The notes under the pieces were generated by a model. It worked only from the letters and a program-made list of their open reading frames with translations, had not been told where the DNA came from and did not search any database. A stretch of DNA of 64,000 nt from an uncultured Gammaproteobacteria bacterium (GTDB taxonomy: Bacteria > Pseudomonadota > Gammaproteobacteria > PS1 > Pseudothioglobaceae). Every line of letters starts with the position of its first letter. Within the stretch, counting starts at the first letter, position 1. Made by a program: the position numbers and the translations under genes. The stretch is taken from contig CAJWTP010000001.1 of the NCBI GenBank assembly GCA_913047325.1, positions 1 to 64,000 of the forward strand, in the 5' to 3' direction. Positions 1 to 64,000 of this stretch are shown in pieces.

Positions 1-1
1 A

Positions 2-76
2 AATGCTGAGAAAGTGGCTAAAGAAGTTAAAGCAAATGCTGACAAAGTAGTTGCTAACGCTAAAGCATATGCTTAA
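2..76 (+). CDS. C-terminal fragment of a small alanine/lysine/valine-rich protein (Lpp/alanine-zipper lipoprotein-like), truncated by window start
   Basis: Open frame NAEKVAKEVKANADKVVANAKAYA* with heptad-like Ala/Val/Lys pattern, followed by an intrinsic terminator. Confidence 0.5.
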   Translation, partial: NAEKVAKEVKANADKVVANAKAYA

Positions 77-93
77 ACAAAAAGATTGATAAT

Positions 94-117
94 AGGCGCC
101 TGATAGGCGCCTTTATT
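94..117 (+). terminator. Intrinsic terminator
   Basis: AGGCGCC-TGATA-GGCGCCT followed by TTAT. Confidence 0.65.
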
Positions 118-157
118 AAAATAAAAAAACCAAAAAAATAAATATTATTAGGGGATA

Positions 158-967
158 ATGGTCGCCAATTTAGATGGCAAATATCTGGCAATGAAAAATA
201 ACATTATGGACGCCTCTATTTTTACTCAAAAATTTAGAAAACTATTGCTTTTTATTGTTGTTGTTGTAGTCTCCATGTTGATGACACCTGCATCGTTTTC
301 TTCAACACAAATAGCAAATAAAGCATACTCTACAAGTATAAACGGGCTATGGTTCAAGCCTAGCTTCAATGCTATTGAAAATACAATAGTCCGAAAAGAG
401 GTTTTCTTTAATTACCTTCTCCCAGCAGTTATAGAAAAAAACGCAGAAATAACAAAACTTAGAGAATTGATTATTAATGACAAACTCGATGCATTGGAGT
501 TGGAGGAGTTAGCGATAAAATATAGACTCAACTTGCCCACAACTAAGGAAGAGCTTTTAATTGCTATTGATGTGCTGCCGCCTTCGCTTGTTTTAGCTCA
601 AGCAGCTAATGAATCAAACTGGGGCAGATCAAGGTTTGCTGAAGATTTTAATAACTACTTCGGTATCTGGTGTTTCGTCAAAGGTTGCGGTATCGTTCCA
701 ACAAAAAGGGATATGAATGCCAAACATGAGGTGGCAACATTTGATTCATTAAAGGATTGTATAGACTACTACGTTTTGACCCTTAATAGAAATTACGCTT
801 ATCAAAATCTGCGATCTATTAGGAAGTCTCAACGTGACAATTTATCTCCTGTAACAGGAGTCGTGCTTGCTGAAGGTCTGAAAGGTTATGCAGAAATAGG
901 CGAGCAATATGTTAATGTTATTCAAGCAGTTATTAGGTTTAATAACCTAGAACGCTACGACTTGTAA
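158..967 (+). CDS. Bax-like glucosaminidase-domain protein
   Basis: N-terminal hydrophobic segment; LPPSLVLAQAANESNWGRSRFAEDFNNYFGIWCF...GCGIVP typical of Bax/FlgJ-type glucosaminidase domains. Confidence 0.8.
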   Translation: MVANLDGKYLAMKNNIMDASIFTQKFRKLLLFIVVVVVSMLMTPASFSSTQIANKAYSTSINGLWFKPSFNAIENTIVRKEVFFNYLLPAVIEKNAEITKLRELIINDKLDALELEELAIKYRLNLPTTKEELLIAIDVLPPSLVLAQAANESNWGRSRFAEDFNNYFGIWCFVKGCGIVPTKRDMNAKHEVATFDSLKDCIDYYVLTLNRNYAYQNLRSIRKSQRDNLSPVTGVVLAEGLKGYAEIGEQYVNVIQAVIRFNNLERYDL

Positions 968-995
968 TCGTTGCAACTTATTTATTTAATACAAT

Positions 996-1022
996 AAAAA
1001 ACCCGCAAATTTGCGGGTTTTG
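996..1022. terminator. Bidirectional intrinsic terminator between the Bax-like gene and rpsI
   Basis: AAAAAACCCGCAAATTTGCGGGTTTT between convergent genes. Confidence 0.85.
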
Positions 1023-1038
1023 TTGTTGTTTAAAAGCA

Positions 1039-1434
1039 TTAACGCTTTGAATATTGTTCGCTCTTGCGTGCCTTCTTTTTGCCAACCTTCTTGCGCTCTA
1101 CTATACGAGCGTCTCTAGTCACTAAACCGGCTTTCCGTAAATCACCGCGTGTAGCCTCATCATAGGCCATAAGTGCGCGAGTGACTCCTAATCTGATTGC
1201 GCCAGCCTGGCCAGTATCTCCACCACCCTTGACCATAATATTAAAGTCAAACTTGTTTTTCATTTCAACAACATTCAATGGTTGATTAACAATCATTGAA
1301 GAAGTTTCTCTACCAAAATATTCTTCCATTGGCTTCTTGTTAACTGTAAAGACACCTTTGCCCTTTGTCATATAGACGCGTGCAACAGAGGTTTTCCTTC
1401 TTCCTGTTGCGTAATAAACTTCTTTATCTGCCAT
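1039..1434 (-). CDS. rpsI: 30S ribosomal protein S9
   Basis: [15 protein letters not shown]...[19 protein letters not shown]. Confidence 0.98.
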
Positions 1435-1446
1435 AATTAGTGTGCC

Positions 1447-1875
1447 TTAAATATCTAATAGTTGTGGTTGTTGAGCGGAATGTGTATGCTCACTACCAGC
1501 GAAAACTTTCATTTTTTTAGCCATTTCTCTGCCCAACGGGCCTTTTGGCAACATACCTTTTACTGCCTTCTGAATAACTTCTTCAGGTTTCTTTTTAATC
1601 AAATCCTTAAAGGGAACAGATTTCAAATTGCCAACATAACCTGTGTGATGGTGATACATTTTGTCGTTGTACTTGTTTCCAGTAACAGCGACTTTAGCAG
1701 CATTAACAATTACAATATAATCGCCTGTATCAACATGGGGTGTGTATTCAGGCTTGTGCTTGCCACGAAGACGCGAAGCAACTTCCGTCGCTAAACGGCC
1801 TAAAGTTTTGCCGTCAGCGTCAACCAGAAACCAGTCTCTTTTAACCTCTTTAGCTTTTGCACTAAATGTTCTCAT
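1447..1875 (-). CDS. rplM: 50S ribosomal protein L13
   Basis: Full-length L13 sequence, adjacent to rpsI. Confidence 0.98.
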
Positions 1876-1912
1876 ACCTCTTTTCTATATGTCGATTCAG
1901 AATAAGCGCACT

Positions 1913-1941
1913 ATTATAATCACTTTTTTTTCTTGATGTAA
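1913..1941 (-). promoter_or_regulatory. Candidate sigma70 promoter of rplM-rpsI
   Basis: Minus strand TTACAT-17 nt-TATAAT about 40 nt upstream of rplM start. Confidence 0.6.
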
Positions 1942-2025
1942 GTTTTCATCTCGCTATCGTGTAATTAATTATCGAGTTACTAGTAGGATAATTTACTTTT
2001 TTCATTATAAAAAAATATAAAGGTT

Positions 2026-2371
2026 TTAAAAGTTAACTAATTCTAAAAACTCTATATTTACTTAAAAGACATTTGCATTCATATTATGATTAAATACTAT
2101 GCCAAAATTGTTTGCAGCGTAACTAACAATTGAAGAAGTCATTAATAAAATGATTAAAATAGGCTTTATTGAAAATGTCGGCCACAAAGGATTAGCAGTA
2201 AAGCTGATAAAAATACAAACAAGGAACAAATAAATAGCCAATTCTCGGAAAGGGGATAAATTAATAATGTTTTTTCTAGGAATTTAAAATTCCCAGTTAA
2301 GGTGATAAATGCTGCCATAAAATGATTAATCTGATTTGCGACAATTTTTTGTATAGCATCCTCTGATACAT
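2026..2371 (-). pseudogene. Degraded N-terminal fragment of an EptA-like phosphoethanolamine transferase
   Basis: Minus-strand reading in shifting frames: MLYKKLSQIRLIIL / AAFITLTGNFKFLEKTLLIYPLSENWLFICSLFVFLSALLLILC / WPTFSIKPILIILLMTSSIVSYAANNFGIVFNHNMNANVF*VNIEFLELVNF; resembles the membrane domain of EptA; C-terminal sulfatase domain missing. Confidence 0.65.
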
Positions 2372-2421
2372 ATATAAGTAAAAATGACTTTTATATTACC
2401 TAGTAGAAAATAAAGGAAACA

Positions 2422-3117
2422 ATGATAAATTCACATGTCCACTTAGACTTCGCATCTGTCAGCTCGCCATCCAAAGCGACAACTGGAGCTATCGTCCCTG
2501 CAACCGGTAAAGATAATTGGGATAATGTCATTAGTTGCTGTTCAATTGATAATAGTCGCCACTTTGCGCTTGGCATCCATCCTTGGTTTATTGATGACCA
2601 CCAAATACTCGACCTGCACTCGCTAGAAGTGAGAATTGAAGAACAGAAACCTGTTGCAGTTGGTGAGTGCGGTCTAGACTACGTCAAGATAAAAGACAGG
2701 AATAGACAGCGTTATTTTTTTGACGAACAAATAGCTTTGGCAACGCGCTTTGATCTTCCATTAATTATTCATTCAGTTCATGCAACAGAGGATGTTACAG
2801 ACTTGTTGAAATCACACTCAAAATCTCGTGGCGTTATCCATGCATACTCGGGAAGTCTTCAGCAAGCCGAAATTTTGCTGAATATGAGCTTTTTCTTCGG
2901 TTTTGGTTACTCATTAGCCAGCCCACATGCATATAAATTACATGACATAGTGAAGTTCTTGCCTCTAGAGATGATACTTATTGAGACTGACGATTATAAA
3001 AACCCAGATGAGTTAATTCAAATAGCGGAAAGAATTGCTAGAATTAAAAAATTAGCTGTCGAACAGGTCGTAGAGCAATGCGACCTAAATGCCTGTAATC
3101 TTTTCAATATATCTTAA
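2422..3117 (+). CDS. TatD family metal-dependent hydrolase
   Basis: MINSHVHLDF, LGIHPWF, VGECGLDY, IHSVHA, ETDDYK motifs. Confidence 0.85.
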   Translation: MINSHVHLDFASVSSPSKATTGAIVPATGKDNWDNVISCCSIDNSRHFALGIHPWFIDDHQILDLHSLEVRIEEQKPVAVGECGLDYVKIKDRNRQRYFFDEQIALATRFDLPLIIHSVHATEDVTDLLKSHSKSRGVIHAYSGSLQQAEILLNMSFFFGFGYSLASPHAYKLHDIVKFLPLEMILIETDDYKNPDELIQIAERIARIKKLAVEQVVEQCDLNACNLFNIS

Positions 3118-3854
3118 TGGCTGGAAGTTGTGCTCGTACTGAAATACTGGTTGGAAAGCTTGGGCTTTCACAATTAGCTGAATCTCATGTTTTGATTGCC
3201 GGTCTAGGCGGTGTTGGTGGGGCTTGTGCCGAATCATTGTGCAGAGCGGGAATAGGCGAATTAACCCTTGTTGATTTTGACACGATAGCAAAAACGGACC
3301 TGAACCGGCAACTAATTGCACTTCACTCGACATTAGGCCAATCAAAGGTTGAAGTGCTATCAAAACGGCTTCGAGATATAAACCCTGATACAGTTATTAA
3401 CGAAGAAAATATTTTTATTGACCGCCAAAAAGCAGAAGAAATTGCCAAAGATAATGACCTGTCATTTATCGCAGATTGTATTGATGCAATTGCGTATAAA
3501 ACGGTTTTAATTGATGCATGTAATCGCTCTGGAATGCCTATCATATCTAGTATGGGAGCTGGAGGGAGACTAGACCCCGCTAAGGTTATAATTTCAAGAA
3601 TGGACAAGACTGAAAATTGTGCTCTGGCAAGAGAGATTAGAAAACAATTAAGAAGCATTAAAGGTTCCTTAATATTTCCTGTCGTCCATTCCACTGAAAA
3701 TCAAATTAAAGCTCTGCCTCATGAAGCTGTTAATGAAACAGAGTTTGCTCCGGCTGGAAGACCTAGAGCTGTCAATGGTGCCATATCTTATATGCCTAAT
3801 ATTTTTGGGCTTATGATGGCGGGTTATATTATCCAAACTATATTAAAATCTTAG
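3117..3854 (+). CDS. tcdA: tRNA threonylcarbamoyladenosine dehydratase (TcdA/CsdL, ThiF/MoeB/E1-like)
   Basis: HVLIAGLGGVGGACAESLCRAGIGELTLVDFDTI...NRQLIAL; SSMGAGGRLDPAKV. Confidence 0.88.
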   Translation: MAGSCARTEILVGKLGLSQLAESHVLIAGLGGVGGACAESLCRAGIGELTLVDFDTIAKTDLNRQLIALHSTLGQSKVEVLSKRLRDINPDTVINEENIFIDRQKAEEIAKDNDLSFIADCIDAIAYKTVLIDACNRSGMPIISSMGAGGRLDPAKVIISRMDKTENCALAREIRKQLRSIKGSLIFPVVHSTENQIKALPHEAVNETEFAPAGRPRAVNGAISYMPNIFGLMMAGYIIQTILKS

Positions 3855-3889
3855 TTTGGATATTTATAAAACAAGTTTTTGGAATTAAT

Positions 3890-4441
3890 ATGGTAAGAAC
3901 TGAAACTCCTGTCTGTGATTTTAATCAAGCAGCCATTGACTTTAACTTGAAAGGTGTTGATGGTAATTATTACAATCTTGATTGCTTAAAAGGCCAAAAT
4001 GGTCTACTGGTGATGTTTATTTGCAATCACTGCCCCTTCGTCAAATCGATCATCCATAGAATTATCCGAGACACCAAAGAACTTAAAGATTTAGGAGTAA
4101 ATTCTGTTGCTATTATGTCAAATGATCCGTGTGAATATGAGGAAGATTCATTTGAAAATATGCAAAAAATAGCGACTAAAATGAATTTTCCTTTTCCATA
4201 CCTTATCGATGAAACTCAAGAAGTTGCAAGGTCTTATGGTGCAGTTTGCACTCCAGATTTTTTCGGCTACAACAGTGATTTAGGTCTGCAATATCGAGGA
4301 AGGTTGGACGAGTCAAGAAAAGAAACTATTGTAGATGCTAAGCGTGACCTCTTTGAAGCGATGAAGGAAGTTGCAATCAGTGGTAATGGCCCAGCTGAGC
4401 AAATCCCGTCAATGGGATGTTCAATCAAGTGGTTTGAGTAA
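3890..4441 (+). CDS. Thioredoxin family / redoxin domain protein
   Basis: LVMFICNHCPFVKSI ... FPYLIDETQEVARSYGAVCTPDFF; AhpC/TSA-redoxin-like. Confidence 0.85.
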   Translation: MVRTETPVCDFNQAAIDFNLKGVDGNYYNLDCLKGQNGLLVMFICNHCPFVKSIIHRIIRDTKELKDLGVNSVAIMSNDPCEYEEDSFENMQKIATKMNFPFPYLIDETQEVARSYGAVCTPDFFGYNSDLGLQYRGRLDESRKETIVDAKRDLFEAMKEVAISGNGPAEQIPSMGCSIKWFE

Positions 4442-4556
4442 TTGCTTTCAAAAATATCTTTGCAGTATATTGTAAAGATACCTCATTATTGTCTTAAATT
4501 AGTTAGACAGTGTTGAGACTAGGTATAATGTTCCACTTTTCGCTTTCCTGTGCATT

Positions 4557-6335
4557 ATGTCAGACAATCATTCCAGTCTAAGTTTTAAAAGTTTTGGGCT
4601 TTCAGACAATATATTAAAAGTTTTAGATGAGATTGGTTATGAATCCCCCTCTGCCATCCAAGAACAATGCATCACGCACCTACTTGATGGTCATGATGTT
4701 ATCGGACAAGCACAAACTGGCACTGGAAAAACGGCTGCCTTTACCCTGCCCTTACTTGACAGAATAGATCTCAATAACAATCAAGTACAGTTACTGGTTT
4801 TAACCCCCACCAGAGAACTCGCTATCCAGGTTTCTGAAGCAATCCAAACATACGCAAGACATCTGAAAGGTTTTCATGTACTACCTATTTATGGGGGTCA
4901 ATCTTATGACGTTCAGTTAAAGCCGTTAAAAAGAGGCGTACATGCAGTCGTAGGAACTCCAGGCAGAGTCATGGACCACCTAAAAAAGGGAACACTTAAA
5001 CTGAGCTCACTCAAAACTTTAGTGCTTGATGAGGCTGACGAAATGTTAAGAATGGGTTTTATTGATGATGTCAAATGGGTCATGAAAAAACTACCGAAAA
5101 AACGACAAATTGCACTTTTTTCGGCAACTATGCCAGACACCATAAGAAGAGTTGCTGAGACATTTTTAAACAAACCTAAAATTGTCAAAATAAAAACAAA
5201 GACTGCAACAGCAAAAACTATTAGCCAAAGTTATTGGTTGGTTGGTGGTTTGCATAAATTAGATGCACTGACTAGAATCTTAGAGATAGAGTTATTTGAT
5301 GGGTTGATTATTTTTGTTAGAACCAAAACTGCTACGATTGATTTGGCAGAAAAATTATCTGCGAGGGGTTTTGCTGCTGAACCGATTAATGGCGATATAG
5401 CTCAAAACCAACGTGAACGTATTATCACCCAACTCAAACAGGGGAAGATAGATATCCTTATTGCAACTGATGTTGCAGCTCGTGGACTTGATGTCGGTAG
5501 AATCTCTCATGTTGTAAACTATGACATACCTCAAGACCCAGAATCTTATGTTCACCGTATTGGTAGAACAGGCAGAGCTGGCAGACAAGGAAAAGCTATT
5601 TTATTTGTTGCCCCAAGAGAAAAACGTATTCTTAGAACAATAGAAAAAATAACGCGGCAACCAATTGAGCCTATGCAACTACCATCGGCAAAAATTATTA
5701 ATGAACAACGAGTCAAGAACTTCAAGGAGAGAATTGCGAATACTCTAAGCAATCAAGATTTGAGTGTTTTTGAAGAGTTGGTGCTTAGTTACCAAAAAGA
5801 AAATAAGGTTGACGTAATTAAAATGGCTTCAGCATTGGCGTTAATGGCTCAAGGTTCAGAGCCTTTGTTTCTAAATGAAAAAGACTTTAAACAAAACTCA
5901 TTCAGCGACGAAGATAAGAGCAAGGTTACCATTTCTTTGCAGCCAGAACCTTTAAAGGAATACCCTCAAATACCAATGCGACGCTATAGAATAGCGGTAG
6001 GTCATAAAGACAAAATAAGACCAGGCAATATTCTGGGGGCGATAGCCAATGAAGCTGAAATTAGTAGCGACTACATTGGCACTATCCAAATTCTTCAGGA
6101 TTTCACTGTCATCGATTTACCAGATGAAATGCCAAATGAGACCTTTGAAATATTAAAGAAAACAAGAATTTTTAACAAAACACTCAATCTAGAAGAGCTT
6201 ACAAATAAAAACAATATTAGTGGCTCTCGAGAAAAAGATACACGTTTCAAAAGAGAGTCAATAAAACGTAATAAAAAAAGAAAACCACACCACAGAAGGG
6301 ATAAAAAGTTTTCACAAAATAAAGCAAAACGATAA
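4557..6335 (+). CDS. deaD: DEAD-box ATP-dependent RNA helicase
   Basis: AQTGTGKTAAF, PTRELA, VLDEADEML, SATMP, HRIGRTGRAGR; C-terminal DbpA-like RNA-binding domain and basic tail. Confidence 0.93.
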   Translation: MSDNHSSLSFKSFGLSDNILKVLDEIGYESPSAIQEQCITHLLDGHDVIGQAQTGTGKTAAFTLPLLDRIDLNNNQVQLLVLTPTRELAIQVSEAIQTYARHLKGFHVLPIYGGQSYDVQLKPLKRGVHAVVGTPGRVMDHLKKGTLKLSSLKTLVLDEADEMLRMGFIDDVKWVMKKLPKKRQIALFSATMPDTIRRVAETFLNKPKIVKIKTKTATAKTISQSYWLVGGLHKLDALTRILEIELFDGLIIFVRTKTATIDLAEKLSARGFAAEPINGDIAQNQRERIITQLKQGKIDILIATDVAARGLDVGRISHVVNYDIPQDPESYVHRIGRTGRAGRQGKAILFVAPREKRILRTIEKITRQPIEPMQLPSAKIINEQRVKNFKERIANTLSNQDLSVFEELVLSYQKENKVDVIKMASALALMAQGSEPLFLNEKDFKQNSFSDEDKSKVTISLQPEPLKEYPQIPMRRYRIAVGHKDKIRPGNILGAIANEAEISSDYIGTIQILQDFTVIDLPDEMPNETFEILKKTRIFNKTLNLEELTNKNNISGSREKDTRFKRESIKRNKKRKPHHRRDKKFSQNKAKR

Positions 6336-6515
6336 ATATGAAAAAAATATGCTTGAAATAGATATATTTAGCTATTTTATTGAGTGTAAAATTGCTTTTG
6401 CTGGTAAAGATTCAGCTGATGTTTGCTTTTGTGTTGTTGATTGACTAACTCTCGGTTTCACAGTAAATTTTCTTAGTTGTATATTTCCCGCTTTTTATTT
6501 TTTTTAGGAGACTTC

Positions 6516-6722
6516 ATGTCTACAACAACAGGTCGCGTCAAATGGTTTGACGCAAAAAAAGGTTTTGGATTTATTGAACAAGAAGACGGCGATGACGTCT
6601 TTGTTCACTTTAGAGCCATTAATTCCGAAGGCTACAAAACTCTTGACGAAGGTCAAGAAGTAGAGTTCGAGCTAGAAGATGGTGAAAAAGGTCCACAAGC
6701 GGCCAACGTAGTACCAAAATAG
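6516..6722 (+). CDS. Cold shock protein (CspA family); ORF track start at 6477 is probably too far upstream
   Basis: [35 protein letters not shown]; aggag SD before ATG 6516. Confidence 0.95.
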
Positions 6723-6740
6723 TTACTGGTTATTCCGATT

Positions 6741-6768
6741 AACTCAGCTTAATTGCTGAGTTTTTTAT
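6741..6768 (+). terminator. Intrinsic terminator of csp
   Basis: AACTCAGCttaattGCTGAGTTTTTTATTT. Confidence 0.85.
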
Positions 6769-6804
6769 TTAGACATTAGATACGCTTGCGTGTCTAATAT
6801 CTAA
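6769..6804. repeat. 36-bp near-perfect inverted repeat
   Basis: TTAGACATTAGATACGC-TT-GCGTGTCTAATATCTAA, 15 of 17 arm positions complementary. Confidence 0.75.
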
Positions 6805-7001
6805 ATCTTCCGAAAGGTTGTTGTGCTTTTCTGCAGCTATTCGTGCATGTTTCAAAAGCACTAATTCAAATTACTTTTAAATTCTATTAGCTATTTATTG
6901 CGGTTGCGGCTATTTAAAGAAATAGTAATATTTAAATTATGTTGTCGTAAAATCTTAATTAAACTTTAATCTTCTTTATAGAATATTCATAGCCAAACAC
7001 C

Positions 7002-8411
7002 ATGAAAACTTTCTTTTGGTATGACTACGAAACTTTTGGTTTATCACCAAAAACTCAAAGAATTGCTCAATTCGCTGGCATTAGGACTGATGAAAACCTC
7101 AACATTATTGATGAACATATGTTTTATTGTAGGCCTACATATGATTGCTTGCCTTCGCCTGAAGCTTGCTCAATAACAGGTATCACTCCTCAAATTTGTG
7201 AAAAAAATGGCTTAATTGAGAAGACATTTATTTCAAAAATAAACAAAGAATTTTCAGTGCCTGAAACCTGTATAGTTGGTTATAACTCTATCAGCTTTGA
7301 TGATGAATTCACACGCTACACTCTATTTAGAAATTTTTTAGATCCTTATGCATGGCATTGGCAAAATGGAAACTCAAGATGGGATATTCTTGATGTAGCT
7401 CGTTTTTGTTACGCATTAAAAAAAGACAATAGCCTTAAGTGGTCTTATGATGAAAATAACAAACCAGTCTTTAAGCTAGATAAACTTGCACCAGCAAATG
7501 ATATTGAGCATACTGATGCTCATGATGCACTTGCTGACGTTAGAGCTACAATCGGTATAGCTAGAATAATTAAAATTTCACAGCCAAAATTATTTAACTA
7601 TGCACTTAGCCTGCGTGACAAAAGAGAAGTGAGTAGAAAAATTGAACTATATGCACCTTTATTGCATACATCTGGTATTTATTCCGCTAAACTCTCATGC
7701 ACCCGTCTAACGACAGCTCTTGCATACCATCCAGAGTATTCTGATCGAGCTTTGGTTTTTAATCTAGACCAGGACCCAAGTCTTCTTACTGAATTGGAAA
7801 CTGAGGAATTAAAAACTCTAATTTTTTCAAAGAAATTACCCAAGGGGGTAGATCGGCTTCAGATTAAAGAGTTAGCATTTAACAAGAGCCCCATGTTTGT
7901 ACCAAATGTCCACAAACTTGAATATAAAATTACTGAACAACTCCAAATTGATATTGATAAATGTATGGACAATCTATCCTACATCAGGGATAACCAAACT
8001 CAAATAACAAAGAAAATAAAATCGATTTATACAAATGATTCCGAAAGAACGCCCACTATAGACGTCGACCAGTCGCTTTATGATAACTTTATTGACAAAG
8101 CTGATAGAGTGATATGCAACAAAATACAAAATCTAAGCTCAGAAGAGCTAAGGAAATTTCAACCAGAATTTAAGGACAAGAAATTGTCAAAATTGTTATT
8201 AAACTTTAAAGCCAGAAATTTTCCTGAGTCTCTAACAGAGAACGAACGGGAAGAATGGTTTGAGATTGTCCAGTCTCGAGTGCAGAATGGAGAAAACGGT
8301 TACCTATCTCTAGAAAATTTCTATAAGAGCCTTGAAAAACTAAAAAGCAGTACACCGAGTAAGTCTAATATTTGGATGCAATTAGAAGAATATGCGCATT
8401 CATTTTTATAA
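7002..8411 (+). CDS. sbcB: Exodeoxyribonuclease I
   Basis: FFWYDYETFGLSPKTQRIAQFAGIRTDENLN; GYNSISFDDEFTRYTLFRNFLDPYAWHWQNGNSRWD. Confidence 0.95.
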   Translation: MKTFFWYDYETFGLSPKTQRIAQFAGIRTDENLNIIDEHMFYCRPTYDCLPSPEACSITGITPQICEKNGLIEKTFISKINKEFSVPETCIVGYNSISFDDEFTRYTLFRNFLDPYAWHWQNGNSRWDILDVARFCYALKKDNSLKWSYDENNKPVFKLDKLAPANDIEHTDAHDALADVRATIGIARIIKISQPKLFNYALSLRDKREVSRKIELYAPLLHTSGIYSAKLSCTRLTTALAYHPEYSDRALVFNLDQDPSLLTELETEELKTLIFSKKLPKGVDRLQIKELAFNKSPMFVPNVHKLEYKITEQLQIDIDKCMDNLSYIRDNQTQITKKIKSIYTNDSERTPTIDVDQSLYDNFIDKADRVICNKIQNLSSEELRKFQPEFKDKKLSKLLLNFKARNFPESLTENEREEWFEIVQSRVQNGENGYLSLENFYKSLEKLKSSTPSKSNIWMQLEEYAHSFL

Positions 8412-8431
8412 ATACAATTAAACAAGCAATA

Positions 8432-8460
8432 TTGAAAAACTTGCAGAGAATAGGTATAAT
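8432..8460 (+). promoter_or_regulatory. Candidate sigma70 promoter upstream of nth
   Basis: TTGAAA-17 nt-TATAAT. Confidence 0.65.
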
Positions 8461-8495
8461 GTTTGCCCATACTTGCTATCAATAAAGTGCATTAA

Positions 8496-9128
8496 ATGAA
8501 CGCAGAAACTCGTAGTGAAATGTTTGGCAGATTGCTCAAACAAATACCAAATCCAACCACCGAACTAAACTATTCAACCTCTTTTGAACTGCTTGTTGCA
8601 GTGACACTTTCAGCACAAGCAACTGATAAAAGTGTCAATCAGGTTACCGACATTCTTTTCCCACTCGCAAATACACCAGAAACCATATATGATTTGGGTG
8701 AAGATAAACTGCGCGATACCATAAAAACCATTGGTCTTTTTAATTCAAAGGCAAAGCACATAATCCAAACCTGCCGAATACTAATCGATAAATATAATTC
8801 ACAGGTTCCTGAAACCAGAAAAGAGCTCGAAGCACTACCTGGCGTTGGTAGAAAAACTGCCAATGTAGTTTTGAACACTGCTTTTGGTCATCCTACAATT
8901 GCTGTAGATACCCACATTTACCGTGTCGCAAACAGGACCGCTATTGCTTCTGGAAAAACAGTCCTTGAAGTAGAAAAAAAATTGATTAAATTCATTCCTG
9001 AAGAATATAAAGTACCGGCACATCATTTAATGATTCTTCATGGTAGATATGTCTGTAAAGCCCGATCACCTCACTGCATTGAGTGTACGTTGCTCAAGTT
9101 GTGTGAATACGAAGAGAAAAATCTATAA
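8496..9128 (+). CDS. nth: Endonuclease III
   Basis: LPGVGRKTANVVLNTAFG, VDTHIYRVANR, C-terminal 4Fe-4S cysteines CKARSPHCIECTLLKLC. Confidence 0.97.
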   Translation: MNAETRSEMFGRLLKQIPNPTTELNYSTSFELLVAVTLSAQATDKSVNQVTDILFPLANTPETIYDLGEDKLRDTIKTIGLFNSKAKHIIQTCRILIDKYNSQVPETRKELEALPGVGRKTANVVLNTAFGHPTIAVDTHIYRVANRTAIASGKTVLEVEKKLIKFIPEEYKVPAHHLMILHGRYVCKARSPHCIECTLLKLCEYEEKNL

Positions 9129-9142
9129 CCTCCTAACCATTC

Positions 9143-9559
9143 ATGCTGTTTAATCAGGATAGAAAGCAGCAGCGAGAATTCTTGGCCAAGGCCTGGCAAA
9201 AATATACTAACAAGCAATTACTCGAACCTCTAGAAAAGGAACTGGTTTCGATTATAAAAATTCACCCCGAGTACCAAAAAAATATCGACAATGTCGACTC
9301 TGAATATTTCCCCGAACAAGGCGAAGTAAATCCATTTCTTCACATTAATCTACATTTGGCACTTAGAGAGCAACTTTCTATAAAACAACCTACAGGCATT
9401 AGAGAGATTTATCAAAAACTACTGGATATACATAAAGACTCTCATGAAGCAGAGCATTTAATGATGGATTGTATCGCACAGATGATATTTTTATCACAGA
9501 AAAACAATACACCAATAGACAAAGTAGCTTACCTAGATTGCCTTAAAAAAACAAATTAA
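9143..9559 (+). CDS. DUF1841 family protein
   Basis: Sequence pattern NPFLHINLHLALREQLSIKQPTGI...HEAEHLMMDCIAQMIF and linkage to nth. Confidence 0.8.
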   Translation: MLFNQDRKQQREFLAKAWQKYTNKQLLEPLEKELVSIIKIHPEYQKNIDNVDSEYFPEQGEVNPFLHINLHLALREQLSIKQPTGIREIYQKLLDIHKDSHEAEHLMMDCIAQMIFLSQKNNTPIDKVAYLDCLKKTN

Positions 9560-9568
9560 ATATAATTA

Positions 9569-10411
9569 ATGTCTATTGAGTCAGAAATTAATAACAACCT
9601 CGGCTATAACGTTATTAGTAAAGTAACAATTAAAGATAGCGCTATAAAAATATACAAAATATTGACTGACAAAGATGATACATTCTTAGTTAAGTATCAA
9701 GAAAAACCAAATGACAACTTAATTAATCAAGCAAAAGAGCTTAACTTGCTTCGCGATTATATACATACACCAGAGGTGATATGGGTATCTGAACAATATC
9801 AAATACTTGAATGGATAGAAGAGAAAAGCCAGAAAAATTACCAAATTCAAATAGGTCGGGCATTAGCGAACCTTCATCGTACAACTCATTCTACATTTGG
9901 CTTTGATTTCAATAACAGTATTGGTGAAATGCCTCAATTCAATGCTATAAATACAGACATAACTTCATGGAAAGAGTTTTATTGGCAATATCGACTAAAG
10001 TATCAAATAGAGTGTGCTAACAAGTCTAAATTATTAGATCAAGCTTTATATGAACAATTACTTTCAATAGAGTCAAAACTATGTAGATATATAGATAACA
10101 TAAACAAACCATCATTACTGCATGGTGATCTTTGGTCCGGAAACGTTATTAATGGCAAAGATAATCCATATTTCATTGATTCAGCCTGTTATTTTGGACA
10201 TCGTGAAATTGATTTTGCTTTAATTCATATGTTTGGTGGATTTAATGATGATTTTTTTAATGCGTATAACGAAAAATATCAATTAGAAGAAGGTTTTGAA
10301 CAGAGAAAACCCATTTATATGCTCTATCACTACCTAAATCACCTAAATATATTTGGAAAAGGCTACTATTCTGGAGTAGAAAATTGTACAAGTTACATAT
10401 TAAACCACTAA
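9569..10411 (+). CDS. Fructosamine/ketosamine-3-kinase family protein
   Basis: IGRALANLHRTTHSTFGFDFNNSIGEMPQFN; LLHGDLWSGNVI; DSACYFGHREIDFA. Confidence 0.88.
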   Translation: MSIESEINNNLGYNVISKVTIKDSAIKIYKILTDKDDTFLVKYQEKPNDNLINQAKELNLLRDYIHTPEVIWVSEQYQILEWIEEKSQKNYQIQIGRALANLHRTTHSTFGFDFNNSIGEMPQFNAINTDITSWKEFYWQYRLKYQIECANKSKLLDQALYEQLLSIESKLCRYIDNINKPSLLHGDLWSGNVINGKDNPYFIDSACYFGHREIDFALIHMFGGFNDDFFNAYNEKYQLEEGFEQRKPIYMLYHYLNHLNIFGKGYYSGVENCTSYILNH

Positions 10412-10500
10412 AGCATCGTTTAACTCTACTTCACTTATAATAACAAGCTTATCTTGATCTGCTTGCAAAAAAACAACATTATTAATTGGATATGAAGATA

Positions 10501-11112
10501 TTACCAATTGGTGAAGTTTTTTAGCAATTGAAGGCCGTCTTTTTGTGATTTCTCAGGATGAAATTGAACCGCAAATAAGTTACCCATTGCTACAGCTGAA
10601 GTAAATTTAACGCCATATTCAGTTGTCCCTGCAACACAACTTTTGTCATTTTCCTTAACATAATAACTATGAACGCTATAAAATCTCGAATTATCTTCAA
10701 TTTTATTCCAAAGTGGGTGATTTACTACTTGTTTAACCTTATTCCAACCCATATGTGGTATTTTAAGTTGTATATTTTTAAATTTTATTACATTACCTGG
10801 GATTATCGAAAGTCCTTTCGTGCCATTATTTTCCTCGCTAAAATCGAATAACAGCTGTAAACCGAGACAGATACCAAGAAAAGGCCTTTCATTAGCTGCC
10901 TTTTTAATAGCCTCATTCAATTTATGCTCCTTGAGTGCTGTCATACAAGCGCCCATTGCACCTTGACCTGGGAAAACTACTCGATCTGCTTCTGCAATTG
11001 TATTTAAATTATTGGTGAGTACGCAGTAATCATTTGGGGCAACGTATTCAAGTGCTTTCTGAACAGAACGGACATTACCCATTCCATAATCAATGATTGC
11101 AATTGTTTGCAC
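10501..11112 (-). CDS. hisH: Imidazole glycerol phosphate synthase subunit HisH
   Basis: IDYGMGNVRSV, FPGQGAMG, GICLGLQLLF, FHPEKS. Confidence 0.96.
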   Translation of the reverse strand: MQTIAIIDYGMGNVRSVQKALEYVAPNDYCVLTNNLNTIAEADRVVFPGQGAMGACMTALKEHKLNEAIKKAANERPFLGICLGLQLLFDFSEENNGTKGLSIIPGNVIKFKNIQLKIPHMGWNKVKQVVNHPLWNKIEDNSRFYSVHSYYVKENDKSCVAGTTEYGVKFTSAVAMGNLFAVQFHPEKSQKDGLQLLKNFTNW

Positions 11113-11142
11113 GTGTCTATCTATTCCTAAAAAAGAATCTAA

Positions 11143-11724
11143 TTATAGTGAGCCCTTAGTTGATGGTATTGTATCTAGCTGGCGCTCATCTTTAGTAATC
11201 GCCATACGAAGAGCTCTACCAAAAGCTTTAAAGACCGTTTCTGCCTGATGATGAGAATTAATACCCTTTATATTGTCAATGTGGAGAGTTACTAAGGCAT
11301 GATTTGCAAATCCTTGAAAAAACTCTCTAATTAAGTCAACATCAAATGTCCCGACCCTTTCTCTGGTGAAACTTATCCCCAATTCCAATCCTGGTCGGCC
11401 TGAAAGATCAAGCACAACTCTTGATAACGCTTCATCGAGAGGTACGTAAGAATGTCCATACCTTGTTAAACCCTTTTTATCTCCGACAGCCTGGAAAAAA
11501 GCCTGACCAAAGGCGATACCGATATCTTCAACCGAATGATGGTCATCTATTTCGGTGTCGCCATCACAAATAATTGTCAAGTCCATTAAACCATGACGGG
11601 CTATTTGGTCTAGCATGTGATCTAAGAAGGGTACGCCTGTTTCTATATTAGCCTTACCAGTGCCATATAGTTCTAGGCAGACTTTAATATCTGTCTCGTT
11701 GGTTTTTCGCTCAATTGTAATCAT
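11143..11724 (-). CDS. hisB: Imidazoleglycerol-phosphate dehydratase
   Basis: [48 protein letters not shown]. Confidence 0.97.
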
Positions 11725-11738
11725 AAGCGAATTTTATC

Positions 11739-12779
11739 TTAAGCTAAATAGTCTTTGATGAGTATTTCAGCTATTTGAATAGAGTTTAATGCTGCACCCT
11801 TCCTTACATTGTCAGACACCACCCATAGGTTAAGCCCTCTTTCATGACTAATATCCTCACGGATACGACTCACGAAGGTTGCGTCACTATTTGTGGCTTC
11901 TATAAAGGGCGTTGCGTAGCCACCGTCCCTCCTATCATCCATGACTGTTACACCGTCTGCTTTTTCAAGTAGTTTACGTGCTTCTATAGCTGTAATTTTC
12001 TGTTTTGTTTCGATGTGAACAGCCTCAGAGTGGCCATAGACAACCGGAATCCTGACCGCGGTTGGGTTAACCAATATATCTTCGTCTTCGAAGATCTTTT
12101 GTGTTTCCCATACCATCTTCATTTCTTCCTTGGTGTAGCCGTTCTCTTGGAAAACGTCAATATGTGGAATCGCATTGAAGGCGATTTGCTTTGGATAGAC
12201 TTCTATTTCAACCTCTTTCCCATTTAATAAGTTTGCTGTTTGATTTGTAAGCTCTGTTATAGCTTCTTTGCCTGTCCCCGAAACTGCTTGATAAGTTGCT
12301 ACATTGATACGTTCAATGCCAACAGCATCATATATTGGCTTCAATGCCACCAACATCTGAATAGTTGAACAGTTTGGATTAGCAATAATGTTGCGGTTAG
12401 TGTAGTCACTAATGGTATGAGCATTGACTTCTGGCACTACTAATGGAATATCCTTATCACGACGAAAATGTGCTGTATTATCAATAACAATACAGCCAGC
12501 TTTTGCTGCGATTGGAGCATAAATTTCAGAAATATGACCGCCGGCAGAAAACAGGCCAATCTGAGCTTTTGAGAAATCGAAAGTATCCAGATCTGCTACA
12601 GTCCAAGATTTACCTTGGCAAGTTATTTTGGTTCCAGCGGAACGTTTTGAAGCTAAAGGGTACAAATTATTGATTGGGAAATTTCTCTCATCCAAGATAG
12701 AAATCAGTACTTCACCCACTGCACCGGTTGCACCCACGATAGCGACATCATATTTATTACTCATATCAAAAGAAAACAT
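11739..12779 (-). CDS. asd: Aspartate-semialdehyde dehydrogenase (true start possibly 12764)
   Basis: VAIVGATGAVGEVLI, ANPNCSTIQM, YQAVSGTGKEA. Confidence 0.96.
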   Translation of the reverse strand: MFSFDMSNKYDVAIVGATGAVGEVLISILDERNFPINNLYPLASKRSAGTKITCQGKSWTVADLDTFDFSKAQIGLFSAGGHISEIYAPIAAKAGCIVIDNTAHFRRDKDIPLVVPEVNAHTISDYTNRNIIANPNCSTIQMLVALKPIYDAVGIERINVATYQAVSGTGKEAITELTNQTANLLNGKEVEIEVYPKQIAFNAIPHIDVFQENGYTKEEMKMVWETQKIFEDEDILVNPTAVRIPVVYGHSEAVHIETKQKITAIEARKLLEKADGVTVMDDRRDGGYATPFIEATNSDATFVSRIREDISHERGLNLWVVSDNVRKGAALNSIQIAEILIKDYLA

Positions 12780-12897
12780 TAAAAAAAGTGATTATACAAA
12801 CTACTGAGTACAATAAACATAAATATATTCAACGTTAGCTTTGAAATAATTCATTTGGAAGGCCTTTTAGAGTGATTACCGAATTATTTTAAGGTCA

Positions 12898-13788
12898 TTA
12901 AGGAATATCTCTACCCAGTGCAGCAGCATAAAGATAAAACCAAGTATCTCTATCCATCTTAACTTTAAGAGCATCGGAAATTTTTGATATCCTCTCGATA
13001 TTATTAGTCCCCATCACAGGGATTATATTGGCTGGATGAGCTAAAATCCAAGCAACAGCAACTGCTGCCCTACCCACGCCTTGATCAGCTGCAACTTTAT
13101 CGAGAGCCAGCCCAAGCTGACTTCTGCCAGTCATTAACCCTCCACCACCAAGTGGTGACCAGGCCATTACCGGGGTTGCAAGTTCTTGATGAAAAGCAAG
13201 ATCTCCGTTTGTCAAGGCTTCATGCGCAGTCAAAGAAATCTCTATCTGATTGGTAGCTAACTGAGTTTTCATACCGGATTGTAACAAATTCCAATCCCAA
13301 GGCTTAAAGTTAGAGACACCTATAGCTCGAACCTTCCCAGAGGAAACGATATCATCGAGAGCTCTCCCGAGATCTCTGTGATCTACAAAGGGGTCGGGGC
13401 GATGAACCAGAAGAAGGTCAATATAATCTGTTGACATATTTATCAACGATGTATCCACTGACGCACAGATATGTTCTCTAGAAGTGTCGTATTGCGCTAC
13501 CTGTATATTCGGATATTTATTGGACGGAACAACGATTCCACATTTCGTGACAATTTCCATCTTATCTCTTAAAGAAGGATTTGCCTTTAATGCTTTTCCA
13601 AATAGAGCCTCGGAAGTATATAAGCCATAAACAGCGGCTTGGTCAAAGGTAGTTATTCCTTGATCTAAACAAGAATTTATCTTTGCATCTATGTGCTTAA
13701 TAGAAGTATCAGCGTCATCAGCTAGTCGCCACATGCCATAAACAATTCTACTAAATTCGAGTGAACTTAATAAATTTACGCGATCCAT
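12898..13788 (-). CDS. Aldo/keto reductase
   Basis: FDQAAVYG, VHRPDPFVDHRDLG, AIGVSNFKPW, PVMGTNNIERI. Confidence 0.9.
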   Translation of the reverse strand: MDRVNLLSSLEFSRIVYGMWRLADDADTSIKHIDAKINSCLDQGITTFDQAAVYGLYTSEALFGKALKANPSLRDKMEIVTKCGIVVPSNKYPNIQVAQYDTSREHICASVDTSLINMSTDYIDLLLVHRPDPFVDHRDLGRALDDIVSSGKVRAIGVSNFKPWDWNLLQSGMKTQLATNQIEISLTAHEALTNGDLAFHQELATPVMAWSPLGGGGLMTGRSQLGLALDKVAADQGVGRAAVAVAWILAHPANIIPVMGTNNIERISKISDALKVKMDRDTWFYLYAAALGRDIP

Positions 13789-13802
13789 ATTATCAATTAA
13801 CT

Positions 13803-14543
13803 TTATACAGGATTATCAATCTCGATATATTGATGCTGTAATTGAAAGGTCTTACTTAAGTGCTCACATAGAGCTTGAATGCCGTACCGTTCAGTAGCAT
13901 GATGTCCGGCTGCGATATATGTGAGGTTATTTTCTAGTGCGGCAGCAGGTGTTTTTTCTGATACTTCGCCGCTCAAATATAGCCCTACATCGAGTGTTAT
14001 AGCCTCATCGATGTAGTTTTGTGCGCCACCAGTACACCAACTCACTCTTCGAATCTTTTCTTCCTGATTTCCGAATACCTGTGGCACTCTCTCAAGTTTT
14101 TGCTCTATGCGAGATGTAAAGTCACTTAAGCTAATATTTAAGTCACCCTGCCATAGCAGGCTACCCTCAACAGGTTTCATGTTTTGAATATCTAAAAGTT
14201 TTCCAAGTTGCACATTATTACCTACCTCTGGATGTGCGTCTAAGGGGAGGTGATAACCAAAAAGGTTTATATTATGAGACAACAACAAGGAAACCTTTCG
14301 ACGTTTTGCACCTCTAATGATTTGATCTTCGTCTTTCCAAAAAATACCGTGATGTACAAAAATAGCATCTGCCTTTTCATCAATAGCGCGTTCAATCAGA
14401 GCTAAGTTTGCACTAACTCCACTAACAATGCTTGTGATATTTTCAGTACCTTCAATCTGCAACCCGTTCGAGCAATAGTCTTTAAACGCGGTAACATTAA
14501 GGTACTCGTTGCAGTAATTATCTAGCTCTTTACGATTAACCAT
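13803..14543 (-). CDS. Nif3-like dinuclear metal center protein (YbgI family)
   Basis: FVHHGIFWK, GYHLPLDAHPEVGNN, WCTGGAQNYI, GHHATERYGI. Confidence 0.92.
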   Translation of the reverse strand: MVNRKELDNYCNEYLNVTAFKDYCSNGLQIEGTENITSIVSGVSANLALIERAIDEKADAIFVHHGIFWKDEDQIIRGAKRRKVSLLLSHNINLFGYHLPLDAHPEVGNNVQLGKLLDIQNMKPVEGSLLWQGDLNISLSDFTSRIEQKLERVPQVFGNQEEKIRRVSWCTGGAQNYIDEAITLDVGLYLSGEVSEKTPAAALENNLTYIAAGHHATERYGIQALCEHLSKTFQLQHQYIEIDNPV

Positions 14544-15597
14544 AGTAGCTTTTTAAATGCTCTAGAAATTGACTGTTTTCTTCTGGATTACCAACAGTTA
14601 CGCGTATACAGTTTTTAAGTTGCGGATGTTTGGCGAAACTCTTAACCAGTATTCTACTCTCTATTAATGATGCAAATAGCGATGCTGCATCATCGACTTT
14701 GACTAATAGAAAATTTGCCTGCGAAGGATAGACGGTAATATTAGAAATCTTCATCAACTCTTCAAATAGGCGCCCTCTCTCATTAACAATAATCCTTGCA
14801 TTTGCAACGATATGACTCTTTTCCTTTAACAGAAAGTTAGCACTTGCTTGAGTTAGGGTGTTGATGTTATAGGGTAATCTTAGTTTATCTAACTCTCGGA
14901 CAGTATCCTTGTTGGCAATCAACAAACCGAGCCTCAGACCAGCAAATCCTATCTTCGATACAGTTCTTAGAAGCGCCATATTAGGATAATTACTAACCTC
15001 ATCGAGAAAACTATCCTTGCAGTAGGCATAATAAGCCTCATCAACAACAACTAAGGCATCACTCTCTTTAATAATTGTTAGGATCGTTTCACGATTAAAT
15101 GCATTACCTGTTGGATTATTGGGGTAAGCAATAAAGATTATTTTAGGTTTGACACGATGAATCTCTTCAAGTGTTGTATTTAAGTTGATTTGATAGTTTT
15201 CGTCCAATAAAACGCCATGGTAATTGAGTCTGGTAAATTTTGCTATCATCTCGTACATAACGAAACTTGGTTCAACACCTAAAACGGTGTCGCCAGTTTC
15301 ACAAGCCAAAGACATTAATTGAATCAACTCATCTGACCCGTTACCGAGCAAAATATCGAGCTCATTAGGTATATCCATGAGAGATCTAAGAGTCTGTTGC
15401 ACCTCTTCAGCATTGGCATCAGGGTAGCGATTTAATGCCGCCTCAGACAAGCACTCAAGGTAGGGCCGAATTAAGTCCTGAGGAACCAAAAAGGGACTTT
15501 CCATAGCATCAAGCTTTATCATATTTATTGAACTTGGGACATGATAAGCCTTAATGTCTTGGACTTCTTTTCTTAACCATTGATCAATAAATTTCAT
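14536..15597 (-). CDS. hisC: Histidinol-phosphate aminotransferase (start trimmed to MKFIDQW)
   Basis: LLGNGSDELIQL, YPNNPTGNAFN, DEAYYAY, SKIGFAGLRLG. Confidence 0.95.
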   Translation of the reverse strand: MKFIDQWLRKEVQDIKAYHVPSSINMIKLDAMESPFLVPQDLIRPYLECLSEAALNRYPDANAEEVQQTLRSLMDIPNELDILLGNGSDELIQLMSLACETGDTVLGVEPSFVMYEMIAKFTRLNYHGVLLDENYQINLNTTLEEIHRVKPKIIFIAYPNNPTGNAFNRETILTIIKESDALVVVDEAYYAYCKDSFLDEVSNYPNMALLRTVSKIGFAGLRLGLLIANKDTVRELDKLRLPYNINTLTQASANFLLKEKSHIVANARIIVNERGRLFEELMKISNITVYPSQANFLLVKVDDAASLFASLIESRILVKSFAKHPQLKNCIRVTVGNPEENSQFLEHLKSYYG

Positions 15598-15598
15598 G

Positions 15599-16372
15599 CT
15601 ATTTTGGCAAGTTACGGTTAGGATGGTACTGCATTTTACCCAGCTTTTTTGCATTCAATAAAGTTTGATAAGTATAGTCGAGCGCCCTCCCACAAGCAAC
15701 ATTAACCGCCACACCTGAGGCTACCAATGCACCAATTGCGCTTGATAGAGTACAGCCGGAGCCGTGATATTTGTCTGGTAGTTTATTGTAACAAAAGCGC
15801 TCCACTAACTTTGAATCATGGTACAAACGATGTTCAATATCAGCATCAGAACTATCAGCAGTTGTAACCAAAACCCAAGGGCAATTGAGACTTGCTATCG
15901 CTGACCGTTCGTCTAGTCCAGGTGCTAGACGACTCAGTTCGTCCAAATTGGGCGTTAAAATTGTCACCATCGGGATAAGCTCGCTTCTCATAAAATCGAT
16001 TGCAGCGTCGTCTAAAAGTTTTTCTTCATTCCCTGAGCTGATGATAGGGTCATGGACAATAGTTAGATCGGACTTCGCTTTCAGTAGTCTAGTTATTGTT
16101 TTGATTTGATCTAATGACCCTAATAAACCAATTTTTACGGTTTGAAAAGGTATATCCTCAGACAGTAGTTTAAACTGCGTTTCGATTAGCTTTTGACTTG
16201 TTACCTCAACCAGTTCTACTTCCTGAGTGTTTTGAGCTGTGAGTGTAGTGACAATTGGAAGCGCTGAAATACCAAACTGGTTAATAGTTTCAATGTCTGC
16301 CGAGATCCCGGCTCCACCAGTTGGATCGAGTCCAGAGAAAAGTAAAACAGTATCGGCTTTAAGACCAGCCAC
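15599..16372 (-). CDS. thiD: Hydroxymethylpyrimidine (phosphate) kinase
   Basis: LFSGLDPTGGAGISADIETI; DPIISSGNEEKLL; YHGSGCTLSSAIGALVASG. Confidence 0.93.
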   Translation of the reverse strand: MAGLKADTVLLFSGLDPTGGAGISADIETINQFGISALPIVTTLTAQNTQEVELVEVTSQKLIETQFKLLSEDIPFQTVKIGLLGSLDQIKTITRLLKAKSDLTIVHDPIISSGNEEKLLDDAAIDFMRSELIPMVTILTPNLDELSRLAPGLDERSAIASLNCPWVLVTTADSSDADIEHRLYHDSKLVERFCYNKLPDKYHGSGCTLSSAIGALVASGVAVNVACGRALDYTYQTLLNAKKLGKMQYHPNRNLPK

Positions 16373-16375
16373 TGG

Positions 16376-17017
16376 TTATGGAGATTCTTTTTGAATCAGA
16401 TAATCCACCACCTCAAAAATCCTCTGTTCACTTCCAGCGTGATTTGCATCAACCCAATATTTTCCGTTGACAATTATTACAGGGACACCGTTTACGCGAT
16501 ATTTATAGGTATTAGATTTAGCCTTGTTAACATTAACTGCAACTGTAAAAGAATTAAACGCTTCATTCGCTTTCTCTTCATCTACGCCGTTTAATGCAAG
16601 CCAAGTAATAAAATCCTGCTGCTTTGAAAATTCTATGCCTTGTTGATGAATGGCATTAAATAATGCTGAATTTAGTCGATCAAATTCATTCAAATGTTGC
16701 AATACAAAGTAGAAAATAGCGCCGCTTTGCCATCTATCTGAAAAAACCGCTGGTTGTCGAACAAACTCCGCTCTGCTATCCATGGTTTGTAACCAATTTT
16801 CAACGTACGGTTCGAAGTTATAACAGTGCCCACAGTAATACCAAAACAACTCTCTTACCTCAATCTTATCTCCGGTATCAGTTTTTACTGCTTTATCGAG
16901 AACAACGTAATCTTCACCGGCAACGAAATCTGCTTGAGTTGTATTAGTAAAAAAAACAAATGCTGCAATAACAACAAGTGAAGACAAGGCGGTTAATTTT
17001 TTCATGTTAGCGCTCAT
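16376..17017 (-). CDS. dsbA: Thiol:disulfide interchange protein DsbA
   Basis: Signal peptide; FWYYCGHCYNFEPYV; YRVNGVPVIIVNGKYWV. Confidence 0.92.
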   Translation of the reverse strand: MSANMKKLTALSSLVVIAAFVFFTNTTQADFVAGEDYVVLDKAVKTDTGDKIEVRELFWYYCGHCYNFEPYVENWLQTMDSRAEFVRQPAVFSDRWQSGAIFYFVLQHLNEFDRLNSALFNAIHQQGIEFSKQQDFITWLALNGVDEEKANEAFNSFTVAVNVNKAKSNTYKYRVNGVPVIIVNGKYWVDANHAGSEQRIFEVVDYLIQKESP

Positions 17018-17512
17018 TTATTCAAATAATCGCTCAATTTTATACTGATTCAATTGAAAGTCTTGTTGAGATTTAAATGTTGACCAAAGATTACGATACG
17101 TAACCCTTTCGATAGGGTGTATCTCTTCTGGACTAATTTCAGCAAGTGGGGCTAATACGAAGGCATACTTTAAAATATCATCCCTAGGAACGCTCAATGT
17201 ATCAATAACTAGATCATCATACAGAACCAAGTCAAGATCGATTATTCTTGAAGAAAATTTCGGCAAGGAACGGTCTCTACCGATTGATACCTCTATAGAA
17301 CGTAGAGTAGTGACTAATTTTTCCCCCGTCATTTGGGTTGTTGTATTGACTCCAAGATTATAAAAATCATTACCCTTAAACCCTTCAGAGGGGCTTTCAA
17401 AAATTGAAGAAACAACTATATCTGTGAAACGCTGCTCAAGCGCATTAATAGCCAGACGGATGTTGTGCTTTCTGTTTTTATTTGAACCAATATTTATATG
17501 AATTCTAGCCAC
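17018..17512 (-). CDS. folK: 2-amino-4-hydroxy-6-hydroxymethyldihydropteridine pyrophosphokinase
   Basis: HINIGSNKNRKHNI; RIIDLDLVLYDD; FVLAPLAEISPEEIHP. Confidence 0.92.
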   Translation of the reverse strand: MARIHINIGSNKNRKHNIRLAINALEQRFTDIVVSSIFESPSEGFKGNDFYNLGVNTTTQMTGEKLVTTLRSIEVSIGRDRSLPKFSSRIIDLDLVLYDDLVIDTLSVPRDDILKYAFVLAPLAEISPEEIHPIERVTYRNLWSTFKSQQDFQLNQYKIERLFE

Positions 17513-17865
17513 TACTTTTTGGCTCTCTCGATTATAACGCCTACGCCTTCTGCGCCAGTAATTGCTTCGCCCTTATCAAGTTTTAATCTAACCCAATTGA
17601 CGTTAAATTCATTGATAATAATTTGACAAATCTCTTCCGCTAAACTTTCTACTAACCAAAACTCAGAAGCTTTCACAAATTCGCTAAGCCGGCGGCAAAC
17701 ATCTTTATAATTCAAAGCCTGCTCAATGTTGTCTGTGGTTGCTGCATTAGAGACATCAGCAGACATTTCAATATCTAAAACTATTTCTTGTCTAATCTCT
17801 CTTTCCCAATCATAGATACCTATAACTGTATCAACTTTAAGGCCCTTTATAAAAACAATATCCAT
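17512..17865 (-). CDS. folB: Dihydroneopterin aldolase
   Basis: IKGLKVDTVIGIYDWEREIRQEIVLDIEM; LVESLAEEI. Confidence 0.94.
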   Translation of the reverse strand: MDIVFIKGLKVDTVIGIYDWEREIRQEIVLDIEMSADVSNAATTDNIEQALNYKDVCRRLSEFVKASEFWLVESLAEEICQIIINEFNVNWVRLKLDKGEAITGAEGVGVIIERAKK

Positions 17866-18005
17866 AAAATTTCCCAGTCAATAATAATGCTAATATGATA
17901 CCTCTGGGTAGTTGATTGAATACTACAAATATAGTTAATTGGTTGATATAATTTGCCTAATAATTCTCCAACAATTACTGAAGTAAAACTTCAAAGGAAA
18001 ATCTC

Positions 18006-18590
18006 TTGATCTTATATTTCATATTTATTACAAGTTATTTAGCTGGATCCCTATCAAGCGCAATCATCGTCTGTAGGGTTGCAGGCTTGCCAGACCCCAG
18101 AACCCAGGGATCGGGGAATCCAGGTGCCACCAATGTATTAAGATTTGGTGGTAAAAAAATAGCTGCAATTGTTTTATTATCTGATGGCCTAAAGGGTGCA
18201 ATTCCAGTGCTTTTTGCAAGCTATCAAGGTTTAACGTTATTTGAAATTTGCTTGGTAGCTTTTTTTGCCTTCTTGGGCCATGTGTACCCTGTATTCTTTC
18301 ATTTCAAAGGAGGCAAGGGTGTAGCCACCTATCTTGGCGCACTAATAGCAGTAAATTACCTGGCTGGTTTGATTTTTTCTTTGGTCTGGCTACTGGTAGC
18401 GAAAGTTTTGAAAATCTCTTCGTTGTCTGCACTTATAGCAACCATTCTTTCACCTTTTTATTTCTATTTTCTTACAAATAATCTCAAAGCAACTTCAGTT
18501 ATTTGCTTGATTTGCTTATTCATTTTTTATACCCATCGGAACAACATTAAAAGGCTTATTAGAGGCAAGGAAGACATTATTCAGTCTTGA
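18006..18590 (+). CDS. plsY: Glycerol-3-phosphate acyltransferase PlsY
   Basis: YLAGSLSSAIIVCR; GSGNPGATNVLR; GHVYPVFFHFKGGKGVAT. Confidence 0.96.
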   Translation: MILYFIFITSYLAGSLSSAIIVCRVAGLPDPRTQGSGNPGATNVLRFGGKKIAAIVLLSDGLKGAIPVLFASYQGLTLFEICLVAFFAFLGHVYPVFFHFKGGKGVATYLGALIAVNYLAGLIFSLVWLLVAKVLKISSLSALIATILSPFYFYFLTNNLKATSVICLICLFIFYTHRNNIKRLIRGKEDIIQS

Positions 18591-19338
18591 TACTTACTCC
18601 TCTGTTTAGAAGATAATTAGCAATCAATGCCAACAAAATAATCATCACGATTGGCACAATAAAGGCTTTCCAAAGCTCGATAGAGCCTACACCTAAGAAT
18701 CCAAGTCTAAATGAATCCATCATATAAAAGATTGGATTAAAGACAGACAGCCCTCTCCAAAAACTTGGCAAAATCTCTATGCTGTAAAACATCCCACCCA
18801 AATAAGTTAATGGTAATAGAACAAAGTTAGGAATAATTGCAATGTCATCAAAAGTCTTGGCAAAAACAGCATTAATAAAACCGGCCAATGAAAACATAAT
18901 TGAAGTTAGAAAGAATGTAGCAATCAAAATAGTAAAGCTATACGGCCTAATTTCAACAAAAAAAGAAATAGTAAAGGTAACTGCAAGCCCAACACAAAAT
19001 CCTCTTGAAACACCTCCAGACACATACCCCGTCAGAATTACCCAGTTTGGAGTGGGAGAGACCAATAACTCTTCGAAGCTATTGTTATATTTGGTCATAA
19101 AGAAAGAAGAGACAGTGTTGGCATAAGACTGCATTATGACTGTCATCAAAATGATTCCAGGAACAATAAAATGAAGATAGTCTATTCCTTGCATTTGACC
19201 GATCCTGTCACCCATCAGTGCGCCAAATATAAGTAGATAGAGCGAAGTCGTGATTACAGGAGGCATGATAGTTTGAATCCATATACGGGCAAACCTGAGT
19301 ACCTCTTTAATTACAATAGTTTGAAATGAAATCCACAT
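18577..19338 (-). CDS. ABC-2 type transporter permease (YadH-like)
   Basis: Multi-TM ABC-2 permease pattern, PLTYLGGMFYSIEILPSFWRGLSVFNPIFYMMDSFRLGFLG; linked ATPase. Confidence 0.9.
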   Translation of the reverse strand: MWISFQTIVIKEVLRFARIWIQTIMPPVITTSLYLLIFGALMGDRIGQMQGIDYLHFIVPGIILMTVIMQSYANTVSSFFMTKYNNSFEELLVSPTPNWVILTGYVSGGVSRGFCVGLAVTFTISFFVEIRPYSFTILIATFFLTSIMFSLAGFINAVFAKTFDDIAIIPNFVLLPLTYLGGMFYSIEILPSFWRGLSVFNPIFYMMDSFRLGFLGVGSIELWKAFIVPIVMIILLALIANYLLNRGVSIKTE

Positions 19339-19348
19339 AATCTTTGCT

Positions 19349-20257
19349 TTAGTTAGTAAGCAACAAAAACAACTTTTCTAGCCTATTCTGTGCGCTTCTT
19401 AGATGAGAAACCCTAATGTTACTAGAAGCCAATTCAATGACTACATCAGAAATCGTGGTTGATTCACCCTGAAATACTTTCAAAGTATGATCATCTAATT
19501 TTTCACAATCACAATGTTCGATAGAAATATTTTCTGGCAATTTTTCCTCGCTTTCGAGGATTAATACTTGTTTTTTTGCTTTTGATAAAAGTTTTTTCAT
19601 ATCTGATTGCTCAATCAGGTCGCCTTCATCCAAAATAGCAATATTGCGACATAGAGATTCAGCCTCCTCTAGATAATGAGTGGTCAAAATAATTGTCATA
19701 CCATCTTTATTTAGTTGCGTTAAATATTGCCATATAGATTGGCGTATCTCCACGTCAACGCCTGCTGTTGGCTCATCTAGAATTAAGATTTGTGGCTCAT
19801 GCATCAATGCTCTTGCAAGCATCAGACGTCTTTTCATACCACCCGATAAGGATTGAGCAACATCAAAACGCCTATCCCACAATTCCATTTTTTTAAGGAG
19901 TAGTTCGGCTCGGAGGCTTGATTTGTCCCTAGTTATGCCAAAATACCCAGCTGAGGTTGTCAATATTTCAATGTTTGGCTGGTGTGGATTAAAATTAAAC
20001 TCCTGCGGCATCAAACCAATCATACGCTTCACTTCACTGATGTGTTTTTTCTGCTCGAGTCCATTCACTTTAACTGTACCTGAGGTGGCTTTTAATAGTC
20101 CACATATAACACCGATGGCCGTTGTTTTCCCTGCCCCATTGGAGCCCAATAGAGCAAAAAAGTCACCTTTTTGTACCCTTAGATCTATACCTTTAAGGGC
20201 AGCCAAATTGTTTGAATAGGTTTTAGTTAAACCCTCTGTAGAAAGAGCAAGTGTCAT
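19349..20257 (-). CDS. ABC transporter ATP-binding protein (YadG-like)
   Basis: LLGSNGAGKTTAIG, LSGGMKRRLMLARALMHEPQILILDEPTAGVD. Confidence 0.94.
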   Translation of the reverse strand: MTLALSTEGLTKTYSNNLAALKGIDLRVQKGDFFALLGSNGAGKTTAIGVICGLLKATSGTVKVNGLEQKKHISEVKRMIGLMPQEFNFNPHQPNIEILTTSAGYFGITRDKSSLRAELLLKKMELWDRRFDVAQSLSGGMKRRLMLARALMHEPQILILDEPTAGVDVEIRQSIWQYLTQLNKDGMTIILTTHYLEEAESLCRNIAILDEGDLIEQSDMKKLLSKAKKQVLILESEEKLPENISIEHCDCEKLDDHTLKVFQGESTTISDVVIELASSNIRVSHLRSAQNRLEKLFLLLTN

Positions 20258-20413
20258 AAATATTGAGTTAAGTTTATAGACGCATTAATGTGCAATCTAT
20301 TTTATTTAAAAAATTTACTTTATCATGTAAAAAAATTTTAACATTTATCGCCTTTATTAGGCTAATTTTGAGATAATTACTCACTTGAAAAAATAAGTTA
20401 CTTAGCGCTATTT

Positions 20414-21910
20414 ATGGCCACTGAAAAAAAAGTCATCTTGCCTGATATTGGTGATTTTGATTCTGTCGAAGTTATTGAAATTTTAGTTTCAATTGGCGAC
20501 ATTGTTGAAGAGAATAACAGCATTATCACATTAGAAAATGATAAGGCAACAATGGAAATTCCCGCCCCCTTTTCAGGCAAGGTGGCAAATATTGCAATTA
20601 AGATCGGTGACAAGGTAAGTCAAGGTGACCTTATCCTAACACTTGAAGATTCATCGGATTCAATCAGCAAAGAAGATGAATACTCGGTTTCAGAACCAAC
20701 TAAAGCTTCTGAAAATAGCCCATTGATAGTTGAAATTCTAGTCCCTGACCTGGGTGACTTTGATAAGGTCGAGGTTATAGAAGTGCTGGTCTCTGAAGGC
20801 GATGTAATTGCTAAAGAGCAGGGAATCATAACACTTGAAAGTGATAAAGCCTCGATGGAGATACCGTCAAGCAGTGCCGGTACAGTTAAGAGTATTGCAA
20901 TCAAGACTGGTGACAAGGTTGGTCTAGGTGATTTAATATTGGAACTAGAGACTACAATCCCTGAAACTAGCCCTGTCATAAAACCAGAGCAAGAAACACC
21001 AACAGTATCAATTGACTCATCTGGCGAAGCTAAACAAGAGGAAAGCACTGAAAAGATTTCCCTGAATACATCTGATGACTCACATGCATCCCCGTCTATT
21101 AGAAAGTTAGCCCGTGAACTGGGCGCTAGTTTATCTAATATTAAGGGGACAGGGCCAAAAGGTAGAATCTTAGAGACCGATTTAAAGGGTTATGTTAAGC
21201 AAATTGTTGCTGGTGGCAGTTTGCCAGAAGAGGTTGAAATTGTTCCGCTCTCAAGAATAAAGAAAATTTCAGGCAAACATCTATCCTATTGCTGGGAAAC
21301 GATACCGCATGTTACTCAATTTGACGAAGTTAACATCGAACAAATGGAGAAGTTTAGACAACACCAAAAAGAGCGTGGTACTAAATTATCCCCTTTGGTC
21401 TTTATCATGAAGGCTGTTGTCCAGGTACTCAAAATACATCCAAACTTCAACGCCTCTCTAGACGAAGGAGGTGAAAACCTTCTAGTTAAAAAATATTTTA
21501 ACCTAGGTATTGCAATGGATACTCCGGAAGGTTTGGTTGTTCCAGTTATTAGGGATGTGGGGAAAAAATCATTGGTGGAGCTTGCTGACGAACTAGACGA
21601 AGTCTCAACCAGAGCCAGAGAAGGCCAGTTGGATCGAAGCGAAATGCAAGGTGCAGGTTTTACTATATCTAGCTTAGGTGGAATAGGTGGCACACATTTC
21701 ACGCCCATCATAAATTCTCCTGAGGTTGCTATTTTAGGAGTTTCCCGAACGCAAATAAAACCGATATGGAATGGCGAGTCATTTGAACCAACAGCAACAC
21801 TACCTCTTGCGCTTTCATATGACCATAGAGTTATCGATGGAGCCCAAGGAGCTAGATTTATGGCCGACCTTAATCAGGTCCTCAAAAACATAATGGAGAT
21901 GTTATTATGA
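20414..21910 (+). CDS. aceF: Pyruvate dehydrogenase E2 (dihydrolipoamide acetyltransferase), two lipoyl domains
   Basis: Two lipoyl motifs (ENDKATMEIPAP, ESDKASMEIPSS), peripheral subunit-binding domain SPSIRKLARELG, catalytic SYDHRVIDGAQGARF. Confidence 0.95.
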   Translation: MATEKKVILPDIGDFDSVEVIEILVSIGDIVEENNSIITLENDKATMEIPAPFSGKVANIAIKIGDKVSQGDLILTLEDSSDSISKEDEYSVSEPTKASENSPLIVEILVPDLGDFDKVEVIEVLVSEGDVIAKEQGIITLESDKASMEIPSSSAGTVKSIAIKTGDKVGLGDLILELETTIPETSPVIKPEQETPTVSIDSSGEAKQEESTEKISLNTSDDSHASPSIRKLARELGASLSNIKGTGPKGRILETDLKGYVKQIVAGGSLPEEVEIVPLSRIKKISGKHLSYCWETIPHVTQFDEVNIEQMEKFRQHQKERGTKLSPLVFIMKAVVQVLKIHPNFNASLDEGGENLLVKKYFNLGIAMDTPEGLVVPVIRDVGKKSLVELADELDEVSTRAREGQLDRSEMQGAGFTISSLGGIGGTHFTPIINSPEVAILGVSRTQIKPIWNGESFEPTATLPLALSYDHRVIDGAQGARFMADLNQVLKNIMEMLL

Positions 21911-23313
21911 CAAAAACCCAAGTTTTAGTTATTGGATCAGGCCCAGGTGGTTATACCGCGGCATTTAGAGCTGCTGACTTGGGTAAAGATGTTACTCTGG
22001 TCGAGCGCTATGATAGTTTAGGAGGAGTGTGCCTAAATGTTGGCTGTATACCTTCCAAAGCGCTTCTGCATACTGCCCAAGTAATTAATGAAGCAAATTC
22101 TGCTGAACATCTTGGCGTCCATTTCGAAAATCCAATAATTGATATAGAAGGTGTCCGCAAAAACAAGGAAGGTATAGTTGATAAGTTAACTGGCGGTATC
22201 AAGGCGCTTGCAAATGCCAGAAAGGTTAAAGTAGTTAGCGGTTATGCAAAGTTCACTTCACCTAAACAGGTAAAAATAGAGGCTACAAATGAAGTAATTG
22301 AGTTCGAACATTGTATTATTGCAGCAGGCTCTAAAGTTACCAAAATACCATCATTTCCCTTTGACGATGCCCGGGTCATGGACTCCACAGATGCACTTGA
22401 GCTGAATGAAATTCCAAAAAAGCTTCTTATCGTTGGTGGCGGCATTATCGGCCTTGAAATGGCTACTGTTTACCAGGCACTTGGAAGCGAAATTACAATT
22501 GTTGAGTTGGCTGAACAGATTATTCCTAGTGCAGATAAAGATATAGTCATGCCACTTTTTAAACGCATCAAAAAGACATATAAAAATATATATTTAAATA
22601 CCAAGGTCACAAAAATGGATGCACTCAAGAAGGGAATAAAGGTTAGCTTCGAAGGCAAAGGTGCGCCCGAAACAGATAGCTTTGACAAAGTCTTAGTCTC
22701 TGTCGGTCGTTCACCCAATGGCCTTCAACTCGATGCCGATAAGGCTGGTGTAACTGTCGACGAACATGGCTTTATTAAAACCGACAAACAGATGAAGACA
22801 AATGTTGGCCATATTTATGCTATCGGAGATATTGTCGGTCAACCTATGTTAGCTCATAAGGCGGTTCATGAGGCAAAGGTTGCGGCGGAAGTTATTTGTG
22901 GTCATAAATCCGGTTTCGATGTTCTCACAATACCCTCGGTTGCCTATACGGATCCGGAAGTTGCCTGGGCTGGAAAAACAGAAAGGGAACTTGTTTCTGA
23001 AGGTATAAGTTTTGAAAAAGGTGTTTTCCCATGGGCTGCATCTGGAAGAAGTTTAAGTATCGGACGAAGCGAAGGTATTAGTAAGGGTTTATTTGACTCA
23101 AAATCTGGCAAAATTCTCGGTATGGGCATTTGTGGAACAAATGCTGGTGAATTGATTGCGGAGGCGACTTTAGCTATTGAGATGGGATGCGATATGAGCG
23201 ATATAGCTCTGACTGTACACGCACATCCAACGTTATCAGAAACTACCGCCTTTGCGGCAGAGATGGCAGAGGGAACAATCACTGATTTGATGCCACCTAA
23301 AAAGAAAAAATAA
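21907..23313 (+). CDS. lpd: Dihydrolipoamide dehydrogenase
   Basis: GSGPGGYTAAFRAADLG, GGVCLNVGCIPSKALLH, HAHPTLSET. Confidence 0.97.
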   Translation: MTKTQVLVIGSGPGGYTAAFRAADLGKDVTLVERYDSLGGVCLNVGCIPSKALLHTAQVINEANSAEHLGVHFENPIIDIEGVRKNKEGIVDKLTGGIKALANARKVKVVSGYAKFTSPKQVKIEATNEVIEFEHCIIAAGSKVTKIPSFPFDDARVMDSTDALELNEIPKKLLIVGGGIIGLEMATVYQALGSEITIVELAEQIIPSADKDIVMPLFKRIKKTYKNIYLNTKVTKMDALKKGIKVSFEGKGAPETDSFDKVLVSVGRSPNGLQLDADKAGVTVDEHGFIKTDKQMKTNVGHIYAIGDIVGQPMLAHKAVHEAKVAAEVICGHKSGFDVLTIPSVAYTDPEVAWAGKTERELVSEGISFEKGVFPWAASGRSLSIGRSEGISKGLFDSKSGKILGMGICGTNAGELIAEATLAIEMGCDMSDIALTVHAHPTLSETTAFAAEMAEGTITDLMPPKKKK

Positions 23314-23320
23314 TAGCGAT

Positions 23321-23974
23321 ATGGATATAGACAAAGCAAGAAAAAACGTTATCGAACAGCAAATAAGGCCATGGGGCGGTTTAAATGTCGATGCAAATCA
23401 GGCGTTGAGCGAAATCCCAAGAGAAAACTTTGTGCCTAAAGAATATCAAGGCCTAGTTTTTGCCGATATTGAAATCCCGATTAGTGGGAATTGTAAAATG
23501 TTTTCTCCGAAAATAGAAGGTAGAATTCTTGATAGTCTCAACATTCAAAAACATGAAACTGTTCTTGAAATTGGAACTGGTAGCGGTTACTTAACTGCAG
23601 TTTTATCAAAACTGGCCAAGTCAGTCATAAGTATAGAGATCGATCAAGAATTAAGTGAATCTGCTCGAAATGCAATCAATAAACTTGACCTAGACAATAT
23701 CGAACTTAAGGTTGGTGACGCTCTTAAACATGACTTTAGTAATCAACAGTATGACGTAATTATTATTGGTTGCGCTGTTCCAGAACTGAACAATGACTTC
23801 AACCAATTAATTAAGCCAAGCGGAAGAATGTTTGCGGTGGTTGGCTCCAAAAACAAAATGAAGGCCTCAATAATTAGTAGCAACAATGAAAATGAATGGC
23901 AATATAGAGCACTTTTTGAAACCCATTTAGATTATATGCTAGGCCTAGAACCCACTGTAAAATTTAATTTCTAA
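23321..23974 (+). CDS. Protein-L-isoaspartate O-methyltransferase family protein
   Basis: VLEIGTGSGYLTAVLSKLAKSVISIEID; N-terminal REN FVP region. Confidence 0.87.
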   Translation: MDIDKARKNVIEQQIRPWGGLNVDANQALSEIPRENFVPKEYQGLVFADIEIPISGNCKMFSPKIEGRILDSLNIQKHETVLEIGTGSGYLTAVLSKLAKSVISIEIDQELSESARNAINKLDLDNIELKVGDALKHDFSNQQYDVIIIGCAVPELNNDFNQLIKPSGRMFAVVGSKNKMKASIISSNNENEWQYRALFETHLDYMLGLEPTVKFNF

Positions 23975-23989
23975 GGCTATGCCGAAACC

Positions 23990-26263
23990 ATGCTGGATTC
24001 TTTTTTCAATTTCTTGACAAAAAGACCAGCTAGGTCTTTAGCCCTTCTATTTGTTGCATTAGGGATAATTTTTTCGCAGATTCAATATTTCTCACTTGAC
24101 GCTTCTGAGGACTCTCTTTCCTTGGATGGCGACGAGGATTTAGCTCTTTACAACGAAACAATAGAAACTTTCGGTTCGCTTGATACACTGATTATCAGCT
24201 ACACAGCAAGTGATAGTGTCTTAAAGCCAGATCAGCTACAGCATTTAAGAGCTTTTAGAGATGAGCTTCTTTTGATAGAGAAAATTAACACTGTTACTTC
24301 GATTCTAGATGCCTCTCTTTTCAAGTCTCCACCGCTCAATCTTATAGAGTTAGTCAGCGATATTTATACTATTGATAATGGTAAAGCCGATATGTCGCTT
24401 GTCGAAAACGAATTCAAATCAAGTCCACTATATGCAAATAATCTCGTCAGTGAGGATGGAAATACAACAGCATTGTTAATTACCCTTAAAACAGCAAATG
24501 AACTAGGTATAGCTGATAGCGATATCTTAGAAAGCGCAGTGGATGAAATACGCCAAACCATTGACAAATACCGAGACAGCGCCCAACTCTTTCTTGGCGG
24601 TGTCCCTATGATCAGGAATGATGTAATTTTATTCATTGCAAAGGACATTATTGTATTTAGTGTGTCTGTTATTGCGTTAATGTCAGTCATTCTGGCATTT
24701 ATTTTTCGTGGCGTTAGGTGGGTCTTAATTCCTATATTAGTCAGTACATGTGGCGCACTAGTCATGACAGGAGTCATTGGCGCTCTGGGATGGAAGGTAA
24801 CTATAATATCGGCAAACTTTTTTTCTTTATTGCTTGTTTTAACGCTTTCTATAAATATTCATTTAGTAGTTAGATATAGGGAGCTTGCACAAACCTATCC
24901 GGATTTGGCGTTAAATGATTTGGTGATAAAGACATTGCAACAGATGCTTAAGCCTTGTGTTTTCACAACCCTCACAACGGTTGCAGCTTTTGCATCGTTT
25001 ACTATGAGCAATGTTCGTCCCGTAATTGATTTTGGCTGGATGATGTCGATTGGCGTTTGCATCTCCCTAACTGTCTCTTTTGTAGCTTTCCCCGTTTTAA
25101 TGAGCCTCATGTCTAAACCAAAAGTTAAAACTCATGAAACAGAACTTCCGATTGTACAAAAAATGGCTTATTTCACGGATAAATACGGTAGTCAGCTTAC
25201 TGCTTTTTCGTTACTTTTAGTTGTTATATGTTTATTTGGCGTTAGTAAACTTGGAGTCGAAAATCGCTTTATCGATTATTTTAAAAAGTCAACCGAAATA
25301 AACCAAGGACTCACTTTTATAGACCAAAAACTAGGTGGAACTGTGCCTCTGGAAATCATATTTGATGATCTTGCTAGTGACTATTGGGCTGATGAAACAC
25401 TAAGAAAAGACTTTCACAAAGTCCATCAGTATGTTGAAAGCCTCGATGCCACAGGAAAGGTTCTCTCAATTGATACATTAATGGAAGTGCTATCGCAAGC
25501 AAATGACAATAAAATGCCTAACGGTTTTTTACTTTCAATTGGAAGAAATAAAATGCCTCAGAGTTCCAAATCCCAGGTGCTTGATCCCCACATATCTGAC
25601 AAAACTGACCAACTCAGACTGATTGCCCGCATCAAAGAGACTGACCAAAATCTTAATAGAAATGAACTCATTAATGACATTCGCATGCAACTAATAAATG
25701 GATTTGGCTTCAAGCCAGACAGCTTCCAATTCACCGGATCCTTTACCCTTTATAACAACCTACTCGAAAGTTTATTTGACTCACAAATTCGATCTATTGC
25801 GGTTGTCTTTTTTATTATCTTTGTAATGTTTTTATTTATTTTTAGATCAATAAGCATATCTGTATTGGCAATCATACCCAATATGCTGCCATCCCTTTTT
25901 ATACTTGGAATTATGGGTTTGGCGAATATTCCTTTAGATATTATGACTATAACTATAGCAGCCATTGCGATTGGCATAGGAGTGGACAACGCAATTCACT
26001 ATATTCATCGCTTTAAAGCTGAATTAATGAAAGATAATGACTATAGAGCGGCGATGTATCGTTCTCATGGTTCGATTGGGCTAGCAATGCTATATACTGC
26101 TGTGACTGTTGCAATCGGTTTTTCGGTCTTGATTTTGTCAAATTTTATACCGAGTATTTATTTTGGTGTTTTTACAGCCATTGCTATGTTGAGCGCTTTT
26201 ATAGTCAACCTAACTTTACTGCCAAAATTGATACAAATATTCAAACCAACAATGAATAATTAA
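23990..26263 (+). CDS. RND superfamily (MMPL-type) exporter
   Basis: About 12 TM segments, GIGVDNAIHYIHRF, duplicated RND architecture. Confidence 0.9.
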   Translation: MLDSFFNFLTKRPARSLALLFVALGIIFSQIQYFSLDASEDSLSLDGDEDLALYNETIETFGSLDTLIISYTASDSVLKPDQLQHLRAFRDELLLIEKINTVTSILDASLFKSPPLNLIELVSDIYTIDNGKADMSLVENEFKSSPLYANNLVSEDGNTTALLITLKTANELGIADSDILESAVDEIRQTIDKYRDSAQLFLGGVPMIRNDVILFIAKDIIVFSVSVIALMSVILAFIFRGVRWVLIPILVSTCGALVMTGVIGALGWKVTIISANFFSLLLVLTLSINIHLVVRYRELAQTYPDLALNDLVIKTLQQMLKPCVFTTLTTVAAFASFTMSNVRPVIDFGWMMSIGVCISLTVSFVAFPVLMSLMSKPKVKTHETELPIVQKMAYFTDKYGSQLTAFSLLLVVICLFGVSKLGVENRFIDYFKKSTEINQGLTFIDQKLGGTVPLEIIFDDLASDYWADETLRKDFHKVHQYVESLDATGKVLSIDTLMEVLSQANDNKMPNGFLLSIGRNKMPQSSKSQVLDPHISDKTDQLRLIARIKETDQNLNRNELINDIRMQLINGFGFKPDSFQFTGSFTLYNNLLESLFDSQIRSIAVVFFIIFVMFLFIFRSISISVLAIIPNMLPSLFILGIMGLANIPLDIMTITIAAIAIGIGVDNAIHYIHRFKAELMKDNDYRAAMYRSHGSIGLAMLYTAVTVAIGFSVLILSNFIPSIYFGVFTAIAMLSAFIVNLTLLPKLIQIFKPTMNN

Positions 26264-26274
26264 TGAATCGGAAA

Positions 26275-26310
26275 TTAAAAAACCCCGTATCGAATAAGAG
26301 TACGGGGTTA
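26275..26310 (-). terminator. Intrinsic terminator oriented on the minus strand
   Basis: Minus strand ACCCCGTA-CTCTTATTCGA-TACGGGGT followed by TTTTTT; plus side lacks a T-run after the hairpin. Confidence 0.8.
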
Positions 26311-26357
26311 GTCTACTAAAGGAGAGAAATGAGTCAACTAGTAGGTTTTAACTCAGG
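26275..26357 (-). ncRNA. Candidate orphan sRNA with anti-Shine-Dalgarno loop
   Basis: TATAAT box at 26363-26368 (minus), then GCCTGAGTTAAAAC-CTACTA-GTTGACTCATTTCTCTCCTT-TAGTAG-ACTA-terminator hairpin-T6; neighbouring genes both on plus strand. Confidence 0.6.
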
Positions 26358-26445
26358 CGCGTATTATATACAAAAAATAATTTAATGCTAATTAATTTTT
26401 TTCACTATATGAATTAATTTTTTCCTAATTTTATTCATAAAAAAA

Positions 26446-28005
26446 ATGACAAAACAATACCATTTTGATGTACTAATTATCGGCTCTGGGGCAGCTGGAT
26501 TAATGAGTGCATTGGAGCTTTCTGAAGAGCTTTCAATTGCACTAATTGCCAAAGACAAATTCCTCGAAAGCTCTTCTTTCTATGCTCAGGGTGGTATTTC
26601 TGCAGTACTAGATTCAAATGATAATTTCGCTTCTCATATAGCAGATACAATAAACACTGCTTGCGGAATTGGAAATAAAGAAAGCATTCGTTTCATGGTT
26701 GAAAATGCACCAGATGCAATTAAAGACCTAGAGGATGCAGGTGTTGAATTTTCCCAACAAGAAGGTAGCTATGACCTTACAACTGAGGGTGGTCATAGTT
26801 CAAAACGTGTCGCCCACGTTGCTGACAAAACTGGCCAGTCAGTTCAGACTAGCCTTCTGGCCCAGGCAATGAATAAAGCAAATATCACTCTATTCGAGCA
26901 ACATCTGGCAATAGATTTGATAGCTGACAATAACTCTTGCAATGGAGCTTATATTCTAGATAAAAGGTTAAATGAAGTCTCTACCTTTTCATCTCACAGA
27001 ACTATTTTAGCCACAGGAGGCGCATCAAAAACTTACCTCTACACTTCTAATCCAGATACATCTACCGGCGATGGTATTGCGATGGCATATAGGTCTGGCT
27101 GTGAAATTGTAAATATGGAATTCACACAATTTCATCCAACCTGTCTATTCCATCCACACGCAAAATCCTTCCTAATTTCAGAAACTCTTCGTGGCGAAGG
27201 CGCGAAACTAACTCTTCCAAATGGTAAAAGTTTTATGCAAAATTATGATGAACGCCTCGAACTCGCGCCACGAGATATTGTCGCAAGAGCAATCGATCAT
27301 GAAATGAAAGTGCATGGCTTTGATTGTGTTTATCTAGATATATCATTTAAAGATAGCAACTGGATTGTTGAGCGTTTTCCTACTATTACCAAACGCTGCC
27401 ATGAATTAGGGATTGATATCTGTAACGACCCCTTACCGGTTGTTCCTGCTGCACACTATACCTGCGGAGGTATAAACACTGATATAAATGCTAAAAGTGG
27501 GATTAATAATTTATATGCGGTTGGTGAAGTCGCATATACCGGAGTTCATGGGGCAAATAGGATGGCCAGTAACTCGCTGCTCGAATGTATTGTATTTGCT
27601 AAGTCTTGCGCAAAACATATTAATGATAACTTTACTAGAGAAGCTTTAAAGGCTAATAAAGATTGGGATGCTTCCAGAGTAGAACCGTCAAAAGAAAAGG
27701 TGCTTGTGGCCCATTTGTGGGATGAAGTGAGAAGAATAATGTGGAATTTCGTTGGTATTGTTAGAAGTGACAGAAGATTACAAACAGCCCATCAAAGATT
27801 GAACCAAATTCATCAAGAGGTAGACGATTATTACAGCTCATATACACTTACTAATGACTTAATTGAGTTAAGAAACCTCGTACAAACAGCACAAATTATT
27901 GTAGAATCCGCGCTTTCTAGAAAAGAGAGCAGGGGATTGCATTACAATGTTGATCACCCTGAACAGACAATGAAAGAATCTAATAGCGTTATTATAAAAC
28001 CATGA
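26446..28005 (+). CDS. nadB: L-aspartate oxidase
   Basis: [63 protein letters not shown]. Confidence 0.97.
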
Positions 28006-28499
28006 TACTTCCAATACTTGAATATCCAGACAAGAGACTGAGAACTGTTGCGAAACCAGTCGAAAAAATCAATGATACTGTCAATACACTAATTAAAGAT
28101 ATGTTCGATACCATGTATGATGCACCAGGTATAGGTTTAGCAGCAACACAAGTTAATTTCCATCAAACAATAATAGTTGTTGATGTGTCGGATAATCAAA
28201 ATGAACCTATTTGCCTAATTAACCCAGAAATCATAGATAGGTCAGGTGAAATTGAGTCGGAAGAAGGTTGCCTTTCTGTTCCAAGTTATTATGAAAATGT
28301 TAAAAGAGCGGACAACATAACAGTTAAATCACTTGATCAAAATGGTGATGTTGTAGAAATTGATGTAAGTGGGATGCTGGCTGTTTGCATTCAGCATGAG
28401 ATTGATCACTTAGGTGGCATTCTTTTTATTGACCATTTATCTAAACTTAAACAAAAACGCCTAAAAAAGAAAACACAAAAAAAATCAAAACAACTATAA
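28002..28499 (+). CDS. def: Peptide deformylase
   Basis: [34 protein letters not shown]. Confidence 0.97.
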
Positions 28500-28505
28500 C
28501 CTGAA

Positions 28506-29474
28506 ATGTTTATTGGTTCTTTCCAGCTTGAATCACAAGTCCTACTTGCACCAATGGCAGGCACAAGTGATAAACCGTTTAGAATGTTATGCAGAGAATT
28601 AGGGGCGGCTCTAACTACATCTGAAATGGTGATTATGCAAAAACAGCTTTTGGAGACAAGTAAATCAAAAAATCGACTAGATTTCAGTTCAGAAAGAGGA
28701 CCAATCAGCATTCAAATTGCTGGCTCTAAAGCGAATGAAATGGCCGAGTCAGCAAAAAGAGCCGTAGATTTTGGCGCTGAAATTGTTGATATTAATATGG
28801 GCTGCCCTGCAAAAAAAGTTTGCAATAAGGCTGTGGGTTCTGCACTCATGCAAAACGAAAAAGTTGCCGAAGATATTATTAAATCTGTTGTCAACGCTGT
28901 CAACGTACCAGTAACACTGAAAATGCGTACCGGCTGGAATTCGGAAAACAAGAATGCCCCATCTATAGCTAAACTAGCTGAAAATTCAGGTGTAAAAATG
29001 ATAGCCATACATGGAAGAACAAGAGCGCAAAAATACAGCGGCTCCGCAGAATATGACACTATACAGAAAATAGTAAAAGATTCTTCAATACCAGTTATAG
29101 CCAATGGAGATATAACTTCAGCCCAGAAAGCCAAAGAAGTCCTGGATCATTGCGGCGCAGATGGAGTGATGTTGGGCAGAGCAACACAAGGCAACCCTTG
29201 GCTGGTCCTTGAAGTTAACCACTTCCTGTCAACAGGCGAACTGGCAGAAGCACCAAAATTGAACGAAAAGATAGCAACAATTCTAAGTCATATATCGCAG
29301 ATTTATGAATTTTATGGTCACAAAATAGGAACACAGTTGTCCAGAAAGCATATTTTTTGGTATTCTATGCATCTTGACCAAAAAAAATGTATCGAATTTT
29401 GGCCAAGCATTAATAGAGTGACTGATCACTCTGAACAATATTTCAAATTTCACGATTTTCTGTATTCTTTATGA
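28506..29474 (+). CDS. dusB: tRNA-dihydrouridine synthase B
   Basis: LAPMAGTSDKPFR; DINMGCPAKKVCNKAVGSALM; HGRTRAQKYSG. Confidence 0.96.
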   Translation: MFIGSFQLESQVLLAPMAGTSDKPFRMLCRELGAALTTSEMVIMQKQLLETSKSKNRLDFSSERGPISIQIAGSKANEMAESAKRAVDFGAEIVDINMGCPAKKVCNKAVGSALMQNEKVAEDIIKSVVNAVNVPVTLKMRTGWNSENKNAPSIAKLAENSGVKMIAIHGRTRAQKYSGSAEYDTIQKIVKDSSIPVIANGDITSAQKAKEVLDHCGADGVMLGRATQGNPWLVLEVNHFLSTGELAEAPKLNEKIATILSHISQIYEFYGHKIGTQLSRKHIFWYSMHLDQKKCIEFWPSINRVTDHSEQYFKFHDFLYSL

Positions 29475-29701
29475 AAGAAAAAGATTTACAAGACTATATT
29501 AACGACAAACTCGAGAAATACTTCTCAGATTTGAATGGGGAAAAGTCAAACGGTGTATTTAAAATGGTAACGCAACAAGCCGAATCTGCAACTCTTAAGT
29601 TCGTTCTCGATAAAGTTAATCAAAATCACAGTGAAGCAGCTAGAATCCTAGGAATTAATCGAGCAACTCTAAAGAAAAAAGCGACGCTTTATAAGTTGTA
29701 A
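29471..29701 (+). CDS. fis: DNA-binding protein Fis
   Basis: C-terminal HTH NHSEAARILGINRATLKKKATLYKL; dusB-fis linkage. Confidence 0.93.
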   Translation: MKEKDLQDYINDKLEKYFSDLNGEKSNGVFKMVTQQAESATLKFVLDKVNQNHSEAARILGINRATLKKKATLYKL

Positions 29702-29750
29702 AAGATTATAATTATCCACATACATTTCTCCTATCTCCAAGGATAAAAAA

Positions 29751-31292
29751 ATGCCTATAAAACGTGCGCTGATAAGTGTTTCTGATAAATCAGGAATTAT
29801 TGAATTTGCCCAAGTCCTAGCGTCAAAAGATATAGAAATCATTTCAACGGGGGGTACCGCAAAGCTCCTAAAGGATAAAAACATTCCAGTAACTGAAGTT
29901 TCAGAATATACCGGATATCCTGAAATGATGGCTGGAAGGGTAAAAACTCTCAATCCCATCATTCATGGAGGCATTCTTGCCCGTCGAGGAGTAGATGAAA
30001 AAGTGATGGCTGAAAATGATATTAAACCGATTGATCTGGTTGTGGTTAACTTATATCCATTCCAATCAACCATTGAAGACCCTGACTGTAGCATCGAAGA
30101 TGCAATCGAAAATATTGATATTGGTGGTCCGGCAATGTTACGTTCTAGTGCAAAAAATTATTTATCCGTTACTGTTGTTGTGGACTGCAAAGACTATCAA
30201 TTAATACTCGATGAATTAAACGACAATAATGATACATCCTTAGAAACAAGAAGAAAGCTTGCGTTAAAGACATTTGAACATACCGCTCAATATGATGGAG
30301 CTATTGCAAACTATTTGGGCCAAGAAGAGGATGGTTTTTCTAACACTTTGAACTTGCAGTTTGTCAAGTCGCAGACGATGCGTTATGGTGAAAACCCCCA
30401 TCAAAATGCAGCATTTTATAAGGAAATAAAATCAAACGAGGCAAGTGTTTCGTCTAGTAAGCAAATTCAAGGGAAACCTCTTTCATTTAATAACCTTGCT
30501 GATGCTGATGCGGCTTTGGAATGTGTTCGTAATTTTGATAATCCTAGTTGCGTCATTGTTAAACACGCTAATCCATGTGGTGTTGCCACTCGAGAAAGTA
30601 TCTTATCGGCTTACCAGCATGCCTATAAAACAGACCCAACTTCAGCATTTGGCGGCATTATTGCCTTTAACCGGGAGCTGGATAATAAAACAGCAAGAAC
30701 TATTATTGATAAGCAATTTGTTGAAGTGATTATTGCCCCAAGTGTAAATAACGACGCACAAATGGTCTTATCTGATAAAGAAAATATACGGGTTCTAGTA
30801 TGTGGCAATCTAAGTAAACCAAAGCCAGCATTTGATTATAAGAGTATCTCTGGCGGCTTGTTAGTTCAAGATAAAGATCTGGGGCAGTTGGATATAAAAG
30901 ACCTAAAATGTGTGACTGAAATCCAACCAACCTCAGAACAAATGAAAGACTTACTGTTTGCCTGGAAAATAGCAAAATGTGTCAAATCTAACGCCATTGT
31001 CTATGCCAAAAATCAAATGACAATAGGGATAGGGGCTGGCCAAATGTCACGAATCTATTCTGCCAAAATCGCAGGCATTAAGGCCGCAGATGAGAGCCTT
31101 GCAGTGGAAGGCTCTGTTATGGCATCTGATGCATTCTTCCCTTTCCGTGATGGTATTGATGCAGCAGCAAAGGCTGGAATTAAAGCAATTATCCATCCTG
31201 GAGGGTCATTGCGCGACAAAGAAGTGATTGATGCAGCCAACGAACACGACATTGCAATGGTCTTTACGGGAATGCGACACTTCAAGCACTAG
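29751..31292 (+). CDS. purH: Bifunctional AICAR transformylase / IMP cyclohydrolase
   Basis: [54 protein letters not shown]. Confidence 0.98.
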
Positions 31293-31293
31293 A

Positions 31294-31650
31294 ATGAATA
31301 TGATAAAAACTGCAGGTGACTTGATAGCTGAAGCTCAAACTCAGATTAATTGTCTTGACGTGATTTCTGCAAAGAAACTCTATGACTGTGCAGAAAATCC
31401 GTTAATTATTGATGTGCGTGAGGCAAAAAATGCTGAAAAATCTAAACTCAAGGATTCAATCAATATTTCTCGCGGGCTAATCGAAATGAAAATTGCCAAA
31501 CATTGTCCTGATTCTGAAACCTTAATTTTGACCCACTGTGGAGGAGGTGGCCGTGCATCACTAGCCGCTTTAACTTTGCAACAGATGGGTTATGCCAATG
31601 TCCATGCTATTACTGCGACGTTTGATGAAATAAAAGATACTTTTGGCTAA
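31294..31650 (+). CDS. Rhodanese-like domain protein (start trimmed from 31228)
   Basis: LIIDVREAKNAEKSKLKDSINISRG; LTHCGGGGRASLAALTLQQMGY. Confidence 0.9.
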   Translation: MNMIKTAGDLIAEAQTQINCLDVISAKKLYDCAENPLIIDVREAKNAEKSKLKDSINISRGLIEMKIAKHCPDSETLILTHCGGGGRASLAALTLQQMGYANVHAITATFDEIKDTFG

Positions 31651-31689
31651 TTGACTCAAGAATGAATTAAATATAAAACATTATATAAA

Positions 31690-32418
31690 TCATTTGAAAA
31701 TATTTTCAGTGTCTACAAAGGTGTCTTTTGCAGAATGTAAAAATACTGCCACTGATATGCCTGACGAGCCAAATATCATACACATCACCATGATCTGATA
31801 TCTAACTGCAATCAAAGGAGACACGCCAGATAATATTTGTCCTGTCATCATTCCTGGCAAAGATACAAGCCCAACAGCTAGCAACATATTGGTTATTGGA
31901 ATTAATGATGTTCGCAGTGCAATCACTTTTGCCTTTTCATATGGTTGCCCTTGTGTAAGTTCTGACTCTAAACGTTCTGCTGCTAGACTTATGCTGTTCA
32001 TGCAGTTTGCAAATATCATTCCCCCAAGTGGAATCATGAAACTAGGTGAGTACCATGGATCCAACGATAAGACACCTTGAGTCATTAAGAGTAGAACTGT
32101 AACTCCGCCTAAAACTATTGAGTAAATAGCGTTCAGTAATAATGTTTTCCTTGGAAAAGAGGTTGTTCTTAATGATATCCAACTGGCTACTAGTAGCATG
32201 ATAACGAGTGTTGTAATTACTATGTAATTACTATTTGTTTGAAAAATATAAGTCAATACATATCCAATCAGCAACAACTGTACTAACATTCTGAAGACCG
32301 CGTAGATAGTAGCTTTGTAACCAATATTCCAGCGCCATATTATGACAATAACCACAAAAACTGGAATAAATGCCAAAGACAAATTTACTATGGAGATATT
32401 TTGTACGATATTATTCAT
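31690..32418 (-). CDS. FetB/YbbM family ABC transporter permease (UPF0014)
   Basis: Multi-TM; PLGGMIFANCMNSISLAAERLESEL; LVSLPGMMTGQILSGVSPLIAVRYQIMVM. Confidence 0.88.
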   Translation of the reverse strand: MNNIVQNISIVNLSLAFIPVFVVIVIIWRWNIGYKATIYAVFRMLVQLLLIGYVLTYIFQTNSNYIVITTLVIMLLVASWISLRTTSFPRKTLLLNAIYSIVLGGVTVLLLMTQGVLSLDPWYSPSFMIPLGGMIFANCMNSISLAAERLESELTQGQPYEKAKVIALRTSLIPITNMLLAVGLVSLPGMMTGQILSGVSPLIAVRYQIMVMCMIFGSSGISVAVFLHSAKDTFVDTENIFK

Positions 32419-32462
32419 AATAAATTGATCTTATACCTTAAAAGAAGAATCGTGAGTTTCTT

Positions 32463-33227
32463 CTAATATCGTAGTGAAAGACAACTTATCCCACCATCTA
32501 ATTTTTGAAACTCTGACACATCGGTCTCTATTACTAGATAACCTGCATTCATAATTTTTTCTTTTGTTACTGGGTAGCCGGTAGGAATAATTACTGATCC
32601 ATTAATCCAAATACAATTAGCTGCATAGCTTTCTATTTTAGGAATTTCAATTGAATTGTATCGTTCAAAAATTGCATTGTGTATAAATTCACCACTTACA
32701 ACCAAATTATTATTCTCTAGGTAAGCTAAACCTGTTTTAAGATGGAGATTTTCATTTAAGGAAATGGTTGATCCGCTCATCCCATATTTATTTAGAATCT
32801 TTATAATTTGTCTAGCACCCTCTAGATTGGTGCGATTTGATAGGCCAATATAGTAGTGATTACCAACCATCATAATATCACCACCTTCTATAGCACCAGG
32901 TGCCACTATTGCTTCAATATTATTAGATCTATTTCGTAGTACTGACTCAATCTCTTTAACTTCACCTCTTCGAGAATGAGCGCCAGGGTGCGTGATAATT
33001 GCACAATTTGGAGTTATAAGAGCAACATCCTCTAAAAAAGTGGAGTCAGGATACTCTTCACACGGTTCCAATACAAGGACATCTATACCGCATTTCTTTA
33101 AGCTATCAATGTACGACTGATGCTGGATGATTGCCTGTTCATAATTTGGCGTCCCAAGCTCCTTTGAGTCGGTTAAACCTTCAACAATACTCTTTCCTGG
33201 AGTCCTTACAATAGCATTGCTAAACAT
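32463..33227 (-). CDS. Dimethylargininase (DDAH)-family amidinohydrolase
   Basis: YPDSTFLEDVALI; EGGDIMMVGNHYYIGLSNRTN; HLKTGLAYLENN; C-terminal LDGGISCLSLRY catalytic Cys. Confidence 0.87.
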   Translation of the reverse strand: MFSNAIVRTPGKSIVEGLTDSKELGTPNYEQAIIQHQSYIDSLKKCGIDVLVLEPCEEYPDSTFLEDVALITPNCAIITHPGAHSRRGEVKEIESVLRNRSNNIEAIVAPGAIEGGDIMMVGNHYYIGLSNRTNLEGARQIIKILNKYGMSGSTISLNENLHLKTGLAYLENNNLVVSGEFIHNAIFERYNSIEIPKIESYAANCIWINGSVIIPTGYPVTKEKIMNAGYLVIETDVSEFQKLDGGISCLSLRY

Positions 33228-33237
33228 ACATTGCCCC

Positions 33238-34500
33238 TCAATTAGCCTCTACCACTCTATAAATAGCCTCAAGTCCTTTTGTGAGGGTCTTTTCATCTTT
33301 TGCATAGTTTATTCTTATACATTGATGCTGATGGTCCCAGTGATTATCCAAGCCAATAAAAAAATCATGCCCGGGTATGATGTAAACGCCTTCAGATTTA
33401 AGGTCTTTGTAGAGTTGTTTGGATGTTATTGATAAATTTGGAAACCAAAGCCACATAAAAAATGCACCTTCAAGTTTATGAAGATACACATCTGTATCAG
33501 CAAAAATAGTATTAAAAAGCCTGACTGCAGTTTCTGCTTTGTCTTTGTAGTAAGGCTTTATAACTTCATGACAGAGACGTAACAATTCCTGATCCTTGAT
33601 CATTCTTGTGAGCAAGCTAGGTCCAACACTACTTGGCGCTAAAACCATAATCCCGCTCATTCTACTTAGAGCTTCAATGGTTTGATGATTAGCAATAACA
33701 ATTCCAGTCCTAAGGCCTGGAAGGCCAAGCTTTGATAGCGACATGCACAAAACCATATTAGTATTCCATTTTAGCTTTGCTTGGGTATAAATAGCTCCCG
33801 GAAAAGGCTGTCCATAGGCATTGTCAATAATCAATGGCACTCCATACTCCTGAGCAATTGAATCTAATTGATTGAGCTCATCATCGGTAATAACGTTGCC
33901 AGTAGGATTTGTCGGCCGTGAGATGCAAATTGCACCTATATCGCTAGATTCCACAACAGAAATTAATTCTTCAAAATTAATTTGGTATTTAAATTGCCTA
34001 TCATCCAGCATCTGGATTTTGGGCTTTATCGAGACAAACATGTCATCAGTAATTCCTTGATCTGCATAACCAATATATTCAGGAACTATCGGCAACAGAA
34101 TTTGTTTATGGGAGCCATTTGGCATTTCTCCTGCAAACAAATTGAAGAGACTGAAAAAACTACTTTGAGAGCCGTTTGTGATGGCTATGTTTTTCTCATC
34201 CAAGACCCAGTCATAGTGGTCGTTAAGCATCGCCACTAACGCTCTAATAAACTCCTCGCTCCCTTGCGGACCGTCGTAAAATCCGATCATTTGATCAACA
34301 CCTGAGCCGGCAATAAGTTTTTCTAGTTCATCTACAAATTTATCATGCGCCGCTGGAATGATTGCTGGGTTACCGCCTCCTAGCATCACTGTATTTGGAT
34401 CATTACTGTGATTAGCTTTTCCAAGGTCGGCCATCAACTGGGTAATGCCACTTTCTCGAGAAAACCTTTTGCCAAACTTTGAGTAGTCTGTGTTAGTCAT
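33238..34500 (-). CDS. Aminotransferase, AvtA (valine-pyruvate transaminase)-like
   Basis: GGGNPAIIPAA, RPTNPTGNVITDDEL, SLSKLGLPGLRTGIVIA. Confidence 0.88.
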   Translation of the reverse strand: MTNTDYSKFGKRFSRESGITQLMADLGKANHSNDPNTVMLGGGNPAIIPAAHDKFVDELEKLIAGSGVDQMIGFYDGPQGSEEFIRALVAMLNDHYDWVLDEKNIAITNGSQSSFFSLFNLFAGEMPNGSHKQILLPIVPEYIGYADQGITDDMFVSIKPKIQMLDDRQFKYQINFEELISVVESSDIGAICISRPTNPTGNVITDDELNQLDSIAQEYGVPLIIDNAYGQPFPGAIYTQAKLKWNTNMVLCMSLSKLGLPGLRTGIVIANHQTIEALSRMSGIMVLAPSSVGPSLLTRMIKDQELLRLCHEVIKPYYKDKAETAVRLFNTIFADTDVYLHKLEGAFFMWLWFPNLSITSKQLYKDLKSEGVYIIPGHDFFIGLDNHWDHQHQCIRINYAKDEKTLTKGLEAIYRVVEAN

Positions 34501-34521
34501 TTTTCCTAATATCGAAAAATT

Positions 34522-35700
34522 TTATTGGAGGATGTGTTGAGCGAGTTGAACCCAGTAACTAGCTCCAATGGGAAGTATTTCATCATTGAAGTCGTATTGC
34601 GTATTATGCAACATACAGCCACCTTTAGGGCCATCCTCCGGAACCAAACCGTTGCCAATCCAGATATAGGCACCTTCTAACGCATTTAGCAAAAAGGCGA
34701 AATCTTCGGATCCCATAGTTGGTTGTTCATTCCTAAGAACGTTATTATTGCCAACCACCATTGCTGCAGCATTGGCACAAATTTCAGCATGCCTTGGTGT
34801 ATTGATTGTTGCCGGGTAGTTTGGAACCGATTCAAATGTTGCGCTTGCTCCCATTGAATGACTAACACCTTCAACGATGTTCTTTATTTTGTCCTTAACC
34901 TCATCGCCCACTTCTTTAATGAAATATCTTAAAGAGCCAGTTAACTGCATTTCGTCAGGGACAACGTTAGAAGCAAATCCGGCATTGACCATTGTTATAC
35001 TAATAACTGCGGAATTAAGTGGCGCCACATTTCTGGCAACAACGCTTTGAAGGGCGCTAATAATTTGCGCACCAACAACCACTGGATCAATGCATTGGTC
35101 AGGCATTGCAGCATGTCCACCTTTTCCCTGTATGTTTATTATTAGTGTCTCATTGGCAGCCATCACGGCTTTACTATGCACAGCAAATTGCCCCTCAGCT
35201 ATACCTGGAAAGTTATGCATCCCATATACTGCTTGACAGGGGAACTTATCAAATATTCCCTCCTCAACCATCACGCGACCACCCCCACCGCCTTCTTCAG
35301 CAGGCTGAAAAATAAAATGAACTGTGCCTGAAAAGTCATTATTCTCCTTAAGGTAAATTGCAGCCCCAAGAAGCATCGTGGAGTGGCCATCATGGCCACA
35401 TGCATGCATCTTTCCATCATGGACAGACTTATAACTAAAGTCATTAAGTTCTTGAATTGGAAGCGCATCCATATCTGCGCGAAGACCGATAACACTTCCT
35501 TCTCTTTGACCATGAACTGTCGCAACAATACCAGTAACTGCCAGCCCTCGATGAATCTCAATGTCATGGGATTGGAGTATTGATGCAATATAATCGCTTG
35601 TCATTTTTTCATTAAAACTGAGCTCAGGGTGCTTGTGGAGATGATGCCTCCAGGCCACCATTTGCCGATGTAATTCAGAATTTTTTGCAATTATTGACAT
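34522..35700 (-). CDS. M20 family amidohydrolase (hippurate hydrolase/IAA-amino acid hydrolase-like)
   Basis: WRHHLHKHPELSFNE, LRADMDALPIQE, HACGHDGHSTMLLG, FQPAEEGGGG, MGSEDFAF. Confidence 0.93.
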   Translation of the reverse strand: MSIIAKNSELHRQMVAWRHHLHKHPELSFNEKMTSDYIASILQSHDIEIHRGLAVTGIVATVHGQREGSVIGLRADMDALPIQELNDFSYKSVHDGKMHACGHDGHSTMLLGAAIYLKENNDFSGTVHFIFQPAEEGGGGGRVMVEEGIFDKFPCQAVYGMHNFPGIAEGQFAVHSKAVMAANETLIINIQGKGGHAAMPDQCIDPVVVGAQIISALQSVVARNVAPLNSAVISITMVNAGFASNVVPDEMQLTGSLRYFIKEVGDEVKDKIKNIVEGVSHSMGASATFESVPNYPATINTPRHAEICANAAAMVVGNNNVLRNEQPTMGSEDFAFLLNALEGAYIWIGNGLVPEDGPKGGCMLHNTQYDFNDEILPIGASYWVQLAQHILQ

Positions 35701-35780
35701 AATTTTCTTGTTTAATAAGTATGAATATTAAACCATATTCCGGAAATCGTGTGTATCAATAAATTGGCACACCATTTGCA

Positions 35781-38318
35781 CTAAGATCTTAAACATTCAT
35801 TGTTTGGATCGAATGGAGACTCGTCTATCACAACTGCTTTATACTTCTCTCCTAATATTTCAATATCAAGCTTTGTGCCAATTTTGGTTAAATCTAATCT
35901 GACTATTCCGAGTGCAAGTGATTTTTCGCAGCGCCAGCCATATCCTCCTGAGGTAGCACGACCAATGATTTCTCCGTTCTGGTAAATAGCTTCTGAACCG
36001 CGCGCATCCGCATCTGTAACACCCAAAACCTCTAAAGTAACAAAGCCATTATCAAAACCTCTGTTCTTCCGTTCCAACAACGAAGTCTTGCCAATGAAAT
36101 CCTCCTGCTTGTCAAGTCTAACAAAGCGATCAAGACCTGATTCAAAGGCAGAATACTCAATTGACATTTCCCTAGGAATTAATCGATAGGACTTTTCTAA
36201 ACGCATACTGTCCATTGCACGGATGCCAAAAGGTTTAATTTCGAATTCAGCGCCAGCCTCCATTAATCTATCGAAGATATAATTTTGCATCTCTATTGGA
36301 TGGTGCAATTCCCATCCCAGTTCGCCAACAAAATTAACCCTAAGCGCTTCAGCAGAAGCATAACCTACGTTGATTTTTTTGCCTGTAAGCCATTTAAAGC
36401 TGTCATTTGATAAATCAGTGTCTGTTAACTTTTGTAGTACATCTCTTGACCTTGGACCGGCTAGAACCAAAACACCAGTTCGAGTTGTAACGCGCTGAAC
36501 ATCAACACTGCCATCATTAGGTCTTAGCTTAAACAGATAGTCGTGATCATGGGTTTCAAATGCCCCAGCAGAAACCAAGTAGTATGTCTGAGGGGCTGTT
36601 TTATAAACTGTAAACTCTGCACGAACGCCACCATTAAGCGACAACATGTGAACTAAATTGATACGACCAATGTTTTTTGGGATTTTATTCGCAAACAATG
36701 ACTCTAACCAAGATTCAGCTCCAGGACCTTTAACTATGCACTTTGCAAATGCAGACATATCCAACAATCCAACTTTTTCGTTGACATGTCTACATTCATT
36801 TCCCACATGCTCAAAATAGTTTGAACGGCGGAAAGAGTTCTTCTCAACAATACGTCCATCATCTAACGGGCTGGAATGATTTTTATTGAGGAGTACGTTT
36901 GAAGGGTCTTCCTGGTTTAAATATTCAGCACTAAGCGAATAATCAGCGCTTGGCATGAACCAGTTTGGACGCTCCCAACCATAAACAGACCCAAAAACAG
37001 CGCCCAATGCCTTCATACGGTCATAACAAGGCGCTGTTTTTAATGGTCTTGCCGCTCCGCGTTCTTCATCTGGGTAGTGCGGAGTGAAAACATTTGAATA
37101 AGCCTCTTCATTTTTCTCTCGCAGATAACCGCGAGTTGCGTAAGGGCCAAATCTGCGAGGGTCAACCCCCATCATATCAACGGTCGGTTCACCATCAATC
37201 ATCCATTCTGCAAGTTGCCAGCCAGCCCCGCCTGCTGCGGTGATACCAAAGCTATGGCCTTCATTTAACCAAAAATTCTTTAGTCCAGGAGCTGGGCCGA
37301 CTATTGGGTTTCCATCAGGTGTGTATGCGATAGCGCCGTTATAAACGTCTTTTACACCTACCTCACCAAAAGCTGGCACACGATGAATACAACATTCAAT
37401 ATGCGGCATTAATCGATCAAGTTCGCCATTAAATAACTCGTACTGACAATCATCGCTTGGTCCATCTACATAACATGCAGGGGCGCCTTTCTCATAAATG
37501 CCTAAAATCATTCCACCAGCCTCTTCTCGTAAATAATAAGCCGAATCAGATTCACGTAATACGCCCATTTCTGGAAGCCCTTGTTTTTTTCTCTCCATAA
37601 TTTCTGGATGAGGTTCGGTTACAAGAAATTGGTGTTCAACTGGAATCACAGGCACATCTAGACCCACCATTTCACCAGTTTTTCTTGCAAAATTGCCGGT
37701 ACAAGAAACGACATGTTCACAGGCAATATCGCCTTTGTCAGTTTTTACAATCCAGCTATGATCTTTCTGTTGCTCTAATGCAACTACTTTAGTATGTTCG
37801 TAAATTTCAGCTCCACGATTTCTTGCACCTTTACATAATGCTTGAGTTAAATCAGCAGGCTGTATATATCCATCATCAGGATGCTGGATTGCACCAACCA
37901 AGCCTTCTGTATTGCATAATGGCCATACCTCTTTAATCTCATCGGGTGTTAAGAATTTAACATTGACGCCAACCGTACTGCCAACACCTGAATAGTACTT
38001 ATACTCGTCCATACGATCTTGGCAATTAGCAAGACGTATATTGGAAACTACGCTAAAACCAACATTCATTCCGGTTTCTTGCTCTAATTCATGATAAAAA
38101 TCAACAGAATATTGATGCAGTTTGCCTACTGAGTAACTCATATTAAATAGTGGCAACAATCCTGCAGCATGCCACGTTGAACCTGAAGTCAAATCTTTTC
38201 TTTCAACCAGTACAACATCCGTCCAACCTTTTTTAGCTAAATGATAAAGTGTGCCAGCTCCAACTACACCGCCACCAATAACTACAACTTGAGCTTTATT
38301 TTTCATTACATCCTCCAA
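35781..38318 (-). CDS. FAD-dependent oxidoreductase with GcvT-like C-terminal domains (dimethylglycine/sarcosine dehydrogenase family); start may be 38306
   Basis: VVVIGGGVVGAGTLYHLAKKGWTDVVLVERKDLTSGSTWHAAGL; C-terminal GcvT domain DMSAFAKCIVKGPGAESWLESLFANKIPK ... GRATSGGYGWRCEKSLALGIV. Confidence 0.93.
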   Translation of the reverse strand: MEDVMKNKAQVVVIGGGVVGAGTLYHLAKKGWTDVVLVERKDLTSGSTWHAAGLLPLFNMSYSVGKLHQYSVDFYHELEQETGMNVGFSVVSNIRLANCQDRMDEYKYYSGVGSTVGVNVKFLTPDEIKEVWPLCNTEGLVGAIQHPDDGYIQPADLTQALCKGARNRGAEIYEHTKVVALEQQKDHSWIVKTDKGDIACEHVVSCTGNFARKTGEMVGLDVPVIPVEHQFLVTEPHPEIMERKKQGLPEMGVLRESDSAYYLREEAGGMILGIYEKGAPACYVDGPSDDCQYELFNGELDRLMPHIECCIHRVPAFGEVGVKDVYNGAIAYTPDGNPIVGPAPGLKNFWLNEGHSFGITAAGGAGWQLAEWMIDGEPTVDMMGVDPRRFGPYATRGYLREKNEEAYSNVFTPHYPDEERGAARPLKTAPCYDRMKALGAVFGSVYGWERPNWFMPSADYSLSAEYLNQEDPSNVLLNKNHSSPLDDGRIVEKNSFRRSNYFEHVGNECRHVNEKVGLLDMSAFAKCIVKGPGAESWLESLFANKIPKNIGRINLVHMLSLNGGVRAEFTVYKTAPQTYYLVSAGAFETHDHDYLFKLRPNDGSVDVQRVTTRTGVLVLAGPRSRDVLQKLTDTDLSNDSFKWLTGKKINVGYASAEALRVNFVGELGWELHHPIEMQNYIFDRLMEAGAEFEIKPFGIRAMDSMRLEKSYRLIPREMSIEYSAFESGLDRFVRLDKQEDFIGKTSLLERKNRGFDNGFVTLEVLGVTDADARGSEAIYQNGEIIGRATSGGYGWRCEKSLALGIVRLDLTKIGTKLDIEILGEKYKAVVIDESPFDPNNECLRS

Positions 38319-38371
38319 ATCACACTAACTGAAATAAAAGTCGGCATTATATACCTAAAAATAACTAAAAA

Positions 38372-38749
38372 CTATTTACTTAAATGCGCCAGTTTATGAG
38401 CATTTTTCTCCCAATTTATTCCGTCAAACTCCTCAATTATAATTTCTTTTGGCTTAGGCTTAAGGCAGTAAGGATTGACACTAATACCATCCGGGTTAGA
38501 CCTTGGAATATAAAAAGATTTAATACCGCAGGTTTTACAAAATAAGTGTTTAGCCTCACCACTATCAAATGTATAGCTCTTCAAATTATCCTTCCCTTTA
38601 ATGAGTTTGAACTTTGATTTAGGAACAATCAAATGCAAATTGCCTGACTTACTACAGATACTGCAATTGCAAGACGCAACTACAACCTTTTCATTAGCTT
38701 CCACTTCAAATGCCACTGCGCCGCAGTGACAACCTCCTTTATAAACCAT
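38372..38749 (-). CDS. GFA (glutathione-dependent formaldehyde-activating) family protein
   Basis: GGCHCGAVAFEVEA, CNCSICSKSGNLHLIVP, FCKTCGIKSFYIPRSNPDG. Confidence 0.92.
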   Translation of the reverse strand: MVYKGGCHCGAVAFEVEANEKVVVASCNCSICSKSGNLHLIVPKSKFKLIKGKDNLKSYTFDSGEAKHLFCKTCGIKSFYIPRSNPDGISVNPYCLKPKPKEIIIEEFDGINWEKNAHKLAHLSK

Positions 38750-38906
38750 ATCTTAATAGTTAACTAACTAAAAAAGTAATCTTATACTATTATGATAAAT
38801 AATATATAGATATAAATCGACGAACATTTATTCTTTAATTTCAATTCAAGTACTTATTCGATGGTAGAATTTTGGATTTTCTATAAGTAGTTAATATATT
38901 ATAAAA

Positions 38907-39207
38907 ATGAAGCTAACAATAATTAAGTGGCGCGACATTCCGACACAAGTGATGATTAAAAAAAAGCCGTAGAGAAGTAGAAAAAGTTCAATTAGATAGT
39001 CGATTTATGGAGGCAGTTGATTCTGCGGCAACGATTGCAGATGCAACCGATACTGACGCTTATATTAATGATTGGAATAATGAGGTAATCGAAATACCTG
39101 ATGGAGATATAAAAGAGCCGGTTGCTAGTAAAGCAGCAGAACTAGACTCAGCTTTTACAATGAATGTGCTTTTAGACTATGTTGATAATGGAGGTTATAA
39201 ACCTTAA
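38907..39207 (+). pseudogene. 'Virulence factor' family (WRDIP motif) small protein interrupted by a +1 frameshift in an A8 run
   Basis: MKLTIIKWRDIPTQVMIKK in frame of 38907; with one A removed from A8 (38958-38965) the frame continues SRREVEKVQLDSRFMEAVDSAATIADATDTDAYINDWNNEV...LLDYVDNGGYKP*. Confidence 0.7.
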
Positions 39208-39242
39208 ACTGATAACCTCTATATTAAACTGTTACAAATCTA

Positions 39243-40364
39243 CTAAGTATATTTAGCGTGTAGAAAATTTAGTGTTTCCCTAACTCTTGGCTCTTTCAGA
39301 AGATAACTAATGATATTCTTAGACGAGTCTAACAACTCAGCATAATCAAGTTTACTCGCTTCCGGGGCGTTAAAATTGAACACCACAGAAACAGTCGCCC
39401 AGTTTCTGCTCAACTTATAAAAACCAAGATTTCCTTCAAGTTCAGAAAGTTTTCCACTCAAATAAACATCGTCCTTAAGTAATAGCCTTTTTGAATCAAT
39501 ATTGACCACTCCATCAACACGACTTTCTGCATCATGGTTATATTCACACTCAACCAAAACCATGCTTTCACGATGTGCAATAGCAACACGCTCCTTATCT
39601 AAAGACTTATCGTGATAAATTATTGTCCCCGGTAAATCGCTAAATGTATTTCTTGCAACAATAGGTGTATTAGTTTTCAAAGAAGCCTTAATTGCCCGAG
39701 GATGAATTACTCTTGAACCCTCATCAGCCATGTCCAACATCTGATCAACACTAATTGAAGCCAGATATCTTGATCCCGAAACCAACCTTGGATCGCAATT
39801 CGCAATACCATCTACATCCGAAAATATTTCCACTTTTTCTGCGTCCAAGGCGGCAGCTAAAGCTACAGCAGAGGTATCACTACCACCTCGACCCAATGTA
39901 CGAATATCCCCTCTATCATTGACTCCTTGAAACCCCGCTACAACAGCAATGTAACCCTCATCAAGTGCCTCTATGATTCGCTCTGGGTTAATCTCAAGTA
40001 TTTCTGCATTACCAGCATTGTCATCTGTCAAAATGCCTGCTTGTCGTCCATTAAACGAGATTGCTGGCAAACCATTTTGACTCAAAAGGTGAGTAAAGAA
40101 GGCAGAGCTTATACTCTCACCGACACTCATCACAAGATCTAGCTCTCTTGGACAAATACTGGGGCCAACCTCTTTCAACAAGTTAACAAGCGTATCAGTT
40201 GAATAAGGCTCACCCTTGCGACCCATAGCTGAAACCACAACAACGACTCTTTCTCCAGCCTCAGCATACTTCTTAACATGATTTAGGGCGTTTTCACGAC
40301 AACTCTCATCCCTGAGACTTGTGCCGCCAAACTTCATCACAATAGGCGCTAAATTCTTTGCCAT
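39243..40364 (-). CDS. lysC: Aspartokinase (start trimmed to MAKNLAPIVMKFGG)
   Basis: VMKFGGTSLRDESC; GRGGSDTSAVALAAALDAEKVEIFSDVDGI. Confidence 0.92.
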   Translation of the reverse strand: MAKNLAPIVMKFGGTSLRDESCRENALNHVKKYAEAGERVVVVVSAMGRKGEPYSTDTLVNLLKEVGPSICPRELDLVMSVGESISSAFFTHLLSQNGLPAISFNGRQAGILTDDNAGNAEILEINPERIIEALDEGYIAVVAGFQGVNDRGDIRTLGRGGSDTSAVALAAALDAEKVEIFSDVDGIANCDPRLVSGSRYLASISVDQMLDMADEGSRVIHPRAIKASLKTNTPIVARNTFSDLPGTIIYHDKSLDKERVAIAHRESMVLVECEYNHDAESRVDGVVNIDSKRLLLKDDVYLSGKLSELEGNLGFYKLSRNWATVSVVFNFNAPEASKLDYAELLDSSKNIISYLLKEPRVRETLNFLHAKYT

Positions 40365-40476
40365 CTTTAACTCGAAAAAAGTTTGCATTATATCCTGCCA
40401 GGCTAAGCATAGCAAATATATAGCCCCGATTGCATTCTATATAACAAGCAATCTGACATAACCTGAAAAGAATGAT

Positions 40477-41064
40477 TTAGATATTAAATGTTAGTTTTAC
40501 TCCGTCAAGAATCATATCAACAGAAACCAGCATGAGTAAAATTCCCATTAAACGTTCAATTGCTAGTAAAGCTCTCACGCCAAGCCTGCGGCCTAATGTT
40601 TCAGAAGAAACTAAAATAATTCCTGCAATAAGCCAAGCAACAACAAGAGCAACCATCCATTCTAGCCAGCGACTTGGTTCCTGAGCCATCATTAGTATTA
40701 CAGCCGCAATTGCAGAGGGGCCTGCAAGCAGTGGAACCGCCAACGGAACGACAAGGGGCTCCATATTATCGGAATGATAAAATAGGTTTCCACGCCCTGG
40801 AAAAATCATTTTAATTGCAATTATAAACAACATAATGCCGCCAGCAATACCCAAAGAAGATTGAGCTATTTGTAATAATTGCAGAATATATTTCCCTATA
40901 AACATAAAAAATAGCAAAACCAACAAAGCTATTAATAATTCTCTGACAATAATTTTTCTTCTTCTTTCAATCGGGACATTTTTTAGGGTGCTTAAAAATA
41001 GTGGTACATTCCCAATCGGATCCATAATTAAAAACAATAAAAAAATTGCTGAAAAAACAGTCAT
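40477..41064 (-). CDS. MarC family integral membrane protein
   Basis: FLIMDPIGNVPLFLSTLKN; VPLAVPLLAGPSAIAAVI; RLMGILLMLVSVDMILDGVK. Confidence 0.94.
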   Translation of the reverse strand: MTVFSAIFLLFLIMDPIGNVPLFLSTLKNVPIERRRKIIVRELLIALLVLLFFMFIGKYILQLLQIAQSSLGIAGGIMLFIIAIKMIFPGRGNLFYHSDNMEPLVVPLAVPLLAGPSAIAAVILMMAQEPSRWLEWMVALVVAWLIAGIILVSSETLGRRLGVRALLAIERLMGILLMLVSVDMILDGVKLTFNI

Positions 41065-41089
41065 TTAAAACTCCTAAAAAACAAGAAAA

Positions 41090-41106
41090 TACTCACACTG
41101 TGAGTA
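41090..41106. promoter_or_regulatory. 17-bp perfect palindrome upstream of marC-like gene, operator-like
   Basis: TACTCACA-C-TGTGAGTA between a TATAAA-like box and the ORF start. Confidence 0.4.
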
Positions 41107-41242
41107 AAAGTGGGCTAATTTTATACTAATATTGCAACGTCGGATTAAACTCTTTTTTTCAAAGTAGTAGTGATATTGCAGGGCAATCAATTCGATTCAA
41201 AAAGAAAATAAAGCTAGTATGGCAAAAAAAGAAGAAATTTCA

Positions 41243-41271
41243 TTGCAATTGATAAAACCTAGTGTGATAAT
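41243..41271 (+). promoter_or_regulatory. Candidate sigma70 promoter for 6S RNA
   Basis: TTGCAA-17 nt-GATAAT with TGTG extension upstream of the -10. Confidence 0.6.
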
Positions 41272-41278
41272 AAGAGTA

Positions 41279-41449
41279 TCTGTTGTGCTCGTGCTTTGAT
41301 TTATTTACCTGAGCCGATTAATTTTATAACAGGAGATGAGATTGGTTGCTATTGTGTATGCCTGCCTATGAGCGGGAAACCTACGGCAAACATCGAACTT
41401 CCACCTTGAGCTAAGTGCTTCAGGACCATTTCAACACGGCACAACGGAC
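41279..41449 (+). ncRNA. ssrS: 6S RNA candidate
   Basis: Located directly upstream of ygfA; contains ACCTGAGCCGATT and CCACCTTGAGCTAAG typical of proteobacterial 6S; ends pair (TCTGTTGTGC with GCACAACGGA). Confidence 0.8.
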
Positions 41450-41554
41450 CCTTTTCATAGTTTAATTGTCTAGTTTCTCTATTAATTTGCCTACAGGTAG
41501 TTTTCCAATCAATTGTACTGCTAAAATTAATCAATCATTTGTATTATAGTTTGA

Positions 41555-42109
41555 ATGAAAGAGTTACGTCGCCAACTACGAGAACGCCGAAAATCAATTA
41601 ATAAGCCTACTCGGAAGGCAAAAGGAAAAAATATCCTTCATCAATGTCAAAAGTATGCCCTTTTTAGGAACGCTAAACATATTGCCATATTTACACCAAA
41701 CGATGGAGAAGTAGAGACTGAAAAAACAATTAATTTTCTCAAAAATCAAGGTTGTAGTGTTTATTTGCCAATACTAGCAGGAGAAAAATTAAGGTTTGCT
41801 AAGATTGGCAAATATTTCAGAAAAAATCGTTTTGGTATTAATGAGCCCATACACACTTCTCTCTTAGGCGCCCATAAAATGGATATTATTTTGATGCCAT
41901 TAGTTGGCTTTGATAAATACAAAAACCGCCTAGGCATGGGTGGTGGTTTCTATGACAAAACACTAGAATTTCAAAAAAAACGCAATAATTACAGAGTGCC
42001 CAAACTTTTTGGTTTGGCTTTTGATTGTCAAGAGGTTGACAAACTCGATGCAAAATATTGGGATGTTCCTGTTGATGGCATTATTACACCAACAAGGTAT
42101 TTACGATAA
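41555..42109 (+). CDS. ygfA: 5-formyltetrahydrofolate cyclo-ligase family protein
   Basis: MPLVGFDKYKNRLGMGGGFYDKTLEF; downstream of 6S RNA. Confidence 0.94.
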   Translation: MKELRRQLRERRKSINKPTRKAKGKNILHQCQKYALFRNAKHIAIFTPNDGEVETEKTINFLKNQGCSVYLPILAGEKLRFAKIGKYFRKNRFGINEPIHTSLLGAHKMDIILMPLVGFDKYKNRLGMGGGFYDKTLEFQKKRNNYRVPKLFGLAFDCQEVDKLDAKYWDVPVDGIITPTRYLR

Positions 42110-42125
42110 TAATTTGCTATAAAAC

Positions 42126-43349
42126 CTATATAGACGACATTGCCCGGGTAATTCTTTTTAATTCATCCTGTGAAATGATAAAAGGCGGCATAGTGTAGAG
42201 TAGTTTTCCATAAGGTCGTAGCCAAACTCCCTCACTAATTAGTCGTTCCTGTGTAGAGAGAATATCTAGCGGTTGCTCAAATTCGACAATACCAATAGCG
42301 CCAATTACCCGGACATCGGAAATAGTTTCTTTAGATTTAAGTGGCAAGAGCTCTTCCTCCAGAATTTTTTCTATTTCGATTACTCTTGTCTGCCAGTCTG
42401 AACTTAAAAGTAAATCTATACTAGCATTCGCGACTGAACTTGACAAAGGATTGCCCATAAAGGTGGGTCCGTGCATCAGTACACCAACGGTTTCTGCTAC
42501 CTTGGCTGTTGCAAGTGCTGCTGACATAGTCATGTAACCACCTGTCAATGATTTACCTAAACATAATATATCTGGTGAAATATCAGCATGTTCACAGCCA
42601 AAAAGTTTTCCTGTTCGGCCAAAGCCTGTGGCAATTTCATCGACAATTAATAACACTTCATAATTGTCACAAAGCTTTCTCGCACCTTTAAGGTATTCAG
42701 GTTCATAAATATTCATACCGCCGGCACCTTGAACTATTGGTTCTAGAATCATTGCGGCTATTCTTTGATGATTTTTCTTCAATATTTTTTCAAGGTCAAG
42801 TAAAGCTTCTGATGTATTCCTTATCGTTGGCCTATTTACAAAGAAATGTTTAGGCAGAACATCAGAGAATAGATGATGCATGCCATTTTCAGGGTCACAG
42901 ACAGCCATCGCGCCAAACGTATCTCCATGGTAACCACCCTTGGGTGTGATAAATCTTGTTTTATCTCTCAATCCCTTGTTGTGCCAATACTGAAGAGCCA
43001 TCTTTAGAGAGACTTCTACAGCAACAGAGCCTGAATCTGCCAAAAAAACTTTATCTAAATTTGCTGGCGTTATTTCAATCAGCTTTTTGCAAAGTTCAAT
43101 AGCTGGCTGATTTGTCAAACCACCAAACATCACATGTGAAACACGGTCAATTTGATCTTTCATTGACTGATTAAGTGTTGGGTTGTTATAGCCATGTATC
43201 ACAGACCACCATGAGCTCATGCCATCAATGACTCGTATATTACCTTTTAAATTGAGATAAACGCCATCAGCTGACTCTACGAGATACGTAGGAACATTAT
43301 TTGGGATTTTGGCATAAGGATGCCAAACATGTTGGTTATCAAAATTCAC
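42126..43349 (-). CDS. bioA: Adenosylmethionine-8-amino-7-oxononanoate aminotransferase
   Basis: HVWHPYA; DGMSSWWSVIHGYNNP; YHGDTFGAMAVCD; DEIATGFGRTGKLF. Confidence 0.96.
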   Translation of the reverse strand: MNFDNQHVWHPYAKIPNNVPTYLVESADGVYLNLKGNIRVIDGMSSWWSVIHGYNNPTLNQSMKDQIDRVSHVMFGGLTNQPAIELCKKLIEITPANLDKVFLADSGSVAVEVSLKMALQYWHNKGLRDKTRFITPKGGYHGDTFGAMAVCDPENGMHHLFSDVLPKHFFVNRPTIRNTSEALLDLEKILKKNHQRIAAMILEPIVQGAGGMNIYEPEYLKGARKLCDNYEVLLIVDEIATGFGRTGKLFGCEHADISPDILCLGKSLTGGYMTMSAALATAKVAETVGVLMHGPTFMGNPLSSSVANASIDLLLSSDWQTRVIEIEKILEEELLPLKSKETISDVRVIGAIGIVEFEQPLDILSTQERLISEGVWLRPYGKLLYTMPPFIISQDELKRITRAMSSI

Positions 43350-44017
43350 TATAAATATTTACCCAGCTCACTCATCGAATCTATCACTAGGTCTGGTCTT
43401 TCATCAGCAATATTATTACCATGATTGTACCCGTATGACATACATATAATGTCAAAACCCGCAGATCTAGAAGCTTTTACATCACTAACTGAGTCCCCAA
43501 TCATCAGACATCCTTCAGGTCTAAGCCCAAAATATTCAGCTCCATATAATAATGGCATAGGATCCGGTTTTCTCTTTGCCAAGGTGTCGCCTGATATAAC
43601 AATTTTAAAGTAATCAATAATCCCTAGCACTTTAAGTAATGGGTGAGTAAATTGTGCCGCTTTATTTGTTACACATCCTAAATAATAACCCTGCAGGCTT
43701 AAATAATCTAAACCTTCTCTTACACCTTCGTAAAGACAAGATCTCTTTGCAGTATTTTCTGCATAAAGATTTAAAAAAATAGGATAAGCCTTGTCAAATA
43801 ATTCTTTGTCTAGTTGGCCTTCAAGTTCACCAGTAATTGCTCGTTCAACCAGTTTAGACACGCCATTACCAACCCAATGACGAACTTTGTCCTCACCTCT
43901 TTTTTCCATGCCAAGCTTTACCGCCATCTCATCAACACAGTATGTAAGGTCTGGAACACTATCAACTAGCGTGCCATCAACATCAATCATGATTAACTTG
44001 GGCTGAAATTTTTTCAT
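43349..44017 (-). CDS. gph: Phosphoglycolate phosphatase (HAD family)
   Basis: MIDVDGTLVDSVPDL; GCVTNKAAQFTHPLL; KRKPDPMPLLYG; IGDSVSDVKASRSAG. Confidence 0.93.
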   Translation of the reverse strand: MKKFQPKLIMIDVDGTLVDSVPDLTYCVDEMAVKLGMEKRGEDKVRHWVGNGVSKLVERAITGELEGQLDKELFDKAYPIFLNLYAENTAKRSCLYEGVREGLDYLSLQGYYLGCVTNKAAQFTHPLLKVLGIIDYFKIVISGDTLAKRKPDPMPLLYGAEYFGLRPEGCLMIGDSVSDVKASRSAGFDIICMSYGYNHGNNIADERPDLVIDSMSELGKYL

Positions 44018-44084
44018 ATTACTTGCTCTTAATTTATGTAGAATTAAAACTTTATTTCGTATTTAAACGGCTGAGATATTTTAT

Positions 44085-44915
44085 ATGCAAAACAAAACAT
44101 TGATTGGATTTATTGGTGCTGGCAATATGGGTTACGCCTTAATTAAGGGTTTAATAAACAGTGGCTACCCCTCTGAAAATATCAAGGCTAGTGATGCCAA
44201 TGAAGAATTATTACAAAAACGAAACGAAGAGTTTGGGATCAATGTTTATATTGATAATGCAGAACTATTAAAAGCTTGTGATGTCATTGTACTTGCTGTT
44301 AAACCGCAGGTACTCAATGAGGTATGCACAGGATTAAGAGATTCAATAAAACCAAACCACCTTGTAATTTCTATCGTTGCTGGAATTAGAGCGAACGACA
44401 TCAACAGATGGCTAGGGGGTGAATTTGCACTTGTACGGTCGATGCCTAATACGCCCGCTCTTATGCAACAAGGTATAACAGGAATGTTTGCAAATAAACT
44501 AGTAAATGATGAACAGAAAACTATTGTTACAACAATACTTTCAACTGTTGGTCAATGTTTTTGGGTTAAAGAAGAAAAACTAATTGATGCTATTACAGCA
44601 ATTTCTGGAAGCGGCCCTGCCTATTTTTTCTTGCTTATGCAATCTATGACTCAGGCAGCAATTGCATTAGGCTTAGACAAGGAAGCAGCAAGCGCTTTAT
44701 CTGTTCAGACAAGTTATGGAGCTAGCATGATGGCTGTCAAAAGCGAAGAAGATCCTCAAACACTTAGAAGAAACGTAACTTCACCCAACGGAACAACTCA
44801 AGCCGCTATAGAATCATTCCAAGATCAAAACTTTGAGGGTATTGTTGCAACCGCTACAAGAGCAGCTTATGACAAAGCGCATGAAATTAGCATAGAACTC
44901 GGTGAGAAGGAGTAA
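44085..44915 (+). CDS. proC: Pyrroline-5-carboxylate reductase
   Basis: IGFIGAGNMGYALIKGL; VRSMPNTPALMQQG; AISGSGPAYFFLLMQ; TSPNGTTQAAI. Confidence 0.97.
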   Translation: MQNKTLIGFIGAGNMGYALIKGLINSGYPSENIKASDANEELLQKRNEEFGINVYIDNAELLKACDVIVLAVKPQVLNEVCTGLRDSIKPNHLVISIVAGIRANDINRWLGGEFALVRSMPNTPALMQQGITGMFANKLVNDEQKTIVTTILSTVGQCFWVKEEKLIDAITAISGSGPAYFFLLMQSMTQAAIALGLDKEAASALSVQTSYGASMMAVKSEEDPQTLRRNVTSPNGTTQAAIESFQDQNFEGIVATATRAAYDKAHEISIELGEKE

Positions 44916-44943
44916 ATCACCAATAATATAGAATATTTGGAAA

Positions 44944-45660
44944 TTAACTCCCCCATAAGAGTTGCATGTTGGCAATCGCCACAAGAGAGGCTGTCTCAGT
45001 TCTTAAAACCCTCTTCCCCAACAAAACCGATTGGAAGCCTGCTCCATTAGCTAGTTCTATTTCCTGACCACTTAAACCCCCTTCAGGGCCAATTAAAATA
45101 GTTGCCATAGAGGTTGGCCTAATATCTGGCAATTTATTAGTTGCCTTATGGTGCAATACAAAACCATTAGGATTCTTAACACTTAGTAGTTCGCTTAGTG
45201 TTTTTTGGGTAGCAACATCAACAACCACCGCTCTACCTGATTGAGCGCATGCGTGATTAGCTATCTTTTGCCAGTGCTCAATTCTTTTGGCGATTTTTTC
45301 ACCTTTCAGTCTAACTACACAACGCTCTGTCTGAAGAGGTATTATCCTATTTACACCAAGCTCAACAGCTTTTTGAATTAAAAAATCCATTTTCTCACCC
45401 TTTGCAATGCCTTGTGCAAGTGTTAAATCTAAACTTGACTCTGAATTATTTTTTTTCTTAGCAATAACTTCTACTTTGCAAGTTTTTTTAACAGTAACAA
45501 TTTTTACTGAGTAATCAAAACCATCACCATTAAACAATGTAATGATGTTGCCAATTGGAAAGCGTAATACCTTTAAGAGGTGATGCTGAGTGTCCTTATC
45601 CAAATCAACCTCGTTACCTACTTTGAATACTTTATTTTGATATAGTCGAATGTTTTTCAT
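44944..45660 (-). CDS. rsmE: 16S rRNA m3U1498 methyltransferase
   Basis: QGIAKGEKMDFLIQKAVELGVNRIIPLQTERCVVRL; ILIGPEGGLSGQEIELA; LGKRVLRTETAS. Confidence 0.95.
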   Translation of the reverse strand: MKNIRLYQNKVFKVGNEVDLDKDTQHHLLKVLRFPIGNIITLFNGDGFDYSVKIVTVKKTCKVEVIAKKKNNSESSLDLTLAQGIAKGEKMDFLIQKAVELGVNRIIPLQTERCVVRLKGEKIAKRIEHWQKIANHACAQSGRAVVVDVATQKTLSELLSVKNPNGFVLHHKATNKLPDIRPTSMATILIGPEGGLSGQEIELANGAGFQSVLLGKRVLRTETASLVAIANMQLLWGS

Positions 45661-45708
45661 GGTATCGTTTTGGCACTGTATTAAGCAAATTTAGATATTA
45701 CAACAAAA

Positions 45709-46926
45709 ATGATACATCAAAAAAGACGACAAGAATTATTAAGAAAATTAGAACGCAACGCAATAGTTATTGTTAGCACTAACAGCGAACAAAAAAGAAA
45801 TGGCGATGTCAACTATCCATTCCGTCCTGACAGTAATTTTTGGTATCTAACGGGCTTTACTGAGCCTGATGCTGTTGCAGTTATTTCGAAAGACAACTAC
45901 GCCATTTTTCTTAGGCCTAAAGATCAAAAAAAAGAAATTTGGGACGGCGAAAGACTTGGCATTGAAATTGCCCCTGAAGAGCTATTAGCCAATAAAGCCT
46001 ACCCCATTGAGAGTTTTTTTGACGAAATTAAAATACTAATTAATAAAGACAAGATTGTATACTTTGACGACTCAAGTACAAACATAATTAATAAATCCAT
46101 TATTTCATCCTTAAATAGCTCTTTCGAACCGTTAAAGCCATATTTATCAGAAATGCGACTTCTAAAAGACCAAGATGAAATAAACAAAATGCAACTTTCA
46201 GCACAATATAGTGCAGAAACACATATGATGGTGATGAAAACGGTAAAGCCTGGGATGTATGAATATCAGGTGGCAGCCATTTTTGATTCAGAATTTACAA
46301 GGCGAAACTCTAGGCATGCCTATCCGCCTATCGTAGCAGGAGGAAACAATGCTTGTGTCCTCCACTATATTGAAAATAACAAAAAACTAAATGACGGCGA
46401 CTTACTCCTTGTTGACGCTGGCTGTGAAATCTCAGGATATGCTTCAGACGTTACACGTACCTTCCCGATAAATGGCAGTTTTAATGACGCGCAAAGGGAA
46501 ATATACGAGATTGTCTTAAATGCACAAAAGTCTGCCATTAACTGCATAAAACCGGGCGAAAAGGTTAACAGGCCGCATGAAATTGCCTGCGATATTATTT
46601 CTAAGGGCCTCACTAAGCTAGGAATCATAAAAGACTCCAGCGGATTAAGGGATTATTACATGCATAACACAGGGCACTGGTTAGGTCTGGACGTGCATGA
46701 TGTTGGCGAATACAAGACTGACGATGATTATCGATGCTTTGAAGAATGCATGGTGATGACAGTTGAACCAGGAATCTATATACGTAAGAATGATAAAATT
46801 GACTCTAAGTACTGGGGAATTGGAGTAAGGATTGAAGATGATATCCTTGTCACTGCTGATGGCTATAAAATTCTCTCAAATTCTGTCGTCAAAGAAATAG
46901 AAGATATAGAACATATAATGAATTAA
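45709..46926 (+). CDS. pepP: Xaa-Pro aminopeptidase
   Basis: FRPDSNFWYLTGFTEPDAV; LLVDAGCEISGYASDVTRTFP; HNTGHWLGLDVHDVG; MTVEPGIYI. Confidence 0.95.
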   Translation: MIHQKRRQELLRKLERNAIVIVSTNSEQKRNGDVNYPFRPDSNFWYLTGFTEPDAVAVISKDNYAIFLRPKDQKKEIWDGERLGIEIAPEELLANKAYPIESFFDEIKILINKDKIVYFDDSSTNIINKSIISSLNSSFEPLKPYLSEMRLLKDQDEINKMQLSAQYSAETHMMVMKTVKPGMYEYQVAAIFDSEFTRRNSRHAYPPIVAGGNNACVLHYIENNKKLNDGDLLLVDAGCEISGYASDVTRTFPINGSFNDAQREIYEIVLNAQKSAINCIKPGEKVNRPHEIACDIISKGLTKLGIIKDSSGLRDYYMHNTGHWLGLDVHDVGEYKTDDDYRCFEECMVMTVEPGIYIRKNDKIDSKYWGIGVRIEDDILVTADGYKILSNSVVKEIEDIEHIMN

Positions 46927-46933
46927 TAAAATC

Positions 46934-47950
46934 ATGAATATACAACAAGCCATAAAATCTGTTATTGCCAAACAAGATTTAAGTGAAGGTCAAATGCATG
47001 ATGTAATGAATAGCATTATGACAGGCCAGACAACTGACGCACAGATTGGCGCCTTCCTAATTGGACTTTCAATGAAAGGAGAAACTATTGAAGAAATAAC
47101 TGCTAGCGCCAAAGTTATGAGAGCTCTTGCAACTCCGGTAGAAATAAATAGTTCCGATTATTTAGTTGATACTTGCGGGACAGGAGGCGATGGCCTAGGA
47201 CTGTTTAATATTTCAACAGCTTCTGCCTTCGTAGTTGCCGCAGCAGGCGGTAAAGTCGCTAAACACGGAAATCGTTCAATCTCTTCAAAATCAGGTAGTG
47301 CTGATGTTCTAGAGTCTGCTGGGGTCAACCTTGATTTAAGCCCAAGAATTATCGGCCAATGCGTTGAAGAAATTGGTGTCGGTTTTATGTTTGCCCCAGC
47401 CCACCATAGTGCAATGAAGCATGCCATTGGTCCTAGAAAAGAGCTAGCAGTTAGAACTATATTTAATGTTTTGGGACCGCTAACAAATCCAGCAAAAGCC
47501 CCTAATCAGGTAATGGGAGTCTACGATAAAAGCTTAATTGAACCTATCGCTAATGTACTTAAAGGTCTTGGTTCTCGTCACGTGATGGTTGTCCACTCTG
47601 CGGATGGTCTTGACGAATTATCTGTCGCTGACAAAACTTATGTAGCAGAATTAAAGGATGGAGTTGTTACAACTTATACAATACACCCAGAAGAATTGGA
47701 TCTCGCCCTGGGAGATTTAAACGACATCAAAGCAGATGACGCTAAAGACTCACTTAATATAATCAAAGATGCTTTTTCCGGGAAGGAAGGAGCAGCAAGA
47801 GATATTATCTCTCTAAATGCAGGTGCTGCAATCTATGTTTGCGGACTAACTGGTTCTCTGAAGCCAGGCATTGAAAAAGCAAGACTAGCACTTTCAGATG
47901 GAAGCGCACAGCAAAAACTTGATGATTATATTAAGACCAGCAATAGCTGA
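46934..47950 (+). CDS. trpD: Anthranilate phosphoribosyltransferase
   Basis: VDTCGTGGDGLGLFNISTASAFVVAAAGGKVAKHGNRSISSKSGSADVLE. Confidence 0.97.
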   Translation: MNIQQAIKSVIAKQDLSEGQMHDVMNSIMTGQTTDAQIGAFLIGLSMKGETIEEITASAKVMRALATPVEINSSDYLVDTCGTGGDGLGLFNISTASAFVVAAAGGKVAKHGNRSISSKSGSADVLESAGVNLDLSPRIIGQCVEEIGVGFMFAPAHHSAMKHAIGPRKELAVRTIFNVLGPLTNPAKAPNQVMGVYDKSLIEPIANVLKGLGSRHVMVVHSADGLDELSVADKTYVAELKDGVVTTYTIHPEELDLALGDLNDIKADDAKDSLNIIKDAFSGKEGAARDIISLNAGAAIYVCGLTGSLKPGIEKARLALSDGSAQQKLDDYIKTSNS

Positions 47951-47957
47951 ATGAGAC

Positions 47958-48500
47958 ATGAATAAAAAAACTAACCTTATTTGGATTGATCTTGAAATGA
48001 CTGGATTAGTTCCTGAAAAAGATGTCATCATTGAAATAGCCACTGTTGTTACAGATGCGGATTTGAATGTTGTAGCAGAAGGACCCTCTATAGCAATCCA
48101 TCAGAGTGATGATTATCTTAATAATATGGACGAGTGGAACACTAATCAACACTCTAAATCTGGCCTAGTAAAGCGAGTTAGAGAAAGTAAAATTACATCA
48201 AAAAAGGCTGAAAAACAGACTATAGATTTCTTAATAGAGTATGTGAGTCCAGGGGTCTCGCCAATGTGTGGAAATTCAATCTGTCAAGATAGAAGATTCC
48301 TATACAACTACATGCCAAATCTTGAAAAATTTTTCCATTACCGTCATATTGATGTATCAACATTAAAAGAGCTGGCCATACGTTGGAAGCCAAAAGTAAT
48401 TTCAACATCAAACAAACAAACGAAGCATTTGGCATTGTCTGATGTTTACGATTCTATAAATGAGCTAAAACACTATCGAGAACATTTTATTGATGCCTGA
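47958..48500 (+). CDS. orn: Oligoribonuclease
   Basis: [47 protein letters not shown]. Confidence 0.97.
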
Positions 48501-49353
48501 AGTAACTTATCTTGCGCCAGCAAAAATTAATCTTTTTTTGCATATCACCTCAAAAAGACCTGATGGCTACCATAACTTACAAACTATTTTCCAGCTTTTA
48601 GATTATGGCGATGAAATTACTTTTCGTTTAAGAAGTGATGGCGAAATTAATCGCGTTTATGGTAATGAATCTATTCCTCCAGAACAAGACTTATTATTGC
48701 AAAGTGCAAACATCTTAAAAAGACACAGTGGAACGGCAGCTGGGATTGATATGGGTATCAATAAAAAAATACCAACAGGTGGTGGTCTTGGAGGCGGTAG
48801 TTCAAATGCTGCAACTGTATTGATTGCACTTAACAAAATATGGAATCTTAAGTTACCTGAAAATGAAATCTTCAAAATTGGACAAACTCTAGGAGCAGAT
48901 GTCCCTGTATTTATCAATGGATATAGTGCTTGGGCTGAAGGAACTGGAGACATATTAACTCCAATGAATTTACCAAGACACTTCTATCTGGTTGTTTCAA
49001 TAAATAAAAAGATATCAACGAAAGAAATTTTCTCTCACAAAGCATTGACAATGTCGCCCGTACAAAGGAAAATACCTGACTTTTCATTACTTTCAAATCT
49101 ACACAACGACTGCTTAGATGCTGCAATCGATTTAGAGAATGATATAAAAGAGGCTTTAAGCTATCTGGACTCGACAAAATGCCATCTTGGTAACGCTAAA
49201 ATGACAGGTAGTGGGTGTTGTGTTTTTGTTGCTTTTGAAAGAAAAAAAGATGCAGTGATAGCAAAAGAAGAATTGCCATCACAATGGTTTGGTTTTGTCG
49301 CGCAAGCGATTGATAAATCACCGTCACACAATTGGGATGTCGCCAAGCGGTAA
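48493..49353 (+). CDS. ispE: 4-diphosphocytidyl-2-C-methyl-D-erythritol kinase; 3' end overlaps tRNA-Gln
   Basis: [63 protein letters not shown]. Confidence 0.96.
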
Positions 49354-49407
49354 GGCAACGGGTTTTGATCCCGTCATGCGCAGGTTCAAATCCTGCCATC
49401 CCAGCCA
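49333..49407 (+). tRNA. tRNA-Gln(UUG)
   Basis: TGGGATGTCGCCAAGCGGTAAGGCAACGGGTTTTGATCCCGTCATGCGCAGGTTCAAATCCTGCCATCCCAGCCA; anticodon TTG, CCA encoded. Confidence 0.95.
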
Positions 49408-49488
49408 TCTTCTTTATTAAATAAACATTAAATCCTTATCGGGTAAACTATATTTATATTATTTATGAATTTTTATTAAGCATCTATC

Positions 49489-49968
49489 ATGAGTGAAAAA
49501 TTTTATCAATTCAATATTAATCAACTTAATGGTGAAGAGATTTCATTTAATAAACTCAAAGGAAAGGTAGTTCTAGTCGTTAATACAGCAAGTAAATGTG
49601 GTCTAACCTATCATTACACAGGACTAGAGAAGCTTTATCAGGAATACAAAGACACTGGGTTTGTAATAATTGGCTTTCCTTGTAATCAATTTGGCAAACA
49701 AGAGCCAGGGACTTCAGAAGAAATACAAGATTTTTGTAGCCATAATTATGATGTCACCTTCCCTTTGTCTGAAAAGATTGAAGTCAATGGCCCAGATGCG
49801 CACCCTCTTTATAAATATTTAAAAAAAGAATTAAAGGGCAAATTAAATGACAGTATCAAATGGAATTTTACGAAATTTCTAATTGATCGTAATGGTATGC
49901 CTTTCAAACGCTTTGGCTCGACAGTTGAGCCTGAAGATATAAGACCATTCATTGATGAACTGACATAA
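49489..49968 (+). CDS. Glutathione peroxidase family protein
   Basis: VVLVVNTASKCGLTYHYTGLEKLYQEY; GFPCNQFGKQEPG; KWNFTKFLIDRNG. Confidence 0.95.
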   Translation: MSEKFYQFNINQLNGEEISFNKLKGKVVLVVNTASKCGLTYHYTGLEKLYQEYKDTGFVIIGFPCNQFGKQEPGTSEEIQDFCSHNYDVTFPLSEKIEVNGPDAHPLYKYLKKELKGKLNDSIKWNFTKFLIDRNGMPFKRFGSTVEPEDIRPFIDELT

Positions 49969-50021
49969 CTCACCTCTGCCGAAAGCAAATTCCTATCCCT
50001 TTAACTAAAACTTATATAGTA

Positions 50022-50438
50022 ATGAAAAGCAAAGAACTTACTTTTTTCAAAGTCTTTTTTATAACTGCATCTTTATGGAATTTAATAGGTGCATTTTTCG
50101 GTTATTTCAACACCGCCTATACTTTTAACGGCTTTTTTGACAGAGAATTAACAGACCCTCTATTTTATGCCATTTATCAAGGTACTTGGGGAACAACACT
50201 TGTATATTTTATAGGTTACGCAATTGTTGCTTACAACCCTCTAAAACACTACGGTATTGTAATTGTTGGCGGAATCGGCAAAGTTGGTTTTGCAATTTCC
50301 TTATTTAAGCTTTACCTGTCGGGACTCGCCAATTCTGTTGTATTCATTGTAATCATAGGCGATCTCATTTTTTCACTCTTTTTCGTGTATTATTTTTTCC
50401 GATTGTACGATGTAAACAAAAAGATAATTAATCAATGA
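50022..50438 (+). CDS. Small four-TM membrane protein of unknown function
   Basis: Intact 138-aa ORF with about four hydrophobic segments; no family recognised. Confidence 0.7.
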   Translation: MKSKELTFFKVFFITASLWNLIGAFFGYFNTAYTFNGFFDRELTDPLFYAIYQGTWGTTLVYFIGYAIVAYNPLKHYGIVIVGGIGKVGFAISLFKLYLSGLANSVVFIVIIGDLIFSLFFVYYFFRLYDVNKKIINQ

Positions 50439-50518
50439 AAATTATTTCAAAAAAACTATTATGTTTAATAGGATGATTTCTTTGTATAATTGGCATCAAA
50501 TAGCATAGACTCAACATA

Positions 50519-51481
50519 ATGTCATTAGATAAAATCAAGATTTTTAGTGGAAACGCCAATCCGCATCTGTCTAGTGAGATTATTGCTAGTCTGAAAATTA
50601 GCCAGAGCAAAGCCTTTGTTGGCAAGTTTAGCGATGGCGAATCACAAGTTGAGATATTGGACAACGTTCGTGGTTGTGACGTCTTTGTTATTCAACCAAC
50701 TTGCAGACCATCACCAGCCGAGACACTTATGGAGCTTCTAATAATGGTGGACGCGCTTAAGCGCTCATCAGCTGGTCGAATTACAGCAGTAGTCCCTTAT
50801 CTAGGTTACTCACGACAAGATAGACGGTCTCGTCTAACCCGAGTACCAATAACAGCAAGGCTTGTTGCTCAAATGATAGAGACATCAGGTGTAAACCGTA
50901 TTTTAACGATGGATTTACATGCCGACCAAATACAAGGTTTTTTTAATATTCCTATTGACAATATATACGCTCAACCTGTTCTGGTTCAAGATATTTTAGC
51001 TTGCAACTATAAAGACATAGTCGTCGTCTCACCGGATGTTGGCGGGGTTGCAAGAGCTAGAGCTGCAGCAAAAAGAATTAATGATGCCGACCTTGCCATT
51101 ATCGATAAAAGACGTCCGGAACCTAATTTAGTTAAAGTGATGAATGTAATTGGTGATGTGTCCGGTCGTACTTGTATCATAATAGATGATATGGTTGATA
51201 CTGCCGGAACACTTTGTCAGGCAGCAGATATATTGAAGGAGAAAGGTGCAAACAAGGTTGTAGCATACGCTACACACGCAGTTCTATCTGGGGCTGCTGT
51301 AGAAAATATCGCTAATTCTTCTCTGAATGAGCTTGTCGTCACTAATACAATACCTTTGAATGACGAAGCAACAGCATGTTCAAAAATTAGACAATTATCA
51401 ATTGCTCAAACACTTGCAGATGTTATAAGAAGAATCAGTAATGAGCAGTCAATTAGTTCAATTTTTGCAGACTCGAAGTAA
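50519..51481 (+). CDS. prs: Ribose-phosphate pyrophosphokinase
   Basis: [53 protein letters not shown]. Confidence 0.97.
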
Positions 51482-51572
51482 CCACAATACCACACTAAGA
51501 TACTGATTTAAAATAAAAACAGCCAGTCGAGTTATGTATAATTCTCTCTTTGTTTTGTAAAAAACTTCAATT

Positions 51573-53396
51573 ATGAAATCTAGCAAAAAGGACCACAAAG
51601 AAGCCCTTCAAAACTTAATCTTAATTGGTAAAGAGCAGGGCTACCTAACTTACTCCGAAATTAACGATATCCTACCCCAAGATTTATTAACACCTGAACA
51701 GGTAGAGCCAATTGTTACAATTTTGGAGGAACTCGATATTGCAGTTTCTGACGAAGCTCCAGATGCAGACACGTTGGTTATGGAGACAGGTGGTAAAGCT
51801 CAATCAACCTCTGCAGAAGTTGCAATTGCAGCTCTGGCCGCTCTAGATTCTGAGTTTGGGAGAACAACAGACCCTGTTCGCATGTATATGCGCGAAATGG
51901 GTGTTGTAGAACTACTTGAACAACAAGATGAGGTCCGTATTGCTAAAGAAATTGAGGCAGGTGTATTTGAAATCATGCAGGCCATTACCCTTTATCCAGA
52001 AATCTCAGTTTACTTCTTTAAAGCTTATACTAGACTCGAGGAAGGCAAATGTAAAATGACTGATGTCGTTATTGGCTATCAGGGTGATGCAGAAGAGTTT
52101 GAGGAAAAGCAAGCTCTTGTTGAAGAAAAATTAGCTAATCTAGAAGATATTGGAGATCAAGAGGAAGAAGATTTCGACGAACTAGAATATACAGGTCCTG
52201 ACGAAGGTGAGGTGTATGAACGTTTTGAAAAAATTCAAAAAGCTTTTAACAGCTATACAAAAGCTAATAATAAGAATGGCTATCTTGATGAAAAAACTAT
52301 CAAAGCTCGACAAAAATTCTCGGCTTGTATTTCAGACTTAAGACTTGCGCCAAAATTAGTGAGTACCATGATGGAGCTTGTAAGTGGTCGTATTGATGAA
52401 GTTAAAATAAGAGAGAAAACAATTCGTGATACTTGTCTTGAAGCTGGTATGCCAAAAGAAGTTTTTTATAACTCATTTCCTGGTAATGAAACCAACCTTG
52501 ACTGGCTTAAATCAATTAGCCTTGATAAGTCTGTCATAGAATCACTCAAGAAACACGAAGATGACATCTACTACGCGCAGAAAAGTCTCTTAGAGCAAGA
52601 AAAAGAGATGCAAATAACTACTGCTGAATTAAAAGAAATTAACAAAAAATATAGACAAGGCGACCGCAAGGCCAAAAAAGCAAAAAGTCAAATGATTGAA
52701 GCCAATCTAAGACTTGTCATCTCAATTGCAAAAAAATACGCTAACCGTGGTTTACAATTCCTAGATCTTATCCAAGAAGGAAATGTTGGCCTAATGAAGG
52801 CAGTCGATAAGTTTGAGTATCGTCGCGGCTACAAATTCTCGACCTATGCAACATGGTGGATTCGTCAGGCAATCACTCGTTCAATAGCCGATCAGGCACG
52901 CACAATTAGAATTCCTGTCCATATGATTGAAACAATCAATAAGCTCAACCGTGTTCGCCGACAACTCCTACAAAAATTTGGTAGGGAAGCTACCCCAGAG
53001 GAGCTTGCAGTTGAAATGGAGTTGCCCGAATATAAGATAAATAAAATTCTTAAAATTGCCAAAGAGCCTTTATCCATGGAAAATCCTGTTGGTGATGATG
53101 AAGATTCTACAATTGGTGACTTTATCGAGGATGAAAAGCTTTCTTCGCCAGTGGAGGTCACGACTAGAGAGAGTTTAAAGGAAACTACCAGTGATCTTTT
53201 AGCTAACCTTTCTCCAAGAGAGGCAAAAGTATTGAAAATGCGATTTGGAATAGATATGAGTACAGACCATACCCTAGAAGAGGTTGGACGTCAATTTGAT
53301 GTTACACGCGAACGAATTCGTCAAATTGAAGCGAAAGCTTTACGTAAGTTAAGACATCCGTCACGCGCTCATAAATTACAAAGCTTTTTGGAATAA
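51573..53396 (+). CDS. rpoD: RNA polymerase sigma-70 factor RpoD
   Basis: [92 protein letters not shown]; region 4 HTH. Confidence 0.98.
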
Positions 53397-53406
53397 CCCC
53401 TTCCCC

Positions 53407-53483
53407 GGGCCTATAGCTCAGTTGGTTAGAGCAGTCGACTCATAATCGATTGGTCCTTGGTTCAAGTCCAAGTAGGCCCACCA
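53407..53483 (+). tRNA. tRNA with CAU anticodon; probably tRNA-Ile2 (lysidine) rather than Met
   Basis: GGGCCTATAGCTCAGTTGGTTAGAGCAGTCGACTCATAATCGATTGGTCCTTGGTTCAAGTCCAAGTAGGCCCACCA; CGACTCATAATCG and C4-G69/C5-G68 acceptor pairs as in known TilS substrates. Confidence 0.85.
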
Positions 53484-53488
53484 AATTT

Positions 53489-53520
53489 TAAAAAACCTAG
53501 CTTATCGCTAGGTTTTTTAT
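53489..53520 (+). terminator. Intrinsic terminator after the rpoD-linked tRNA
   Basis: AAAAAACCTAGCttatcGCTAGGTTTTTTAT. Confidence 0.88.
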
Positions 53521-53604
53521 TGATAGACAATCAAAATTCAAATTCTTATAAAATTGTTATGTTCAATACAATACTAAGTGTTTAGAAGAAGAACAATAAA
53601 ACCT

Positions 53605-54360
53605 ATGTTTTCAACATTACTTCCAAAACTTATATCACTGACTTCTATGGTTGGTGAGACCATCATATCCCTTCATAACGAGAACATGGGTTTTATTGTT
53701 AAATCTGATAGTACGCCACTAACACAAGCAGATAAGACTTCTCATAAGCTCATTACAAATGTCTTAGAAAAAATAACACCGGATATTCCAATATTATCAG
53801 AGGAATCTGAAGAAACTCCTTTTTCAGTTCGAAAAAACTGGCAGAAATATTGGCTCATTGACCCTTTGGATGGTACTCGAGATTTTATAGAAGGTTCAAA
53901 AGAATTCTGTATTAGTATTGCTTTTATTGAAAAAAACTATCCTGTTTTTGGTCTTATCTATTCACCCTTCGAAAAAGTTCACTATTATCGTTTACCTCAA
54001 CAAGAATCAATCAAGCTTATTGATAATGTTGTTCACAAGCTTTGCACAAAAAAGCCAAAACGCTGGGAAAAAATTGTCTTTGGCAGATACTCACAAAATA
54101 ACAAACAACTCCAAAAACATCTTAGATCAAAAACTAATTTTGAAACATTTCGCTTAGGAAGTGCACTCAAATTTTGTTTGATTGCTGAAGGGATTTATCA
54201 CTATTACCCTAAATTTGGCCGATGTTCAGAATGGGATACTGCTGCTGGTGTTTGTATTTTAGAAGGTGCAGGAGGTAAGGTTGAAGATTTACAAGGCCAA
54301 CCTCTACAATACAATACAAAAGAAGACACCACAAGCCCTACGTTTGTCGCCACTGCTTAA
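53605..54360 (+). CDS. cysQ: 3'(2'),5'-bisphosphate nucleotidase CysQ (start trimmed from GTG 53578)
   Basis: KSDSTPLTQADKTSHKLI; ILSEESEE; WLIDPLDGTRDFIEGSKEFCISIAFI; SEWDTAAGVCILEGAGG. Confidence 0.93.
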   Translation: MFSTLLPKLISLTSMVGETIISLHNENMGFIVKSDSTPLTQADKTSHKLITNVLEKITPDIPILSEESEETPFSVRKNWQKYWLIDPLDGTRDFIEGSKEFCISIAFIEKNYPVFGLIYSPFEKVHYYRLPQQESIKLIDNVVHKLCTKKPKRWEKIVFGRYSQNNKQLQKHLRSKTNFETFRLGSALKFCLIAEGIYHYYPKFGRCSEWDTAAGVCILEGAGGKVEDLQGQPLQYNTKEDTTSPTFVATA

Positions 54361-55214
54361 TCGAATTGAAGAGATAAATCAATTGCATTAATATGCTTAG
54401 TAATTGCACCTATTGAAATATAATCCACACCTGTTTCTGCATAACCAACTATGTTATTTTCATCTATATTTCCCGAAGCCTCTAGTTGACAAACCCCTCT
54501 AGCTTTAGATACAGCTTTTGTCAGCTCAGCTATAGAAAAATTATCACAAAGTACCCTCGTAATACGATCAATTTTTAGTGTTTTTTGAAGTTCCTCAAGA
54601 GTTTCCACTTCTACGATAATAGGTTTCTCTGGATGTTTTATTTGTGCTAATTCTATCGATTTTTCAATAGAACCAATAGCCATAATATGATTCTCTTTAA
54701 GCATAATACAATCATAAAGTCCCATCCGATGGTTGGTTCCACCACCACATTTAACGGCATACTTTTGAGCATGTCTAAGGTTGGGAATTGTTTTCCTAGT
54801 ATCCAACAATTGTGTTTTTGTATGCTTGATTAAATTGAATAATAATCTTGTTTGGGTTGCTGTTGCACTTAGAGTTTGCAGAAAGTTAAGTGCGGTTCTT
54901 TCAGTACTTATTATTGCCTGGGCTCGACCAATTAATTGACAAATTATTGTGTCTGGCATAACTTCTTCGCCTTCTTTAATTTTCCAATCAATTTCAATAC
55001 TGGGGTCTAACTCAGTAAAACAATAATCAGAATATTCAACACCACAAATGACAGCTTTTTCACGACAAATTATTGACGCCTTTATTCTTTCATTATCCAA
55101 TAAGTCAGAAGACAAGTCTCCAGTTCCAATGTCCTCTGATAGTGCCATATGAACGATTTGTTTTATTATCTTACTCATTGATAAATTCCAAAATTGCTTT
55201 CGCAGAACATTCAC
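54357..55214 (-). CDS. nadC: Nicotinate-nucleotide pyrophosphorylase (carboxylating); start possibly further in at MSKIIKQI
   Basis: EDIGTGDLSSDLL; TERTALNFLQTLSATATQT; LLDTRKTIPNLRHAQKYAVKCGGGTNHRMGLYD. Confidence 0.96.
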   Translation of the reverse strand: MNVLRKQFWNLSMSKIIKQIVHMALSEDIGTGDLSSDLLDNERIKASIICREKAVICGVEYSDYCFTELDPSIEIDWKIKEGEEVMPDTIICQLIGRAQAIISTERTALNFLQTLSATATQTRLLFNLIKHTKTQLLDTRKTIPNLRHAQKYAVKCGGGTNHRMGLYDCIMLKENHIMAIGSIEKSIELAQIKHPEKPIIVEVETLEELQKTLKIDRITRVLCDNFSIAELTKAVSKARGVCQLEASGNIDENNIVGYAETGVDYISIGAITKHINAIDLSLQFD

Positions 55215-56256
55215 TAGATCCTTGATTAAGCTGCTTATGAATCAAACCTAATTCGGCAGTTAACTCCGAATTATTGGAATTAATTAATTGCATAGCAGTA
55301 TAAGCAATATTTTTCGCGTTTGCATTATCTTGTATCAATTCCGGCACTATTCCTTTCCCCAAAATAACATTTGGTAAAGACACGTAATCAGTTTTCAAGA
55401 GACGCTTAACAATCTGATAACTAGGACCCGAAATCTTATATATCACAATCATAGGAACTCCAATCATAGCTACTTCAAGCGCCGCAGTCCCGGATGCAAC
55501 AATAACCAAATCTGAGCTTGCTATTCTTGCATGTGCATCACCAATACTGAGATCAATATTTTGTTCACCAATTTGAGTCTCGACCCAATCCTTGAAATCA
55601 TTATTTGCAAGTGATATTCTAAACATCAATTCAGGATCTTGTTCTCTCATCAACTTCACTGAAGTTAATATTTCAGGCAATAAAGACTTAATCTCTGCCT
55701 CTCGTGAACCAGGCATCAATAAAACCCTCTTGCCAGGGATATGTTGTCGTCTTGGTTCTAAAATTTCAGCCAATGGATGGCCAACAAATAGAGCTTTTTG
55801 ACCATGTTTCTTATAAAAATCCATTTCAAATGGGAAAAGACACAGCATTAAGTCTGCTGAAGCTTTAATTTTAGTAATTCGATTCGAGCGCCATGCCCAC
55901 ACTGATGGACTGATAAAGTGAACAGTTTTTATGCCATTTTGTTTAAGCTTTCGTTCAATTTTAAAATTAAAATCTGGAGAATCTACACCAATAAAAACAT
56001 CTGGCCTTGATTTGGTAAAGTGTGTGACAATTGAACTTCTTAACTTTAATAGCGAGGGAAGCTTCTTTAATACTTCACTAAAGCCCATTACATTAGCATG
56101 ATCCATATTCCATAATCTATGGCAGCCCGCATTACTCATCATCTCACCTGCCAATCCTTCTATTTGGCAATCGGGATTCAAGTCAATCAATGATTTAACT
56201 AGTGTTGCGCCAATCATATCCCCTGATGTTTCTGCTGCACTAATTGCAATTTTCAT
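55171..56256 (-). CDS. lpxB: Lipid-A-disaccharide synthase
   Basis: AAETSGDMIGATLVKSL; GVDSPDFNFKIERKLK; HFISPSVWAWRSNRI; VASGTAALEVAMIGVPMIVIYK. Confidence 0.96.
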   Translation of the reverse strand: MKIAISAAETSGDMIGATLVKSLIDLNPDCQIEGLAGEMMSNAGCHRLWNMDHANVMGFSEVLKKLPSLLKLRSSIVTHFTKSRPDVFIGVDSPDFNFKIERKLKQNGIKTVHFISPSVWAWRSNRITKIKASADLMLCLFPFEMDFYKKHGQKALFVGHPLAEILEPRRQHIPGKRVLLMPGSREAEIKSLLPEILTSVKLMREQDPELMFRISLANNDFKDWVETQIGEQNIDLSIGDAHARIASSDLVIVASGTAALEVAMIGVPMIVIYKISGPSYQIVKRLLKTDYVSLPNVILGKGIVPELIQDNANAKNIAYTAMQLINSNNSELTAELGLIHKQLNQGSSECSAKAILEFINE

Positions 56257-56299
56257 TATTAAAGTTAGTTATGAATGGAATAACAATAATATAGAAGAA

Positions 56300-56602
56300 T
56301 CATTTCCTCGGCAAAATAATCATTGGATTTTCTTCAAAAGGACGATAAATTACTAATACACTGCCAATAATTTGAACTAAAAAAGCTTCTGAGAATTCAA
56401 TTATTTTATTTTCTATTTCCTTTTTTTTATTGCGATCATCGACTCTAATCTTTATTTTAAGTAGCTCGTGCTTTTTCATTGTGGAGTCAAGTTCAGACAA
56501 AACTGCCTCACTTAGACCGTGTTGTCCAATCATCACGACAGGGTTTAGATCGTGTGCGAGTGTTCTTAGGTATTTTTTTTGATTGTTAGTTAGTCTCTTC
56601 AT
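56300..56602 (-). CDS. yhbY: YhbY family ribosome-associated RNA-binding protein
   Basis: LTNNQKKYLRTLAHDLNPVVMIGQHGLSEAVLSELDSTMKKHELLKIKI. Confidence 0.93.
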   Translation of the reverse strand: MKRLTNNQKKYLRTLAHDLNPVVMIGQHGLSEAVLSELDSTMKKHELLKIKIRVDDRNKKKEIENKIIEFSEAFLVQIIGSVLVIYRPFEENPMIILPRK

Positions 56603-57884
56603 CTAGGAAAAACTCATTTTCAAACAAGGATTTAGCCTCTTCACGTCTGCGTACCAAGGCATGTCTATTCCCAGCCACCATGACTTCAGCTACACGTGGC
56701 CGCGTATTGTAATTAGAGCTTAAAACAAAACCATAGGCGCCCGCAGACATCATTGCAATGTAATCTCCTTGATTGAGTTTTAGTTCTCTATCTTTTGCTA
56801 AGAAGTCTCCAGTTTCACAAACTGGACCAACCAAATCCCAAGTGTCATTAATACCATCAGGACTTTCTTTAACAACTACGGCTTTATGATATGCGCCGTA
56901 AAGAGATGGACGCATCAAATCATTCATCGCTCCATCAACAATGGCAAATGATTTAATGCTGTTTCGCTTAAGATACTCTACCTGAGTAACAAAGATTCCA
57001 GCATTCCCAACAATTGCCCTGCCTGGCTCTAGTAATATTTTCAAATCACCAGCTCTGCTTAATATCGATTGAATATAATCACTAATATTTATTGTTTGTT
57101 CATCTTTGTAAGAAATACCTATGCCTCCGCCTAGGTCAAGGTGAGATACTTTGACGCCTTCAGATTGAAGCTTTGAGATTAATTCTAGCGTTTTATCCAG
57201 CGCCTCAATGAATGGCAAAACATCAGTAATTTGGGATCCAATATGATAATCTAAGCCACAAATTTTAAGGTATTCCGATTGGTCAGCCTTGTGATATAAA
57301 GATAAAGCGGTATCAACGTCAACGCCAAACTTGTTCTCTTTTAAGCCTGTCGAAATATAGGGGTGCGTCTTAGCGTCAACATCAGGATTGACACGAATCG
57401 AAATCGACGCCACAACACCTGCCGCTTGAGCGACAGACTGAATACGTTCTAATTCTCCCTCAGACTCTACATTAAAGCAATAAACACCAATTTCTAGTGC
57501 TTTTTGAATTTCTGCTTTTGACTTGGCAACTCCAGAAAAAACACATCGACTAGGTATGCCTCCAGCAGCGATTACTCTTTCTAGTTCACCAATTGAGACA
57601 ATATCAAAACCGGAGCCTAGTTTTGCTAACACATTAAGTACCGCAATGTTGGAGTTAGCTTTGACAGCGTAACAGATAAGATGCGGGTGTTCTCCAAAGG
57701 CTCTATCGAATTGCTGCCAATTCCGCTCTATTTCAGTCCGGGAATATACATAAAGTGGTGAGCCGTACTGAGCCATCAAGTCCATTACAGGAACAGACTC
57801 AGCATACAAAGCATTGTTTTGAAAAGAAAAAATATTCAATGAGCTCGAATTAGTCGGTACTTGAAATTGCGGTTTCAGATTCAT
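56586..57884 (-). CDS. lysA: Diaminopimelate decarboxylase
   Basis: CYAVKANSNIAVLNVLAKLGSGFDIVSIGELERVI; LDLGGGIGISY; EPGRAIVGNAG; GPVCETGDFLA. Confidence 0.97.
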   Translation of the reverse strand: MNLKPQFQVPTNSSSLNIFSFQNNALYAESVPVMDLMAQYGSPLYVYSRTEIERNWQQFDRAFGEHPHLICYAVKANSNIAVLNVLAKLGSGFDIVSIGELERVIAAGGIPSRCVFSGVAKSKAEIQKALEIGVYCFNVESEGELERIQSVAQAAGVVASISIRVNPDVDAKTHPYISTGLKENKFGVDVDTALSLYHKADQSEYLKICGLDYHIGSQITDVLPFIEALDKTLELISKLQSEGVKVSHLDLGGGIGISYKDEQTINISDYIQSILSRAGDLKILLEPGRAIVGNAGIFVTQVEYLKRNSIKSFAIVDGAMNDLMRPSLYGAYHKAVVVKESPDGINDTWDLVGPVCETGDFLAKDRELKLNQGDYIAMMSAGAYGFVLSSNYNTRPRVAEVMVAGNRHALVRRREEAKSLFENEFFLDEETN

Positions 57885-57984
57885 TTTCTGTCTCTGTGAC
57901 AGGCACTAAATCTCCCATTCTTCCGCACGCACTCAAAGTAATCGCAAATGATACAATCATTGCTAATTTCAATAGGTTTTTCAT
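57850..57984 (-). CDS. lptM: LptM/YifL-like small lipoprotein (44 aa), not in ORF track
   Basis: MKNLLKLAMIVSFAITLSACGRMGDLVPVTETENESETAISSTD: lipobox LSAC followed by GRMGDL; directly upstream of lysA. Confidence 0.82.
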   Translation of the reverse strand: MKNLLKLAMIVSFAITLSACGRMGDLVPVTETENESETAISSTD

Positions 57985-58018
57985 ATTGCCTCACTTACTT
58001 TGGTGTAATAGCGCTATT

Positions 58019-58678
58019 TTACACAAAGGTTTTAAGCTGTTGTATAAACAAATCTCTAGCCAATTTAAACGCCCCTAGGCTTTCTAAATGAGGATTTTCT
58101 ACTTGACAATCTACCAATCTATAGTGACTCTTTTGTAATAAATATGCAAATGCCACTTTCGAAGCATTGCTGACCAATGAAAACATTGACTCGCCAAAAA
58201 AGACTTGACCCAAAGCTACACCGTACAACCCCCCTACAAGCTTGTCTTTTTCATAAACCTCATATGAATGAGCATAGCCATAATCATGGAGCTCGCAATA
58301 TGATCTCATCATGTCGTCACCTATCCAGGTGCCAGACTGTCCATACCTATTGACTGTTTGACAGTTAGTGATAACATCAACAAAAGCTTTGTTCACTCTG
58401 ACATCAAACCTTTTTGAGAGTATGACTTTTTTTAGACTTTTTGATAGATGAAATACCTCAGGGGTTATAACCATTCTTGGGTCAGGCGAATACCATAAGA
58501 TTGGTTCCCCATCACTGTACCAAGGGAAAATCCCTTGTGAATATGCTTTGAGCAATCTTTTAGTAGACAAATCTCCACCGATTCCTATAAGGCCGTTTGG
58601 GTTTTTTAACGCTAAACCTACGTCAGGGAATGGTGTGTCATGCTGATCAAGCCAAAATGATTGGGGAATCTCAATCAC
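58019..58678 (-). CDS. aat: Leucyl/phenylalanyl-tRNA-protein transferase
   Basis: NPNGLIGIGGDLSTKRLLKAYSQGIFPWYSDGEPILWYSPDPRMVI; GGLYGVALGQVFFGESMFS. Confidence 0.97.
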   Translation of the reverse strand: MIEIPQSFWLDQHDTPFPDVGLALKNPNGLIGIGGDLSTKRLLKAYSQGIFPWYSDGEPILWYSPDPRMVITPEVFHLSKSLKKVILSKRFDVRVNKAFVDVITNCQTVNRYGQSGTWIGDDMMRSYCELHDYGYAHSYEVYEKDKLVGGLYGVALGQVFFGESMFSLVSNASKVAFAYLLQKSHYRLVDCQVENPHLESLGAFKLARDLFIQQLKTFV

Positions 58679-58680
58679 AC

Positions 58681-59235
58681 TTATCGTTTACTCATTATCT
58701 CTCTTACCATATATAAGGCAAGTATGCTTCTTGCTTCGGTCAAATCATCATCATAGGTCAACTGTTCTATATCTGAGAGTTTTTTTGAAACAATCTCAAG
58801 TGGCTCAGGCTCGTCCCCTTCCGCACTTTCCTCATATAGGTCTTCAGCAAGAATAATATATGTTTTACCAGATTGATAGCCTGGCGCCAGAGTGGTTGCT
58901 TTAAGGAAGGTCAGTTTATTTGAACCATAGCCAATCTCCTCTTTGAGCTCTCTTGAGGCCGCTTCGATGGGAGTCTCACCTTTGTCTATCTTTCCTTTCG
59001 TTAGACCCAACTCGTAACGTTCTGTGCCCGCCGAAAATTCATAAACCATCAACACAGTGTCTTTGTCAATCATCGGCACAACTAAGACAGCGCCATTGCC
59101 GCCAGGCTTTAAGCGTTCAAAAACGCGTGTCTCCCCATTTGAAAATTCAACGTCCATAGATTCGACGTTAAACACGCGACTCCGAGCGATACTATGAACA
59201 TTGGTTATTTTTGGATTTTTTCGCATAGACGCCAT
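58681..59235 (-). CDS. nudE: ADP compounds hydrolase NudE (Nudix)
   Basis: Nudix box GKIDKGETPIEAASRELKEEIGYGSNKL; FSAGTERYELGLTKG. Confidence 0.9.
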   Translation of the reverse strand: MASMRKNPKITNVHSIARSRVFNVESMDVEFSNGETRVFERLKPGGNGAVLVVPMIDKDTVLMVYEFSAGTERYELGLTKGKIDKGETPIEAASRELKEEIGYGSNKLTFLKATTLAPGYQSGKTYIILAEDLYEESAEGDEPEPLEIVSKKLSDIEQLTYDDDLTEARSILALYMVREIMSKR

Positions 59236-59369
59236 TATGCCATCGGTTTGATGCTTTCCTGATTACAAATTCTTAGCACTGGTTTTTACCTTCTAATATT
59301 TTTCTCTTAAGAGAAGCATTAATCATTTTTTTATCCCATAACCTTTTTTCCTGCAGTCATTGCTTAAGT

Positions 59370-60254
59370 TTAATTATTTAATTCGTCAAACAACATCAAA
59401 GCTGAGGTATCACTATATGCATGACCTTTATCCATTAAATTAACGTATCGGTCATACACCTCCTTGGTGAATGTTAAGTTTGTTTCATTATCTTTTGCCT
59501 GATCTATACAATAACCTAAATCTTTAACCATCCACTTAATTGCAAAACCAAAGTCAAACTCTCTTTGATGCATGGTATGGCCGCGGTTAACCATTTGCCA
59601 AGATTGCGCGGCACCACCAGATATAGCTGCGAGTAGGCTATCCACATCTATATTTTCAGCTTCAGCAAACAGTAATCCTTCTGATAGCCCTTGTAATAGT
59701 CCAGCAATACAAATCTGATTAACCATTTTGGCTAACTGGCCATAGCCTGACTCTCCCATATAGCTAATATTTTTCGAATAAGATTCAACTAGCAAACTAT
59801 TACTCTCTAGCTCAGTTTGATCTCCACCAGCCATAACACTTAATATTCCATTGATTGCACCCGCTTCCCCGCCACTAACTGGCGCATCAATAAAGGTTAC
59901 GTTTTTAGATTGAAGAGATTGATTAAGGTGTTTAGCTAACTTATATGAAGTGGTAGTGTGATCAATAAACACACTACCTTCTTTGAGATGAGAATAAATT
60001 CCATTATCAGAAAAGACAATCTCCATCATATCTTCGTCTCTACCTGTGCAAGTAATAACAACATCTGCATCAAAAACGGCTTTCTCAAGTGAAGAACAAA
60101 TCTCGCCATCGTACTCCTTGCCCCATTTGATTGATTTTTCCATAGTTCGGTTATAGACTCTCAAATTTGCCAAACCTGACATAGATAGATGGCCAGCCAT
60201 AGGATAGCCCATCGTACCGAGACCAATAAAAGCAACATTCCTTTTTTTGTTCAT
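59370..60254 (-). CDS. NAD(P)-dependent beta-hydroxyacid dehydrogenase (3-hydroxyisobutyrate dehydrogenase / tartronate semialdehyde reductase family)
   Basis: VAFIGLGTMGYPMAGHLS; FIDAPVSGGEAGAINGILSVMAGG; GQLAKMVNQICIAG. Confidence 0.92.
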   Translation of the reverse strand: MNKKRNVAFIGLGTMGYPMAGHLSMSGLANLRVYNRTMEKSIKWGKEYDGEICSSLEKAVFDADVVITCTGRDEDMMEIVFSDNGIYSHLKEGSVFIDHTTTSYKLAKHLNQSLQSKNVTFIDAPVSGGEAGAINGILSVMAGGDQTELESNSLLVESYSKNISYMGESGYGQLAKMVNQICIAGLLQGLSEGLLFAEAENIDVDSLLAAISGGAAQSWQMVNRGHTMHQREFDFGFAIKWMVKDLGYCIDQAKDNETNLTFTKEVYDRYVNLMDKGHAYSDTSALMLFDELNN

Positions 60255-60492
60255 AAAACTTCCTCTGAGTGTTATGTAATCAATACTTTACGAGATTATA
60301 CGACGATGTATTCCAGTTTAATTAATAGATGCCATATATTTGATAAAATAATAATTTGACTCGAATAATAAACAAAATTAAGTTTTTTTGCTAATTATTA
60401 ACAAGAATTAATAAAAAATGGCATTTTTTTGAGTAATTTATCTATTTTTTACTAATTATTACTATTTTTATTCATTTTTATACGTATTTTTT

Positions 60493-61119
60493 ATGAAAAC
60501 ACCTGATTACTGGCAAGAATCAATTGGTTTTTTACAAAATAATGATAAAAAATTAGCACAAATCATTAATAAATATGGCGAATCTGTGCTAATTGGTCGT
60601 CGCGATCCTCTTGAGACTTTAATCCGTTCAGTAGTCGGCCAACAAATTTCAGTAAAAGCTGCGGCAAGCGTTTGGCAAAAAATAGTTGATTTGGTAGGGG
60701 AATTAAGTGCAGATAATATTTTATTGGTTAACAAAGAAAAACTAAAATCTTGCGGACTTTCCAAGCAGAAAACTCAATATATATCGAATATTGCTGAACA
60801 CTTTAAAGCACATAATATTAATGACGAGTCTTATTGGAATGACCGAGAATTTTCGAATATTTATGATGAACTTATCGCAATAAAAGGTGTAGGACCTTGG
60901 ACGGTTGAAATGTTTGGTATGTTCTATTTACTAGAAAGGGATATATTCCCACTAAAAGATCTCGGCATCATAAAGGCGATCAATCAACTTTACTGCATTG
61001 ATGAGATTCCTTTAACAATAGACCAAGTAATCGCTATTTCAGATCGTTGGAAGCCTTATCGTACTGTAGCCTGCTGGTACTTGTGGCGCTCTATAGATAA
61101 CGAAGCTGTTCTTTATTGA
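60493..61119 (+). CDS. DNA-3-methyladenine glycosylase II (AlkA-like HhH-GPD)
   Basis: RSVVGQQISVKAAASVWQKI; GLSKQKTQYI; IKGVGPWTVEMFGMFYLLERDIFPLKDLGI. Confidence 0.92.
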   Translation: MKTPDYWQESIGFLQNNDKKLAQIINKYGESVLIGRRDPLETLIRSVVGQQISVKAAASVWQKIVDLVGELSADNILLVNKEKLKSCGLSKQKTQYISNIAEHFKAHNINDESYWNDREFSNIYDELIAIKGVGPWTVEMFGMFYLLERDIFPLKDLGIIKAINQLYCIDEIPLTIDQVIAISDRWKPYRTVACWYLWRSIDNEAVLY

Positions 61120-61181
61120 TCGCTTTTGGGGCTACTTATTGAATTTATGCGACTTTAAAATATCTATTTTTTGAAATAAGT

Positions 61182-62252
61182 CTACTCGATTGCATCAACA
61201 ATTAGATTGCCCATTTCCTCAGTGCCAACTATCCTATCACCTGCTGCTGATATATCTTTCGTTCTATAGCCCTGATCAAGAACCTCATTAACTGCAGCAT
61301 TAATTTTTTCAGCTAGTGGTGCTTGATTTAGTGAATATCGCAGCATCATTGAAACCGAAAGTATTGTCGCTAATGGGTTAGCGATATCCTTGCCAGCAAT
61401 ATCAGGTGCTGAGCCATGAATGGGCTCATACATACCATAATTGTTTTTGTTTAGCGAGGCAGATGGAAGCATTCCAATCGAACCAGTCAGCATGGCAGCA
61501 CAATCTGACAATATATCACCAAAGAGGTTGCTGGTTACCATAACATCGAACTGCTTCGGAGCTCTAACGAGCTGCATTGCAGCGTTATCAACATACATAT
61601 GGGAAAGCTCAACATCAGGATAATCCTTGGAAACTTCCTCCATAACTTCTCTCCATAGTTCACAGACTTCTAGCACATTCGCCTTATCTACAGAACATAC
61701 ACGCTTATCTCTTTTTTGTGCAATTTGAAAAGCAGAGTGACCAATACGCGCTATCTCTGACTCAGAATAGGTGGCGGAATTTACACCAAATCGCTCTCCA
61801 TCTTTAATCTCAACACCGCGAGGCTGACCAAAATAAATACCCCCAACGAGCTCTCTAACTATCATTAGATCAAGGCCAGAAACAACTTCATTTTTTAGAG
61901 TTGAAGCATTTGCCAGCTGCGGATAGAGAATTGCTGGTCTTAGGTTAGAAAACAGATCCAACTCAGCACGTATTCCCAGTAAACCTCTTTCAGGTCGCAA
62001 ATCCCATTCTAGTGAATCCCATTTCGGTCCGCCAACCGCCCCTAAAAGTATGGAGTCGCATTCTTTAGCAACCACTATAGTATCCTCAGGCAGAGGTGAA
62101 CCTGTCTCATCGTAGGCGCTTCCACCAATAAACCCTTCAACAAGATTCATGCCCATCCCGTGATTGGTATTTAACAAGTCAATTACTTTAACCGCTTGGG
62201 CAACTATTTCTTTCCCTATGCCATCTCCTGGCAGAATTAATACCTTTGACAT
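61182..62252 (-). CDS. leuB: 3-isopropylmalate dehydrogenase
   Basis: [64 protein letters not shown]. Confidence 0.97.
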
Positions 62253-62340
62253 CTGTTTTTACGAGCTTAATACAAAAAATGATTATTTTACTCTGGCAGA
62301 CACATAAGCCCATCTGAATTTGAGTTTAGATTTGTTGTGG

Positions 62341-62505
62341 TTAAATTTCCACCATCTCAAAGTCTTCTTTACTTGTACCACAGACAGGACAGGTCCAGTC
62401 TTCTGGAACATCCTCCCAAGCTGTACCTGACGCAATACCTTCTTCAGGATTACCTAAAGCTTCATCATAAATCCATCCGCACATCATGCATTCGTATTTT
62501 TTCAA
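62341..62505 (-). CDS. Rubredoxin (TTG start, 54 aa), not in ORF track
   Basis: (M)[53 protein letters not shown]; CxxCG...CPVCG metal site; upstream in-frame TAA leaves TTG as only plausible start. Confidence 0.92.
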
Positions 62506-62522
62506 TTTGCTATTCCATTAAC

Positions 62523-62550
62523 AAAAAAGGGGAGTCAAAACTCCCCCTTT
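62523..62550 (-). terminator. Intrinsic terminator/attenuator between peroxiredoxin and rubredoxin
   Basis: Minus strand AAAGGGGGAG-TTTT-GACTCCCCTTTTTT. Confidence 0.75.
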
Positions 62551-62569
62551 AGTATATTAAATTGTCTGA

Positions 62570-63169
62570 TTAGAGGTTATCAGCATTTTTTGATAGATAC
62601 TCTGCAACACCAGCAGGTGTGTCCTTCATGCCTTCGTCACCTTTATTCCAACCAGCCGGGCAAACTTCACCGTGACTTGTATGGAAATCAAGCGCATCAA
62701 CCATGCGCAACATCTCATCGACATTTCTACCTAATGGCAAATCATTAACCACCTGATGGCGAACATTAAAATTCTCATCAATTAAGAAAGATGCTCTTAG
62801 AGCTATACCATCGGGGTGAACAACGCCATAAGCTTCCATAATTGCGTGGTCCATATCAGAAACTAATGGAAAATCAATTGAACCAATACCGCCGTCGTTG
62901 GTAGCCGTATTACGCCATGCGTTATGAGTATATCTTGAGTCAATTGAAACACCAACTAATTGGACACCGCGTTCGGCAAAAGCTGACACTCTGTGATGGT
63001 GGGCCAATATTTCTGATGGACAAACAAATGTAAAATCTAAAGGGTAAAAGAACAACACAATCTTTTTACCTTTAAATTTGGATAGTTGAAAATCCTCTAC
63101 AATCTCTCCATCCGCTAGCACAGCAGTGGCTGTAAAGTCTGGTGCTTGTTGTGTTACTAATACGCCCAT
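62570..63169 (-). CDS. 2-Cys peroxiredoxin (AhpC/Prx1 family)
   Basis: KKIVLFFYPLDFTFVCPSEI; SIDSRYTHNAWRN; GEVCPAGWNKGDEGMKDT. Confidence 0.97.
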   Translation of the reverse strand: MGVLVTQQAPDFTATAVLADGEIVEDFQLSKFKGKKIVLFFYPLDFTFVCPSEILAHHHRVSAFAERGVQLVGVSIDSRYTHNAWRNTATNDGGIGSIDFPLVSDMDHAIMEAYGVVHPDGIALRASFLIDENFNVRHQVVNDLPLGRNVDEMLRMVDALDFHTSHGEVCPAGWNKGDEGMKDTPAGVAEYLSKNADNL

Positions 63170-63318
63170 AGTTTGCTCCTATTTGGATATCTAATACCTG
63201 CAAATTATACAATTTTTTGCATCAACCTGAAAGCCAATAAACCTTAGTAATTGTAAACCTTTAACCCTTTACCACCTGTATTACTATTCTTTAAGAAAAA
63301 CCTGTATAAAATATCGCT

Positions 63319-64000
63319 ATGCTTAAAATTTATAACACCTTAACTAATAAGAAAGAGGTATTTAAACCAATTAACCCTAATAATGTCGGCGTTTATGTTT
63401 GCGGCATGACAGTTTACGACTATTGCCATATGGGGCATGCGAGAGTTTTGGTTATGTTTGATGTTATAACGAGGCATATGAGGCGTAATTTTCCTGAAGT
63501 CAAGTATGTAAGAAATATCACTGACATTGATGACAAGATAATTAATCGTTCCATTGAAAATCAAGAAGACATCTATTCATTAACAAACCGTTTTATTGAT
63601 GCAATGCACAAGGACGAGAGAGCGCTAAACATCCTCAAGCCCGATGTTGAACCCCGTGCCACTGATTCAATTGACCAAATGTATTATATGATTGAGTCGC
63701 TGACAGAAAAAGGTTTAGCCTACCAAGGGGAAAACGGTGATGTCTATTATTCGATTAGGAATTTTAAGAATTATGGAAAACTTTCAGGGAAAAACCTTGA
63801 CGAACTTGAAGCTGGAATCCGTGTTGATGTAGAAAGTGACAAGCGAGATCCGCTTGATTTTGTATTATGGAAAATGGCAAAACCAGATGAACCCAAATGG
63901 TCATCGCCATGGGGAGAAGGCAGGCCGGGTTGGCATATAGAGTGTTCTGCAATGTCAACCCATCATCTTGGCAATCATTTTGATATTCACGGTGGCGGTA
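63319..64000 (+). CDS. cysS: Cysteinyl-tRNA synthetase, 5' part (runs off window)
   Basis: [73 protein letters not shown]. Confidence 0.97.

Follow-up and report, generated by a model that had tools for sequence, protein, structure and literature searches.

The nearest described counterparts of the small RNA (sRNA) considered in this study come from rhizobia. In AbcR1, AbcR2 and NfeR1, unpaired anti-Shine-Dalgarno (anti-SD) motifs repress the translation of mRNAs encoding the periplasmic substrate-binding proteins (SBPs) of ABC transporters, a mode of action that has been established experimentally (PMC8844928). The sibling sRNAs NmsR/RcoF of Neisseria (NgncR_162/163) have metabolic and nutrient-uptake targets (PMC5362039, PMC9973317), and GcvB of Enterobacteria is summarized in one of these sources as repressing many amino-acid ABC-transporter binding-protein mRNAs (PMC9973317). 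RydC is a small sRNA that needs its pseudoknot for stability (PMC4337610). In cyanobacteria, Yfr1 is a conserved sRNA of marine oligotrophs that occupies a fixed gene gap and has porin mRNAs as its demonstrated targets (PMC6778093).

A literature search found no report on sRNAs or Hfq in Ca. Thioglobus or Ca. Pseudothioglobus, a widespread ocean group. The window analysed here, a 64,000-nt stretch of DNA from an uncultured gammaproteobacterium of the Pseudothioglobaceae, carries on its minus strand what is very probably a real orphan sRNA gene.

Genomic setting and transcription signals

The predicted orphan sRNA is about 79 nt long (26277-26355, minus strand). It lies between two plus-strand genes: an RND-superfamily (HAE3/MmpL-like) exporter (23990-26263), its upstream and convergent neighbor, and nadB (26446-28005), from which it diverges and whose leader is not predicted as a target. 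Its 5′ end, near 26355, is placed from the −10 element, and its 3′ end is the U-run. The −10 hexamer TATAAT (26363-26368, minus strand) has a mean pairwise identity of 0.98 in the genus alignment. This hexamer had been recognized in the initial annotation together with a weak −35, TTAGCA, which is indeed present (26386-26391, minus strand); the two are separated by 17 nt, not by the 18 originally given, and the −35 is not conserved in relatives. At the other end, an intrinsic terminator (26277-26308, minus strand) is composed of a hairpin at 26282-26308, ACCCCGTA...TACGGGGT, then T6, which becomes the U-run at 26282-26277. The claim that a minus-oriented terminator sits between the two plus-strand genes withstood comparison within the genus, where pairs swap on both sides with pairing kept (C-G to A-U, G-C to A-U, and C-G to U-A). 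In two sister-genus copies (G073 and G060), the terminator has a different sequence, equally paired and followed by a U-run. A simple terminator scan omits it from its output, probably because the loop exceeds the length which that scan allows. The near-invariant −10 and the covarying minus-strand terminator together mark an independent intergenic gene equipped with a promoter and an intrinsic terminator of its own, as expected of a base-pairing sRNA. An 86-nt RNA has a predicted folding energy of −21.6 kcal/mol, with z = −3.7 against dinucleotide shuffles. Elsewhere, the window holds a 6S RNA (41274-41454, plus strand) and a match to the cspA thermoregulator (6447-6768, plus strand) that is barely above the gathering score.

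Conservation and distribution

BLASTN recovered the element at 77-84% identity in 19 further genomes of this genus, Ca. Thioglobus/Pseudothioglobus of the free-living, marine SUP05 cluster, and all 19 homologues sit between the RND exporter and nadB. A covariance model added three copies in two sister genera (G032, G073, and G060), again in the RND-nadB gap, bringing the total to 22 other genomes, or 23 genomes in three genera with the window included. Mean pairwise identity in the genus alignment is 0.93 across the RNA, as against 0.71 in the nadB-ward stretch and 0.63 past the terminator, with 0.80 at the RND coding end. Because 19 same-genus and three other-genus homologues share a single gap, with 93% identity inside the RNA versus 63-71% in the flanks, this conservation exceeds chance. 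The survey of relatives that had been proposed as a check thus turned out favorably: the anti-SD segment and the arms of both hairpins are kept, and the terminator varies with compensation.

The distribution is narrow. A pattern scan of the GTDB collection returned 15 matches, all in Ca. Thioglobus, Ca. Pseudothioglobus, SUP05/PS1, or unclassified Gammaproteobacteria/Thiotrichales. A class-wide covariance model search of 369 genomes gave only three matches outside the family, with E values of 0.004-0.017 per genome, about chance level. Weak covariance model matches in G070, G071, G063, G078, and G079 were discarded as homologues, being by eye ordinary terminators or coding sequence. No element was found in viral contigs or phages, and a phage origin was rejected on that account. 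In G015 and the other genera examined, nadB is kept without the element, nearly always with the RND gene close upstream. The G015 locus (L061/L078) retains the RND-nadB arrangement and a nadB that is 78% identical, and the sRNA is cleanly gone from the gap; this points to a recent loss that could serve as a natural knockout. Eight genomes of the same genus that are without the element (G008, G009, G021-G025, and G027) are also without a nadB match. These genomes are 54-89% complete, and the joint absence of nadB and the sRNA exceeds what completeness makes likely; perhaps de novo NAD synthesis was lost in a subclade to which they belong. Most same-genus relatives (e.g., L005, L010, L014, and L019) share a conserved TTGTYACAAAAAGACACAAAA block between nadB and the sRNA −10 that is missing in the window copy and in L002-L004. 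This block may be a site for a regulator or may belong to the nadB promoter.

RNA architecture and the anti-SD segment

From 5′ to 3′, the RNA is arranged as S1a, S2a, S1b, seed, and S2b, such that two helices interleave. Helix S1 joins GAGUUAA (26348-26354, minus strand) to UUGACUC (26331-26337, minus strand) and is paired in every homologue examined, most relatives having AAGUUAA/UUAACUU instead. Its outer pair is A-U, G-U, or G-C among homologues, and this outer pair alone is counted as S1 variation, the hand alignment of G060 being off by one register. Helix S2 joins CUACUA (26339-26344, minus strand), which lies within the S1 loop and is invariant save in G060, to UAGUAG (26313-26318, minus strand), which is invariant across the homologues examined. 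S2 had been described as a CTACTA/TAGTAG hairpin closing a 20-nt loop, GUUGACUCAUUUCUCUCCUU. The hairpin and its loop are present. The region is not merely a stem with a 20-nt loop, however, because a competing or interleaved 5′ helix, S1, is equally conserved; it is the most robust additional helix and had been overlooked. Computed stabilities of S1 alone and S2 alone are similar, and a 7/6-bp knot of the same geometry is possible in just 0.2-1.6% of shuffles. Since S1 and S2 interleave, the 5′ domain should form either an H-type pseudoknot or two exchanging folds. As a model, an H-type pseudoknot with the anti-SD segment as its third loop is plausible; it is unproven because S2, weaker by one pair in G060, is otherwise unchanged, with no compensatory change seen.

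The candidate seed, AUUUCUCUCCUU (26319-26330, minus strand), is where target pairing is predicted. Neither helix includes its UCUCC, which is invariant in all homologues and is the conserved, unpaired anti-SD seed that an AbcR/NfeR1-like mode calls for. The loop had been read as complementary to both a Shine-Dalgarno (SD) sequence and an AUG. The anti-SD half of this proposal stands; the anti-AUG half is limited to the window copy, where S1 ends with a G-C pair, and other copies read differently (e.g., GGAGAAAUAAGUU).

Predicted targets

Target prediction with the loop had been another suggestion of the initial annotation. Ranking was by duplex energy of the conserved loop against positions −40 to +20 of 1676 script-called genes in the complete genome G006. 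Eight of the 12 best predicted targets are periplasmic SBPs, a class that was noticed after the ranking, with PotF-like polyamine, EhuB ectoine, BMP-family, sugar-type, and TctC binders as the top five. The top list also holds many non-SBP genes, and the top targets of two genomes coincide no more with this loop than with control loops. The 32 SBPs of G006 were labelled by eye: eight were confirmed singly, 21 were scanned as a set and all matched SBP families, and three crossing fragment ends were left out of the family scan. A scan of 101 other exported-looking proteins found no SBP family among the 25 commonest families.

Within the set of G006 genes that carry GGAG ahead of the start, computed pairing with the loop is 3.2 kcal/mol stronger for SBPs than for the rest. 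This advantage was matched by three of 200 control loops with the UCUCC core kept and the flanks shuffled, and the top-12 count by one of 200. Half of G028 gave the same direction with less power (controls equalled the SBP advantage in 9/200 and the top-12 count in 29/200), orthologues in the two genomes not being independent. When the 16S tail served as the query, the first 45 genes included no SBP. Each potF leader pairs more favorably with the loop of its own species than with permuted ones, and in a sliding-window control a handful of other windows score equally in this co-variation; G015, a genome that has lost the sRNA, retains the potF SD as well. The neighboring nadB was rejected as a target, having no SD and pairing poorly (−5.9 kcal/mol). 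As a computed class, SBPs are somewhat more likely than not to be the main regulon. Since the seed best matches messages for nutrient-binding proteins, the sRNA probably lowers nutrient uptake.

Host RNA-binding proteins and proposed mode of action

No match to Hfq over the cut-off was found in 25 same-genus genomes or in sampled genomes from nine genera of the family, whereas outside the family, 12 of 15 genomes of the class have it. In G006, miaA is present without an adjoining hfq. ProQ likewise gave nothing over the cut-off in the genus or the sampled family, so that neither of the proteins on which an Hfq- or ProQ-dependent sRNA would rely is detectable in these hosts. CsrA yielded only sub-cut-off fragments, inside long reading frames, in the sampled family. 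That Hfq, ProQ, and CsrA all fail Pfam cut-offs in the nine sampled genera is an unusual joint absence for Gammaproteobacteria. With Hfq and ProQ undetectable, the sRNA must use its own fold or another protein.

The explanation that we favor, with confidence moderately above even, is a trans-acting anti-SD repressor of nutrient-uptake mRNAs with an interleaved-helix fold and an SBP regulon. The orphan, base-pairing RNA would be transcribed divergently from nadB, presumably in response to some physiological trigger, and would end at an intrinsic terminator of its own. The 5′ domain, whether a pseudoknot or exchanging hairpins, would expose the single-stranded seed AUUUCUC(UC)CUU. This seed would pair with ribosome-binding sites that read AAAGGAGA(A/G)AUAA and block translation initiation, the likely main regulon being the mRNAs of periplasmic SBPs that serve transporters of the ABC and related types for polyamines, ectoine, sugars, amino acids, and betaine. 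Conservation supports the earlier interpretation as an sRNA; the translational repression, which now has a computed target class, is inferred. Taken by itself, action as an anti-SD repressor is likely. A broader conjecture, offered tentatively and with more doubt than belief, is that a chaperone-independent sRNA, stabilized by its own pseudoknot, provides a principal post-transcriptional control of nutrient-uptake proteins in abundant, streamlined ocean bacteria that are without Hfq, ProQ, and probably CsrA. The predicted control of SBPs would offer a concrete, testable regulatory handle on how these cells feed. If true, it would extend anti-SD transporter control beyond rhizobia and Neisseria to hosts without detectable Hfq or ProQ, and would therefore bear on how base-pairing sRNAs act without a matchmaker protein.

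Alternative explanations

Conceivably, the RNA has no specific regulon at all and, by mimicking the 16S 3′ tail (CUCCUU), dampens any mRNA with a strong SD. Generic dampening of this kind has reportedly been proposed for the betaproteobacterial toxic sRNA, which, at 22.8 bits, is also the best sub-threshold Rfam match of the element. The seed core does equal part of the 16S tail, and the many non-SBP genes in the top list would be expected. Such a role is nonetheless rather unlikely, because the flanks of the seed are conserved as well, and the SBP preference goes beyond that of controls sharing the same core, while the 16S tail gives none. A conserved RNA might instead be regulatory-inert or bind protein, serving as a decoy or sponge that captures another sRNA or an RNA-binding protein. 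The invariance of the CUACUA and UAGUAG arms without covariation may indicate a role beyond pairing. Yet the strongest invariant unpaired stretch is the anti-SD itself, and CsrA-type binding needs a GGA that is not in the seed, CsrA itself being below the cut-off; this reading is improbable.

The remaining alternatives seek the function at the locus itself. A cis element for nadB or the RND gene, whether it worked as an antisense transcript (divergent or convergent) or through a shared promoter, would account for the invariable location in the RND-nadB gap and for the absence of the element where nadB is missing. It would not account for the invariant anti-SD, and it sits poorly with a nadB that offers neither an SD nor good pairing, with a terminator that ends the RNA before the RND stop codon, and with the RND genes that stand beside nadB without the sRNA in G015 and other genera; we give it a slim chance. 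An 18-codon plus-strand ORF (26329-26385) had been named from the outset as the rival whose conservation would speak against the sRNA. Here the conserved features would be the SD and the start of an ORF for a short peptide or in the nadB leader, and the minus-strand ones coincidental. The spacing of SD and ATG is indeed good in the window copy, but no other homologue has the ATG, and in most the start reads ATA AGT TAA, with a stop two codons on. The compensatory changes and the U-run, for their part, track the minus-strand hairpin. Taken together, the compensated terminator and the loss of the ORF show that conservation acts on a minus-strand RNA, not a peptide; the ORF, contradicted by conservation, was rejected, and its probability is negligible.

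Comparison with known systems

No Rfam family matched the element at its gathering score. The Betaproteobacteria toxic sRNA (RF02278) scored 22.8 bits against a gathering score of 50, NmsRb/RcoF (RF02877) 21.2 against 52, and mmgR/suhB (RF00519) 16.0 against 41, and the element belongs to none of these families. It is not an AbcR (alpha-r15) RNA either: there is not even a sub-threshold Rfam match, and one anti-SD motif stands against two. The toxic sRNA resembles the marine sRNA in having a UCUCCU anti-SD motif ahead of a GC-rich terminator, but is without a helix like S1. GcvB, which is Hfq-dependent and has a G/U-rich seed, is unrelated in sequence. RydC needs Hfq, carries its seed at the 5′ end, and has different targets, and its pseudoknot has only a predicted counterpart in the marine sRNA. 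Yfr1, as well as RepG of Helicobacter, a pairing sRNA from a host without Hfq, differ from the marine sRNA in phylum, sequence, and location.

Closer likenesses are found in Neisseria and the rhizobia. NmsR/RcoF share with the marine sRNA a 5′ hairpin, a UC-rich unpaired anti-SD segment, a second stem-loop, and a terminator, as well as a UCUCCU...UAGACU stretch; they are, however, two tandem copies bound by Hfq, whereas the marine sRNA is a single copy with interleaved helices. The proposed anti-SD mode and the predicted SBP target class match those of AbcR1/2 and NfeR1. These alphaproteobacterial RNAs are 114-121 nt long and carry the anti-SD motif two or three times, and the targets of AbcR overlap with mRNAs that Hfq binds; the marine sRNA, in contrast, is about 79 nt long, carries a single motif, has different flanks and neighbors, and comes from a host without detectable Hfq. 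By analogy, it would operate in a mode like that of rhizobial AbcR/NfeR1 and neisserial NmsR while being a member of neither group, set apart by its interleaved helices, its single short seed, and a host in which neither Hfq nor ProQ is detectable.
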